DNA of 64,000 bases from Spiroplasma monobiae MQ-1 (GTDB taxonomy: Bacteria; Bacillota_I; Bacilli_A; Mycoplasmatales; Mycoplasmataceae): the NCBI RefSeq assembly GCF_002865545.1, contig NZ_CP025543.1, forward strand, positions 62,001-126,000. The letters are read 5' to 3'. Positions 1 to 64,000 of this stretch are shown one piece after another (positions within the stretch are counted from its first letter, which is position 1; the number at the start of each line of letters is the position of its first letter). The translations under genes were made by a program, and so were the position numbers. The notes beneath the pieces were generated by a model. The model was not told where the DNA came from. It worked only from the letters and a program-made list of their open reading frames with translations, and made no database searches.

Positions 1-1703
1 ATTTTGATTTTTATCAACCAGAAGCATACATTCCATCAAGAGATTTATATATTGATAAAGATGCAAAAAGAAATAATGATCTTGAAATGATGAGATTAAG
101 TTCTATGAATGCACTTATGATTAGAAAAGATACAATAGTTGTTGCTTCTGTCGCATGTATTTACGCAACTCAAGATCCAAAAGAATATGGAGATGTATTC
201 TTTGAATTACAAGTTGGGCAAATCTTATCTAAGAAAGATTTGCTAACTTTTTTAGTACACACAGGTTATACAAGAGATGAAAATGATTTGGCTATGGGAT
301 ACTTTAGTGCAAAAGGTGATGTTATAAGAATTGCTCCAAGTTGAACTGACAAATATCACATAAGAATTTCTTTGTTTGGAGAAGAAATTGAATCTATTGA
401 AATGATAGATATATTAAATAATACTGTGATAGAAAAACTAAGAATGTTTACAGTCTATCCCGCAGCAGCGTATGTAACAAATTTTGACAAAATGAAACTT
501 GTTGTTGAAAATATAGGGAAAGAATTAGAACAGAGGGTTCAATGATTTCAAGAACAAAAGAAATTTATTGAAGCAGATAGATTAGCAAAAAGAACTAAAT
601 ATGATATGGAAACTATGAGTGAGTTTGGAATTTGTAGTGGTATAGAAAACTATTCTCCTCATTTAGATTTTAGAGCTCCCGGAGTACCTCCATTTACATT
701 ATTAGATTATTTTGGGGATGATTTCTTAACAATAATAGATGAATCACATATGATGATTCCACAATTAAATGCTATGTACAATACAGACAGAAGTAGAAAA
801 GAAACTTTGATTGAGCATGGATTTAGATTACCTAGTGCAATTGATAATAGACCTCTTAAGTTTGAAGAGTTTGCAAAAAAATTAAAAAATGTAATTTATA
901 CTTCAGCAACACCCGGTCCATATGAATTGGAATTAACAAATAATGAAACTGTAGAACAAATAATTAGACCTACAGGTTTGGTTGACCCGCAAATTGAAAT
1001 ACGTCCAACTATTAATCAAATGAATGATATAGTTGATGAAATAAATAAGGTTGTTGAAAAAGGCCAAAAAGTTTTTATTACAGCAATCACAATTAGAATA
1101 TCTGAAGATATAACAACCTACTTACAATCAAGAAATTTAAAAGTTGCCTATCTTCACTCTGAATTAAAAACCTTAGAGAGAAATCAAGTGCTTACTGATT
1201 TAAGAAAGGGTGTCTATGATGTTATAGTTGGTGTTAACCTTTTAAGAGAGGGACTAGACATTCCTGAAGTTAGTTTGGTTTGTATATTAGATGCTGATAA
1301 ACAAGGTTTCTTAAGAAACACAAGAAGTCTAATTCAAACAATAGGTAGAGCTGCAAGAAACTCTGAGGGTAGAGTTATATTTTATGCTGACTCAACTTCT
1401 CAAGCAATGAAGGAAGCTATAGAGGAAACTGATAGAAGAAGGTCAATCCAAGAAGCTTATAATAAAAAGAATGGAATAATTCCTAAAACTATTATTAAAA
1501 AAATTACAGACATTATTTCAGATTCAAACATTAGAAATAAAGTTGATGAATTGAAAAAACTAAAGAAAAAAGAAAAAGAAAAGAAAAAAGAAGACTTAAT
1601 AAATGATTTAAGAAAACAAATGCTAACTGCAGCTAAAGAACAAAATTATGAAAAAGCAGCAGAACTAAGAGATCTTATTTTAGAATTACAAGCAGAAAGT
1701 TAG
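1..1703 (+). CDS. uvrB: UvrB, excinuclease ABC subunit B (5' end outside window)
   Basis: Helicase-like subunit of nucleotide excision repair that takes damaged DNA from UvrA and recruits UvrC. The visible part reads in one frame from base 3; in-frame TGA codons (for example 342-344) encode Trp. The start of the visible protein matches the UvrB segment with YQPEAYIPSRD and VASVACIY, so roughly the first 85-90 residues, including Walker A, lie upstream. Helicase motifs follow: a SATPGPYE segment near 900, NLLREGLDIPE near 1240 and QTIGRAARN near 1335. The C-terminal UVR motif (LRKQM...YEKAAELRD) occupies about 1605-1680. uvrA begins 11 bases downstream, so the two are probably co-transcribed. 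Confidence 0.97.
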
Positions 1704-1713
1704 AGGTTGAATT

Positions 1714-4554
1714 ATGAATAAAAAAATAATTGTTAAAGGTGCTAGAGAGCATAACTTAAAGAATATCGATATTGAAATACCAAAAGAAAAACTGGTTGTT
1801 TTTACAGGTCTTTCTGGTAGTGGTAAATCATCTTTGGCTTTTAATACAATTTATGCAGAAGGTGAAAGAAGATATATTGAATCACTTTCTTCTTTCTCTA
1901 GACAATTTTTAAAATCTGTTGAGAAGCCAGATGTTGATGAGATAGAAGGGCTTAGCCCAGCCATCTCAATTGATCAAAAAACTACCAGTCATAACCCAAG
2001 ATCAACTGTTGGTACAACAACAGAAATTCACGACCACTTAAGATTGTTATTTGCAAATATTGGAACTCCATTTTGCATTAATGGACATGGTCCTATAAAA
2101 ACTTCATCACTTAAAGAAATAATAGAAACAATAAAAAAGGAAACAAAAGATGAAGATCAAATTTTTATTTTAGCACCAGTTATAAGAGATAAAAAAGGAA
2201 CACACAAAGACTTATTAAATAAATTAAAAAAAGAAAATTTTTTAAGAGTTCAAATAAATGGGGAAGTTAAAAGTTTAGAGGATGAAATTGAATTAGAACA
2301 AAACAAAAGACACAACATAGACATAGTTGTGGATAGACTAATTTATAAATCAGAAGATGAAGATCTACAATCAAGAATTTATTCTGCAATAGAAGTTGGT
2401 CTGGGTTATTCTAATGGATTAATAAAAATAAATTATCCCAAAAGAAATGATGAAACAAGATTATTCTCTACAAAATATTCATGTAGTGAATGTGGTTTTT
2501 CAATTCCAAATCTAGAAGCAAATTTATTTTCATTTAACAAAAAAAATGGAGCTTGTGAAACTTGTTCTGGTCTTGGTGTTAACTTAGAAGCAGACCCATC
2601 ATTGATAATTCCCGATTCTTCATTATCAATTCGTGATGGAGGAATATTGTATTACAAAAATATAGTAGACACAACAAATATAGAGTGACAGAAATTTAAA
2701 TTGCTTTGTGACTTTTATTTAATAGACTTAGATTCACAAATAAATAAATTAAGTGAAAAGCAAATTGCTGCAATTCTTTATGGTAGTGAGGAACCTATCG
2801 AAACAAAAATAACAACTGTGAGTGGAAATGTTTTAAGAGCCTTTGACTATATTGAGGGTGTTGCAACTTTAATTGAAAGAAAATATATCGAAACAAAATC
2901 AGAAGAAAACAGAAAGTATTATGGAAAATACATGATGTCAAAAATTTGTAAAACTTGTGATGGAAAAAGATTAAATGATATTGCTTTAAGTGTAAAAATA
3001 AACGGATTGTCAATTGCGGATTTTGTAGAAATGACAATTGAAGAAGAACTAACATTCTTATTAAATTTAAATCTAACAGAACAACAAGAAAAAATTGCAA
3101 GTTTAGTTTTAAACCAATTGCTTTCAAGAATCAGTTTCTTAAACGAAGTTGGTTTAAATTATTTAACTCTTTCTAGAAGTGCTACAACTTTATCTGGTGG
3201 TGAAGCACAAAGAATTAGACTAGCTAAACAATTGGGTTCAAAATTATCTGGAGTACTTTATGTTTTGGATGAACCTTCAATTGGTCTACACCAAAGAGAT
3301 AATGACAAACTAATATCCACATTAAAAAAACTTAGAGATTTAGGAAATACTTTAATAGTTGTTGAGCATGATGAAGATACAATGAAATCTTCTGATTGAA
3401 TTGTGGATATCGGTCCTGGTGCAGGTGTTGATGGTGGTAACATAACAGCACAAGGCACATATGATGAAATTTGTAAAAACCCAAACTCCTTAACTGGTAA
3501 ATACTTGTCAAAGCAATTATCAATACCAACACCAAAAAAGCGCAGAGGTGGAAATGGATTAAAAATTGAAATCAAAGGAGCAACAGAAAATAATTTAAAA
3601 AATATTGATGTAACAATTCCTTTAGGTAAATTTATCTCGGTAACTGGTGTTAGTGGTAGTGGTAAATCTACATTGGTAGAGGAAGTTATATATAAGGGAT
3701 TAAGAAAAGAACTTAATAAAGAATTAATTCGACCCGGTAAATATAAATCTATGAAAGGTTTTGAAAATGTAGATAAAATTATTTATGTTTCACAAGATCC
3801 TATTGGAAAAACTCCAAGATCAAACCCAGCAACCTACACTTCTGTTTTTGATGACATAAGAGATTTGTATACAGATATACCAGAATCAAAAATAAGAGGT
3901 TACAAAAAGGGTAGATTTAGTTTTAATGTTCCCGGAGGAAGATGCGATGCTTGTCAAGGTGATGGTATTGTAAGAGTTGATATGCAATTCCTTGGTTATG
4001 TAGAAGTTGTTTGTGAAGTTTGCGATGGTAAAAGATATAATGAAGAAACTTTACAAATTAAATATAGAGGAAAAAATATTTGAGATGTTTTAAGTATGAC
4101 TGTTCAAGAAGCTTACGAGTTCTTTGAAAACATTCCTAAGATAAGAGAAAAATTAGAAACCATTTTAGCTGTTGGTCTTGGCTATATCAAACTTGGACAA
4201 AATGCTACAACCTTATCTGGTGGTGAAGCTCAAAGAGTTAAGTTATCAACCTTTTTATTAAAAAAACAAACAGGAAAAACTATTTTCCTATTAGATGAAC
4301 CAACAACTGGTTTACATATTGATGATGTAAAAAGATTAATTGATGTTTTAAATATATTAGTTGATCAAGGAAACACTGTATTAACTATTGAGCATAATTT
4401 AGATTTCATTAAAGTTTCTGATTATGTTATCGACCTTGGTCCTGAAGGTGGAATGGGTGGGGGTACAATACTTGCTACTGGAACACCAGAACAAATAGTT
4501 GAAAATAAAGAAAGTTTCACTGCAAAATATTTAAAGGAGTATTTGAATGATTAG
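1714..4554 (+). CDS. uvrA: UvrA, excinuclease ABC subunit A
   Basis: Damage-sensing ATPase of nucleotide excision repair; 946 residues, the normal family length. It has two ABC ATPase halves. The first has Walker [10 protein letters not shown] near residue 32, LSGGEAQR near 493 and Walker [10 protein letters not shown] near 518. The second has Walker [10 protein letters not shown] near 645, LSGGEAQR near 834 and [10 protein letters not shown] near 860. Both zinc fingers are intact (CSEC/CETC around 257-284, CDAC/CEVC around 743-770). Three TGA codons are read as Trp. Its last 8 bases overlap folC, suggesting translational coupling. Confidence 0.98.
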
Positions 4555-5644
4555 TGTTGAAGAAAATTTAATACCTTCTGAAATTATTTTCAAAAAAAAT
4601 TATAATTTAAAAAGACTTTTAGAGGATATGAACAATCCACAAAATAATTTCAAAGTTATAAGTATTGTTGGAACAAATGGTAAAGGTTCCACTTCTCAAT
4701 TTATTTTTAGTGGATTAAAAACTAAATTTAAAAGAGTTGGATTATTTATATCTCCAGCATTTTTAAATCAAAATGAAAGAATCCAAATTAATTCAGAGAT
4801 GATTTCTGATAAAGATTTAAAAAGGTTGCTTTCAGAAAATAATGATTTAATAAAAAAATATGAATTAACTTTTTTTGAAATATGAACATTCATTGCTATT
4901 TTATATTTTAATGAAATGAAAATTGACATTGCAGTTATTGAAGCTGGTATAGGAGGAATTAAAGATTCTACAAGTGTCTTTGAAAACCAATTAGCAGTTT
5001 GTGTTACTTCTTTAGGTTTTGACCACCAAGAAGTGTTGGGATATACAATTGAAGAAATAATTTATCAAAAAATAGCTATTGCAAAAAAGGGTGTAAAAAT
5101 ATTTATAAGTGCAGATAACTCTAAATACAAAAAAATAATTAACAGAGTTAACGATAACGAAAAAGTATTTGCTCAGAAATATACAGATCCAATTCACTTT
5201 CAAACTTTCAACAAGGGATTGGCCAAAGATGTTCTTGCATATCTCGGTATACCATTTGATAATTTTCATGTAACGCCTTTGGGTAGATTTAGTGTCTTAA
5301 GAGAGGAACCCTTATTTATTTTAGATGGTTGTCACAATTATGATGGGGCATATAAGTTATCTAAGCAAATTAGGGGGATAGACAATTTAATTATTTTGTT
5401 CGGTTCTAGTGAAGGCAAAGAGCAATTTAAAATGTTAGAAATTTTTAGAAAGCAAAAAAAAGATATATATCTAACTGAATTTGATCATATGAAATCTTGA
5501 AGTATAGATAAAAATAAATTTGCAAAATATAAAATCGTTGAGGATTGAAAAGAATTTTTAAAAAGCAATCAAGACAAAAATGTATTGGTTTGTGGAAGTT
5601 TATATTTTATTCCGCTTGTCTATACATGGTTTGGAGGGCAGTAA
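4547..5644 (+). CDS. folC: Folylpolyglutamate synthase / Mur ligase family
   Basis: Adds glutamate to folates in an ATP-dependent Mur-ligase reaction, which keeps folate cofactors in the cell. The P-loop [14 protein letters not shown] lies near residues 40-55, followed by [15 protein letters not shown] and IEAGIGG, both typical of FolC. At 365 residues it is shorter than most bacterial FolC proteins (about 420), with the C-terminal domain trimmed. TGA codons at about 4883, 5498 and 5546 are Trp. It starts inside the uvrA stop region, and one base separates it from a transporter S-component gene, which fits a folate uptake and retention pair. Confidence 0.92.
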
Positions 5645-5645
5645 T

Positions 5646-6311
5646 ATGAATTTCTATTTATATACAAATATAGCTGCAGGTATTTTGTTGTTAGGTATTT
5701 TGGTGACTTCCCTTGCTCTTGAAAATTTTACTTTTAAAAAAATTAGTCTAAAACATATAACTGTAATTGCTTTATTTGCTGCGTGTAGTGCTATAATGAC
5801 TGGGCTATCGTATATGATACCCCCTATATTTGGAAATATTCAAATTGCTTTAGGGGATTGAATAATATTTTTAATAGGTTTAATATTTGGTCCGGTGTGT
5901 GGAATCATATCAGCTATTTGTACAGATACACTTATGAGTATCACTTTACCAAGCAGATTAGGTTATCATGCCGGATATATGTTTGGTAAATGTGTTTTGG
6001 CTTTTTTTGGATCACTTGTCTTTTTAACAAAGTCAGAAAAAAGAATTCTATTAAAAGTTATAGTTCTCTACACATTTGCCTATATTTTGCAAAGTCTACT
6101 TTTAAACCAAATTTGAATGATGTCATGAAAAGGTAATGCTGCTTGATTAGATTTTGTAGCTAAGTTAATAAAGTTGCCAGTGACACTTCCTATTTATATT
6201 ACTTTAACTATTTCCTCATATATTCCTATAAGAAAAATGTTGAAAAATTGGAACACAGAATTTGTGTGATGTTTTAAAACAGACTACTTAGAGAAAAATC
6301 TAGATTACTAA
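5646..6311 (+). CDS. folT: ECF transporter S component, probably folate-specific
   Basis: Substrate-binding membrane subunit of an energy-coupling-factor vitamin importer; 221 residues with about five to six hydrophobic segments. The segment ...SYMIPPIFGNIQIALGDW followed by a Gly-rich GLIFGPVCG helix is characteristic of ECF S components. The ATPase/EcfT module must be elsewhere. Folate is inferred from the gene directly following folC with a 1-base gap; another vitamin is possible. TGA codons (for example 5859-5861 and 6114-6116) are Trp. The start ATG at 5646 is preceded by GGAGGG inside folC. Confidence 0.7.
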
Positions 6312-6323
6312 ATCTAGATTTTT
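6294..6323 (+). terminator. Intrinsic terminator after folT
   Basis: A 12-bp perfect inverted repeat (aaaaatctagat / atctagattttt, 6-base loop) overlaps the folT stop codon and runs into a T-rich stretch. It closes the uvrB-uvrA-folC-folT unit. Confidence 0.85.
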
Positions 6324-6365
6324 ATTTAATTTATTATATATAATTACTAGTGAGGTAGTAAAAAT

Positions 6366-7295
6366 ATGAGTAAACTTTATGCAAAAAAATTAATAGACTT
6401 CTTTAAATTAGAAATAGTATCTGGCGACGACAAATTGGATAATGTAATTGAAGCCTACGGTATAAATAGAGCTGGATTAGAACTTACTGGTTATTTTGAG
6501 GATGGAGAAAAATCACATAGAATAATTGTTATGTCTACCAAAGAATATTCATACATTATGAATTTTGGTGAAGAAGAAAGAAAAGTGAGATATGAAAAGT
6601 TGTTTTCAAGAAAAATACCAATGATTATTCTTACAGACAAATTTGAAGATCCAATAGCCATTGACACTGCTAAAAAAACAAATTCATTACTTGTTAGAAC
6701 AAATACAGAATCAACAAGTGATTTTACACAAAGTGTTTTAGAGTTTATGGATGATTATTTTGCTCCTCTAACTGAAGTACACGCTTCTTGTATAAATATA
6801 TTTGGTAAAGGTGTTTTACTAATTGGCGAATCAGGTATTGGTAAATCTGAGATTACATTGGACTTAGTTAAGGCAAATCATTTATTTGTTGGTGATGATA
6901 GAATTGTAATTACTAAAAAATCAAATGAATTATATGGTAAAAGTCATGAAATACTAAAAAATCTAGTTGAAGTTAGGGGTATTGGTATTGTGGATGTTTC
7001 GCAAACAAATGGTTATCAAGTTATTTTAGAGAAAACAAAAATTGATTTAGTAATTGAGTTAACTCAATTCAAAAAAAATGGAATTGACGATTCTGAAAGG
7101 CTAGGTAATACATTTGCTGGATACAACATACTTGGTGTTGATGTTCCATATATCAAAATACCAGTTTCATCAGGAAGAAATATTCCAAACATAATTGAAG
7201 CAGCTGTTGCTAAATTAAAAATTAAGCAAAGCGGTCTTTATGAAGATGAAACTCAAATATTAAGTGAAAGAGCGTTGAATTTTAACAATGATTAA
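6366..7295 (+). CDS. hprK: HPr kinase/phosphorylase
   Basis: Phosphorylates and dephosphorylates HPr at Ser46, linking sugar import through the PTS to energy state. 309 residues: an N-terminal domain (about 1-130), then the kinase domain with P-loop GESGIGKSE near residue 154 and a conserved VEVRGIGIVDV-type segment near 200. The substrate, HPr with Ser46, is encoded at 38721. A GAGGTAG ribosome binding site precedes the start. The last 8 bases overlap the first lgt gene; this hprK-lgt order is common in Firmicutes and mollicutes. Confidence 0.95.
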   Translation: MSKLYAKKLIDFFKLEIVSGDDKLDNVIEAYGINRAGLELTGYFEDGEKSHRIIVMSTKEYSYIMNFGEEERKVRYEKLFSRKIPMIILTDKFEDPIAIDTAKKTNSLLVRTNTESTSDFTQSVLEFMDDYFAPLTEVHASCINIFGKGVLLIGESGIGKSEITLDLVKANHLFVGDDRIVITKKSNELYGKSHEILKNLVEVRGIGIVDVSQTNGYQVILEKTKIDLVIELTQFKKNGIDDSERLGNTFAGYNILGVDVPYIKIPVSSGRNIPNIIEAAVAKLKIKQSGLYEDETQILSERALNFNND

Positions 7296-8685
7296 TTTAT
7301 TAACTGACATCAATTGAGTAAATGGGGGTAAAATACCAAGTGACTATGGTGATCAATTAAGGTTGATGTATCCAATCCTTGTTGGTTTTGGGGTTTTTCT
7401 TGTTATGGGCATTTCTGCACTTAAAATATGAAAAAGAAAAATACCACTTAAAGAATTTGTTAATGCAATTTATATTTCCTTGCCAATCGGAGTAATCGGA
7501 GCAAGTATTTTTGGCAAACTTGGTTCATTAGAACAAGAGTGGACATATTTCTATAAATTATTTTTCTTCTGGCAACCGGGAATGAGTTTTTTTGGTTCAA
7601 TGCTATGTGGTGGAACTGCTGCTTTTTTGTGATTTTGACATAAAAGTAAAACAACAAGAGTTTCGGTTTATGTATATGCAGATTGCATAGTGCCCAATAT
7701 TTTACTCGGACAATCAATTGGTAGATGGGGTAACTTATTTAATCACGAAATAATGGGAAGAAATGTTGACGATGTAAGTAAAATAAATTGATTACCAGAT
7801 TTCATTTGACATAGATTATTTTATGTTGTAGATCCAAACACGGGAGAAAGATTAACTGAAATTCAGTTTAAAGAACCATTATTTCTATATGAATCTTTTG
7901 CAACATTGATGCTTTGAATACTGATAACATTTGTTTTTGCAAATTTAGCAAAATGAATAAGTAAAAAACCATGAAATGTAGATCCAATCAATTTCCCTTG
8001 CAAAGCAAACAAGAAATATAAATTTGCTTTAGAAAAAGATTTAGATGATTACTCAACTCAGGTACCTGTTAAATATCAAAGAGGACCTAATGGAACAATT
8101 TATTTATCTAATGAATGGGCGTGAAAAAAGGCTTATACATTATATGAACCTTCATTGGGTGCTGTTCAAGCAGAACAAACAAAAATAAATAATCAAAAAA
8201 GTGTTGCTTTAAAAGCGAGAGAAAAATATAATAATTTAGTAAATAAGATTAATCAAGAAATTGAAAAAGAAAAAGTTAAATTAAACAGAGGCAAAATAAC
8301 TAAAAATGAGTTTGTCTTGTTTAAAAAAGAAACTAAAAATAATTATAAAAAGGAATTAAAAAACCTACGATTAGAAAAGAATTCACTCATTTCTTTTATG
8401 AAGAGAAATTCTAAAGGTCTTTATCAATTAAATAATCCAAACAATTACAAGATTACTCATTGTGGGACTCTTTCAAGTATTTATATTATTGGATACACAA
8501 TTATAAGATTTATTCTTGATCCATTAAGAAATCCATATGAATTAACTGTAAAAAACATGGATATTTTGAACTACTTATTTCTAGCTGGATTTTTAATATT
8601 TGGATTAATAATATTTGTTTGTGCTCAATTTATAGCACCAAAAAAATGAAGAGAAGAGGGTTGATTATATGAAAAATCATATTAA
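7288..8685 (+). CDS. lgt: Prolipoprotein diacylglyceryl transferase paralogue 1 (active-site His missing)
   Basis: Lgt moves diacylglycerol onto the lipobox Cys of prolipoproteins in the membrane. 465 residues with about seven hydrophobic segments. The signature GRWGNLFNHE is present near residue 145, and LYES and RFILDPLR follow. However, the region that normally reads xxHGG reads MSFFGS at 99-104, so the family's conserved His is Phe102. A Lys/Glu-rich insertion of about 85 residues (roughly 290-375) interrupts the C-terminal part. Many TGA codons are Trp. It overlaps hprK by 8 bases and trxB by 17. It may be a non-catalytic or altered Lgt; the second copy at 9663 keeps the His. Confidence 0.85.
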
Positions 8686-9601
8686 TACAGATTTTGATTT
8701 AATAATTGCTGGGGCTGGGCCCGCTGGCTTAAGTGCTGCAATATATGCCGGTAGAGCTGGTTTAAAGGTGCTTGTTTTAGAAAAAGAAGCACCTGGTGGT
8801 AAAGTGATTAAAACTGGAGAAATTGAGAATTACCCAGGTTTTACAAATATTCAAGGTCCAGATCTTGCTATGCACTTTTTTGAACAAGCAACTGCTATGG
8901 GGGCTGAATTTGAATTTTCTGGTCTAAAAGATTTTGAAAGAAATGAAGTTTTTAATGTAGAGTTAGAAAATGGAAAAACATTAACCTCTAAAGCTTTAAT
9001 AATTGCTACAGGAACAAAAGAAAATTTAATTGGAGTTCCTGGAGAAGTTGAATTATATGGTAAGGGTGTATCTTATTGTGCGGTTTGTGATGGAAGTTTC
9101 TATAAAGAAATGCCAGTTGCGGTTGTTGGCGGGGGATACAGCGCCATTGAAGAGTCTATGTTTTTAACAAGGTTTGCTTCAAAGGTTTATTTAATTCATA
9201 GAAGTCAAAAATTTAGAGTTGATAATAAAACACTTGAAAAAGCAAAATCAAACAATAAAATAGAATTTATTTTAGATAGTATTGTTGAAAGTATCGAGGG
9301 AACTGATAAAGTCTCTTCTGTTAAAATAAAAAATACAATTAATTATTCAAAAAGTGAAATAGAAGTTAATGCAGTATTCCCATTCATTGGACACTATCCT
9401 GTAAGTCACTTTGTTAAGCAAATACAAATATTAGATGAAGACAAACATGTTGTTGGTGATGAAAAAATGAGAACCAAAATTGAAGGTCTATTTGTAGCTG
9501 GGGATGTTAGAAACACACCTTTCAGACAGATTGTTACAGCAACAAGTGATGGAGCATTGGCTGGTCAAAATGCTGTTAATTATATTGAAAGCCTTGATTA
9601 A
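8669..9601 (+). CDS. trxB: Thioredoxin-disulfide reductase
   Basis: FAD enzyme that reduces thioredoxin with NADPH, the main thiol-redox system in mollicutes. 310 residues: FAD-binding GAGPAGLSAA at about 15-24, redox-active Cys137-AVC-Cys140 followed by Asp, NADP-binding GGGYSAIEE near 154 and the C-terminal FVAGDVRN motif. No TGA codons. The start ATG at 8669 lies within the end of lgt-1. A hairpin right after its stop probably ends most transcripts before the second lgt. Confidence 0.96.
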   Translation: MKNHINTDFDLIIAGAGPAGLSAAIYAGRAGLKVLVLEKEAPGGKVIKTGEIENYPGFTNIQGPDLAMHFFEQATAMGAEFEFSGLKDFERNEVFNVELENGKTLTSKALIIATGTKENLIGVPGEVELYGKGVSYCAVCDGSFYKEMPVAVVGGGYSAIEESMFLTRFASKVYLIHRSQKFRVDNKTLEKAKSNNKIEFILDSIVESIEGTDKVSSVKIKNTINYSKSEIEVNAVFPFIGHYPVSHFVKQIQILDEDKHVVGDEKMRTKIEGLFVAGDVRNTPFRQIVTATSDGALAGQNAVNYIESLD

Positions 9602-9617
9602 AATGTCAAGGTTTTTT
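9592..9617 (+). terminator. Intrinsic terminator overlapping the end of trxB
   Basis: ccttga ... tcaagg stem with an 8-base loop followed by TTTTTT; the stem starts inside the last trxB codons. Confidence 0.7.
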
Positions 9618-9662
9618 ATTGTTGCTATGTTAAAATAATCAGAGTTAAAAGGTGTGATTACA

Positions 9663-11042
9663 ATGTTTCTAAGCTGAATACAAGGAACAAATTGAGAAAA
9701 TCCTGGTGGAGGTCTATGAACTGTAAATGAAGATTATGGTTTTTTCCATGTTTATGCATTCACAATGACTATGGGTGTTATATTTGCAATAGCCATATCA
9801 GCACTAAAATTATACAGAAGGGGAATTTCTTTAAATGAACTTTGAATAGCAGCAGCAATAATAGTTCCTGTTGGTCTTTTGGGGGCAAGTTTCTTTGGTA
9901 AATTAAATGCACAAGGTTTGGGAGAAAACGCAAATGGCGTTTCTTTCTTCGGTCTTTTTGCTTTTTGAGAAGGTGGAATGGCAATACATGGAGGTGTCTA
10001 TTCTGGAACAATAGCTGGAGTTATAATATTTTATTTTTTATCAAAAAGAACCAAAGTATCTTTGTGGGTGTATGCGGACTGTATAATCCCCAATGTGCTT
10101 GTGGGTCAAGGTATTGGTAGATGAGGTAATTTTTTCAATCACGAATTAATAGGTAGACCTTTGGCGGAATGAAATAATGGTCAAACAGATGCTTTAAAAT
10201 GACTTCCTGAATTTATTAGAACAAATATGGTATTTAAATATACAGGTAATAATTCAATTATAAATGGACTTCCTGTTGAACAATCCAACTTATATGTGAT
10301 GTCACCGATATTCCTTTATGAATCTTTAAGTCTTATATTTGCTTGGGTTATAATAACTTTTATTATTCCTAATATAGGTAAATGAATTGGTAAAAAACCT
10401 TGAAAATTAAATCCAGATAAGTTTGAACCTAAGTTCTTTAACTTTAAAATCTGAAGAACAGAAGTTTTTGCAAATCATGAATATAAAGAAATAGAATTAT
10501 ACAAAAAAGAATTTAAAAAAATCAATGATGAAAACTTTATAAAAAGAAAGTGAAAACAAGGTAAGTTATTATCTAAATGCAATAATCCTCAGGGATATTA
10601 TTTAGTTAGAACTGGGGTCCAAGCTGGGCTATACTTCTTTGTTTGAAATATGGTTAGATTTATATTGGAAACTGGTAGACCAGATGATCATTTATTCTTA
10701 ATGTATCAAAGAACTTTATCATTAACTGTGATAGGATTATCAATGTTTGCCGGACTTATAGTTTCAATTCTTTCTCAATGGGTTATTCCATATTTATTTA
10801 GAAAGCCTGGCATAATTTATGAACAAGAATATTTTTATTTGGATGAATCAGAATGAAATTCTATCCAACCCATTATAAATAATGACGAAAGCAAAGAAAA
10901 AAAATGACATATTTTTAATTTAAAAGAAAAAAAAGCATCTTCAGAAAAAGAAAAAATAAAAATTGATAATAAAATCAGTAAGAAAAAATTAAAAGAACAA
11001 AAAGTTAAAGAAAAATTAGATAAGAAACTAGGTAAGAAATAG
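9663..11042 (+). CDS. lgt: Prolipoprotein diacylglyceryl transferase paralogue 2 (active-site His present)
   Basis: Second Lgt gene, 459 residues. The catalytic region reads GGMAIHGGVYSG with His109, the signature GRWGNFFNHELIG follows, then FLYES and NMVRFILETGRP, so the residues expected of a working enzyme are present. Like copy 1 it carries extra charged sequence: a basic insertion before the last helices and a Lys/Glu/Ser-rich tail of about 75 residues after the last membrane segment. More than ten TGA codons are Trp. The start ATG at 9663 follows GGTGTGAT. It is probably the functional Lgt for lipoproteins such as the BMP protein at 23525. Confidence 0.9.
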
Positions 11043-11051
11043 GGTGATAAC

Positions 11052-11999
11052 ATGTCTTTTGCAATGGAAGTTAAGGAAGAAATTTTAAATCATACATTTA
11101 CAGAAGAGCAAAAGATAGCTTTGTTATCTGGTTTCATAAAATATAATGGAGAATTGATCTATACGAATAACGGAGCTGCATTAAAATTAACAAGCAACAG
11201 TAATAACGTTATCAGAAATATATTCTCCATTCTAAAAACTATATATAAGGGTAATATAGAAATATCTATTATACAAATTCAAAAATTAAGAAAGAACAAA
11301 ATCTATCAATTAATGTTAACTGATAAAGTTCTTGAATTCCTTGCTAGCAACAATATTTATAATGTTGACGATGGTGAGAAAATAATTGAAATGGATTTGG
11401 AAAAATATGATAGAAAAATTAAACAAGAGTTAACAAGGGCTTATGTTTCTGGAATGTTTATTGCTATAGGAAGTGTCAATTCACCTGAAACAACTAACTA
11501 TCATTTGGAGTTACAATTCAAAGAGATTGAATCTGCAATTTATATAACAAAAATACTTAAAAAGTTCGGTTTTGAATTTAAAACAACAACAAAAGGAAAT
11601 AAAACAGTTTGTTATATAAAAAAATCTATTGCAGTATCCGACTTCTTAAAGTTTATAGATGCTTCAATTTCTGTAATGAAATTTGAAAATACAAGAATTA
11701 ACAGGGATGTGAGTAATAACATTAATAGAATGATTAATATTGATATTTACAATCAGCAAAAATCTTCAGCAACAGGAACAAAACAAGTGCAAGAAATAGA
11801 GTTAATACAAAAGAATAATCTTATGTCAGAGTTATCACCAAAAGCTCAAAAACTTGCACAAATTAGATTAGAAAACCCAGACGCATCATTCTCTGAATTG
11901 GAAATGTATATGAATGATCAAAATGTGGTTATTACAAAATCTGGAATAAGCAATTTGTTTAAAATAATAAACAAACTTGCAAATACAATTGGAGACTAA
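11052..11999 (+). CDS. whiA: WhiA, DNA-binding protein
   Basis: WhiA is a Firmicutes/Actinobacteria DNA-binding protein with a LAGLIDADG-derived N-terminal domain and a C-terminal helix-turn-helix; it affects cell division and chromosome handling. 315 residues, the usual length. The N-terminus MSFAMEVKEEIL and the C-terminal segment LSPKAQKLAQIRLENPDASFSE, ending in an HTH with KSGISN, are diagnostic. It lies 9 bases after lgt-2 with ribosome binding site AGGGTGAT. No TGA codon is present. Confidence 0.93.
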   Translation: MSFAMEVKEEILNHTFTEEQKIALLSGFIKYNGELIYTNNGAALKLTSNSNNVIRNIFSILKTIYKGNIEISIIQIQKLRKNKIYQLMLTDKVLEFLASNNIYNVDDGEKIIEMDLEKYDRKIKQELTRAYVSGMFIAIGSVNSPETTNYHLELQFKEIESAIYITKILKKFGFEFKTTTKGNKTVCYIKKSIAVSDFLKFIDASISVMKFENTRINRDVSNNINRMINIDIYNQQKSSATGTKQVQEIELIQKNNLMSELSPKAQKLAQIRLENPDASFSELEMYMNDQNVVITKSGISNLFKIINKLANTIGD

Positions 12000-12002
12000 A
12001 AT

Positions 12003-12236
12003 ATGAAAAAAGATATTATTAAAACATTTAGTAAAAACATGAAAAGAATAAGGGTAAATGCACAACTAACACAAGAAGAATTAAGTTTCAGCTCTGAACT
12101 ACATAGAAATTATATTTCTGATGCTGAAAGAGGAAAGAGAAATATATCTCTTAAGTCAGTTGAAAAAATCGCAAAAGCTTTAAATGTTGAACCAATTGAA
12201 TTTTTTAGGGAAATAGAAGAAGAAAAAGAAAATTAA
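12003..12236 (+). CDS. Small XRE-family HTH regulator
   Basis: 77-residue protein consisting almost entirely of a Cro/C1-type helix-turn-helix: MKRIRVNAQLTQEELSFSS, then the recognition-helix region HRNYISDAERGKRN and LKSVEKIAKALNVEP. It has no effector domain, so it probably works as a DNA-binding dimer. It starts 3 bases after the whiA stop and ends in a bidirectional terminator, so it is the last gene of the hprK-lgt-trxB-lgt-whiA run. Its target is unknown. Confidence 0.85.
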   Translation: MKKDIIKTFSKNMKRIRVNAQLTQEELSFSSELHRNYISDAERGKRNISLKSVEKIAKALNVEPIEFFREIEEEKEN

Positions 12237-12264
12237 AAAAATAGAACCTAGGTTCTATTTTTTT
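12236..12264. terminator. Bidirectional intrinsic terminator
   Basis: Near-perfect palindrome (aaatagaacc-ta-ggttctattt) flanked by A-run and T-run, so it can stop transcription from both sides. It lies between the XRE gene and the convergent rhodanese-like gene. Confidence 0.85.
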
Positions 12265-12658
12265 AATATAAAACTACTTTTGTTAACTTGTCAAAGTTAG
12301 GATCATTTCTTATGCTTTTGTAACCCTCGTAAAATAGATAGGACTTAAACCCTTTTTGTCTTAAGTTTTTGTAAACTGAAAGATGGCTTCTTGAATCTTC
12401 ATCTATAATTAAAATCTTTGAATTTTTATCTAAAACCTTAAAATACTTAAAATTGAAACTTGTTACTGGTATGTTTAAAGAACCTTTTAGGTGATTTTCG
12501 CCATAAGAAATAGAATTTCTAATATCTACAACTTGTCAATTTTTACTCTTTAAAATATGATTTAACTTTTTGCTGCTTTTAGTTTTATATTTTTGTTTAA
12601 AGGCATTAGTTCTAAACAATTTATCAATAAATTTAAATACATAATCTAATCATTGCAT
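12263..12658 (-). CDS. Rhodanese-like domain protein without catalytic Cys
   Basis: 131 residues on the minus strand, with TGA codons read as Trp (MQWLDY..., NWQVVDIRN). The rhodanese fold pattern is visible: WQVVDIRNSISYGENHLKGSLNIP matches the usual substrate-loop approach, and the last helix reads KNLRQKGFKSYLFYEGY. Active rhodaneses carry a Cys where this protein has IIDEDSRS, so it probably does not transfer sulfur and may be a regulatory or structural version. A GGTGAT-like ribosome binding site precedes the start. It shares a terminator with the XRE gene. Confidence 0.75.
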
Positions 12659-12751
12659 CTATTAATCACCAAAATTATTATATATTGAAATAATGGAATT
12701 TGCTTTAATCTATTAGATAATGATAAAATATTTTTATAAGAGGAAAGAAAA

Positions 12752-13366
12752 ATGAGAATTACACCAGAACAAGAGTTTAACAACATCAACAATTTAGCAA
12801 ATACCAAACCCAGAAGAAGTCCATTGGGAGCTTTTATTTGATATTTAAGTTTCTTTTTGGTCATTCCGTTGTTTGTTCATATAGCTAATATAAACAAATT
12901 AAAAAGATTGAATATAAAGGTTTCAGAAGCAGAATCTGGCATAGATGTTCAACTTAAAAAAAGAAGAGACACAATAATAAAGTTAATTGAATCAGTCCAA
13001 GGTGGCATGAAATTTGAAAAGGAAATGCTTACCAACCTAACCTCAATGAGAACTGGGGTTGGGATTAAAGACTTAGGGAAAAATGCTTCAATGCTTGATA
13101 AAGTGTCTAAACAAGTAACGATGCAATTAGAAAATTATCCTGAAATTAAATCAACAGAATTAGTTCAAGAGTTGATGAAAACTACTTCAAGTATAGAAGA
13201 TGATATTTCAGCTTCAAGAAGAATTTACAATTCAAATACAAGTATTTTTAATCAGGCCTTAAATACCTATCCAATAAATGCAGCGGCAGCACAATTGGGA
13301 TATAAGTTTAAATCCTTATTTGAAATAACTGATTTTGAAAGACAAGATGTAAAGATTGAATTTTAA
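12752..13366 (+). CDS. lemA: LemA family membrane protein
   Basis: 204 residues with one hydrophobic segment near residues 25-45 (LGAFIWYLSFFLVIPLFVH), then a long helical domain beginning INKLKRLNIKVSEAESGIDVQLKKRRDTI, the LemA family signature. The end carries SRRIYNSNTSIFNQALNTYP, also typical. LemA proteins form a helical bundle outside or beneath the membrane; their function is poorly defined. One TGA (12840) is Trp. Start ATG 12752 follows AGAGGAAAG. The DUF3137-type gene at 13448 is its usual partner. Confidence 0.9.
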
Positions 13367-13386
13367 TATAAATTAAAAAAATATTT

Positions 13387-13415
13387 TTTTGGATATGAAA
13401 TATCCAAAATTTTTA
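13387..13415 (+). terminator. Intrinsic terminator after lemA
   Basis: ttttggatat-gaa-atatccaaaa hairpin followed by TTTTT. It sits in the gap to the DUF3137 gene, which also has its own strong Shine-Dalgarno. Confidence 0.75.
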
Positions 13416-13447
13416 TATGAATGATATTCGTTTGGGGGGAAAGAAAA

Positions 13448-14488
13448 ATGAATTTAAACAAAATTGATCAAGAATTATTTTTTGATTTAAAAAATGCTTT
13501 TGAGGGAGATCGAAGCGTAATGGGCGCTGCAAGAGCACTTATTATAAAAAAAATTATAACCATTATAGGATTAACATTATCAGTACTAGCACTTTTTTCG
13601 GGACTTATATTACTATTTTTAGGTGTTCAATACATTGGGCCAGAAAATATTGTGACAAAGATTGGAATTGTATTATTAATTTTGAGTATTTTTTTACTTC
13701 CAATATTTTTGATTCTTATGCTTTTGGGGTTGGAAAGGTCGAGTAAAAAATTGAATGAAGCTATAAATGAAAAGGGAAAACTTCCAGCTATTTATAAGAG
13801 TTTTTATTCTTCAAAAAAAGAACTTAAAGATGCATTTAATTTTAACTTAAAACTAGTTAATACAAATCCATCCCCAAAAAAAATTTATTCTCAATTTCAT
13901 CAATCATATTTAAGTTCTCTAACTCCACCTATTTATAATAGGTCTTTGAATTCTTTAGATTTTATTTTTAATGATAAAATTGCAAAATTTCAAATACAAC
14001 AACCACTTATTTTTTCAAGTAGGCGCAGGACAATGAGAAATTCTACGGTTAGTTATAAAAGAAAAGAAATAAAGGTTTCTATGGATGTTTTATATATGGA
14101 CCACTCAGAATTCCAAACTATTGCAAAAAATCTTAGAATAAAAAAGGCAAAAGTTCTTAAAGGTGAATATAGATCTGAGTCTGTTGAATTTAACAATAAA
14201 TACTCAACAAACATTCCGGCAAATCATATTGGTGGTGCTAAATTCCTTAGTCCCGTCGCTTTAGACACCCTGGCAAATATAAACGATAATAACTTTTTTG
14301 ATTTAGGTATATTTGAGAATATATATGTGGAAAAAGTGTTTATGAAAAAACAAATTGCACCAGTTGGTCTTTTCGACTTTACTAAACTTAAAAGTAAAAA
14401 ATCAATATTCGAATTGATGTCTGCAAAAATGCACCAAGAATATGAAATGCTTAAGCTTTCTATGGCTTATTTATCTTTTGTTAAATAA
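13448..14488 (+). CDS. DUF3137-type membrane protein
   Basis: 346 residues: a short cytoplasmic N-terminus, two adjacent hydrophobic segments (about residues 38-65 and 75-98), then a soluble domain of about 240 residues. A DUF3137 assignment rests on this layout and on adjacency to lemA, where such genes are often found; the sequence match is moderate. The start is placed at ATG 13448 because a GGGGGGA Shine-Dalgarno sits 7 bases upstream; an earlier in-frame ATG at 13421 has none. Function unknown. Confidence 0.7.
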   Translation: MNLNKIDQELFFDLKNAFEGDRSVMGAARALIIKKIITIIGLTLSVLALFSGLILLFLGVQYIGPENIVTKIGIVLLILSIFLLPIFLILMLLGLERSSKKLNEAINEKGKLPAIYKSFYSSKKELKDAFNFNLKLVNTNPSPKKIYSQFHQSYLSSLTPPIYNRSLNSLDFIFNDKIAKFQIQQPLIFSSRRRTMRNSTVSYKRKEIKVSMDVLYMDHSEFQTIAKNLRIKKAKVLKGEYRSESVEFNNKYSTNIPANHIGGAKFLSPVALDTLANINDNNFFDLGIFENIYVEKVFMKKQIAPVGLFDFTKLKSKKSIFELMSAKMHQEYEMLKLSMAYLSFVK

Positions 14489-14499
14489 AATACATTATG

Positions 14500-14529
14500 G
14501 AATGATTGAGATAAAATCATTCTTTTTTT
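14500..14529 (+). terminator. Intrinsic terminator after the DUF3137 gene
   Basis: gaatgatt ... aatcattc stem followed by a run of seven Ts. Confidence 0.75.
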
Positions 14530-14574
14530 ACCAAAAATTGTAGTATTATATAGATATTGAATGGAGGCCTTGTA

Positions 14575-14847
14575 ATGAATTTACTTGCAAGCACAACAGC
14601 AAACCAAATAATTCTAGGTTTTGAAATTCTAGCTTTAATCGTTTCTGTATTTATGATAATAATTGGTTTGATTCAAAATAAAAGTTCTCAAACTGGGTTG
14701 AGTGCTTTAAATGGTGGTAACGATGAACTTTTCTCTAACTCAAAAGAAAGAGGAATGGATAAAACTACTTCAATATGAATGTTTAGTTTAGGAATCACAT
14801 TATTTATAATCACAATTGCAATAGGAATTATTTCAAACACTGTTTAG
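14575..14847 (+). CDS. secG: SecG, preprotein translocase subunit
   Basis: Small subunit of the SecYEG protein-conducting channel. 90 residues with two hydrophobic helices (about 10-35 and 65-88) separated by a polar loop containing the SecG-like GLSALNGGNDELF segment. One TGA (14776) is Trp. The start ATG 14575 follows a GGAGG at 14563-14567. rnr follows directly, the common secG-rnr-smpB order in Firmicutes, which supports the assignment. Confidence 0.88.
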
Positions 14848-14882
14848 AAAATAATGGTGTTTTTTTGATAGAAAGAAATGTT

Positions 14883-16979
14883 ATGAAAAATACAATACTA
14901 TCTCGTGTAAAGGAAAAAGAAAAGTTACATTTAAATGATTTAACAAAGAGTGTTAAAGCAGATTATGAAAGTGTAACAAACACGCTTAAAGAACTTCAAG
15001 AAGAGCATTTAATTGGTTGAACAAAGGAAAATGTTTTATATTTTGTTGGTGAAAAGTATAAAATTGGTTCGGTTAAAATAAATGACAAGGGATTTGGTTT
15101 CATTAAAGAATTCAATAGTGAAGATGAAGATTTTTTTGTGCCTCCAAATGCACTTAATGGTTGTATTTCTTCTGATGAAGTAATCTTTACAGTACAAAAA
15201 GAAAAAGATGACAGACTAAAAGCGATTGTTGAAGATATTGTCTTAAGAACAAAAACATCACTTGTTGGAGAAATAAGAAAAAGCGGCGATGGCAGATTCT
15301 TGGATTTCATTCCAAATGAACCTGGTTTTAAAAACTACAGAATAGTTATGATTAATGGAAAAGATTTTAATTTAAAAGAAGATTTAATAATAAAAGTTAA
15401 GATTTTAAACGTTAGGGATAGAAAACTTTTTGTAAGAATTCAAAAAATAATTGGAGATGCAAATAAAGCTGTAGATAGAATTATTTCTATTGCATATGAA
15501 TATGAAATTAAACCTGAATTTAATAAATTAACCATTGAAAACGCCAATGAAGTTGCAAAACCAATTGATTATAATGACCCTAAAGTCAAAAGAAGAATGT
15601 CAAATTCTTTAGTTAATAAAAACCTTGTAACAATAGATGGAGCGGATTCAAAAGATTTAGATGATGCTGTTTATGTTGAAAAGACAAATGATGGTTATAA
15701 ATTAATGGTTGCCATAGCTGATGTTAGTCACTATGTAACACCGTTTTCTCCACTGGATAATACAGCCTTGTTTAGGGGTAACTCTGTATATTTGGCAAAC
15801 AAAGTAATACCAATGTTGCCTGAAAAATTATCTAACGGAGTTTGTAGTTTAAATCCAAACGAAGAAAAACTATGTATGGTTGCTGAAATGGATTTTGATT
15901 TAAAAGGTAATGTTATAAAGAAAAAAGTTTATGAGTCAATTATGATCTCAAAAGCTAGATTAACATATAAAGAAGTTAATGATCTTTATGCAAGCGGTAA
16001 ATCAGACAGACCCAAAGATATAGTTGACATGTTAATGATTTCAAAAGAGTTACATGAAATCATCGATGCAGCAAGATCTGCTAGGGGTTCAATAGAGTTT
16101 GATGTTGCCGAACCAAAAATAATTTTAGATAAAGACTCAAATGTTATTGAAATTGCTAAACGAGAAAGAGGTATTAGCGAAAAACTGATTGAAAATTTTA
16201 TGGTTAGCGCAAACGAATGTGTAGCGACTGTGATTTTTGAAAAAGAATTACCATTTATTTATAGAAATCACGACGTTCCAAAAGAAGAAAATTTAATTGA
16301 ATGACATTCAATATTAAGAGCTTTAGGAATAAATGTAAAGTTAAATGATTTAGACAAAATAAATCCAAAAACAATTAAGAATGCTTTAGTTCAAATAGAA
16401 GACCAAATAACAGACCCTACAGAAAGAGATGTTATAAATGTAACTCTTCTTAAATTTATGGAAAAGGCAGCTTATGAATTAGAAAATATAGGACACTTTG
16501 GATTAGCAAGTGAATGTTATACACACTTTACAAGTCCGATAAGAAGATATAGTGACTTAATAGTTCATAGATATTTAAAACAATACCTTGTGGATAGAGA
16601 TTTAAGAGATTTTAAATTAGAACAAAATGAAAAATTTGTTTTAAAGGCATGTAGCATAATTAACGATACCGAAAAACAAGCCGTATCTGCTGAAAGAGAA
16701 GTTAATAAAGTTTGTATGGCTGAATATATGCAATCAAAAATCGGACAAGAGTTCGAAGGAATTGTTGCGGCTGTTTTAAAGTTTGGTATATTTGTTCAAT
16801 TGGATAATTGCGTTGAAGGTTTAATTCATATTTCGGAATTGGCTGATTTCACATTTGATGAAAAAACAAATATTATGGTTAACAAACAAAACAAAGTATT
16901 TAGACTCGGACAAAAAATTAAAATAAAAGTTAAAAATGCTGATGTTAAAAAAAGAATTATAGACTTTGTGCTTGTATAA
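14883..16979 (+). CDS. rnr: Ribonuclease R
   Basis: 3'-5' exoribonuclease that degrades structured RNA and acts with tmRNA/SmpB on non-stop messages. 698 residues: N-terminal winged-helix and cold-shock parts (about 1-210), the RNB catalytic domain with DGADSKDLDDAVYV near residue 252, and an S1 domain at the end (about 617-690, EGIVAAVLKFGIFVQLDN). TGA codons at 15019 and 16302 are Trp. Start ATG 14883 has a modest AGAAAG site; an in-frame TTG at 14865 is a possible alternative. smpB follows 13 bases downstream. Confidence 0.95.
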
Positions 16980-16992
16980 TGGTGGTGAAAAA

Positions 16993-17433
16993 ATGGGAGA
17001 GCATGTTTTATTAAAAAATAAAAGAGCATATTATGATTATGAAATTTTAGATACTTGAGAAGCAGGGATAGTTTTGACTGGTCCTGAAATAAAATCTATT
17101 AGAAATAAGGATGTATCTATAAACGAATCTTTCATTTTGATCAGAAAAGGTCAAGTAGAAATCTTAAATATGAACATTAAAGATTATGAGTTTGCAAACA
17201 ACATTAAGCAAGATTCTACAAGAAACAGAGTTTTGTTGTTGCACAAAGAAGAGATAAAAAAAATTTTAAAAAGAGTACAGTTGGAAAATCTTACAATCAT
17301 TCCTATCAAACTTTATTTGAAAGGAAACTATGCAAAAATTGAAATTGGTTTGGGTAAAGGTAAAAAGACAATAGATAAAAGAGAAACAATTAAACAAAGA
17401 GATGTCGAAAGAAGATTAAAAAGAATAAAATAA
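16993..17433 (+). CDS. smpB: SmpB, tmRNA-binding protein
   Basis: Delivers tmRNA to stalled ribosomes. 146 residues, normal length, with [20 protein letters not shown] at the start, a [19 protein letters not shown] segment and a basic C-terminal tail ([21 protein letters not shown]). One TGA (17057) is Trp. It lies just after rnr, with GGTGGTGA as ribosome binding site. tmRNA lies about 700 bases downstream on the same strand. Confidence 0.96.
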
Positions 17434-17457
17434 AAAAATTCCTTAAGGAATTTTTTT
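17432..17457. terminator. Intrinsic terminator after smpB
   Basis: Palindromic stem (attcc-ttaa-ggaat core) flanked by seven As and seven Ts; it can also serve the minus-strand gene ending at 17512. Confidence 0.85.
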
Positions 17458-17511
17458 ATTTTTCTTAACAATTGCTATGATCAACACCAGAGACCCAAAA
17501 TTAATATTTAA

Positions 17512-17727
17512 TTATTCCATTTCATAAGTTTCTACATTTTCTTCATGGTTATTTGTTTTTTTATTACCTAGAATTATAATTCCACTTGTTAGTGTAAGTC
17601 CTCCCGAAAAAAAACCGAAAAACACACCAGAAAAACCACTTAATATTAAAATTAATCCTAAAAATCCATTAAATATAATCCCTGCAATTGCACCTATAAA
17701 TCCAAAATTCTTTCCTGTTTTATTCAT
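17512..17727 (-). CDS. Small Gly-rich membrane protein
   Basis: 71 residues with two hydrophobic, glycine-rich segments (about 8-30 and 33-53) joined by a tight turn, ending in an acidic tail (NNHEENVETYEME). No family is recognised. The two helices with GxxxG-like spacing resemble small hairpin membrane proteins. It lies 43 bases downstream of another small minus-strand gene and may share its transcript. Confidence 0.55.
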   Translation of the reverse strand: MNKTGKNFGFIGAIAGIIFNGFLGLILILSGFSGVFFGFFSGGLTLTSGIIILGNKKTNNHEENVETYEME

Positions 17728-17770
17728 TTTAAATTCTTACCCTTCATATGTAAAAAATTACATTTTATAT

Positions 17771-18025
17771 TTATCTTCAAACATATACTAAAATATTAGC
17801 TGGTTTACCACATCCACAAGTTCCGCAATTTTCACTAATTTCTTTTAATTCTATATTTGCTTTCAAATATTCAGAATAACCTAAATTCAAACTGTTAGAA
17901 ACATGTTCTCCTTTTTCAAGTGCCAATATAATTGTCTTTTGTTCTTTTAATAATTTTTCTAAATCATCTAAAGAATATTTAGACATATCTAAAATCTCAA
18001 TTGTGTTATTTAAATTTTTACTCAT
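17771..18025 (-). CDS. Small protein with C-terminal Cys cluster
   Basis: 84 residues when the TGA at 17777-17779 is read as Trp; the protein ends NILVYVWR. The N-terminal 60 residues are helical and acidic (SLDDLEKLLKEQKTIILALEKGEH), followed by NCGTCGCGKPAN, a CxxCxC cluster that could bind metal or be redox active. No family is recognised. An AAGAGG-type ribosome binding site precedes the ATG. It is divergent to tmRNA, with 88 bases between. Confidence 0.6.
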
Positions 18026-18099
18026 TTTAAATCCTCTTTTCCTAATATTATTTTAATGTATAAATCAAATAACAAATTTTATTTAGAGAAATATTGTTT

Positions 18100-18105
18100 T
18101 ATAAT
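18100..18105 (+). promoter_or_regulatory. -10 box of the tmRNA promoter
   Basis: Perfect TATAAT 9 bases upstream of the first tmRNA base, the expected distance for transcription to start at or just before the acceptor stem. No good -35 hexamer is visible. Confidence 0.65.
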
Positions 18106-18113
18106 ATAAATAT

Positions 18114-18526
18114 GGGGGTGTCCTGGTTTCGACAGGATACAACTGACCCATGACTGCAGTGGTTTGGTAGACCTAAATACTTCTAGGTTTGATAAAATGC
18201 AAACGAAGAAAAAAATGAATTTGAAATGCCAGCATTTATGATCAATAATGCATCAGCTGGAGTTGCTTTAGCAGCTTAATAAACTCTCGAAGTTTATAGC
18301 AGTTCAACGTTTATGGTTGTGTTTGTGCTTCATCCATTAACGTATTACCTAGCGCAATAGAACAAATGATTTTAGTGATAAATTTGTTTGAAACTCAATC
18401 ACTAACGCTATAAATTTAAATCTTGTTGACTCTGTTGGTTTATAGTGTAAGTTAGAGACGACTAAACTGTAGATGTCATCGGTTGGAGTATTTTGGACGC
18501 GGGTTCGATTCCCGCCATCTCCACCA
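18114..18526 (+). ncRNA. ssrA: tmRNA (SsrA)
   Basis: Rescues stalled ribosomes. The 5' end GGGGGTGTCCTGGTTTCGAC and the 3' end with a T-arm (GGGTTCGATTCC) and encoded CCA form the Ala-tRNA-like domain; the 7-bp acceptor stem pairs GGGGGTG with CATCTCC using two G-U pairs. The tag frame starts with GCA at 18199 and ends with TAA TAA at 18277-18282. It encodes 26 residues beginning ANEEKNEFEMPAF and ending GVALAA. Long tags of this kind are typical of mollicutes, where Lon rather than ClpXP degrades tagged proteins (known from Mesoplasma florum). Confidence 0.97.
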
Positions 18527-18570
18527 TTTTTTTATGTTTAATTGTTTTATAAGAAAGGAATGTAATTTTT

Positions 18571-20517
18571 ATGAATATTATAAATGTATTAATTGCATGT
18601 CTTTCTTATACAACAATTATTGCTTTTTGTTACACAATCTTTTGAGGTTTAACAAGACACTTATTTTCTAAACTAAAAATATATTATGAAATATTTTTGG
18701 GCTTTGTTTTAGGTTTTATTTCAACTTTTTCAATTATTTTAATTACACTATTGGGTGGTGAAAAATCTAATTTAGGCTTGACAATTCTTCTACCAACATT
18801 TTTATATTGGGTTTCCATAATATTTATTTCTCCAATGTCAAGCATAGGTATTTTGACTTGCAATATTTTAAATCTAGTTTTATTTTCATCTCTTTTTGGG
18901 GAATTTTTTGGAAAACCAAATGATGTTTGAACTATTACTATGTTGGTGTTAGCTTATGTGATTCCATTTATAATTTATTTGATAACAATATTTTGAAGAA
19001 AAATATCTAATTGATCAAATTGATCAATAACAACGATTATGCTTTTAACAGTTGGTATTGTAATGAGTTTACTGGAAATCAAAACAGCCATTGGAATAAC
19101 AAATTTAACAAATTTATTATTTTGATTGGGTAGTGGATATTTGGCATATGCATATATAACTGTTATCAACCAAATTTATTTACATGCTCTAAAATTACAA
19201 AATATTGTAATTTATGACAATATATATTACTTAAACTTTTCTTCTGCACATGAACAAATTCTAAACAAAATTCAAGAAGAAAAAACAAGATATGGAATTT
19301 ATTTAACATATTTTATTTCAAATTTTGAAAAATTTGAATCAAAAGTTAGTGGGCACATAAAAGAAGAAGTTGTTCATTCTGTTTCTGAACAAAGTTACAA
19401 TTTGATTAAAGAAAACTTTAATAATGCTATTTTCTTTAAACCAAATTACAAAACTTTTGGGGCTTTTATTCCATTTGAATTAAGTGAAGATTTTAATGAA
19501 AATAATAATAAGTATTTAGAAAATATAAAAAATATTTTTGCTCAAATAAATACAGAATTTAAAATTGATAATTACAAAATTTCTGTTAAGTTAAAATCTG
19601 TTTCTTCATATTATGGATTGCATTCAAATAATTTAGATACACTTCTTGAATATAACAGGCATGTTGCAAATGACTTGCTATTGACATATCAAGAAAAAAA
19701 TATTATTGTAAATCCTTTGGAAATAATAAAAGAGAAAAATCAAAATAAAAAAATGTTATCATTGAATGAAGTTACAAACCTTAACCAATTTGTAACTTTG
19801 TTTGAACCAATATATTCAACTAAGAAAAAAGATTTTGAGGCCTATTTCTTGAATGGTATGATTGATGGTATAGAAATAAATTCAGAGTTATTCACAGAAA
19901 AAAATAAACTGATTTTTGATATGGGATTAGGAAGTTTGTTTTTAAGATATATTGCACTACAAAATTTAAAGAAATTAAATAAGCAAAGTAAAAATATTAA
20001 AGATAAAACTATATTTATGGATTATGATAGTGACTACATTTCGAATGAAGATTTTGATGTTGTTGAATTTGTATTGAAACTTAAGAACTTAAAAATAGAT
20101 TTGACAAAACTTGTTTTAAACTTTGATTTAAATCGGGATGTTGATAATCAAAAGCTTCTTGAAAAAAATATTGAAAAATTAAAAAGTAACTCAATAAGAG
20201 TATCTGTTTCAAATTTTGGTTCATTAAAAACAGACTTTTCTCTTATAGGTTTCTATAAGCCTGACTTTATTTTCTTAGAAGGGGAAATTTCAAAAAAAAT
20301 TAATAGCGGAAAAGAAAATGAAAATATTGTTTTAGAAGGTTTAAAAATAGCTTCAAAAATAGATGCAAGTATAATTGCAACTTCTGTAAATAGTTATATA
20401 ATTTATAAACACCTAAAATCTTTGGGAGTAGAATTGTTAACGGGAGAACTTATCGGTAGCTCAATAGAGGCAAGAGAATCTATACCAGAAGAATTAAAAT
20501 ACCTATTAAATAAATAG
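18571..20517 (+). CDS. Membrane protein with degenerate GGDEF- and EAL-like domains
   Basis: 648 residues. The first ~215 hold about six hydrophobic segments. Residues ~240-395 resemble a GGDEF fold without its signature. Residues ~400-640 resemble an EAL phosphodiesterase: FEPIYSTKKKDFEAYF corresponds to QPI...EAL, VSVSNFGS near 547 to the DDFGxG strand, KPDFIFLEGE to the KID strand, IIATSVNS to AEGVE, and LGVELLTGELIGSSIE to the final QGY segment. Most metal and catalytic residues are replaced (DD to SN, Lys to Leu, AEGVE to ATSVN), so hydrolysis of c-di-GMP is unlikely; a sensor or scaffold role is an inference. mgtE starts 13 bases downstream. Confidence 0.7.
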
Positions 20518-20530
20518 ATGGAGAAATAAA

Positions 20531-21985
20531 ATGTTAGAAAAAGAAGATAATTTAAAAAGTCTTAGTGAACTAATTGAAAAGTTGGTTATTGATAATGATA
20601 TCAAAAAGCTTAGAGAGTTAGAAGAAGAACACTACCCACAAGATATTGCAGAGGCATTAGAAAATTTGGATGAGAAAATAGTAATTATATCTCTAAGGCT
20701 TTTTACAAATGATACAAGTAGTGAAATTTTTCCCCACCTTGATGCAGACCTTCAAGAAGAAATTATAAATAAAATGTCTTCTCAACAAGTTAGTGAACTA
20801 TTTGGTGAACTATATACAGATGACATTGTAGACATTTTGGAAGAAATGCCTTCAAATATAGTTAAAAAAATTCTAAGATCTTCAACCCCTGAAGCTAGAG
20901 CTCAAATAAACAATATTTTAAAATATAATGATGACACCGCTGGAAGTATAATGAGTGTTGACTATACAAGATTTAAAGTTTATTGAACTGTGACAGAAGC
21001 TATTGAAAAAATTAGAGAAAGAAATGAAGAATCAGAAGACCACAACACTTTTTATGTAGTCGATGATTTAAATAACTTAAAAGGAACTATAGAATTAAGG
21101 GACCTAGTTTTTTCAAAAGGTTCAGTATTGATTTCTGAAATAATGGATGAAAGAGTTTTGTTTGCATTTACAAAAGATGATCAAGAAACTGTTGTAGAAA
21201 AATTTAAGAAGTATGACATTACAACTTTACCTGTTATAAATGTACAACAAAAACTTGTTGGTATTGTTACAGTTGATGATGTAATAGATGTAATTGAAGA
21301 AGAAGTTACAGAAGATATTTATAAAATGGCAGGAATAAGCCCCACAGATGATGAATATTTTAAAACAAGTATTTGAAAAATGGTTAAATCAAGAAGTGTT
21401 TGACTGATGTTCTTAATGGTTTCGGCAACTCTTTCTCAAGTAATAATAACTTTGTTTTTAAATATTTATCATGCAGGAAGAGAAGTTGTAAATCCAGAAT
21501 CTAACAATCAAATAGAATATATTGTTACCATGTTGCTAACTCCTCTTTTAACTGTAATTTCAGGAACCACTGGTAATGCTGGTAGTCAATCTTCAACTAT
21601 GATAGTTAGAGCACTTTCTTTAAAAGAGGTTGAAACAAAAGATTATGCAAGAGTGATGTGAAAAGAATTTAGGGTTGCATCAATTACGGGGTTAATACTT
21701 GTTAGTGTTAACTTTGTTAGAATGGTTGTGATTTACTCTATTCAACAAAAAGGTGATCTAAATCAAGCGATATTATGATATACAATAGCTACATTGTCTA
21801 TTTCTATGTATATTTCTTTAATAATGGCCAAATTAATTGGAGGAACACTTCCTATAATTGCTAAAAAACTAAAATTAGACCCAGCCGTAATGGCGGCTCC
21901 TTTATTAACAACATTAGTAGATGCTTTATCTACTGCCATATTCTTTTCAATAGGATTAATATTTTTTACACAATTTATAAACTAA
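20531..21985 (+). CDS. mgtE: Magnesium transporter MgtE
   Basis: Mg2+ channel gated by intracellular Mg2+. 484 residues: N-domain superhelix (about 20-130, DIAEALENLDEK, LFGELYTDDIVDILEEMP), two CBS domains (about 135-265), and a C-terminal channel domain from about residue 290 with the characteristic TTGNAGSQSSTMIVRAL and PLLTTLVDALSTAIFF segments. TGA codons at 20984, 21374 and others are Trp. The upstream GGD/EAL-like gene is close enough to be co-transcribed. Confidence 0.95.
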
Positions 21986-22001
21986 AATAAGGAAAGCAAA
22001 A

Positions 22002-22652
22002 ATGAGATTAAGAAATAAAAATTGAACAAAAGACTATATTGAACAAAATAGAAGATACATGATAACATCAGATAAAAAAATTGATGCTAGTTCTTTATTT
22101 CCACAAAAGCAAGATACTTTTTTGGAAATTGGTTGTGGCAAAGGTCAATTTATTATCGGACAATCATTAAAAAATAAAGATAAAAATTTTATAGCTATGG
22201 AAAAGGAAACAACAGTTATTGGGGTGGCTTTAAAAAAAGCAATAACAACAGAAAATGTAGACCTAAATAATTTATTGTTTTTGAATAAATATGCTGAAAA
22301 TCTTTTGGATATATTTGAATCTAATTCTTTAAAGGGAATATTTTTAAATTTTTCAGACCCTTGACCTAAATCAAAACATTATAAAAAAAGACTAACTTAC
22401 ATAGATTTTTTAAATATTTACTGAGATTTATTAAAAGATGATGGAATTATTGAAATAAAAACAGATAATGATAATTTATATGAATTTAGTTTAGAACAAA
22501 TAGAAGAATCTAAGTTTAAATTACTTTATAACACAAGTGATTTATATTCAGACGAAGAAGCACTAAAAGATAATATAGCAACAGAGTATGAACAAAGATT
22601 TCAATCAATGGGAAAAAACATCAATAAAATAGTAATAAAAAAAGAGGCTTAA
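22002..22652 (+). CDS. trmB: tRNA (guanine-N7)-methyltransferase
   Basis: SAM-dependent enzyme that makes m7G46 in tRNA. 216 residues. The SAM-binding motif FLEIGCGKGQFI lies near residue 35, and the family signature LNFSDPWPKSKHYKKRLTY near 118, with the Trp encoded by TGA. GIIEIKTDND follows. It ends in a hairpin shared with the convergent membrane-protein gene, whose stop codon overlaps the trmB stop. Confidence 0.94.
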
Positions 22653-22676
22653 TCTTTGGATTGAACCTCTTTTTTT
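22638..22676. terminator. Shared bidirectional terminator of trmB and the convergent gene
   Basis: aaaaagaggcttaatc / gattgaacctcttttt hairpin with one mismatch, flanked by A-run and T-run. It contains both stop codons (22649-22652). Confidence 0.8.
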
Positions 22677-23200
22677 GGCGTATTATTTATAAAATTAATA
22701 TAGGCTTTTTTAAATTCTTCATTTTGAGCAATTAAATATCTTGTTATTGAAAAAAATAAATAAAGATAAATATAATTAATTATTAATAATATGAAAAATA
22801 TTCATCATGTTGATTTGGCGTTTTCTACTCAACTTATTTTATTTATTAATGAACCACTAGTAATTTCAATAAAAAATGCTCCAATTGTGAAAATGCTTAT
22901 AAATATTAAAACAAATCTTGTTTTAACTATGTTTAAGTTCTTTTCTTTTGTTTCTAGATTTGTAACAACTTCCATCCCATAAAATAATGAAACAGATGAT
23001 TTGCTTAGGTTTGTTGTAACACAAACTAAATACACTAATATAAAGTTTAAGTTTATTTGAGAAACAAGAGTTGCTTTGTCTTTGGTTTCCAGAGGCAAAC
23101 TTAAAAGAAGTATTGAACTAACAACCATTAAAGATAAAGTTATAGACCCAAATCACAGTAATGGCTTTTTTAAGTCGCTTTTTATTAATTTGAAATCCAT
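22649..23200 (-). CDS. Hypothetical four-helix membrane protein
   Basis: 183 residues when TGA is read as Trp (MDFKLIKSDLKKPLLWFGS...). Four hydrophobic segments lie at about 17-38, 50-65, 95-115 and 128-155, with a polar tail ending KKEVQSKD. No family is recognised. Start ATG (23198-23200) follows AAAGGTGATAAAA. Convergent with trmB; the two stop codons overlap. Confidence 0.6.
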
Positions 23201-23261
23201 TTTTATCACCTTTTATAATTATATTTTAAATATGACTTCTTTATTAAGAATATTTCGATAA

Positions 23262-23278
23262 TTTTTTTTTTTTTTTTT
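23262..23278 (+). repeat. T17 homopolymer upstream of the nucleoside-transporter promoter
   Basis: Seventeen consecutive Ts followed by C and six As, centred about 45 bases upstream of the TATAAT at 23313. A tract this long is prone to slippage. The rest of 23201-23312 shows no gene. Confidence 0.85.
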
Positions 23279-23312
23279 CAAAAAAGTGCTAGTTATTTTT
23301 TGTATATGGACT

Positions 23313-23318
23313 TATAAT
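23313..23318 (+). promoter_or_regulatory. -10 box for the riboswitch/BMP operon
   Basis: TATAAT located 22 bases before the riboswitch P1 stem. No good -35 hexamer; TAGTTA at 23290 is the closest. It gives a leader of about 200 bases before the lipoprotein start. Confidence 0.6.
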
Positions 23319-23339
23319 AGAAATGTAAATTAAGTAAAA

Positions 23340-23401
23340 GTTTTTATAAGCCAACATATTGGGTTGGTGTTTCTACAATGTACCTATACATTCCTAAAAA
23401 C
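23340..23401 (+). ncRNA. Purine-class riboswitch aptamer (guanine type predicted)
   Basis: All three helices of the purine aptamer are seen. P1 is GTTTTTA (23340-23346) with TAAAAAC (23395-23401). P2 is GCCAAC with GTTGGT around loop ATATTGG. P3 is AATG with CATT around a loop containing ACCTAT. The junction GTTTCTAC (23369-23376) is the conserved core and includes the base equivalent to U51. GG in loop 2 can kiss CC in loop 3. The base equivalent to position 74 is C (23394), which in this class predicts guanine rather than adenine. Variants binding 2'-deoxyguanosine are known from Mesoplasma florum, so the ligand needs testing. Confidence 0.88.
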
Positions 23402-23410
23402 GAAACACAG

Positions 23411-23457
23411 AAAGGAGCTAACTTTTTACTAGTGATATAAAAAGTGCTCCTTTTTTT
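23411..23457 (+). terminator. Riboswitch expression-platform terminator
   Basis: Long hairpin: aaaggagc-ta-acttttta pairs with taaaaagt-gctccttt, followed by a T-run. It begins 10 bases after the aptamer and ends before the gene, as expected of an OFF switch when ligand is bound. It also hides a GGAG sequence. Confidence 0.85.
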
Positions 23458-23524
23458 ATAAAATATAATAACAAAAACTAATTTACGCATTAGAAATAGA
23501 GAAATAATTTTTAAAGGAGGATAT

Positions 23525-24889
23525 ATGAAAAAATTATTATCAGGATTAATGGCTACTGCCATTGTTGGGACAAGCGCATCAGCTGTTGCTGCTTGTGGAT
23601 CACCTTATAAAGCTTTCAATGAAATCTATCTAGTAACAGATGCAGGTAAAATTAATGACAAATCATTTAACGAATCTGGTTACAACGGTGGTAACGAAGT
23701 TATGAAAAGACTTGGTGATGTATCTGAGGGTTATAGTGGAATCGGTTATTTTCAACCACCTTCAATCACAGAATTAGAAACAGGTTATAGCAATGCTCAA
23801 ACAGCAGGAGCTAAAACACTTATATTACCAGGATTTCACCATGCTGGAGATCATTTAAAAAATGCTTCTGAGGCAATGAAGAAAAACGACGGAAATGTAA
23901 TTTTCCTTGATGGAGTACCTGAGGATGAAAATGGTAATACTTTAGATAATGTTGTAGGATTCCTATTTAGATCTGATATATCAGCATTCTACTCAGGGTT
24001 TGCTTCAATTATATGATCAATAACAAATAATAATTACAAAGGTCAAGAATTGAAATTAGCAACATTTGGCGGAGTACCAAATGGTTTAGCTGTTGAAAGT
24101 TTCATGATTGGTTACTTAGCTTCAATTGATTTTTATAACCAATTGAAAGAAAATGAAACAGGAGTAAAAAAATTAACTGAGGTTTATAAAGCTGCGGGTA
24201 TGGATGAATCAAAAATTGAGGAAGCTTTAAAAGTTAATGTATCAAGAGTTGACAGTCAAAAAACAGTTAAGTCTGAGTTTAAAAGTAACTTCTTTACAGA
24301 CAACTTTAATGCTGGTGGAGGTACAGTAATTTCTCAACAACTTGTTAATGGAGGTGCTGATGTTGTTATGGGTGTTGCTGGACCACAAACAGGAGACTTA
24401 TTGAGTGTAATAAAAAACCAAAGAGCTAATACAATGGTTGTTGGTGTTGATACAGATCAGGTGAATGCTTACCCTGGAAGTAGTGATAAATTTATTACTT
24501 CAGCAGAAAAAGATTTAGTATCTGCAACAATTGCAGGAGCTGCAATGACAACTTATGCGGATAACAAAGAGCTTAAAGAAAAATCAAAAGATGAAATTGC
24601 TAAAGTTATACTTAAAGACGATCAAAAAAATTTAGAGGATTGAAAAGGTCAAGAAATTTATATGGGTGGATCATTCTCTAAAGATGGAAAAAATAAAATT
24701 AATTCACAATTGCATGACGCAATAGAAAAAGCAATTCCAAATGAGGCACTTATTGATGCTTCAACATACTACTTTGATAAACAAGATTCTACTGCAGATG
24801 GTTGATTAAAAAACATTGGAGACGATACTATTAAAGAATATGTTAACTTAGTTATGAACAGTCTGGGTTTAACAGGAGATGTAATTTAA
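23525..24889 (+). CDS. BMP-family (PnrA-like) nucleoside-binding lipoprotein
   Basis: Extracellular binding protein of an ABC importer for purine nucleosides. 454 residues with a lipoprotein signal peptide: MKKLLSGLMATAIVGTSASA followed by VAAC with lipidated Cys24. The mature part shows BMP features: EIYLVTDAGKINDKSFNESGYNG at the start, KTLILPGF, GVPNGLAVESFMIGYLASIDFY and VMGVAGPQTGD. TGA codons (24016, 24640, 24803) are Trp. AAAGGAGGA precedes the start. Purine specificity is inferred from the riboswitch and the similarity to the YufNOPQ/NupNOPQ guanosine system of Bacillus subtilis. Confidence 0.92.
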
Positions 24890-24901
24890 AATTATAAAAA
24901 C

Positions 24902-24929
24902 AAAATAGCCGGCTAAAATCGGTTATTTA
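24902..24929 (+). terminator. Weak intercistronic hairpin (attenuator-like)
   Basis: aaatagccg / cggttattt stem with an 8-base loop and a broken T-run, between the lipoprotein and its ATPase gene. It could reduce read-through or protect the lipoprotein mRNA end. Confidence 0.5.
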
Positions 24930-24945
24930 TTATGAGGAGACAAAT

Positions 24946-26475
24946 ATGAGTCAATATGCCGTTGAAATGGAAAATATCTCAATGATATTTAACAAAACTA
25001 TTGTGGCCAATAAAGATATAAATTTTAAAGTTAAAAAGAATGAGATTCATGCTCTTGTGGGGGAAAATGGAGCAGGAAAATCAACATTAATGTCAATTTT
25101 ATTTGGTATTTATGAACCTACAACGGGTTCTATTAAAATAAATAATAAATTAGAAGCTATATCAAATCCAATTAAAGCTTCTAAGTTAGGTATTGGCATG
25201 GTTCATCAACACTTTAAATTAGTAGATATTTTTCCTTTATGAAAAAATATTGCTTTGGGTGCTGAAGAACTAATAGCAAAAACAATTGTGAATTCAAAAA
25301 AAATAAAAGAAGAAATTACTGCAATAATGAAAAAATATAATCTAAATGTCGATTTAGATCAAAGTGCAGGAAACGCTTCTGTTGGGGCTCAACAAAGAAC
25401 TGAAATTTTAAAAATTCTTTATAGAGATGCTGATATTTTAGTTTTTGATGAACCAACAGCTGTGCTTACGCCTCAAGAAATTGATGGTTTGCTTGAAGTT
25501 ATGAAAGAATTACAAGCGGCCGGTAAGACAATTATCTTTATTACTCATAAAATGGCAGAAATTTGAAAAGTTGCTAACTCTGCAACCGTAATAAGAAAAG
25601 GAACTGTTATAGATACTTTTGAAATTTCTAAAACTACTCCTGAAAAACTTGCAGAAGCAATGGTTGGTAGAAAAATTGTAGAAGTAAAAAACGAATATAA
25701 ACCAACTCTTACTGAAACGGTTTTAAAAATGAAAAATGTAAGTGTTAGAAAAAGTAATAATCATAAAATATTGGGATTGAAAAACTTCAGTTTAGAAATT
25801 AAAGCAGGAGAAGTTGTTGCTATTGCTGGTGTAGAAGGTAATGGACAACAAGAGATAGTTAACGCAATAACTGGTTTAAGTAAAATTGAAAAGGGTCAAA
25901 TTCTAGTTTCCGATGAAGACGTTTCGAAAAGTTCGATTTATGATAGATATAATAAATTCAAAATTCGTCATATTCCAGAAGATAGACATAAACATGGTTT
26001 AGTTTTAGACTCTACTTTATTAGAGAATATGGTATTACAAGATATTTCAAACAGTAAATTCAATAAAATGGGTATTTTAAATTTTGCAGCTATTCAAACT
26101 TATGGTCAAAAAATATTATTAAAATTTGATGTTAGAAATGCCCAATCGGGGTTTGCAATTTCTAGACAACTTTCAGGTGGAAATCAACAAAAAGCTATAG
26201 TTGGTAGAGAACTTACTGCTGAAAGTCAATTAATAGTTATTTTTCAACCAACAAGAGGTTTGGATGTGGGTTCAATAGAATTTATTCACAGTCAAATACT
26301 GAATGCAAAAAATGAAGGGAAAGCGATTTTATTGATTTCCTATGAATTATCAGAAGTTATGAGTTTAGCTGACAGAATAGTTGTTGTTAATTCTGGTGAA
26401 ATGGTTGGAGAAATTGAAGCCAAAGGAGCCAAAAAAGAAGACATTGGTAGAATGATGTTGGGAAAGGAATCTTAG
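24946..26475 (+). CDS. ABC importer ATPase with two nucleotide-binding domains (YufO/NupO type)
   Basis: 509 residues, a fused double ATPase of the sugar/nucleoside importer family. Domain 1: Walker A GENGAGKST near residue 39, a VGAQQR signature and Walker B ILVFDEPTA near 165. Domain 2: degenerate Walker A GVEGNGQQE near 296, signature LSGGNQQK near 409 and VIFQPTRGLDVGS in place of a true Walker B, as is usual for the second site of this family. TGA codons at 25240 and 25564 are Trp. It drives import of the ligand bound by the lipoprotein. A GAGGAGA site precedes the start. Confidence 0.93.
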
Positions 26476-26476
26476 T

Positions 26477-28507
26477 ATGAACTTTAAATTAAATAGATGA
26501 TTAAGAAATCAAAAAATAAAGAGTTCAATTACTAGTGAAAGAAACCTTTCTAAACTAAGTTATTTAAAAGCTTCTGTAATTGCAATAGCAATTGGTTTTG
26601 TGGTTGGAGCACTTATTGTAATTCAACAAGGTTATAATGGATTTGAATTTATTTTTGCCTCATTTGGTTATTCTTTTGATGCAGCAACTATGAGTAAAAC
26701 ACTTAACTATTTAGCTGTATATATATTTTTAGGTTTAGGATTGGCTCTTGGATTCAAGGTTGGGCTATTCAACATGGGTGGTTCTGGTCAAGCAATACTT
26801 GGTATGACCTTGGCTGTAGCATTGATAGCAACAAAAGCCAACTCTGACGGAGTTGCATTTAGAGATGTAGATAAAAGCTTTGTAATAGTTGTTATGATAG
26901 CGTTTATATTGAGTGGAGTTTTTATCTCAACAATAGCAGGTTTGTTGAAAGTATTTTTCAACATTCATGAAGTTGTAACAACTGTTATGTTAAACTGAAT
27001 TGTTTGATATTTTTCAAGATGATTTTTGATGGATTCAAGTTTTGGAAGGGGTAAATGATCAATTTCCAATGGATTAACACCAAAATTACCTTCAGATTGA
27101 CTTTCAATTGGAGGTAACACTTGAATATTGGGGGTTGGGTTGGCTGTAGTGGCTGTGATAACTATTTACTTGTTACTATCTTTTACAACTTTTGGTTTTA
27201 AATTTAATGTTGTAGGAAAACAACCTCAAGCTGCTATGTATGCAGGAATTAAAAATAGACAATATCTAATTTTAACCACAGCATTACAGGGTCTATTTAT
27301 TGGATTAGGGTCAATGTTTTATTGATTTAATATAAAATCTTCAATGGAGGTTGGTTCTGAAGTTCTTCCTTCAATTGGTTTTGATGCAATACCAATTGCA
27401 TTGGTTGCATTCAATAATATCATTGGTGTAGTTCCTGTGGCTTTAATTTGAGCTATGTTTAAAGCTGGTTCTGAAAGAGCTTTAGGTTTACAATTTATTG
27501 GACTTTCTCCAGAAATATCAAGTTTAATATTTGGTATTATTATTTATTCATCAGCAGTTTACATTTTATTCTTAAAATTTAAACCTATTGAAAAAATTAA
27601 GTTATTTATATTTGAATCAAAATGTTATTTATATCGAGAATTTAAAATAGATATAAACAAAAAAATAAAAGATTTAAAACTTGAACTAAAAGAAATAAAT
27701 AAGAAAGCTGATATTTTAGAATTAAAAAAACAAATTTCAAATATAAATCAAGAAATTTTAAAACTTAAAATCGATAAAAGATCTAACAAAGAAGACCAGG
27801 AAAAATATCATGATCTTAAAAAGCAATTATTGTCTTTAGAAAGTGTTTTAAAATCTGAAGTTGAAAATTACTTATCAATATATAAATCAAAAATAAAAAT
27901 GCAAATTCAAAATAAGAAAATGACTTTTGAAGAAATGTACAATGATTACAATAATAAATCTTTCAAAGGTCTTAAGAAAAAAATTAAAACTGAACTTGCT
28001 GTGAAATATTACACTATTATGGATCAATTTGTATTAATGCAAATAGAACGAAATGATTTAATTAAAAATTTAAAATTAGAGAAAAAACTTATAAAAGAAA
28101 GAAGTGAGATTTCTTCTTTAATTAATAAAATAAGTCTACTTAAAAATAATAGTGAAAACGATAAAACTGAACTTGACGTTTTAAAAAATGAATTAAATCT
28201 AAAAATTAAAAACATTAAAGATGAAATTAATAATAAGATTAAAGAAATAATAAACAAATACGATCAAGATGCAAAATTAATCATTGATGAATTTAATGTA
28301 TTTAAAAAAGCTAAATTAGATATATTAAAAGATTCAGAAGTAAATGCTAAATTATTTTTAAAAGAAAATAAGGAAAAATATGAAATTGAAAGAAAAAAAT
28401 TAAAAGATAATACAAAAGATAAAGAAGAATACAAATTTTTGGAATTAAAAATTTGTATTGAACAGTATAAAGCTGAATTGGAGGTTGTTGAAAGATATGG
28501 TAAATAG
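26477..28507 (+). CDS. ABC nucleoside permease with long C-terminal coiled coil (YufP/NupP type)
   Basis: 676 residues, nearly twice the usual ~350. Residues about 30-375 form the permease, with family segments LGFKVGLFNMGGSGQAILG, FFNIHEVVTTVMLNW and GIKNRQYLILTTALQG. From about residue 380 to the end the protein is almost entirely Lys/Glu/Leu/Ile-rich helix, predicted coiled coil (ELKKQISNINQEILKLK, DELKLEL-like heptads), facing the cytoplasm after the last membrane segment. Several TGA codons are Trp. It starts one base after the ATPase stop and overlaps the next permease by 11 bases. Confidence 0.85.
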
Positions 28508-29402
28508 TTTATTTGAAAACTTCTCTCTATATTTAGCGGTATTCTCTCTTGCAGCTCTTTCTGGACTAATTTCTGAAAGATCTGGTATTGTTAATGTGGG
28601 TATTGAAGGTTATATGATAATGGGTGGTTTGACAACTGCTATTATAGGACAAAATCTTTCTGAATCAATGGGAAATTGAACACAAGTTATGGCAATATTT
28701 GCCGGAGCTTGTGTTGGGGGGGCAATTTCTTTATTACACTCATTTGCTTCTATTAAATTAAAAGCAGATCAAATAATATCTGGTACTGCAATTAACTTGC
28801 TTGCACAAGGTATAGGCCTATATATGGCCACAATGGGTGCTAATACATACATTTATGGTGACTACACAGTTATTTCTGTTGATTCAAATAGAATTTTTAC
28901 ATTTTATTTAATAATTGCTATGTTGATAACTTTATTAACAGGCTTATACTTTTCATTTACTAGAACTGGTATGAGACATATTTCTGCTGGTGAAAATCCA
29001 AACGCTTTAGAAGCTGCTGGGGTAAATGTAATAAAATATAGAATTATTGCTGTTTTATTTTCAGGAATAATAGCTTCTTTGGCTGGTGGTATATACACAA
29101 TAACAGCTAGGGGTTCTTATTTTTATGGAACAGCTGATGGTATGGGTTTTCTGGCCTTGGCTATAATGATAGTTGGTCAATGAAGGGTTAAGTGAGTAAC
29201 TCTCGGTGCTGCTGGGTTTGCATTCTTCTTTGCACTATCAAAGGCTCTTCCAATTAACTTGGAAGGTGGATGAATTAAAACCAATGCAAAACTATTCCAA
29301 GTATTACCATTTGTAATTTCATTAGGAACTATGGTTGGATTATCAAAATGATCAAAACCACCAGCTGCCGCGGGTATTCCTTACGATAAAGCAAAAAGAT
29401 AA
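28497..29402 (+). CDS. ABC nucleoside permease (YufQ/NupQ type)
   Basis: 301 residues, normal length for the second permease of BMP-type importers. Family segments: LAALSGLISERSGIVNVGIEGYMIMGG, LKADQIISGTAINLLAQGIG, GMRHISAGENPNALEAAGVNV and GTADGMGFLALAIMIVGQW. TGA codons (28677, 29181, 29193 and others) are Trp. ATG 28497 is chosen as the start, lying within the previous gene with GGAGG at 28480; in-frame TTG codons at 28485/28488 are alternatives. Final gene of the riboswitch operon. Confidence 0.92.
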
Positions 29403-29429
29403 AAAAGTTTCATTAAGAAACTTTTTTTT
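29401..29429 (+). terminator. Intrinsic terminator of the nucleoside ABC operon
   Basis: aaaaaagtttc-attaa-gaaactttttt hairpin with extended T-run, starting at the stop codon. Confidence 0.9.
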
Positions 29430-29483
29430 ATTTTTATAAGATTAAATTATAAAATATTTATGTATATAAAAGGAGAATTTAAA

Positions 29484-30203
29484 ATGTCAAATATACCCAC
29501 ACCACATATTAATGCTAAAAAAGAAGATATAGCAAAAATAGTTCTAATGCCAGGAGATCCTTTAAGAGCTAAAAAAATAGCAGAGACGTATTTAGAAGAT
29601 TATAGATTAGTAAATGAAGTAAGAAATATGTTTATGTACACAGGAACTTATAAAGGAGTTAAAGTTACTGTTGCAGGAAGCGGAATGGGATGCCCAAGCA
29701 TTGGGATCTATTCATATGAATTATTTAAATTCTATGATGTCGATTACATAATTAGAGTTGGAAGTGCAGGAAGTTATAACGAAAATATTAACGTATATGA
29801 TATTTTTAATGCCAAAGAAGCTTTTGGAGAAAGTAATTATGCAAAAATTGCTGCAAATATAGATTCAAACATTATTGAAGCAGGTCAAACATTATTCAAT
29901 AAAATTGAAGAAGTTGCAAAAAGAAATGAAATAAAAACACATGTTGGTAGATGTCACTCTTCTGATGTGTTTTATAGATATGACGATTCAATGACGTTTG
30001 CTAAAGAAAATGGACTTGATGTAGTTGAAATGGAGTCATATGCATTATTTTCAAATGCTATTGTAACCGGAAAACAAGCTGCTTGTTTATTGACAATTTC
30101 AGATAGTTTTATAACAAACGAAGCTACAACAGCTGAGGAAAGACAAAATAATTTCATGCAAATGATTGAATTGGCCCTAGAAACTTCTTTAGAATTAAAA
30201 TAG
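29484..30203 (+). CDS. deoD: Purine-nucleoside phosphorylase DeoD
   Basis: Cleaves purine (deoxy)nucleosides to base and (deoxy)ribose-1-phosphate. 239 residues, hexameric type: TPHINAKKEDIAKIVLMPGD at the start, GSGMGCPSIGIYSYEL, IRVGSAGSY and VVEMESYALF near 190, and SDSF, all typical. The start at ATG 29484 follows AAGGAGAA; an in-frame ATG at 29460 lacks a site. Placement after the nucleoside importer suggests that imported nucleosides are broken down here for salvage. Confidence 0.96.
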   Translation: MSNIPTPHINAKKEDIAKIVLMPGDPLRAKKIAETYLEDYRLVNEVRNMFMYTGTYKGVKVTVAGSGMGCPSIGIYSYELFKFYDVDYIIRVGSAGSYNENINVYDIFNAKEAFGESNYAKIAANIDSNIIEAGQTLFNKIEEVAKRNEIKTHVGRCHSSDVFYRYDDSMTFAKENGLDVVEMESYALFSNAIVTGKQAACLLTISDSFITNEATTAEERQNNFMQMIELALETSLELK

Positions 30204-30213
30204 TATAAAATCC

Positions 30214-30236
30214 AAATCACCTTTTGGTGGTTTTTT
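30214..30236 (+). terminator. Intrinsic terminator after deoD
   Basis: aaatcacc-tttt-ggtggttt stem (one G-U pair) followed by Ts. Confidence 0.8.
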
Positions 30237-30322
30237 AGTTTTGGAAAAAAATTCTAGCAAAGTATTTTACTATCTTTCAAAATATAGTAAAATAAAATAG
30301 ATTTTGTAAACGAGGTAATTTA

Positions 30323-31276
30323 ATGATAATTTTAGCTATTGAATCAAGTTGTGATGAATTTAGTATATCTATTATGAGAGATGGCAAAATCCTATCAAAT
30401 ATTATTTCTAGTCAAATTAAAGAACACTCAGAATTTGGAGGAGTAGTTCCTGAATTGGCCTCAAGATTGCATGTTGAAAATTTTCATTGAGTTTTAACTA
30501 AATCTCTAAAAGAAAGCAATGTTGTTTTAGAAGAAGTTGATTACATTTCTTACACTTCAAACCCAGGATTAATAGGAAGTTTAATTGTAGGGAAATTAGT
30601 TGCACAAACACTAGCAATGTATTTGAATAAACCTTTAATGGAGATGAATCATATTAAAGGTCATATATATGGTGCAAATATTGACGATAAATTTGTATAT
30701 CCAGTTTTAGTTTTGGTCGTTAGCGGAGGGCACACCCAGATCCAACTGCTTGAAAAATCTTTGGATTTTAAAATAATAGGATCAACACAGGATGATGCGG
30801 TTGGAGAATGTTATGATAAAGTGGCTAGAGTTCTCGGTCTTCAATATCCTGGTGGACCCAAAATTGATAAATTAGCACAAAAAGGTAATCCCGATAGATA
30901 TCAACTACCTATAAGTAAGAATGATGATACATATGATTTTTCATTTTCGGGTTTAAAAACAGCTAGTTTAAATTTGATTAATAAATTAAATCAAAACAAT
31001 GAAAAAATAATTATTAACGATTTATGTGCTAGTTTTCAAAAAACTGCAATTAACACATTGATGTTGAAGTTTGAAAGAGCGGTAAAAGAGTTTAAACCAG
31101 AAACAATAACTGTAGTTGGTGGTGTTAGTGCTAATTCAAGTATTAGATCAAAATTCTTTGAAATAGGAAAGAAATACAACATAAGCAAAATCATAGTTCC
31201 AAATATGGAATATTGTACAGATAATGCAGCAATGATAGCTGAATTAACAAATGAATATATCAAAAATAAGAAATAG
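30323..31276 (+). CDS. tsaD: TsaD, tRNA threonylcarbamoyladenosine synthase subunit
   Basis: Transfers the threonylcarbamoyl group to A37 of ANN-decoding tRNAs. 317 residues of the ASKHA fold: [13 protein letters not shown] at the start, [15 protein letters not shown], metal-binding HIKGHIYG near residue 111, VVSGGHTQI, and a C-terminal [12 protein letters not shown] and CTDNAAMIA. Slightly shorter than the usual ~335. One TGA (30488) is Trp. GAGGTAA precedes the ATG. Confidence 0.95.
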
Positions 31277-31288
31277 AGGTTTTAAAAT

Positions 31289-32068
31289 ATGAGATCATTT
31301 TTAAGTAAATTGACTACAATTGACGATAAAGATTTAACAATTAAAGAAAAGAAGATTGTTGAATATATTAAAAGTCATTTAAAAGAAATTGTAGATACAA
31401 ATATGAAGATTGAGAGAATGGCACAAGAAGCGGGAACTGGTTATAGTGCTATTTATGGATTGCTAAAAAAACTTAATATAAAAGGTTTTAGAGATTTTGC
31501 AATATCTCTTGCAAATGATGCTGAAAATCAAGAAATAAATATAGCAAAAAATGATGAAAATGTTGTGGCTGGTTATATAAATATAATCAAACAAAACTAT
31601 GCTCTAATAGATAAAAAATCAATTTTTGAAACATTGAGCATAATAAGATCTGCAAAAAGAGTTTTTGTTTGTTATTGAGAAAATTTATTATCAGGTCCAG
31701 CTCATGAACTTTCAAACTTTTTTTATAAAAATGGTTTCAATGTTCATCTATTGGATAGTGATCACGAAACCATTAAAGATAGAATCAAATCTTCAAATGA
31801 AGAAGATGTCTTTTTGTTCTATACAAGATATGGAAACTCTTCAAGATTGGATAATGCAATTAAAGAGATAGGTGAACTTAATAGAAAAGTAATTTATATA
31901 TCAGGTAAAGTTGCTTCACACGATATTACAAAACACTTAAATTCAATACATACGTTAATAGTAGACAATCCAGATACAAGTATTTACAAAGGGCATATTT
32001 CCCATTCGGTTCCTTTCAACTATTTTAATGACTTACTAATTTATCATTTTTTAAATTCAGAGAAATAA
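31289..32068 (+). CDS. RpiR/MurR-family transcriptional regulator
   Basis: 259 residues: an N-terminal HTH_6 domain (about 1-80; LTIKEKKIVEYIKSHLKE, MAQEAGTGYSAIYGLLKKLNIKGFRDF) and a C-terminal SIS-type sugar-phosphate domain (about 115-255). TGA 31676 is Trp. RpiR regulators bind phosphosugars and control sugar catabolism; the target here is unknown. It starts 12 bases after tsaD and precedes a hydrolase gene by 23 bases, so the three may be one transcript. Confidence 0.85.
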
Positions 32069-32091
32069 TTTTTTAGAATAGAGGTTTATCA

Positions 32092-33201
32092 ATGAAAAAT
32101 TCAAGAAGAATTAAAAAAAATACCTTAATAAATAATGTAAAAAAAGGATTTAGAACATTTTATGGTGGAATGGAAACTCCTTTTAAACAATCCTCATTAA
32201 GAGTTTGAATACAAGCTAGAAAATTCAATAAAACACGACAAGACAGAAAATGACTTAAAGAACTTTTAACCACAAACAAGGTTGTAAGAAGATTTTATAA
32301 AAGACCTGAATTAGAAATTCAAGATATAGAAAATGTAACTCCAGTAGACTTTAAATCAAGAGATAATCTTAATTTAAAAGGTCTAATTTATGAACCAAAT
32401 AAAGGATCAAACAAATGAGTTATAGCTTCGCATTGATTTGCAGGTCATAAAACTTGATCGTTACATCATGCTAAAGTTTTTGTTGAAATGGGTTATAACG
32501 TGATGGTTTATGACTTTAGGGGTCATGGACAATCGCAAAATGACTCAACAACAATGGGTGGAAAAGAACATAAAGATCTTATGGGTGCTGTTGATTGATT
32601 AAAAGAAAATAAAAAGATAGATCAATTAGCCTTTATGGGAACAAGTATGGGTGCTTTTGTTTCAAATTATTGTTCAATTCTATACAAAGAGGAACTAAAA
32701 GCTTTAAACTTTAAATTTGTTGTTTCTGATGTAACTTATGGAAGTGTATTCAGTTTATTTTTACATGTAAGAAATGTATATTTAGGGTTTCTTCCTAAAA
32801 AAAGAACTAAAAAATTTATAAATAAAGTTATTGCTAAACAAAACAAAAAGGAAGTTAGCATAAATTTACATGAAGTAAGTATATTCCACCTACTAAGAGA
32901 AGGTGGTAATAAAGATTTATTCCCAACATTATTTTGTCACTCATCAGATGATAAAGTAACTAGTCCTACAGATACATATGAATTGATTATCAAAAGAAAT
33001 AATCAAGACGATGATTATTTAATGTTCAACTTTTCAATGCACACTCAAGGTATAAGATACCACTTTAAAACATTTAATTACAAGTTGGCTGAATTTATAA
33101 ATAGATTTGAAAAAGATGATGTTCTATTTGATAAAGTTATAAAAGAGTGAGAGTTATTAAAATTTGAAAAAAAAGATCAGTTATCATTGATGCTTAAATA
33201 A
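32092..33201 (+). CDS. Alpha/beta hydrolase
   Basis: 369 residues with a serine-hydrolase fold: an oxyanion-side HWFAGHKTW, YDFRGHGQS, nucleophile elbow GTSMGA (Ser near residue 184), acid SSDDKV and His in SMHTQGIRYH. The first ~80 residues are basic (SRRIKKNTLINNVKKGFRTF) and may contact the membrane or RNA. TGA codons, for example in the lid and HWFAG regions, are Trp. Proteins of this layout are annotated as esterases or lysophospholipases in mollicutes; the substrate is unknown. Confidence 0.85.
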
Positions 33202-33208
33202 TTAAATA

Positions 33209-33234
33209 AGAGAGAACTTTGGTTCTCTTTTTTT
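33209..33234 (+). terminator. Intrinsic terminator after the hydrolase gene
   Basis: agagaac / gttctct stem followed by seven Ts. Confidence 0.85.
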
Positions 33235-33235
33235 G

Positions 33236-33241
33236 TATAAT
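33236..33241 (+). promoter_or_regulatory. -10 box of the asnS promoter
   Basis: TATAAT placed directly after the preceding terminator T-run and 26 bases before the asnS start, giving a very short leader. Confidence 0.45.
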
Positions 33242-33266
33242 AATATTGCAAAAAGGAAGTATTAAT

Positions 33267-34628
33267 ATGAAAGACATTAGAGAGTTATATTTGGTATATA
33301 AAGATTTAAAAGAGATCACCTTAATAGCTAGGGTTAGAAACAACAGACAAGGTAAGGTTGTTAGTTTCTTGGTTCTTAATGATGGAACAACTTTAAACGA
33401 TATTCAAGTTGTTTATAAACCAGAAACTAAAGGATTTGATCAAGCAACTAAAGCCAGAGTTAGTTCAATTGTGGAAGTAAGAGGTTTAATTGTTTTAACT
33501 CCGGGAAAACAACAAGAGTTTGAAATTCAAGCGCAAGAAATTACATTGTTAGATCAAGCGATTGAAGATTATCCATTACAAAAAAAGGAACATTCACCAG
33601 AGTTTTTAAGAGAAATTTCACACCTAAGAGCAAGAACAAAAACATTTCAAGCAATTTTTAGAATTAGATCTATGGCTGCTTTTGCAATTCACAAGTTCTT
33701 TCAAGAAAAAAATTATGTATATGTTAATACTCCGATAATTACTGAAAATGATGCAGAGGGTGCTGGTGAAGCGTTTGTTGTAACAACAAGAGAAGATGCT
33801 AACTACGAAGAGGATTTCTTTGGTAAAAAAGCAAGCTTAACGGTTTCTGGACAATTAAATGGTGAAGCATATGCGCAAGCGTTTAAAAATATTTATACAT
33901 TTGGACCAACTTTTAGAGCTGAAAATTCAAACACATCAAAGCATGCTGCAGAATTTTGAATGATTGAACCAGAAATGGCATTCTGCGACCTAAAAGGAAA
34001 TCTAGAAATAATTGAGGATTTAGTAAGATACACAATTAACTATGTATTTGAAAATGCAAAAGATGAACTAGATTTTTGTAATGAAAATCTCGAAGAAGGA
34101 TTGATCGAAAAACTTAATATAGTTAGAAACTCAAAATTTGCAGTTAATAAATATGAAGAAGTAATTAAAATACTTAAAAAGGCAGTTGAAGACGGTCATA
34201 TATTTGAAGAACCAAATATTGAATTTGGTTTAGATTTAGGAACAGAACATGAAAGATATATTTGTGAAGTGGTTAATAAATGTCCTACATTTGTAACTGA
34301 CTATCCTAAAGAAATTAAAGCCTTCTATATGAAACAAAACCAAGACAATAAAACAGTTGCAGCAGCAGATTTACTTGTTCCTGGAATTGGTGAACTTGTT
34401 GGTGGAAGTCAAAGAGAAGATGATTTTGAAAAAATTATTACAAGATGTAAGGAAATGGGTATAGATCCAGAAGAACTGGACTGATATAATGGTCTAAGAA
34501 ATTATGGTTATTATAAATCGGCTGGATTTGGACTTGGTTTTGAAAGATTAATTATGTACATTACTGGCGCTCAAAATATTAGAGATGTAATTTCTTTCCC
34601 AAGAACCCCAAGAAATTTATTATTTTAA
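33267..34628 (+). CDS. asnS: Asparaginyl-tRNA synthetase
   Basis: 453 residues: an N-terminal OB-fold anticodon-binding domain (about 1-110, [23 protein letters not shown]), then the class II catalytic core with motif 2 [22 protein letters not shown] and motif 3 [12 protein letters not shown]. The [14 protein letters not shown] segment distinguishes AsnRS from AspRS. Two TGA codons (33957 and 34482) are Trp. The start at ATG 33267 follows AAGGAAG; an upstream in-frame ATG at 33219 lies in the terminator. No T-box leader is visible. Confidence 0.95.
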
Positions 34629-34649
34629 AAACAACGAAAGTTGTTTTTT
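34627..34649 (+). terminator. Intrinsic terminator after asnS
   Basis: aaaacaac-gaaa-gttgttttt hairpin with a GNRA-like loop and T-run. Confidence 0.9.
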
Positions 34650-34730
34650 CTCTTTGCTATTTTTTTGAAAAAGGTACTTTGTACTTATAAATTAGTGTAA
34701 AATATATATGTTAAATAAGGGGGATATACC

Positions 34731-35699
34731 ATGTTAGTTTCATTTGTTATTACATGACAAGAAATAGAAGAAAACGTTAATGAAACACTACAAAGTGTTC
34801 TTAACCAAACTGATGATGATTATGAAATCATTTTAATATCAGATAAAATGCTTGAAGATAACCAAGAATTTGTTATCCTAAGAAATTATTTCTGAGACAT
34901 CAAAAATATTAAAACAGTTGTAAACAGTTCTATTCAAGGGGCAGCTGTATGTTGAAACACTGCAATTGATTTAGCTGATGGTGACTACATTAAATTTATC
35001 TCTCAAGGTGATACTATAAGTCCTGATTTTGTAAAAAATCTGAGAACTGAATTAAATAAATATAATGGTGAAGAAGTTGATTTAATTGAATATAATGTTC
35101 AATTAAGGGGTTTATCAGATAAAACAATTGATACTCACTTAGAAAAAGGTAAACTATACAACTTAAACAGAGAATTCCAACCCTATGCAAGTATAAGTGC
35201 AACTTTATCAAATAAATTATTTAGAACTCAATTATTAAAAGAGTTTGGTTTTAAATTTAGAAGATTCGTTAGATTTGACATGTTATTTGCATATAAAGTA
35301 TTAGGTCAAACAGACACTTATTTATTCTTAGATACAGAAAAACCATTGGAAGAAGTTTATTTGGGACAAGTTCAATACTCAGTATTTGACCTAGTAAATC
35401 AATGAACTCATATTTTAAATTACTACAGAAGAATTGGTAAATTTAAAGATTTAAAAGATTATTTAAACTATGCATATTATAAAACTCTAATTCACATTTG
35501 ATTATGAAATATTAGAAAATATGATAATAAATTATTAATTAAAAAAGCAGCTACTTTTGCAAGTAGAAAATTTGAAGATAAAAGAGAAGATTTTATGAAA
35601 AATAATAAGGCCTTCCTTGAAACTAAAGATGTTAGATTTATAGAAATTGTTGATCAATTCTCATCATACATCAAAGAAATTATGAAACTTGCAAAATAA
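34731..35699 (+). CDS. Family 2-type glycosyltransferase
   Basis: 322 residues with seven TGA codons read as Trp, so no long uninterrupted frame is visible under the standard code. The N-terminal GT-A pattern is clear: VSFVITWQEIEENVNETLQS, VLNQTDDDYEIILISDK and NTAIDLADGDYIKFISQGDTISPDFV. The usual DxD is SQGD here, so metal binding may be altered. The C-terminal half is soluble and helical, with no membrane segment. Likely a glycolipid or polysaccharide transferase; acceptor unknown. GGGGGATA precedes the start. Confidence 0.8.
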
Positions 35700-35713
35700 A
35701 AAGGGTGAGTTTA

Positions 35714-36412
35714 ATGACACATCAAGAAGAAAAAAATATCATAGAAAAATCTTCTCATAATTTGGTTCAACCACATTTGGGAAGAATTTTTTTTGCTAGA
35801 TTATTTGATTTGATTGTGTGCTCTATACCAACATTAATATTGACCTTTTTGAATCCAATTACAGATTTAAAAACTCTTTTTATTAATTTGCCTGTTAGTC
35901 AAATTGTTTTATTTATATATTTTATTTTATTGCCATACTTTTGAAAAGGTAACACAATTGGCAAACTTATTTTTTCTCTTAGATTAATTAAAGATAACAA
36001 CAAAAAAATTAAAATGAAAGAAATATTTTTTAGAGAGTTTTATTTTTTGTATATTCCTTTAGTTATTCAATTAGTTATTCAACTGATAATTGGTTTGATA
36101 ATATTCACTAGCGATGATCCAGAAAATATAAAATCACTTTCATTTATAGTAACAACAATTAGAAATATAGGATTTACATTTTTGGCGATTTGATTTATTT
36201 ATATACCTATTACAATATATTTACAAAAAGAACACATATCAGCAGTTGATCTTAAATTAAACACAAAAGTTTATTATTTAGAAAAAGTTTTGATTATAAA
36301 CAAAAGAGAAAAAAGCAAAAACCATATTCACTTACAAAAAGATAGACCAGGAAATTTTGACTTAGAAGAAATCGATAAAATAATTGATCAAGATAAAGAT
36401 TTAAATAATTAA
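35714..36412 (+). CDS. RDD family membrane protein
   Basis: 232 residues with a first hydrophobic segment after HLGRIFFARLFDLIVCSIP, a typical RDD opening (Arg-Asp pattern), followed by three or four more membrane segments and a Lys/Asp-rich tail. WKGNTIGKLIFSLRLIKDNNKKIK is the conserved RDD loop. RDD proteins have unclear roles, some as Na+/H+ antiporters. TGA codons (35942, 36190) are Trp. The start ATG at 35714 is chosen because AAGGGTGAG sits 6 bases upstream; GTG 35705 is a weaker option. Confidence 0.8.
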
Positions 36413-36462
36413 TAAAAATAAATAAAAAATTGATATGATAGAAAAGTTATAGGAGTTATTAT

Positions 36463-38634
36463 ATGATAGAAAATTTACTAAAAGATTTGAATGACGAACA
36501 ACTCGATTCAGTTATCACAACAGATGTTCCATTAAGAATAATTGCTGGAGCTGGTAGTGGTAAAACAAGAGTTATAACAACAAAAGTTGCGTACTTAATT
36601 GAAAAAGAAAAAATATTTCCATCAAAAATTCTCGCAGTAACTTTTACAAACAAGGCTGCTCAAGAAATGAGAGATAGAGTAAAAAAAATAATTCCCAATT
36701 TAGATAGAAATCCAATGATTACAACATTTCACTCTTTTTGTGTAAGGGTTTTAAGAGAAGATTGTGAATACATTGGCCTTTCTAAAGATTTTACAATAAT
36801 TGACGGAGCTGACCAAGGTAAAATCATTAGAGATATAATAAAAAATTTGGATATTACATCCGATAAAACTAAACCAGAAAAAAAGATTCTTTCTAAAATA
36901 AGTAATTGAAAATCTAAACAATTAACATGAGAAGAAGCTTATGAAGAAACTTTTAATATTGCTGAAAAAAAATGAGCAAAAGCTTATAGAGACTATGAAC
37001 AATATTTAGCAGAGAAAAATTATTTAGATTTTGATGATTTAATTCTAAAAGTTCATAAATTATTTAATGAGAATATTGATGTTAGAGAAAAATGAAAAAA
37101 TAGATTTGAGTATATATTAGTTGACGAGTTTCAAGACACAAACTATACACAATTTGATCTAATAAAATGACTTACTGGTTCTAGAAATAATTTAACTGTT
37201 GTTGGAGATCCCGATCAAACCATTTATTCTTGAAGAGGAGCTAAAGTAAATATTATTTTAAACTTTAAAGATGAATTTAAAAACTCAAGAACTATTATGT
37301 TAACTGAAAATTATAGATCAACAAAGCCTATTTTGGATATTGCAAATGATTTTATTGATAATAATAAAAATAGAGAAAAAAAAGATATATTCACTCAAAA
37401 AAAGGAAGGAGAAATAGTGAGGGTTAAAGAAGTTGCTTCAAGAAATTTTGAAGCCAAGTTTGTTTCTAAAAAAATTAAAGAACTAATAGAAGAACAAAAT
37501 TATAAATACTCTGATATTTATGTTTTGTATAGAACAAATGCTTGATCTCAAGAGTTCGAAAAAGAGTTTCAAAATCAAAAGATACCATTCCATTTAATTG
37601 GTGGTTTTAAATTTAGAGATAGAAAAGTGATTAAGGACGTAACCTCACTACTAAGAGTTGTGGTTTTTAAAGATGATTTGGCAATGGATAGAATATTTGG
37701 TTTCACTCCAAAAGTTGGTGCTGTAACTGCCTCAAAACTAAAACAAGCAGCTTTTGAATTTGATTTAAATTTATTCGATTTCCTAACTCAACACCAACAA
37801 GAAGTTAATTCAATATCTAAAAACTTAAATGAACTAATAAATTGTTTAATAAAAGCTAGAAAATTATTTGAAGAAAACAGAAGTCTTTTAGAGTTGACAA
37901 CAATGTTGGTTAAAGAGTCTGGCTATAAAGATAGATTAGATTTAAAGGATAAAGAAGATATAGAATCTTTACAAAACTTAGAAGCATATTACGATCAAAT
38001 GGAGAAATATGACATTTCATACAACGAGGGTGAAAATGAATTAAATAGAGCTGTAAGTTTTTTACAAGAAGAAGCGCTTTCTAGCGATGAAGATAATGAA
38101 GTTGAAATTAACAAAGTTACATTGCTTACAATCCACTCTGCAAAAGGATTGGAAAATAAAGTTGTATTTATTGTTGGGTTAAACAAGGATGTATTTCCTT
38201 CTAAAATGAGTTTTTACTCAATCGAAAGTTTAGAAGAAGAAAGAAGAGCTTTCTACGTTGCTATAACCAGAGCACAAGAAATGTTATTTGTTTCTTATGT
38301 TTCTGGTGAGTATTCATATATTTCTAGTGGTGAATTAGGACCTTCTAGATTTATTCAAGAATTAAATCCTGATTTATATGAAATTGAAAAAAGTATCTAT
38401 TTCCACTCTAATACAGAAACTTCAAGTGGATATAAAGGAAAACCCAGTTTAGAATCAAAACCATCAAAACTAGAAGCTGGAGTGGTTAAGGGAGACCGAA
38501 TTAATCATATGGTGTTTGGCATAGGAACTGTTGTAAAAGTTATAGATAAATATATATCTGTAGCATTTGTAGATCCAAAACAAGGGGTTAAAATGATTCC
38601 TATTAACAGCTCTTCGTGAGAAAAAATGGAATAA
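36463..38634 (+). CDS. pcrA: ATP-dependent DNA helicase PcrA/UvrD
   Basis: Superfamily 1 3'-5' helicase for repair and replication-fork maintenance. 723 residues: DLNDEQLDSV Q-motif, Walker A AGAGSGKTR near residue 27, motif Ia TNKAAQEM, motif II ...VDEFQDTN, motif III GDPDQTIYSWRGA, motif IV NYRST, motif V TIHSAKGLE and motif VI EEERRAFYVAITRA. The C-terminal Tudor-like part ends VDPKQGVKMIPINSSSWEKME. Several TGA codons, including the Trp of SWRGA, are used. An ATAGGAG site precedes the ATG. Confidence 0.95.
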
Positions 38635-38644
38635 CTTTTGGAAA

Positions 38645-38666
38645 ATCACTAAAAAGTGAAATGTTT
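38645..38666 (+). terminator. Weak hairpin after pcrA
   Basis: tcact-aaaa-agtga stem; the T-run starts a few bases late, so it may be leaky. Confidence 0.4.
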
Positions 38667-38720
38667 TTCTTGTATATAAAAGTTTTTTATATACAATAAT
38701 ATTGTTAAGGAGGATAAGAT

Positions 38721-38984
38721 ATGACTTCATTTACAGCAACAGTAATTGATCCGGTTGGATTACATGCAAGACCTGCATCAGTTTTAACCAAGGAAGCTTC
38801 AAAATTCGCATCAGAAATTAAAATCAAATGTGGAGATAAAGAAGGTAACTTAAAATCAATTATGAACGTAATGGCACTTGCAGTTAAAACAGGTGCTGAA
38901 ATTACAATTGAAGCAAATGGCGAAGACGAAAACGAAGCTATTGAAGCAATTGAAAAAGCAATGAAAGATAACTCAATTATCTAA
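38721..38984 (+). CDS. ptsH: HPr, phosphocarrier protein of the PTS
   Basis: Carries phosphate from EI to sugar-specific EII proteins. 87 residues, normal length: DPVGLHARPAS with active-site His15, and LKSIMNVM with regulatory Ser46, the site used by the HPr kinase encoded at 6366. AAGGAGGAT is a strong ribosome binding site, fitting a highly expressed protein. It is a single gene closed by a strong terminator. Confidence 0.97.
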   Translation: MTSFTATVIDPVGLHARPASVLTKEASKFASEIKIKCGDKEGNLKSIMNVMALAVKTGAEITIEANGEDENEAIEAIEKAMKDNSII

Positions 38985-38991
38985 TTTGATT

Positions 38992-39014
38992 AAAAGTCCT
39001 ACGGACTTTTTTTT
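38992..39014 (+). terminator. Intrinsic terminator after ptsH
   Basis: aaaagtcc-tac-ggactttt hairpin with extended T-run. Confidence 0.9.
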
Positions 39015-39043
39015 GTCCACATTTTGTCCACATTTTAACCACA
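39013..39043 (+). promoter_or_regulatory. Three phased DnaA-box-like 9-mers
   Basis: TTGTCCACA at 39013-39021, TTGTCCACA at 39024-39032 and TTAACCACA at 39035-39043, each one base away from the DnaA consensus TTATCCACA and exactly 11 bases apart. They lie between the ptsH terminator and the nrd promoter, about 100 bases upstream of the latter. DnaA controls nrd genes in other bacteria, so a role in nrd regulation is a reasonable inference. Confidence 0.5.
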
Positions 39044-39052
39044 TTTATTTTT

Positions 39053-39080
39053 AAAAACCCTTTATTTAAGGGCTTTTTTT
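39053..39080 (+). terminator. Second terminator downstream of ptsH
   Basis: aaaaaccctt-tattt-aagggctttttt hairpin with T-run, insulating the nrd promoter from ptsH read-through. Confidence 0.7.
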
Positions 39081-39147
39081 ACTTATTTATTACTAAAAAT
39101 AAATTTATTTTTTTTCAAAAAAATATGGTATTTTTCTTTTTTTTAGT

Positions 39148-39153
39148 TATAAC
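39148..39153 (+). promoter_or_regulatory. Probable -10 box of the nrd promoter
   Basis: TATAAC within TTATAACAATATAG, preceded by a T8-C-A7 tract at 39108-39123. No -35 hexamer is clear. It would start transcription just before the riboswitch-like leader. Confidence 0.4.
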
Positions 39154-39171
39154 AATATAGAAATGAAAACA

Positions 39172-39345
39172 TAATTTCACAAAAAAAAGATGCGGAAATT
39201 TGGTGAAACTCCAAAACTGTACCAGCACCTGTAATAAGGAAATAGAAATTTAATGATCTATTAGAATTTGAGTCAGATGCCAATTCTTTTATATAAATCT
39301 TTTACTGGCTATAAAAGATAATATTTACAAATAATATTTTAGCCA
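39172..39345 (+). ncRNA. Cobalamin-riboswitch-like leader of nrdFIE
   Basis: The core from 39194 reads GGAAATTTGGTGAAACTCC, then AAAACTGTACCAGCACCTGT, close to the B12-riboswitch consensus GGGAA..GGTGAAA.TCC..CnGnCCCGC.ACTGT. TTTGG/CCAAA forms P5 with a TGAAACT loop; AATAG/CTATT forms the next arm. AGTCAGATGCCA (39271-39282) matches the B12 box. A later hairpin atcttta.. (39297-39319, loop CTGGCTA) resembles P13/L13. ATTTCACAAAA (39174-39184) can pair with TTTTGTGAAAT (39400-39410) as an enclosing stem. The gene controlled is ribonucleotide reductase, a known B12-riboswitch target in some bacteria. The ligand is not proven. Confidence 0.78.
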
Positions 39346-39370
39346 CGATACAATCATCGTGTTTTTGTTT
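39344..39370 (+). terminator. Terminator in the nrd leader
   Basis: cacgat-acaatc-atcgtg hairpin followed by TTTTT. TAGCCA just before and overlapping it (39340-39345) can instead pair with TGGCTA in the L13-like loop (39306-39311), an antiterminator that excludes the terminator. The rest of the leader (39371-39536) holds several short hairpins and no gene. Confidence 0.7.
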
Positions 39371-39536
39371 CACTAAAAGTGCAGTTAATGCGCGTAAAAT
39401 TTTGTGAAATGATATGTTTTTCAAACTATCATTTTTAACAACCCAAATTACTATCAATCATAATATTAAGGCGTTAAAAACGCACCAACTATTCAAAAAA
39501 CTGGGTAGTTTTTAAAAAAAGAAAGGCAATAAACTT

Positions 39537-40559
39537 ATGGCAAAGAAAAAAAATCAATATTACTATGATTCACTTTCACCAATTGAATTTGCATTAAACA
39601 AATTTAATGGAAGAATGAGATCAGTTAACTGAAACGTTATGAACGATGATAAAGATTTAGAAGTATGAAATAGAGCAACACAAAACTTTTGATTACCAGA
39701 GAAAGTACCGGTTTCAAACGATTTAGTATCTTGAAAAACTTTAACTCCTGAATGACAAGAGTTAATTACAAGAACTTTTACTGGACTTACATTGTTAGAT
39801 ACAATTCAAGCAACAGTTGGAGATGTTGCTCAAGTACAAAACTCACTGACAGACCATGAACAAGTTGTTTATACTAACTTTGCATTCATGGTGGCTGTTC
39901 ATGCGAGATCATATGGAACAATCTTTTCAACTTTATGTTCAAGTGAACAAATAGAAGAAGCTCATGAATGGGTTATTAACTGTGATAGTTTGCAAGAGAG
40001 AGCTAAAGCATTAATTCCTTACTATGTAGGAAACGATCCTTTAAAATCAAAAGTTGCAGCAGCACTTATGCCTGGATTCTTGTTGTATGGTGGATTCTAT
40101 TTACCATTTTATTTATCAGCTAGGGGTAAATTACCAAATACATCTGACATAATCAGATTAATTTTAAGAGATAAAGTTATTCACAATTACTACAGTGGTT
40201 ATAAATACCAAAGAAAAGTTGAAAAGCTTTCTCCTGAAAAACAAGCAGAAATGAAAAAATTTGTATTCGATCTATTATATGAGTTGATAGATTTAGAAAA
40301 TAAATTCCTTTATGAATTATACGATGGTTTCGGAATAGCAGAAGATGCTGTAAGATTCAGTTTATATAATGCTGGAAAATTCTTACAAAACTTAGGTTAC
40401 GAGTCACCATTTACAGAAGAAGAAACAAGAATTGAGCCTGAAATTTTCACTCAATTATCAGCTAGAGCTGATGAAAATCATGATTTCTTCTCAGGAAATG
40501 GATCATCATATGTAATGGGTGTAACTGAAGAAACTTCAGACGAAGACTGAGAATTCTAA
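39537..40559 (+). CDS. nrdF: NrdF, ribonucleotide reductase R2 of metal-free class Ie (VPK type)
   Basis: Radical-generating subunit of ribonucleotide reductase, 340 residues. The fold follows class Ib NrdF (FTGLTLLDTIQ, ENHDFFSGNGSSYVMG). Of the six usual metal ligands, Asp88, His122 and His216 remain, but the three Glu are Val119 (FMVAVHARSY), Pro179 (ALMPGFLLY) and Lys213 (RDKVIH). Tyr126 is present. This Val-Pro-Lys pattern defines class Ie, shown in Mesoplasma florum to use a metal-free DOPA radical formed from the equivalent Tyr with help of NrdI. Seven TGA codons are Trp. A GAAAGG site precedes the ATG. Confidence 0.95.
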
Positions 40560-40562
40560 TAA

Positions 40563-41036
40563 ATGCACGATGACGTTATCAAAATATCTGGACAAGATAT
40601 TGTGAGACCGAAGGGAAAAGTATTTTGTGTATACTTTTCATCAATTTCAAACAACACCCATAGATTTATGGATAAATTAGATGTAAATGACGCAAGAATT
40701 CCTTATGAATTAGACGAAGATTTAATTGTGGATAAGGAATACGTATTAATTACTCCGACATATGCCGGGGGAGGTGGAGACACTAAAGGTGCCGTCCCAC
40801 CTCAAGTAGTTAAATTTTTAAATAACGAAACTAATAGGAATTTATGTAGAGGAGTGATTGCTTCTGGTAACACCAACTTTGGTGACACCTTTGCAATTGC
40901 GGGACCTATCATTTCTAAGAAATTAGGTGTTCCTCTTTTATATCAATTTGAACTATTAGGTACTAAAAATGATGTTGACACTATAAGAGAAATCTTAGAA
41001 GATTTCTGAAGGGGAAAAGAAAATGAACAAAGATAA
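40563..41036 (+). CDS. nrdI: NrdI flavodoxin-like activator
   Basis: 157 residues (ending ...[12 protein letters not shown], where TGA 41007-41009 is Trp). Flavodoxin-like FMN site: [20 protein letters not shown] near residue 20-40, then [11 protein letters not shown] and [14 protein letters not shown]. NrdI supplies superoxide or oxidant; in class Ie systems it is needed to hydroxylate the R2 tyrosine to DOPA. It starts 3 bases after nrdF and overlaps nrdE by 14 bases, indicating tight coupling. Confidence 0.93.
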
Positions 41037-43188
41037 TATCAAAAATCTTTCTGGTACAAATGAATCTGATGAATATATCAAATTAAATGCTAGAGCAAAA
41101 CTTTTTGTTCCAGGTCAAGACAATTTTAAATTAGATATTCAAGCAGCAGAAATGTACATGAAAGAGCACATTGAACCAAATATGATGAAATTTGGGTCAA
41201 CAAAAGAAAGAATTGATTATTTAGTAACAAATCAATACTATGATGATCAAGTAATCAATAAATATACAATCGAACAAATCGATGAAATAACAAAATATGC
41301 ATATTCATTCGATTTTAAATTCCCAAGTTTTATGGGAGCTTTAAAATTCTTTAATGCTTATGGATTAAAAACTTTCGATGGTAAACAATACCTTGAAAAC
41401 TATGAAGATAGAGTAGTTTCAAATGCTCTATTCTTAGCTGGTGGTAACTTTGAAAAAGCTAAAAACATTTTAAAACAAATTATTTTAGGAAGATTTCAAC
41501 CTGCAACTCCAACATTCTTAAATGCTGGTAAAAAACAAAGGGGAGAATATGTATCTTGTTACTTATTAAGAGTAGAAGATAACATGGAATCAATTGCAAG
41601 AGCAGTTACAACATCACTACAATTATCAAAACGTGGTGGAGGAGTTGCTTTGTGTTTGACAAACTTAAGAGAATTTGGTGCACCAATTAAAAATATTGAA
41701 AACCAAGCTACAGGAGTTATTCCTGTAATGAAAATCTTAGAAGATTCATTCTCATATGCAAACCAATTAGGACAAAGACAAGGCGCTGGAGCCGTTTACT
41801 TAAATGTTCACCACCCAGATATCATGTCATTCTTGGATACAAAAAGAGAAAATGCTGATGAAAAAATAAGAATTAAATCTTTATCATTAGGAGTTGTTGT
41901 TCCGGATATTACTTTTGAATTAGCAAAAGAAAATAAAGAAATGGCACTATTCAGTCCTTATGATGTAGAAAAAGTTTATGGAAAACCATTCTCAGATATT
42001 TCGGTAACTAAAGAATATGAAAACATGGTAAATAATCCAAAAATTAAAAAAACTTACATTAATGCAAGAAAGTTATTCCAAGCTATCGCTGAATTACATT
42101 TTGAAAGTGGATATCCATACTTATTGTTTGATGATACTGTAAATAACAACAATGCTCACCCAGTAGCTGGAAGAATTGTTATGAGTAACTTGTGTAGTGA
42201 AATTGTACAGGTATCAACACCAAGTGAATTTAATGCTGACTTATCATTTTCAAAAACTGGAGAAGATATTTGTTGTAACTTGGGAAGCATGAATATTGCA
42301 AAAACAATGGAAAGTGGAGAAGAGTTTTCTGAAGTAATCTATAACTCAATTCTTGCTTTAGATCACGTTTCAAGAAACAGTGATTTATCAAGTGCTCCTT
42401 CAATTGAAAATGGAAATAAAAATAATCACGCTGTTGGATTAGGTGCTATGAACTTACATGGTTTCTTAGCAACAAATCACATTTACTATAATTCACCAGA
42501 AGCTGTAGACTTTACAAATATGTTCTTCTACACAATGGCATTTCATGCTTTTAAAGCTTCAAATAAATTGGCAAAAGAATTTGGTTCATTTGCAGGATTT
42601 AATATTTCTAAATTCGCAGACGGTTCATTCTTTGATAAATATACAAAATGTGAAGAAAATAAATGAACTCCTGAATCAGATACAGTAAAAAACTTATTTG
42701 ATAAAAACAATGTTACTATCCCTACTCAACAGGATTGAATTGATTTAGCAGAAGAAATTAAAAAAACAGGATTAGCAAACTCACACTTGATGGCTGTTGC
42801 TCCAACTGGATCAATTAGTTACTTATCATCATGTACACCGAGCTTACAACCTGTAGTTGCTCCAGTCGAAGTTAGAAAAGAAGGAAAACTTGGAAGAGTT
42901 TATGTTCCTGCTTATAAAATTGATTTTGACAACATGGGTTATTACTCACTTGGAGCATATGAAGTGGGACCAGATCCAATTATTGACATTGTAGCTGCAG
43001 CACAACAACACGTTGATCAAGCTATATCATTAACATTATTTATGACAGACCAAGCAACAACAAGAGATTTAAACAAAGCATATATTAGAGCATTCAAAAA
43101 AGGATGTGCATCAATATATTACGTAAGAGTTCGTCAAGAAGTTCTTGAAGACAGTGAAAACTACGAATGTGATGCTTGTGTAATATAA
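41023..43188 (+). CDS. nrdE: NrdE, ribonucleotide reductase R1
   Basis: Catalytic subunit, 721 residues, normal for NrdE. Active-site features: first redox Cys in [18 protein letters not shown], radical Cys in [10 protein letters not shown] (with its Asn and Glu neighbours), second redox Cys in [12 protein letters not shown], and the C-terminal CDAC shuttle four residues from... the end in ECDACVI. No N-terminal ATP-cone is evident, as in other NrdE. TGA codons (42664, 42738) are Trp. It pairs with the class Ie NrdF upstream. Confidence 0.96.
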
Positions 43189-43222
43189 AAAAGTAAAAAC
43201 TATAAAAGTTTTTGCTTTTTTT
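43187..43222 (+). terminator. Intrinsic terminator after nrdE
   Basis: aaaagtaaaaact-ataaa-agtttttgctttt stem followed by Ts. Confidence 0.85.
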
Positions 43223-43235
43223 ATTGCTTTTTTTC

Positions 43236-43252
43236 AAAAAAAAAAAAAAAAA
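43236..43252 (+). repeat. A17 homopolymer in the promoter of the duplicated ABC operon
   Basis: Seventeen As, preceded by T7-C, ending 11 bases before the TATAAT at 43264. The tract therefore occupies the -35 position. Poly-A tracts in this place cause phase variation in some mycoplasma lipoprotein promoters. Confidence 0.8.
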
Positions 43253-43263
43253 GCATAATAGGT

Positions 43264-43269
43264 TATAAT
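43264..43269 (+). promoter_or_regulatory. -10 box of the ABC operon promoter
   Basis: TATAAT, 20 bases before the start codon region; the only -35 candidate is the A17 tract itself. GAGG at 43277 is the ribosome binding site. Confidence 0.6.
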
Positions 43270-43288
43270 ATTTATTGAGGATAAAAAT

Positions 43289-44035
43289 ATGATTGAGATA
43301 AAAAATATATCCAGAAAATTGGGGAATTTTGGATTAGAAAATGTTAGTTTTACTATCAAAAAAGGTTCTGTTGTTGCATTTGTTGGGGATAATGGTGCAG
43401 GAAAAACGACAACCATTAAAGCTCTTTTTGGTGAACTTAAACTAGATAGTGGAGAAATTTTAATTGACGGACAAGATTTATTTAAAAATAACAACTTGTC
43501 AAAAGTTGCTTTTTTTCCAGATTCAAATAATGTGCCTTTAGATATAAGGATTCATGAATATTTACAATATATTTGTGCTGCAAATAATATGAATAAGGAA
43601 AGAACGGATTTAAGTATTGATAATGTATATAGATTATTAGAACTTAGACCTTATAAAGATAAGAAAATAAAAGAGCTTTCATCTGGATGAAAAAAGAAAG
43701 CTATAATGGCAAGTGTTTTAGTTAGATCACCAGAATATATAATTTTTGATGAACCAACAGCTAATGTGGATGTTGAATCTAAATTATATTTTATGGAAAT
43801 ATTTAAATTATTATCAAAAGTAGGAATAACCATTCTAATTACTAGTCATATCATTGAAGAACTTCAAGAATTGGCCAACTATCTTGTACTAATTAAAAAG
43901 GGACAAATTGTTTATGCAAGTGATTTTGACAAATCAAAAGAACACATAATGGACGTTTATAAAAGACATATGAATGAACCCATAAAAGATTTACATGTAT
44001 TAAGAGATTTATATAATAAAAGGAATAAAAGATAA
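43289..44035 (+). CDS. ABC transporter ATPase, copy A
   Basis: 248 residues with a full ABC domain: Walker A GDNGAGKTTT near residue 33, signature LSSGWKKKAIMASVLV (Trp from TGA) near 132, Walker B IIFDEPTAN near 153 and switch His in ITSHIIEEL. The closest family is the drug/antibiotic-efflux ATPases paired with ABC-2-type permeases. It overlaps its permease by one base (TAATG). A near copy lies at 46093; a ~90-base stretch around Walker A is almost identical in both. Confidence 0.9.
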
Positions 44036-46077
44036 TGAAAAAGGATTTGAATGTAGTGAAGAGAGAAGAAAGTACTTCAAACTTTCAAAAAGAAGTAAAA
44101 AACTTTTTTCTACTTTATAGAATTAATTTAAAATTAAGTCTTAGAGATGTTGGTTCAATAATAAGTGGTATATTATTTGCCTCCTTAGTTACTCTATTTT
44201 TTATATTAGAGTTTTCAGAAATAATAGTGGCAGGTTCTGCCGATAAATATGGCACTTACAAAATACTTGTATACACATTGGGATCTAGCACATTGATATT
44301 TCATATTTTGTTAAGCTCACTATATTTATTTAAAAAGCAGGTAAAAGATGGTATAGCTTCTATTGAACTAAGAGCTGGTTTTAAAACTTGAAAATCTTAT
44401 TTAATAAGAGTTTTAATTGTTTTTTCTACTTCTCTTGTATATATTGGAGTTTCTCTTGCAATAACAATAGTATTAAATGCAATGAGTATTGGTAACACAA
44501 AATTATTCTTTAATTTACATTATTCACAAGTATTTTTCTTAACTTTCCTTGCTTTCTTTTCAACTATGATCATGACAGTTGTTATGGTTATGTTTAAAAC
44601 TTCTATGGCAACAATGTTTGCTATGGTTTACATGATAGCTATAGCTTTGGCTCCAATCACAGCCTCATTTAGTTATTTACTATTTCAAGAAAGAGATACA
44701 AATTATAATACTAATATAAGAATTATTTCAGGATCTAAATTTTATAACAGCTTTAAAGGAAATGAAGAACTATTTAATGATGATAATGGTTTTGGAAAAT
44801 CAAAAACAACAACATCAATTAATGAATATGTTAAAGCTACTTTAGATCCTCTTTCTGAATATACAGAAGATGGCAAAAGTATATATGACGAAAATTATAA
44901 AATGGAAGGTTTTTCTTTGAGACACAGTGTCGAAATGAATGGGGCTTCTTCTTCTGTTAAGTTTGAAAATTCAAAAGCAAGTCATATCTTAACTAAAAAT
45001 TTAGGTTTTGGACAAGTTTACTATAACTATAATGTCTTTGAAGAAAATGGAGTAGAAAGTAAACAAGAATATCTACTTGAAGAGACACCTATATGACCGC
45101 TTTTGGAAGCTATTAATGAAGCTGTTTTAAAAAATCAAGATAGCTTTTCAAGTAATAATAGTGGAGAAATACCAACTTTATTTATTGAGAAATCAAGTTA
45201 CTATTGAATGAATAGAATTGATGGAAAAAATATGGATATAGATAATTTGGTAAAAGAACTTTCAAGGCAATTACCTGAATATTCTGGAATACTGAAATTT
45301 ATTCAAAACTTCTATAACCAATATAGATCTATATTAGCTGATGCTTATTACAAGGGTAGGTATTGAAGTTCTGGTTCAAGTTATAAAGCTTCATACAATG
45401 ATATCCTAGATAATGCTTTAATACCATCTTCAAGAGGAGTTCAAATTGATAATTATTACTCTTGAAAAGAACTTTATACAATAGGAAATTATCCTAATTA
45501 CAGTGATCCGTTCAATTTTGATGAAGTTGATGCACCTAACAAAAGGGATAGATGTAGTTTGGGATACAAAAATGAGTTAGCAAAATCTCATAATGATGAA
45601 ATGGCAAAAGTTTATAAAAGCTTTCCTGAACTTACAATATTAAATCAACTAATTGTAAGTTTATGAAGAATGGCAATGGATTTTGATATATACAGAACTG
45701 ATGAATTGGATTCATCTTTATATGAATATTACAACACAACAGTTGCTTCTAACACTTTAAAAACTGATATATTCAGACACTTTGCAGCAATGTCTACAGG
45801 ATTATTTTCTGATGTACTGTACAATGATCTTTTCAATGTTTCAAATGAAGTATTTTATCAAGGTCAATTTTATACAGTGACAAATATATTTGATTTTGAA
45901 AACTTTAGTTACACAAATAGAGAAGCTGATGCAGCAATGCAACCAGCTTATAAAACAACAAAAATAAAAACCAAAACATTATTTTTAATACCGTTAGCTT
46001 ATTTTGTTTATATTGTATTGATATCACCGCTTGGTTATATTGGTTATGTTGTATTTAACAAAAAGGCAAAATTATAG
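44035..46077 (+). CDS. ABC-2-like permease with large ectodomain, copy A
   Basis: 680 residues. Five hydrophobic segments occupy the first ~220 residues (e.g. IISGILFASLVTLFFILEFS, SQVFFLTFLAFFSTMIMTV), followed by a soluble region of about 420 residues rich in Asn, Tyr and Ser, then one last membrane helix (LFLIPLAYFVYIVLISPLGYIGYVVF). This puts a big domain outside the cell between helices 5 and 6. Many TGA codons are Trp. The paired ATPase precedes it. Substrate unknown; efflux or surface-lipid handling is inferred. Confidence 0.75.
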
Positions 46078-46092
46078 AAAGGAGCTTTAAGA

Positions 46093-46845
46093 ATGATTGA
46101 AATAAAAAATATTACAAGAGATTTGGGTGGTTTTGTTATAAATCAAGTAAGTTTCAAAATAAAAAAAGGTTCTGTTGTTGCATTTGTTGGGGATAATGGT
46201 GCAGGAAAAACAACAACCATTAAAGCTCTTTTTGGTGAACTAAAATTAGAACAAGGAGAAATCCTAATGGATGGACAGAATATTTTTGAAGAAGAAAATC
46301 TACAAAGAATAGCTTTCTTTCCAGACTCAAATAGTGTTCCTTTGAATATGAAAGTAAAAGATTACGTTTCTTATGTTTGTGCTGTTAACGGAATGTCAAA
46401 ACAAGATGCCCAAGAATCTGCATCTAAAATATTTGCAATGCTTTCTTTAGAGCCTTATATAAATAAAAAAATTAAAAGTTTAAGTGCTGGTTGAAAGAAA
46501 AGAGCGATTATGGCAAGTGTTCTAGTGAGAACTCCTGAATATATAGTTTTTGATGAACCAACAGCAAATGTTGATGTAGAAGCCAAACTATCATTTATGA
46601 ATATTCTTCATGAACTTTCTAAAATCGGAGTAACAATTTTAATTACAAGTCACATTCTTGAAGAACTTCAAGAAGTTGCTAATTATGTTGTTTTTATTCG
46701 TGATGGAGAAGTTGTGATGGAAAAAGACTTTGATAATAGGACCGAGTCTATTGCCGCTTTATATAAAGAGGTTATGGCTGAAAAAAATAACAAAGAAAAA
46801 CTATTAAAAGAAATTTATAACCCTAAGGAAAGGGTGGTGATTTAA
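46093..46845 (+). CDS. ABC transporter ATPase, copy B
   Basis: 250 residues, paralogue of the gene at 43289: Walker A GDNGAGKTTT, signature LSAGWKKRAIMASVLV, Walker B IVFDEPTANVDVEAKL and SHILEEL. Outside the shared core the two diverge (DGQNIFEEENLQR against DGQDLFKNNNLSK), so the duplication is old with a conserved or converted patch. AAAGGAG precedes the ATG. The C-terminal tail (DNRTESIAALYKEVM) differs between copies. Confidence 0.9.
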
Positions 46846-48708
46846 GTGTCAGAAGTTAAATTAAATTTGAAAAAAATGTCAAGACAAAAATCACCAAATA
46901 ATAGCAGCTCTAGAACAAATGAATTTAATGGTTTTAGAACACTGTATTTAATTAATTTGAAAAGATTAGTAAGAAATAAAGCTGTTATTGCAATGGCAAT
47001 AATTTCATTGTTGGTAACACTGACAATGACTTCAATTGTAAGTTCAACTATGAACAGTCCTGATGGAGCCTCTTCAATTGGTTTAATAATTGTATCTGTT
47101 CAATTTATATGTGAAATATTTTTCTTTATAGTATTTATGATAATACTTTCATCTGAGTTGATTAAAAAACAGTTGCTAGAAGGTATTCAAAATATTGAAA
47201 TTAGATCTGGGATGAGTTACAAAAAGTCTTTCTTATTAAGATGATATGTATTTATGACTTTTACAATGGCTCTTGCGTTAGCAAACAGTCTTTTAAAAAT
47301 TGCATTATCAACAAACATTGTTTTTCAGTTCAACTCTTTATCACTTGTTATAATAAGTACTTGCATATTCTTCTTTTTTATAGGTTTTGTATGAACACCT
47401 GTTGTTTTTCTAATTACAATAATATGTTCTATAGCATGAAGTATTATGCTAAATGTATTTATAACAATGTTATTGGTTTTTTCAGGAATGATTTCATCAA
47501 TGGGTACATTATTTGAGTATCAAAAAACAGAGAATAACACTCTTGTTGCTAGAACGAATTTAAAATTGGAAATTGGAAATTCTTTTTATAAAACAGTTAA
47601 AGATGACCAAACTTCAGAAATAAAGGCTTTATTTATAGATGAGGATGACGAGGGCAATTCAATCTTACAAAAACAATTAAATAATAATTTGATTGTTGCT
47701 GGAATGGAAGGAAATTTAAAATCAACATCTATTTATTTTGACTATTCTTTCAGAAATCCTTATTATAACGCCGCTTTATGGGGTGGAGCTTTTAATATTA
47801 AAGGAAATCCAAAAGATGGTGCACAATCAAATGAATATAATCCGATTATAGATACAAGTATTTATTATTTATTAAATGATCTTTTTGAAACTGTTGAAAA
47901 GGGCATGAAATCAGACAATAATAAACCACCCCTTTCGCTGCCTGGTTATATGGGTGGGTTTATGGATGAATATGGTAGTGATAGTAAATTTCATGATATA
48001 TCACCTTTATTAAATTGATTAGCTAAGCAAGAGCAAACAAAAAAATATAAAACCTTACTAAAATGAGTTGATGGTTTTTACTCAAAATATAAATTCATCA
48101 TACCTTCTAATAAAAATTTAAGAACAGAAGAACCCTTCATATTTATAAGTGATTTTAGAAACTCTAATTATTTGTTACAAGAAGATCAAAACAAAGAAAT
48201 TTATAAGGTTTATAAAAGATATCCAGAAATGCTTATAATAAACAATATAATAACCGAATCATGAATATCTTCTATGGTTTCTAAAGCCGAACTTACTTAT
48301 AGGGGTAACAGTTGAAATTCAACTTTTAAAGACCCTAAAGAGGCTTATGAAAATTATCAAGAATGAACTAATGGGTCAATATTAAAAAATAATCTCAACA
48401 TTTTTCAACATTTTTCAACAATACATTCACAGTTATTTGGTTCAAATACTATAAAAGATATGTTATTTAAAGATTCTCTTTTTGGTTACACTGGTATAAC
48501 AACTGGTTACAAAAATCTTATTGATTTAGCTTCTGTAGATGCGAGAGAAATGGAAAATAACTCACCCTTGAAGCCAATATTTGAAAGCGTTAAATTAGAA
48601 AAAAATAATGGATTTTTAGTACCTATTGCTTTCTTGATATATTTATTAATTGGTACTGGATCAATGTATTTAATTTACCTATTATGATCTAGAAAATCAA
48701 AAATATAA
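46846..48708 (+). CDS. ABC-2-like permease with large ectodomain, copy B
   Basis: 620 residues starting at GTG 46846, directly after the ATPase stop, with GGTGGTGA as ribosome binding site. Topology mirrors copy A: about five N-terminal membrane segments (VIAMAIISLLVTLTMTSIV, FICEIFFFIVFMIILSS), a ~370-residue extracytoplasmic region and a final helix (LVPIAFLIYLLIGTGSMYL). Many TGA codons are Trp. The ectodomains of the two copies are only weakly alike, which suggests different surface partners. A 10-base tandem repeat lies within it. Confidence 0.75.
48396..48420 (+). repeat. 10-base tandem repeat inside permease B
   Basis: caaca-ttttt-caaca-ttttt-caaca: unit TTTTTCAACA repeated twice with a partial third. 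The unit length is not a multiple of three, so a unit gain or loss would shift the frame. Confidence 0.8.
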
Positions 48709-48731
48709 AAAAACACTCTAAGTGTTTTTTT
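48709..48731 (+). terminator. Intrinsic terminator of the duplicated ABC operon
   Basis: aaaaacact-cta-agtgttttt hairpin with T-run. Confidence 0.9.
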
Positions 48732-48802
48732 ATTTATTTAAATTAGTACATTTAAAAGTTGTTTTATTTAAGATATAATTTATATTACTAGGAGAAAATT
48801 AT

Positions 48803-50848
48803 ATGGAAAATAACTTTTTTGTCAGATACGAAAAAGATGAGTATCTAGTTAATTTAACAGAATCCACTGACTTTAAAAAAAGTAAGGGATTCTTTGGTCT
48901 TTGATTTTTTTATTGAAAAAAATATAAAGCTAAAGCAATTGCTGTTATTTTTTTAATAGCATTAGCTTCAGCTATTTCGGTTTTTAACATCCTTGTTACA
49001 AGGCAAGTTACTGCAATTCTTGTTGCAGAAACAATGCTAAGCACATTTAAAAATCCAGAAATGTTATCGGATATTGTTATTCAAGTATTAAAAGAAGCAA
49101 GTGTTACCTTGTCTCCAGAGGATATTAAAAAATTGCAGGATTTTTTAGCAACAAATCAAATATCAAATGATGTTATTAATATTGTTTTACAAAAACACTA
49201 TTTTGATTATGTATTTGTTGATGAGGCTGGTGTTGTTAGAACGACATTTATGTTCTTGTCTGTAAGCAAAATGCAATGGGTTGGAGTTTTATTGGGAAGT
49301 ATCACTGCGATTATTATAATTATCTATGTAGCTTACTGCTTGTGTGGTGAAATTGGAGAAGATGCTAATAGTGATTTAAAAAACAAATTAGTTAAATCTT
49401 TATTAAATAAAAACATTGAATTTTACAACAACAATTCACAGGGTAAAATTACTGAGACAATAGTTAAAGATGTTAAAAATATAGCTAATCAATTAAAAGT
49501 TGCTCCGCTTATTATTGTATTTATTATCTGTACAACAATTGGTTCTGTAGCTATGCTTATTTATATCGACACAATTATCGCTTTATTAATGTTTGCGTTA
49601 ATCTTCTTTGTACTAATTTTAGCTGTTCTTGCCGTATTGTGTATCTCAAAACCTATGAAAAAAAGTATTGAAGCAAGGTCAAAACACGATTCTGAAATTA
49701 CAGAAAAAATTGCTTCAATAAGACTAGTTAAATCAAGTGGTAGTTGAGATAGAGAAACAGAAGATAATAATATTGAAACAGCTAAAAATACTAAAACAAA
49801 CAAAAAGTTAAACTTTGGAATATCAATTATTCCAGGTATTATTGTTGGTGCAATGGGTTGTTTAACTCTTTCATCAATGATATTTGGTATATTTGTTTAT
49901 GGAGACAATACACAAAAATTAATTACTGTCTTCTCATCTTTTACAGCTGGAACATTTGTTATGGTTACGCCAATATTCCAACTAAATACAATTTTACAAA
50001 GTATTAATGAGACAAATAAATCATCACAAAATATTGGAGATATTATCAATGATACAAATGATATTGTTGAAAAAGAAGACACTGTGGAAATTGAAGATTG
50101 TCAAATTAACTCTATAGAATTTAAAGATGTTTCATTTGCCTATCCATCAAATCCTGATTTACCAGTTATAAAAGATTTAAATATTACTTTAGAACAAGGT
50201 AAATCATATGCGTTTGTTGGACCTTCTGGTAGTGGTAAATCAACTGTTACAAGACTGATTATGAGATTCTATGAAGAGTTTAGTGGAAAAATTATCATAA
50301 ATGGTAAATCAGAAATCAGAGACATTAATTTAAAAAACTGAATGGATAGTATAGGATATGTCGATCAAGAACCACAAATATTATCAGCAACAGTAAAAGA
50401 AAATTTAAGATATATTAAAATGGATGCAACTGATGAAGAAATTATAGATGCATGTAAAAAAGCAAAAATTCACGATTTAATAATGGATCTTCCAGAAGGC
50501 TACAATACTTTCTTACAAGAAAGAGGAAAACAATTAAGTGGTGGTCAAAAACAAAGAATGGTTATAGCAAGGATGTTCTTAAAAAATCCAAGTTTAATTA
50601 TTCTGGATGAAGCAACAAGTGCCTTGGATAATTTAGTTGAAAAAGAAATATCTGCAGAGTTAGATAAACTAATCGTTGGTAAAACAACAATCGCAATTGC
50701 TCACAGATTGAGTACAATTAAAAACTACGATAAAATATTTGTTCTAGATACTAATAAACAAATTGCACAAACAGGAACATTTAATGAGTTAATCAAAAAG
50801 CCTGGATTATTCAAAGAACTATATGAAGTGAGCAAGGAGGAGAAATAG
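48803..50848 (+). CDS. ABC exporter half-transporter (fused membrane and ATPase domains)
   Basis: 681 residues: membrane domain about 1-430, ATPase about 440-680 with Walker A GPSGSGKST, Q-loop VDQEPQIL, signature LSGGQKQR, Walker B LIILDEATSALD and the H-loop IAHRLS. Between the first and second membrane helices there is an insertion of about 110 residues, largely helical, where MsbA-like exporters have a short loop. TGA codons at 48902, 49745 and 50339 are Trp. A membrane protein gene follows after 2 bases and is probably a partner. Substrate unknown; lipid or peptide export is typical of the family. Confidence 0.88.
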
Positions 50849-50850
50849 TT

Positions 50851-51516
50851 ATGAAAAATTTCAATAAGATATTTAATCCTTCAAACAATTGAAAAACAAC
50901 TTTTTACCTAATTATAGTTGTGACTTTGCTAACATTTTTCCTTGCTGTTTTTATGGGTTATCAATTCACAAATGAAGATGGATCAATAACATTTAAACTA
51001 TTTTCTTTATCGGATAGATCAAAAGAATTAGGATACATTAGAGAAATATTTAACAAAAAACCTTTGGGTGAAAATGGCAATCCAATTGTTGTTGTATATA
51101 AAACTAGCCATGTATATGCTTTAATTGCTAAATATAACTTAATTGCATATGTTTTGTGATTTATAATACCATTATCATTTACCTTAAATCACTTCAGATT
51201 AATACATTTAGTTGGTAAAACAAGAAGAACTGCTAATGCTTCAATTGTATTGATGTCTTCAATTGTTTTATTAATTCTGGTTGTTAATTATTGAATAGGT
51301 TATTTTGGATGGATTGATGTTATGAATAAAAACAGATGGGTTCAAAGTGAAGGACAAAGTTTTAAAACTTGAGGATATAACTGAAGAACCGTTGTTCAAC
51401 AATCGGTGCTTATAATTGGTGTTGCATTAATGATTGCAATGTCTGCTTATAACGTGTTTGTTGAAACAAAAACTAAATATGTAAGTATTTCTAAAAAAAA
51501 TCAAGCAGCAAATTAA
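50851..51516 (+). CDS. Hypothetical membrane protein, partner of the ABC exporter
   Basis: 221 residues with four hydrophobic segments (about 18-38, 90-108, 125-148, 180-200). A polar loop of about 50 residues follows helix 1 (TNEDGSITFKLFSLSDR...), probably outside the cell, and a Trp-rich loop sits between helices 3 and 4. No family is recognised. It starts 2 bases after the exporter stop, with AGGAGGAGA as ribosome binding site, so a shared function is likely. Confidence 0.6.
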
Positions 51517-51529
51517 TTGCTGTTTTTTT
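51502..51529 (+). terminator. Intrinsic terminator overlapping the end of the membrane protein gene
   Basis: cagcaa-attaa-ttgctg stem followed by seven Ts; contains the stop codon. Confidence 0.8.
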
Positions 51530-51566
51530 ATACCTTAAAATTTAACCTTTAAAAGTGATAATTGTG

Positions 51567-51572
51567 TATAAT
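51567..51572 (+). promoter_or_regulatory. -10 box of the ptsI promoter
   Basis: TATAAT preceded by TTGTG; 28 bases before the ptsI start codon. No strong -35 hexamer. Confidence 0.55.
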
Positions 51573-51599
51573 ATAAATGTTTAACAGGAGGTTATATCA

Positions 51600-53318
51600 A
51601 TGTCTAACAAATTAACAGGTATTGGTGCAAGTAACGGTATATCAATTGCTAAAGTATATATACTTGACGAACAACCAATCAAAATATCAAAAGAGCCAAC
51701 TAAAAACGTTGATTCTGAATTATCAATTATAACTTCATCAATTGAAAAAGCAAAAACTGACTTAGAAAATTTACAAGTTATTGCTAAAGAAAAACTTGGT
51801 GAAGAAAAGGCTGCTATATTTGAAGCTCACGCTTCAATATTGGAAGACCCCGCAATGGCTGAAGAGTTTACTTCTTTGGTAAAAGAAAATAACTACAACG
51901 CAGCTCAAGCAATTAAAGAAGTTGCAGATAAATACATCGCCATGTTTGAAGCAATGGAAGATGATTATTTCAAAGAAAGAGCTGCAGATATTAAAGACGT
52001 AACTGAAAGATTAATTAGATACGTTTTGAATATGCCAGTTGCTGATTTGGCAACAATTGCTGAGGAAGTTATTATTGTTGCTGAAGACCTAACACCTTCA
52101 CAAACTGCACAATTAAATCCTAAATTTGTAAAAGGATTTGCATGTAATATTGGAGGAAGAACTAGTCACGCAGCTATAATGGCGAGAAGTTTAGAAATTC
52201 CTGCGGTATTGGGTTTAAAAACAATATTACATGATGTAAGAGAAGGTGATGTTTTAGCACTAAATGGTGAAACAGGAGATGTTGAAATCAATCCTTCAAA
52301 CAAAACTGATTGAGAAAATTTAGCTAAAAACTTTGCTGAAGAAAAAGCTGAGTTACAAAAACTTAAAGATCAACCAACACTTACAAAAGATGGTTTTGAT
52401 GGTTTTGTATTAGAAGGAAATATAGGTAGTCCAAAAGATGTTGAAGCTGTTTTAGAAAATGGTGGAGAAGCTGTTGGTCTATTTAGAAGTGAATTCTTAT
52501 ACATGGATAACGATCACTTCCCAACAGAAGAAGAACAATTTGTTTCATACAAAAAAGTTGTAGAAGAAATGAATGGAAAACTTACTGTAATTAGAACCTT
52601 AGATATTGGTGGGGATAAAAAATTATCATATTTCCAATTCCCTGAAGAAATGAATCCATTCTTAGGATATAGAGCTATTAGATTTACTTTAGATAGAAAA
52701 GATATTTTTAGAGATCAAATTAGAGCTTTATTAAGAGCGAGCGCATTTGGTCCGGTTGGAATTATGTTCCCAATGATAGCTACAGTAGACGAATTCTTAG
52801 CTGCAAAACAGTTTACTTTAGATTGTAAAGCAGAGTTAGAAAAAGAAGGACATAAAATTGGTGATGATTTAGAAATTGGTATGATGGTTGAAATACCTGC
52901 AGCTGCAGTTAATGCAGAAAACTTTGCAAAACATGCTGACTTCTTTTCTGTAGGTACAAATGACTTAATTCAATATACAATGGCTGCAGATAGAATGAGC
53001 GAAAACGTAACTTACCTATATCAACCATACAATCCCTCAATTTTAAGATTATTAAAAATGACAATTGATGGAGCACACAAACATGGTAAATGAGCTGGTA
53101 TGTGTGGAGAAATGGCTGGAGAACCTGATGCAATTCCCTTATTAATGGGATTGGGATTAGATGCATACTCAATGTCAGCTACAAGTATTCTAAAAGCAAG
53201 AAGTATTATGTCAAAACTTACTTTAAAAGAAACTCAAGATTTAGCTAATAAAGCACTTGAGTGCGAAACAACTGATCAAGTATTAAAACTAGTTAAAGAT
53301 TTAATGAAAGATAAATAA
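51600..53318 (+). CDS. ptsI: PTS enzyme I
   Basis: First enzyme of the PTS; takes phosphate from PEP and passes it to HPr. 572 residues, the usual size. N-terminal [14 protein letters not shown], phospho-His190 in [25 protein letters not shown], and the PEP-binding C-terminal domain with [32 protein letters not shown], and the [16 protein letters not shown] and GMCGEMAG motifs. TGA codons at 52311 and 53091 are Trp. CAGGAGGT is a strong ribosome binding site. It ends with a strong terminator, so tag and crr may depend on read-through or their own promoters. Confidence 0.97.
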
Positions 53319-53319
53319 T

Positions 53320-53346
53320 AAAAAGGGTACCACCCTTTTTATTTTT
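53320..53346 (+). terminator. Intrinsic terminator after ptsI
   Basis: aaaaagggt-acc-acccttttt hairpin followed by further Ts; its T-run runs close to the tag ribosome binding site. Confidence 0.9.
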
Positions 53347-53361
53347 GTCAAAAGGAGAAAT

Positions 53362-53922
53362 ATGAAAAAAATAAGATGTGATTGAAAAAGTAATAATGAA
53401 AAACTTCTTGATTATCATGATAATGAATGAGCTAAAATAACTCATGACGATAGGTTAATTTTTGAAATTTTAATATTAGAAACAATGCAGGCAGGATTAA
53501 GTTGATTGACAATACTCCTTAAGAGAGAAAATTACAGAAAAGCTTTAGATAATTTCGATTATGAAAAAATGGCAAATTATGATTTAAAAAAAGAAAACGA
53601 ACTAATGCAAAATGATGGAATAATAAGAAACAAACTAAAAATAGAATCTTTTTCAAAAAATGCTAAAAGTTTTATTGAGGTAAGAAATGAATTTAAAAGC
53701 TTTGATAAATATATTTGAAGTTTTGTTGATAACAAGCAAATAGTAAATAAAGTTGATAAAATGTCTGACATAAATTCTAAAACAAATTTATCAATTCTGA
53801 TTTCAAAAGATCTCAAAAAAAGAGGTTTTAAATTTTTAGGGCCTGTTACTGTGTATTCGTTTTTACAAGCAACAGGAATTATAAACGACCATTTAAATGA
53901 ATGTTTTGCAAAATATTTATAA
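53362..53922 (+). CDS. tag: DNA-3-methyladenine glycosylase I
   Basis: Removes 3-methyladenine from alkylated DNA. 186 residues, family length. Zinc ligands as in the E. coli enzyme: Cys6 (RCDW), His19 (YHDNEW), His177 and Cys181 (HLNEC). The catalytic-pocket segment ETMQAGLSWLTILLKRENYRKAL and DGIIRNKLKIESFSKNA are diagnostic. Many TGA codons are Trp, which hides the frame under the standard code. It sits between ptsI and crr without an obvious functional link. Confidence 0.93.
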
Positions 53923-53973
53923 CTTAATTGTTAACTTTTATTGTAAAATAAAAGTGGGAAGAAGGTATTTTTT

Positions 53974-54450
53974 ATGGGTTTATTCACAAAAAATAAAAAT
54001 TTAGATGTATTTGCTCCAGTGGATGGTGAAGTAATAGATCTTTCAAAAGTTGAAGATGAAGTGTTTTCAGAAAAAATGTTAGGGGACGGATTGGCTTTGG
54101 TTCCTGAAAATGGAGAATTTGTTGCGCCGATCGATGGTAAATTAGTAACAGTTTTCCCAAGTGGTCACGCTTATGGAATAGCTAATTCAAACGGTGTAGA
54201 AATTTTATTACACATCGGGTTAGATACAGTTTCATTAAATGGTGAAGGGTTTGACATTAACGTAAAACAAGGTCAAAACGTAAAACAAGGAGACTTATTA
54301 GTTAATGTTGATATTAAAAATGTTTCTTCTAAAGTTCCTTCAATGCACACACCATTAATATTCACAACAGACTCTATGAGTGGAAGAAGTTTTGAAATTG
54401 TAAAAACAGGAAAAGTTAAAAAAGGTGACCTAATAGCACAAGTAAAATAA
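53974..54450 (+). CDS. crr: PTS glucose-type EIIA
   Basis: Soluble IIA domain that passes phosphate from HPr to a IIBC permease. 158 residues with no membrane part. Active His80 (EILLHIGLDTV) and supporting His65 (PSGHAYGI), with the 15-residue spacing seen in E. coli (His75/His90); LGDGLALVP and SMHTPLIFT also match. GAAGAAGG precedes the ATG. As a free-standing IIA, it probably serves one or more IIBC proteins encoded elsewhere. Confidence 0.95.
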   Translation: MGLFTKNKNLDVFAPVDGEVIDLSKVEDEVFSEKMLGDGLALVPENGEFVAPIDGKLVTVFPSGHAYGIANSNGVEILLHIGLDTVSLNGEGFDINVKQGQNVKQGDLLVNVDIKNVSSKVPSMHTPLIFTTDSMSGRSFEIVKTGKVKKGDLIAQVK

Positions 54451-54462
54451 TTGTTTTATTTT

Positions 54463-54492
54463 AACAAAAACCCTAAAGGGTTTTTGTTTTTT
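54463..54492 (+). terminator. Intrinsic terminator after crr
   Basis: aacaaaaaccct-aa-agggtttttgtt hairpin with T-run. Confidence 0.9.
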
Positions 54493-54531
54493 ATTTAGCT
54501 AAAAGTAGTAAAATAAATAAAGGTGAAAATT

Positions 54532-55500
54532 ATGAACACAAAACACAATGACTTTAGGTCAAAGCACTTTGATTTAAGTGAAGAAGCAAAATTTAGATTT
54601 GATATATTGAATTATAAAACTGATGGAATGATATTTTTGTCAACAGTTTTAATAATTCCTTTTATATTGTCTATAATGGTTAGTTTTATACAGCCAGGTG
54701 AACAAGGTAAAATTAATTTTCAAATATTATATTTAGTTTCTGTTTGCGTAGGATTAATCTTTAATTGTATTAGAAATAAAAATGGATTATTTAAAGGTGG
54801 CTATTTATGAATATATATTTTTATTTTAGCTCCGCAAGTTATTGGGGTTTTAATTTCTTCTATAACTCTAGCTATTTTTGAATTAACCGAAGAAAATAAA
54901 GGGGTTGTGAATTCGTTTGTTTCTGTTGTGACTATGATTGTCACAGAAATCATAATAATAGCTTTGGTATTGAAATTTGACAGGAAGATTTTTAAAAGAA
55001 TTATAGAAACCTTTAAAACAAAGTGAAAAGAATTACTAGTTGTATCGATATTTGGATTAATATTATTATCTATTATTGTGACAATAATAATAAATTGATT
55101 AATAGAAACACTTTGATTTGGATTGGGTGAAAGTAGCAACCAAGAAGCTTTAAAAAGTATTTTAAATGGTGACTATGGGAAAACTATAAGAATAGCTTAC
55201 ATAATTCCTTTATTTATTCTAACGGTAGTCACAGCTCCGCTAGCAGAAGAAATTTGTATGAGAAATAGTTTTAATTTGAATGCTTCAAACAGATGGTTAG
55301 GATTTGTGGGTAGTGCAATGTTTTTTGGATTCATTCATTATGGCCCTGCATTTGATTTTGAACACATATTAAGCTACAGTGCAGCTGGATTTATATTGTC
55401 TGGAATATTTCTTTACACAAAAGGTAATATGACTTATTCATGGACAATACACTTATTAAATAATTTATTGGCATTTATATTAATTATAGCAATTAACTAA
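54532..55500 (+). CDS. CPBP-family intramembrane metalloprotease-like protein
   Basis: 322 residues with about eight hydrophobic segments. The CPBP (Abi/CAAX-protease-like) motifs are intact in the second half: EEICMR (Glu239/Glu240 and Arg), FFGFIHYG and WTIHLLNN, which hold the proposed metal and catalytic residues. TGA codons are Trp. Members cleave or process membrane proteins, in some cases bacteriocin-related; the target here is unknown. ATG 54532 is the start because AAAGGTGA sits 6-7 bases upstream; GTG 54523 overlaps that site. Confidence 0.85.
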
Positions 55501-55513
55501 AAAGGAGTCTCTT

Positions 55514-56407
55514 ATGACAGTAATAAAAGTAAATCAAAACGATGTTGATCAGACGATCTTTAATTTTATAAAAAAGAACTTTAAATCAACAAATCTCTCA
55601 ATCATTTATAAGTGATTTAGAAAAGGTAAAATAAAAATAAATGATGTAAGAATAAAAGATACTAAAGTAAAAATAAAGTTAGATGATGAAATAACTATTT
55701 ATGATAGTAGTCAAGCAGAAAAAAGAGACCAATTCGTTGAAGTGGATTTTTCTGATTTAGAGATAGTTTATGAAGATGAAAATATATTAATTGTAGACAA
55801 ACAACCCAACTTAGAAGTTCATTCTCCTATAAATATTAATCTAGATCAAATGGTTAAAAGTTATTTAAAAAATAAGGGTGAATACAAACCAGAAGAAGAA
55901 AATAGTTTTGTTATAAGTCATGTTCATAGAATAGACAAATTAACAAAGGGTCTTGTTGTTTATGCTAAAAACAAAATAACTTTGGATATTCTTATAAAAG
56001 AGTTAAATAATAAAAGTAAATTTGTTAAGCTTTACTTAGCGAAAACAGAAAACCAAAACCTACAAACAGGAAAGGTTAATGGTTATATTAAGTATGATAA
56101 TGATAATCAAAAAGCTAGATTTAGAATTGAAAAATTTAATAACACTAAAAAAGTAGAACAAATAAATACTTTGATTGATCCTGAAAATAACATCTATGAA
56201 ATACAAATTCTTACAGGTAGAAAACACCAAATTAGAGCTGTTTGTGACTTTTATAAAGCACCAATTTGTAAAGATTTTAGATATGGAGCAAAAAGAAGTC
56301 ACCTAAGAGAAATTGATTTAATTGCTTACAAACTGGTTTTTAATGATTTTGAAGAACATTTGGCTTATCTAAATGGTACTGAATACAAATCAAAATATAA
56401 ATTTTAA
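55514..56407 (+). CDS. RluA-family pseudouridine synthase
   Basis: 297 residues: an N-terminal S4-type RNA-binding part (about 1-75, MTVIKVNQNDVDQTIFNFIKK...), then the synthase domain with YEDENILIVDKQPNLEVHS, catalytic HRIDKLTKGLVVYAKN (Asp near residue 140), and TGRKHQIRAVC. Mollicutes typically keep several of these (RluC/RluD types), and the exact rRNA site cannot be told from sequence alone. One TGA is Trp. AAAGGAGTC precedes the ATG. Confidence 0.9.
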
Positions 56408-56446
56408 TGTTAAAATTATTACAATGTACGTTTTAGGAGGTTGAAT

Positions 56447-58342
56447 ATGTTATCTACAAGACAAGGTATTTTTAGTATAATTGTTGGTACAACAATCTCT
56501 ACACTAAACGCCATAATTCAATTTTTGACTATGTATTGAGTTTTGGAAAAATTTGGAACGGAGTTTAACGGGTTTATACGTTTGGTTACATCTTTTTCTG
56601 CAATTATAGCAACCGCAGAAGGTGCATTAGGTATTGCAGCTTCAATCCTGCTTGTTAAACCATTGGTAAATAATGATTGAATAAGTGCAAACGAGATATA
56701 TTCTACTGCAAAAAAAAGTTACAAAAGATCTGCTATAGTTGGTCTTGTTTTAGTAACTTTAACTTCAATTGGTTATCCCTTATATGCGGGAATTAGTTCT
56801 CAAGGTCAAAATATATTAAATCCTGGAACTTGAGAAAACCCTGGTATTGAAACAAATATTGGTTTTGCTGCATACTGACAATTAATACTTGTTTCTTTAA
56901 TTTTTGGAACAAAAAACTTTGCTTCAGCTTATTGATTCAGTGTTTATGAAGCAATAATTATTGCTGATAATAAAAACGTCATTAGAAGAATGACAATATT
57001 GTTTACAGATGTTTTTGTAAGTGGTTTAACATTCTTTTTATTAGCTAAAGTTAATAATCCAATAATTCCATTCATACCAACTCTTCTATATTCGCCAATA
57101 AAGGGTCTTTTGATATATCTATATGTTAAAAAGAAATATTTATGACTTAAATATTACAAAGATTTTAATAGTTTCAAATTAAATACAACACAAACAAAAA
57201 TAACATGATCAACGCTTGGGGGAACATTATTGTTAAACTCCGATATAGCAATAGTTTCTGTTATTTTAGGATTGAACGTTTCATCTGCTTTATCTCTTTA
57301 TCTGGTTGTTGCTTTAAATGTTAGGTTAATTATGACAAATTTTGTTGTATCATTTAGAGAATTTTTTGTAACATTGGTTGCAAAAAGAGGAAGAATAAAC
57401 TGAGATAGTTATGCAAAATATGAATTATATACATACTTAATAGCTGCATTTACATTTATAAATATGTCTATACTTTCCCCTTATTTTGTTAGTGCTTTAT
57501 ACTGAAAAAATATAGATCCATCAGGAACGTCTCTTGCAGAACCTTCAAAAAATGCATTAACTTTTATGTTTCACACCCCTATATTCTCGACATTATATGC
57601 TGGTGTTACTGCATTTGCAATATTGTGTGATGGGCAAATGACTTTGATTCAAGCAAAGGGTAGATATGGAGAAGTATCTAAATTTCAAAACATTATCGGT
57701 ATTACTTATATAATTATTGCCCCTTTAGCAACATTTATAATTGTTATATCTGGTGTTGGTGGTGCTCAAAATTTGGTTATTGGAATCACAACCATGTACT
57801 CCATTAAGCTTGCTTGCTTGGTTTTTAGATATGGTTATTTATGAGTTTATGTTTGAAAATATGTAACTTATAATTCAAGTAAAAAGCATGTTTTAAATAA
57901 CTTTCTAATACTCGTTGTTCCAACTGTTCTGGCGGCTGTAGTTAATATAACTTTAATAAATAAATGATTAAACATTGAACAGGCAACTTCTTCAACAGCA
58001 ACTATTGCGCCATTGATTGGTTTATTCTTTGCTTCAATTCTTATATCAATGTTCTCACTAATATTATTTTCATACATATTAAATGCAAAAGCCTTTAATG
58101 GATTGGTTAAAAACTTGCCAATAGTGCAAAGGATAATATTAAAAAAATCTGCTGAAGAAAGAAAAAAAAGATTTGAAGAATATGGAATTGACGTTGATGA
58201 AATAGTTGATAATAGTGAAAGAATATCTCAAGCTATGTATGGTATAGAAGAATCATCAGTTAAAAGTGAAATTATTAATGAATCAACTGAAATTAATATA
58301 AATCCTAAAAATGAAAATATTTATGTTTTAAAAGGTAAGTAA
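56447..58342 (+). CDS. Polytopic membrane protein, flippase-like
   Basis: 631 residues with about 12-14 hydrophobic segments, then a charged cytoplasmic tail from about residue 555 (KKSAEERKKRFEEYGIDVDEIV). The pattern of paired helices and the GGTLLLNSDIAIVSVILGL and FREFFVTLVAKRG segments resembles polysaccharide/lipid flippases of the MATE/MVF superfamily, but no single motif is decisive. TGA codons are frequent and Trp. AGGAGGT precedes the ATG. The next gene is another large membrane protein, and both could serve glycolipid or capsule-like export. Confidence 0.65.
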
Positions 58343-58366
58343 AAATCGATATAATTCGATTTTTTT
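58341..58366 (+). terminator. Intrinsic terminator after the flippase-like gene
   Basis: aaaaatcga-tataat-tcgattttt hairpin with T-run starting at the stop codon. Confidence 0.85.
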
Positions 58367-58426
58367 ATTTAATCATTAAGAATAGTTAAATTCTATTGAG
58401 GTGCTATAATTTATAAAGGTGAGAAT

Positions 58427-60040
58427 ATGGCAATAACTTCATTATTTATAGCATTTGGAATCTCAACATTGTACTTATTCATGTTCTATACATCTGGTTT
58501 AATTGCAATAGAGCTTTTCAAATTTAAAATAAAGAATTACTTTGTAGCAATTGCTACAGGTTTTTTTAGTTATTTCACCTTTTTATCTGTTTGTACATTC
58601 CCCTTACAACTTATTTCCGTACTTCCATACACTTTCTTTATTTATTACATATTTGCAATATCTGTAATTTATTTACTATTTTGCTTTGTTTTTATGAGAT
58701 TTTGATTAAACACTAATGTATTTAAAGTGGATTCATTATTTTTTATTGGTGTTGTTTTTATTTTTATTGCAATAGATTTTGTCTCAATTAAATTTATATC
58801 TACAGAAAACTTTAGTAGACACAAAAATACCTTGGCTATTTTATATTGATTAAAAGACAATCCAGTTTCTTTTTTTAACAATTCAACATTATTTAATTTT
58901 CTTGGATTTAAACCTTTTCAAGGTTGATATAGTTTCCAACTATCTACTATAATGATGGTTAATGCTCAGCCTTATCAATATAAGGATATAATTATACCTT
59001 TAACTGTAATTTTAGATGCCTTCTTAATTACTTCGATATTCTTTACATTTTATGAATCATTTGGATTAAATGATAAATTTAAAAAAAGGGTTATTAAATT
59101 TAGTGTTAGTTTAGTTATTTTTATTCTTACTCGAATGGCTTTTTGAAAACTTGGATATTCAATATTTGGTGGAGAAATGATTTTATTGTACCTTATATTT
59201 TATGCAACAACATTGCTATTAAGGTATACAACATTTAATAATAGAGAAAGACACAACCCAATATTAATTGGTTTGATTTTAGGGGGTTATATTTCTTTCT
59301 CTTGAGATAGTTCATATCAAATTTTGTTTTTGTTGTATGCATTTATTTTTACAATACAAAGAAAGTTTACACAAAACTTCACAAAAGATATTTTGAAAAT
59401 TGCTCTTTTCCCGATGGTTGGCTTCATTTTTTATAATGTTATTTTAGGTTTGTATATACAAATTATCATATTTGGTTCAATACTCTTGGTTATGTTTATG
59501 ACAGCATACCTAATGAATAAAAATTATAGTTTTGTTGTTAAGTTTGAATTATTTTTAGAAAACAGAAGCACATTTGCTGTTCTTATAGTTCCAATCTTTT
59601 TTATGGCAATATCTACAGCGTTTATTCTTGCGTTTAATGAAAATATTATTTCGGAAGAATACAATTCACTAAATATTTTATATATTTGAATGTCTGTTAT
59701 AAAAAACAATATTGCACAACAACTATTAACATTTATAATATCCATGTCATTATTGGCAGGTTCATTGGTTTGAGTATTTTTTAGAAAAAAAATAAAAGCA
59801 GATCTATTAACGAGTGTTGTGGATTTATTTTTAATAAGTTATCTTACATTTTATAATCCAATCTCTGTTAGATTTATTAGTACCTTCTATCCAAAGATGT
59901 TTGAAACAAATGGTATGGTACTTTTAGTATTGTTGTTTGCAACATTAAACTCATTGCCATATTCAATAAAAGGTAAGGGGTTAAAAGAAAAAAACGAAGA
60001 GGTTGTAGTTATAAAACATTATTCAAGAGTTAGTTTTTAA
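58427..60040 (+). CDS. Hypothetical polytopic membrane protein
   Basis: 537 residues with roughly 13 hydrophobic segments and a short basic C-terminus. No motif is recognised. The layout, with one longer extracytoplasmic loop around residues 125-180 (STENFSRHKNTLAILYW, GFKPFQGWYSFQLST), is reminiscent of membrane polymerases or glycosyltransferases of the GT-C kind, but this is only a resemblance. TGA codons are Trp. An AAAGGTGAG site precedes the ATG; ligA follows 12 bases after the stop. Confidence 0.55.
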
Positions 60041-60052
60041 TAAGGAGTTTTT

Positions 60053-62047
<1,995 letters not shown>

Positions 62048-62048
62048 A

Positions 62049-62339
62049 ATGCAAATAAATTTAGAGTTATTAAAAGAACTTCAAGAAGATGCTATGTTAG
62101 ATTTAACAGAAAAAGAACTTCAAGATATTCTTAAAGTAGAAAATCAAATATTAAAAAAATTTGAAAAGGTTTTATCTGTAGATACAGATGGTGTAGAGGA
62201 ATTACATTATCCTTTTGATTTTAACTTCACTTATTTAAGAGAAGATGACAAAACTCAAGTATTGCCTCAAAATGAAATATTAAGAAATGCACCAAGTATA
62301 GATGGTGATTTTGTAACAATAACAAAGGTGGTTAAATAA
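62049..62339 (+). CDS. gatC: GatC, Asp/Glu-tRNA amidotransferase subunit C
   Basis: 96 residues; stabilises the GatAB complex. MQINLELLKELQEDAMLDLTE at the N-terminus and EELHYPFDF...LREDDKTQVLPQNEIL...APSIDGDFVTITKVV follow the family pattern. The start at ATG 62049 is chosen because AGGTGA lies 5 bases upstream; GTG at 62040 overlaps that site. The gap to ligA is one base and to gatA two bases. Confidence 0.92.
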   Translation: MQINLELLKELQEDAMLDLTEKELQDILKVENQILKKFEKVLSVDTDGVEELHYPFDFNFTYLREDDKTQVLPQNEILRNAPSIDGDFVTITKVVK

Positions 62340-62341
62340 TT

Positions 62342-63808
62342 ATGAATTTTAAAAAAACTACACTAAAGGAAATACATGATAAATTAGTTTCTAAAGAAAT
62401 TAAGTTAACTGATTTAATAAAAGAAGTTATTTTAAAATCTAAAGAAGAAATGAAAAGTAATTTTTTAATTACTTTAACTGAAGATGAGGCTTTACGAAAA
62501 GCAAATGAACTTGAAAATAATATTGATGCTAATAATGTATTAACTGGTATCCCTTTTATTCACAAAGATAATATTTCTACAAAAGGAATTTTAACAACAG
62601 CGGGTTCAAAAATGTTATCCAACTATACACCATCATTCGATGCAACAATAGCAGAAAAATTTAATGAAAAAAATTCAATTTTAATTGGTAAAGCTGCACT
62701 TGATGAATTATCAATGGGTGGAACTGGGTTGTTGTCTTTTAACGGTGAAGTTAGAAATCCTTATGATTCAAACAGAATAGTTGGAGGAAGTTCAAGTGGT
62801 AGTGCGTATGCTGTTGCCAAGGGAATAGTTCCTTTTGCGACCGGGGGAGACACTGGAGATTCAATTAGAAAACCAGCAAGTTTAAGTGGTGTGGTTGGTT
62901 TTAAACCAACATATGGTTCAATTTCAAGATATGGTGCAATACCATATGCTCCAAGTTTAGATCATCTAGGTTTTTTTACAAACAACGTTGAAGATCAGGC
63001 CTACTTATGTGATGCAACATATGGTTATGACTCAAAAGACTTTACATCTATAGACAATAAAAAAGAATTTGTAAAAAATATAAATCAAGTAAGTAGAAGA
63101 TTTAAGTTTGGTTACATTAAGCAAGTAGAAGAAATAATGCCAGAAGAACTTAAAGAAGATTATAAAAAGCTTTATTCAATTCTAAATGATCAAGGACATG
63201 AAGTTCTAGAATTAGAATTTAACAAAAAATTATTAGAAGCAATTCCTGCAACTTATATGATGATCTCATTTGCAGAAGCTGTATCAACTCATGCGAATCT
63301 TGATGGAATAAAATTTGGTGTAAGAGTCGAAGGAAAAGATTATATGGAAATAATTAAAAATTCTAGAACTCAAGGGTTTGGTGAAACGGTAAAAAGAAGA
63401 TTTTTAATTGGAAGTTATCAATTAAAATCAGAAAACCAGGATGTTCTATTAGCGAAATCTAAAAAAGTTAGAAGATTAATTGTCGAAGAGTTAGATAAAC
63501 TATACAAACAAGTTGATATTTTAATATTACCACCGACAACAAAACCAGCACCAACTGTTAACGAGGTCTATGGATTTGATGTTGATCAACAAGAAGATGG
63601 GACTAAATTTATTGAGGATATTTTAATTCTTGCGAATTTCAATGGTATGCCTTCGATAACTCTTCCCTTTGTTTGCAAAGAAAATATGCCTATAGGAATC
63701 AATTTAAATGCAAAACCAAAAGAAGATCTAGAAGTTTTACAAGCCGCTAAAATAATTGAAAAATTAATTTTAGAAAATTTTAGACAAGTGGGTGATTTAA
63801 ATGAATAA
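62342..63808 (+). CDS. gatA: GatA, Asp/Glu-tRNA amidotransferase subunit A
   Basis: Amidase subunit that releases ammonia from Gln for amidation of misacylated Glu-tRNA(Gln). 488 residues. The Ser-cis-Ser-Lys triad is in place: Lys in FIHKDNIST near residue 78, cis-Ser in GGSSSGSAYA, nucleophile in GDTGDSIRKPAS. The last segment usually reads GSDTGGSIR; the Asp before Ser is a variant. Since asnS is present, the complex is needed mainly for Gln-tRNA. It overlaps gatB by 8 bases. Confidence 0.96.
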   Translation: MNFKKTTLKEIHDKLVSKEIKLTDLIKEVILKSKEEMKSNFLITLTEDEALRKANELENNIDANNVLTGIPFIHKDNISTKGILTTAGSKMLSNYTPSFDATIAEKFNEKNSILIGKAALDELSMGGTGLLSFNGEVRNPYDSNRIVGGSSSGSAYAVAKGIVPFATGGDTGDSIRKPASLSGVVGFKPTYGSISRYGAIPYAPSLDHLGFFTNNVEDQAYLCDATYGYDSKDFTSIDNKKEFVKNINQVSRRFKFGYIKQVEEIMPEELKEDYKKLYSILNDQGHEVLELEFNKKLLEAIPATYMMISFAEAVSTHANLDGIKFGVRVEGKDYMEIIKNSRTQGFGETVKRRFLIGSYQLKSENQDVLLAKSKKVRRLIVEELDKLYKQVDILILPPTTKPAPTVNEVYGFDVDQQEDGTKFIEDILILANFNGMPSITLPFVCKENMPIGINLNAKPKEDLEVLQAAKIIEKLILENFRQVGDLNE

Positions 63809-64000
63809 CTTTGAAATAATCATTGGGATTGAGAATCACGTAGAGTTAAAAACTAATTCAAAAATGTTTGGTCTTGGACCGGTTACTTATGGTGAAATTC
63901 CTAACTCAAAAGTTTCTGAGGTTGACATGGGCTATCCAGGGGCGATGCCTTCGGTAAATAAAGAAGGAGTCAGACTCGCTTTGCTTGCGTGTAATGCTCT
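63801..64000 (+). CDS. gatB: GatB, Asp/Glu-tRNA amidotransferase subunit B (3' end outside window)
   Basis: Only the first 66 residues are in the window. MNNFEIIIGIENHVELKTNSKMFG matches the GatB start (IGIEIHVQLKTxSK), with VDMGYPGAMPSVNKEGV following, which is the conserved LPGxLPxLN region. The frame starts within the end of gatA, with GGTGATTT as ribosome binding site. Confidence 0.93.
   Translation, partial: MNNFEIIIGIENHVELKTNSKMFGLGPVTYGEIPNSKVSEVDMGYPGAMPSVNKEGVRLALLACNA

Follow-up and report, generated by a model that had tools for sequence, protein, structure and literature searches.

Cobalamin (B12) riboswitches form a class known for corrinoid ligands, and in some bacteria they repress B12-independent ribonucleotide reductases (RNRs), e.g., Streptomyces nrdABS. 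In crystal structures, J3/4 and J6/3 contact the corrin ring and its upper ligand. The class Ie nrdF of Mesoplasma florum carries the 2'-deoxyguanosine (2'-dG) riboswitch 2dG-I (RF01510), which belongs to a family whose usual ligand is guanine. Corrinoid riboswitches of the repressing type have been characterized with P. megaterium metE, in which kissing between L5 and L13 stabilizes P13 so that the terminator forms, and the P13 bases otherwise pair with terminator-side bases (PMC10653944). According to a 2009 survey, neither nickel nor cobalt is used by 88% of the examined Mollicutes (PMC2667541). In open-licence PMC, we found no literature joining Spiroplasma, cobalamin, and riboswitch, which is weak evidence of novelty, and none joining Spiroplasma and class II ribonucleotide reductase. 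Judged by title, the Spiroplasma and riboswitch literature there dealt with other subjects.

In this study, we analyzed a window of 64,000 nucleotides, bases 62001-126000 of a mollicute genome of 891,575 bp (G000). Motif reading and family models placed a leader at 39181-39361, 5' of an nrdFIE operon on the forward strand. The operon contains nrdF for the RNR beta subunit (39537..40559; NF010572, 625 bits, and TIGR04171), nrdI for a flavoprotein (40563..41036; TIGR00333, 181.5 bits), and nrdE for the class I RNR alpha subunit (41023..43188; TIGR04170, 1006 bits). V/P/K substitutions define the metal-free class Ie VPK variant of the enzyme (PMC11846895). NrdF of the window has V119, P179, and K213 in place of the three metal-ligand glutamates, and these residues were V/P/K in all 23 aligned NrdF proteins (the window and 22 relatives). 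With nrdI also present, the enzyme belongs to class Ie. As judged by NCBIfam and Pfam searches of G000, which is 99.7% complete, nrdFIE appears to be the sole RNR found in this genome. Matches to TIGR02504 in G000 that might have been taken for NrdJ were rejected, as they are NrdE. NrdD was found in G002 and was not found in G000, G007, or G013; G017 and G019 were outside that search.

The first-pass annotation had described motifs in the order and spacing of cobalamin riboswitches before a class Ie RNR. We found every named motif at its place, and AdoCbl-II (RF01689) matched the leader with an E-value of 1.3e-4 over the whole G000 genome. When the 561-nt stretch 38980-39540 was searched against all Rfam, the RF01689 score was 27.3 bits (E 3.5e-4) with a gathering cutoff of 36.5. 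The score for Cobalamin (RF00174) was 22.6 bits with a gathering cutoff of 31.5 (E 3.9e-4 genome-wide). The matches from the covariance search suggested in the annotation are significant by E-value, with scores below the gathering cutoffs of both cobalamin families, and a default Rfam scan therefore misses the element. 2dG-I (RF01510), a purine-type three-way junction, was not matched in the stretch 38980-39540, even with E-values of up to 10 allowed. The fold of the leader is not unusually stable when predicted from the single sequence (z -0.98), so the evidence for the element is comparative. The orthologous nrdF leaders of five further species match RF01689/RF00174, most of them significantly, below the cutoff. 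A model built from the six leaders gave one match in each of the six genomes with 142-158 bits; across 320 genomes from the order, the remaining matches reached at most 79 bits. A similar leader was absent from phage records, and plasmid records contained one 41-nt match only. Weak RF01689 matches near ECF-type genes in G001, G004, G007, G009, and G013 were rejected; where checked (L015, L017, and L027), they are FMN riboswitches, located between divergent ECF-type membrane protein genes.

Cobalamin riboswitches were also found directly before nrdF in G005, G015, G028, G183, G207, G213, G214, and G317 (L098), and in L096, a leader from the Spiroplasma endosymbiont of Danaus chrysippus. Those of G005, G015, G028, L096, and L098 are above the Rfam cutoff, and the rest were detected by model R1 only. 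In the G005 leader, the P13 hairpin and the terminator are almost letter-for-letter those of the window, and by sequence this leader is a bridge between the canonical riboswitches and the window element. The position of the window leader is orthologous to that of the canonical nrdF riboswitches of other spiroplasmas. These results indicate that the leader, with its significant covariance and its homology, is derived from cobalamin riboswitches by descent, while under the rules of Rfam it is not a member.

The leader shares with RF01689 and RF00174 (clan CL00101) the four-way core P3-P6 with the L5 GGTGAAA motif and the L4/L6 blocks, followed by a B12 box, a P13/L13 hairpin, and a terminator platform. 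An AT-rich promoter-like block (AGTTATAACAATATAGAAATGA region, 39145..39166), which can be aligned across the nine species of the clade and is conserved there, is probably the -10 region or leader start; it contains no strict sigma-70 match on the forward strand. The closing stem P1 (39185..39290) pairs AAAAGA 39185-39190 with TCTTTT 39285-39290, and the inner P3 pairs GG 39194-39195 with CC 39280-39281. P5/L5 (39199..39215; TTTGG/CCAAA, loop TGAAACT) includes GGTGAAACTCC at 39202-39212 and is conserved in the six species. It is followed by ACTGTACCAGCACCTGT at 39216-39232, in which P4/L4 (39218..39227; TGT-ACCA-GCA) is invariant in the six species; both elements were assigned from the Rfam alignment. 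The J4/6 nucleotide is C at 39228. P6 (39229..39276) pairs CTG 39229-39231 with CAG 39274-39276 around a variable inner hairpin. The B12 box GAGTCAGATGCC (39270..39281), with AGTCAGATGCC at 39271-39281, has a J6/3 of 3 nt (ATG), which appears as a gap in the Rfam alignment. Downstream are the P13 hairpin ATCTTTTA-CTGGCTA-TAAAAGAT (39297..39319; L13 = CTGGCTA) and the intrinsic terminator CACGAT-ACAATC-ATCGTG (39344..39366; hairpin 39344-39361, then TTTTT). Terminator-like sites in the region numbered 4, compared to 0.2 in shuffles.

The pairing was then compared among relatives by aligning the nrdF leaders, as the first-pass annotation had proposed, and the arms were matched in the six species. 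The P1/P3 arms fit their own partners better than the arms of other species (13/720 permutations as good), and the arms of the variable inner hairpin of P6 co-vary (24/720 permutations as good). For six related species, these permutation results give modest support for maintained pairing. GTGAAAC of L5 also complements GTTTCAC 3' of the terminator, and this pairing was left out of the model because the GTTTCAC block persists in G001 and G009, both of which are without the aptamer. Three further pairings were observed around the leader. ATTTCACAAAA at the leader start (39175-39185) and TTTTGTGAAAT 3' of the terminator (39401-39411) are perfectly complementary over 11 bases, as is the case in G007 and G019, and their pairing would enclose the entire switch. 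A second hairpin with a T-run (AAATGATA ... TATCATTTTT, 39407-39435) lies downstream of the main terminator and is conserved in most of the clade. A small hairpin (GCGTTAAAAACGC, 39471-39483) 5' of the nrdF ribosome site shows apparent compensatory changes in most of the nine related species, including the aptamer-less ones.

An antiterminator-like alternative hairpin (39306..39345) can form between TGGCTA 39306-39311 and TAGCCA 39340-39345. The first-pass annotation had regarded this pairing as a complete switch. The terminator/antiterminator arrangement is plausible, but the alternative hairpin and the terminator have a two-base overlap, and the terminator is shortened, not abolished, in the alternative fold. 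The alternative hairpin is also nearly isoenergetic with the P13 state: P13 with the 6-bp terminator and the alternative hairpin are within about 1 kcal/mol in all seven leaders. CCA of L5 (39211-39213) can kiss TGG of L13 (39306-39308), identically in the six species, and the corresponding pair in G005 is GCCA:TGGC. This is similar to the repressing riboswitch of P. megaterium metE, in which L5-L13 kissing holds P13 and drives termination (PMC10653944). The window leader differs from it in that L13 and its adjacent bases pair with TAGCCA, with only the two-base terminator overlap.

To measure selection, changes counted by parsimony on the six-species tree were compared with 104 four-fold degenerate nrdF sites (0.94 changes per site). 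In the core from P5 to L6, 8 changes were counted vs 43.3 expected; P13 had 0 changes in 23 columns vs 21.7 expected, and the alternative hairpin with the terminator had 12 changes vs 55.6 expected. The flanking leader sequence was mostly at or above the neutral rate, and J6/3 with the inner P3 evolved much as neutral sequence would, with 6 changes over 4 columns. The NrdF tree grouped the six species with G001, G004, and G009, with weak support for the inner branching order. In these three genomes, the core has 29-44% identity to the six; therefore, it is erasable within this group. The terminator stem is -4.7 to -6.0 kcal/mol in the seven aptamer-keeping leaders and has collapsed to -0.5, 0, and 0 in G001, G004, and G009. 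Since these three form one lineage, the loss of aptamer and terminator was counted as one coupled loss. These substitution counts demonstrate that the six species kept the leader under strong selection.

The canonical core of the mollicute riboswitches consists of GGGAA, GCAACTG, and AGYCAG with four J6/3 bases and CC. In the canonical set examined, the departures were L006 (GGGGG) and one copy in a decaying genome (L007). The window clade does not have the combination of GGGAA in J3/4, GCAACTG, and a 4-nt J6/3, and in this it is unlike RF01689 and RF00174. The GGG of J3/4 is lost, with the third G replaced by A or T in the four leaders retaining GG. The canonical A of J4/6 is replaced by C in five species (GCACCTG) and by T in G019 (GCATCTC), and J6/3 has three bases, one short of the canonical four. 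The GG/CC of P3 is altered in G019 and G013, and G019 also lacks one P6 pair. Because conserved core positions have changed, the switch may now sense something else, and the first-pass annotation was right to leave a different ligand open. The neutral-rate variation of J6/3 and the inner P3 is compatible both with an altered pocket and with the absence of any ligand. We favor, with a probability of roughly 0.55, a working termination riboswitch that was inherited from a B12 riboswitch and now has a non-corrinoid signal, plausibly a deoxynucleoside. A more specific form of this reading, which we hold tentatively, is that evolution re-specified the scaffold from corrinoids to another kind of ligand, probably a deoxynucleoside or deoxynucleotide, so that it now gives product feedback on the metal-free RNR.

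The former aptamer could instead serve as a structural scaffold (a stable P5/P4/P6 and the L5-L13 kissing) in a ligand-independent attenuator with a fixed termination level, or one that responds to transcription speed, temperature, or Mg2+ and has no small-molecule ligand. In favor of such an attenuator, J6/3 and the inner P3 vary freely while the scaffold, P13, and terminator are fixed, and G019 retains the platform and terminator despite its damaged P6. However, J4/6, L4, and L6 are nearly fixed, and a scaffold alone need not keep so many unpaired bases. The loss of the aptamer in G001, G004, and G009 was also accompanied by loss of the terminator. These observations make a ligand-free attenuator unlikely, although it is the strongest of the alternatives to a riboswitch with a non-corrinoid signal.

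The first-pass annotation had stated that mollicutes are not known to have a B12-dependent reductase or cobalamin synthesis. This does not apply to several spiroplasma-type genomes, which have NrdJ and, in those checked, mostly CobA and a putative B12 ECF component. NrdJ was above the curated cutoff in G003, G015, G021, G027, G028, G033, G182, G183, G207, G213, G214, G313, and G314, and was broken or partial in G005, G032, G037, and G317. In the first 40 genomes, CobA and the ECF component encoded in the riboswitch operon of G015 closely tracked NrdJ; G027 has NrdJ without CobA or this component. Family models assign no name to the ECF component, and its substrate is probably B12, as suggested by the cobalamin-riboswitch operon that it shares with CobA. 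The cobalamin riboswitches of the B12-using spiroplasma-type genomes are on nrdF and/or uptake genes. Where a class I RNR with a cobalamin riboswitch coexists with NrdJ in these genomes, a logic like that of Streptomyces nrdABS is implied. L004 (G003) and L005 (G033) are cobalamin riboswitches before predicted lipoprotein-like genes and not before nrdF, and in G003 the ECF component and cobA are located further downstream of L004. G005 is in the process of losing B12: at C2:111927-120691 (L007 and L011), nrdJ is in pieces, cobA is broken, and the ECF component has an in-frame stop, while two cobalamin riboswitches above the cutoff are still present.

The statement of the annotation did hold for the window genome and its sisters, as NrdJ, CobA, and the B12-operon ECF component were undetectable in G000 and its eight nearest genomes. 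Neither a PduO-type adenosyltransferase nor a B12-binding domain was found in G000, and the B12-binding (PF02310) matches in some relatives were partial and below the cutoff. By parsimony, B12 loss would have preceded the split of the six species. Since the B12-dependent isozyme is missing, the Streptomyces-type logic cannot apply in the window genome. The leader might still sense cobalamin, with host corrinoids entering by an unrecognised route and bound as a host or environment signal. The fold and most of the conserved cobalamin-riboswitch blocks are retained, which would be consistent with such a sensor, and cobalamin riboswitch aptamers are reported to tolerate a broad range of corrinoids (PMC9600662). 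Against this, conserved core positions are altered and none of the B12 functions searched for was detected. Repression by B12 would moreover switch off the apparently sole RNR, which makes no biological sense in a cell without detectable B12 genes. We therefore regard a retained cobalamin sensor as improbable, and the present ligand is most likely something other than a corrinoid. That the leader is a decaying relic, drifting since its role was lost along with NrdJ, would agree with the sub-threshold Rfam scores, the altered core positions, and the outright loss in three sister genomes, but it is strongly disfavoured and very improbable because the core, P13, and terminator have about five-fold or more fewer changes than four-fold sites and the six lineages diverged about as much as those with the core erased.

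For the favored riboswitch with a non-corrinoid signal, we infer the switching, its sign, and the ligand as follows. The ancestor would be an adenosylcobalamin riboswitch, repressing class I RNR while B12 let NrdJ work. The window clade would have lost NrdJ and CobA together with the B12-associated ECF component but retained the switch. Ligand bound in the aptamer would promote the L5-L13 kissing that holds P13; with P13 held, TAGCCA would be free, the full 6-bp terminator would form, and nrdFIE would be off. In the absence of the ligand, TGGCTA would pair with TAGCCA, the terminator would be shortened, and RNR would be made. Given the balanced states and the kissing-loop analogy, the sign is thus likely off when ligand-bound and on when ligand-free. 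The signal would most plausibly be an end product of the pathway such as a deoxynucleoside or deoxynucleotide, comparable to that of the 2'-dG riboswitch of Mesoplasma florum.

Starting in the relatives that use B12, the same leader can be traced by way of a genome in which nrdJ and cobA are broken to six B12-free species, where it is kept, and to three that lost it together with the terminator. With these natural before-and-after sequences, it can be tested directly whether the ligand has changed or the switch has become a ligand-free attenuator. 2dG-I likewise forms a riboswitch leader before a class Ie nrdF, in a mollicute that is related, but the fold of the window leader is unrelated to that of 2dG-I, which is of the purine family. 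In related mollicutes, the metal-free class Ie RNR seems to have come under riboswitch control from two RNA families that are unrelated to each other, purine and cobalamin. If the scaffold was indeed re-specified, it would mirror, in the cobalamin family, the shift from guanine to 2'-dG in M. florum. A 2dG-I match from Rfam was also found before nrdF in G023. Elsewhere in the window, a Purine riboswitch (23322-23416; 44.6 bits, cutoff 37) precedes two genes that probably function in nucleoside uptake, one lipoprotein-like (23525-24889) and one for an ABC transporter ATPase (24946-26475). CCTA near the 3' end of this riboswitch suggests that it is of the guanine or 2'-dG type.
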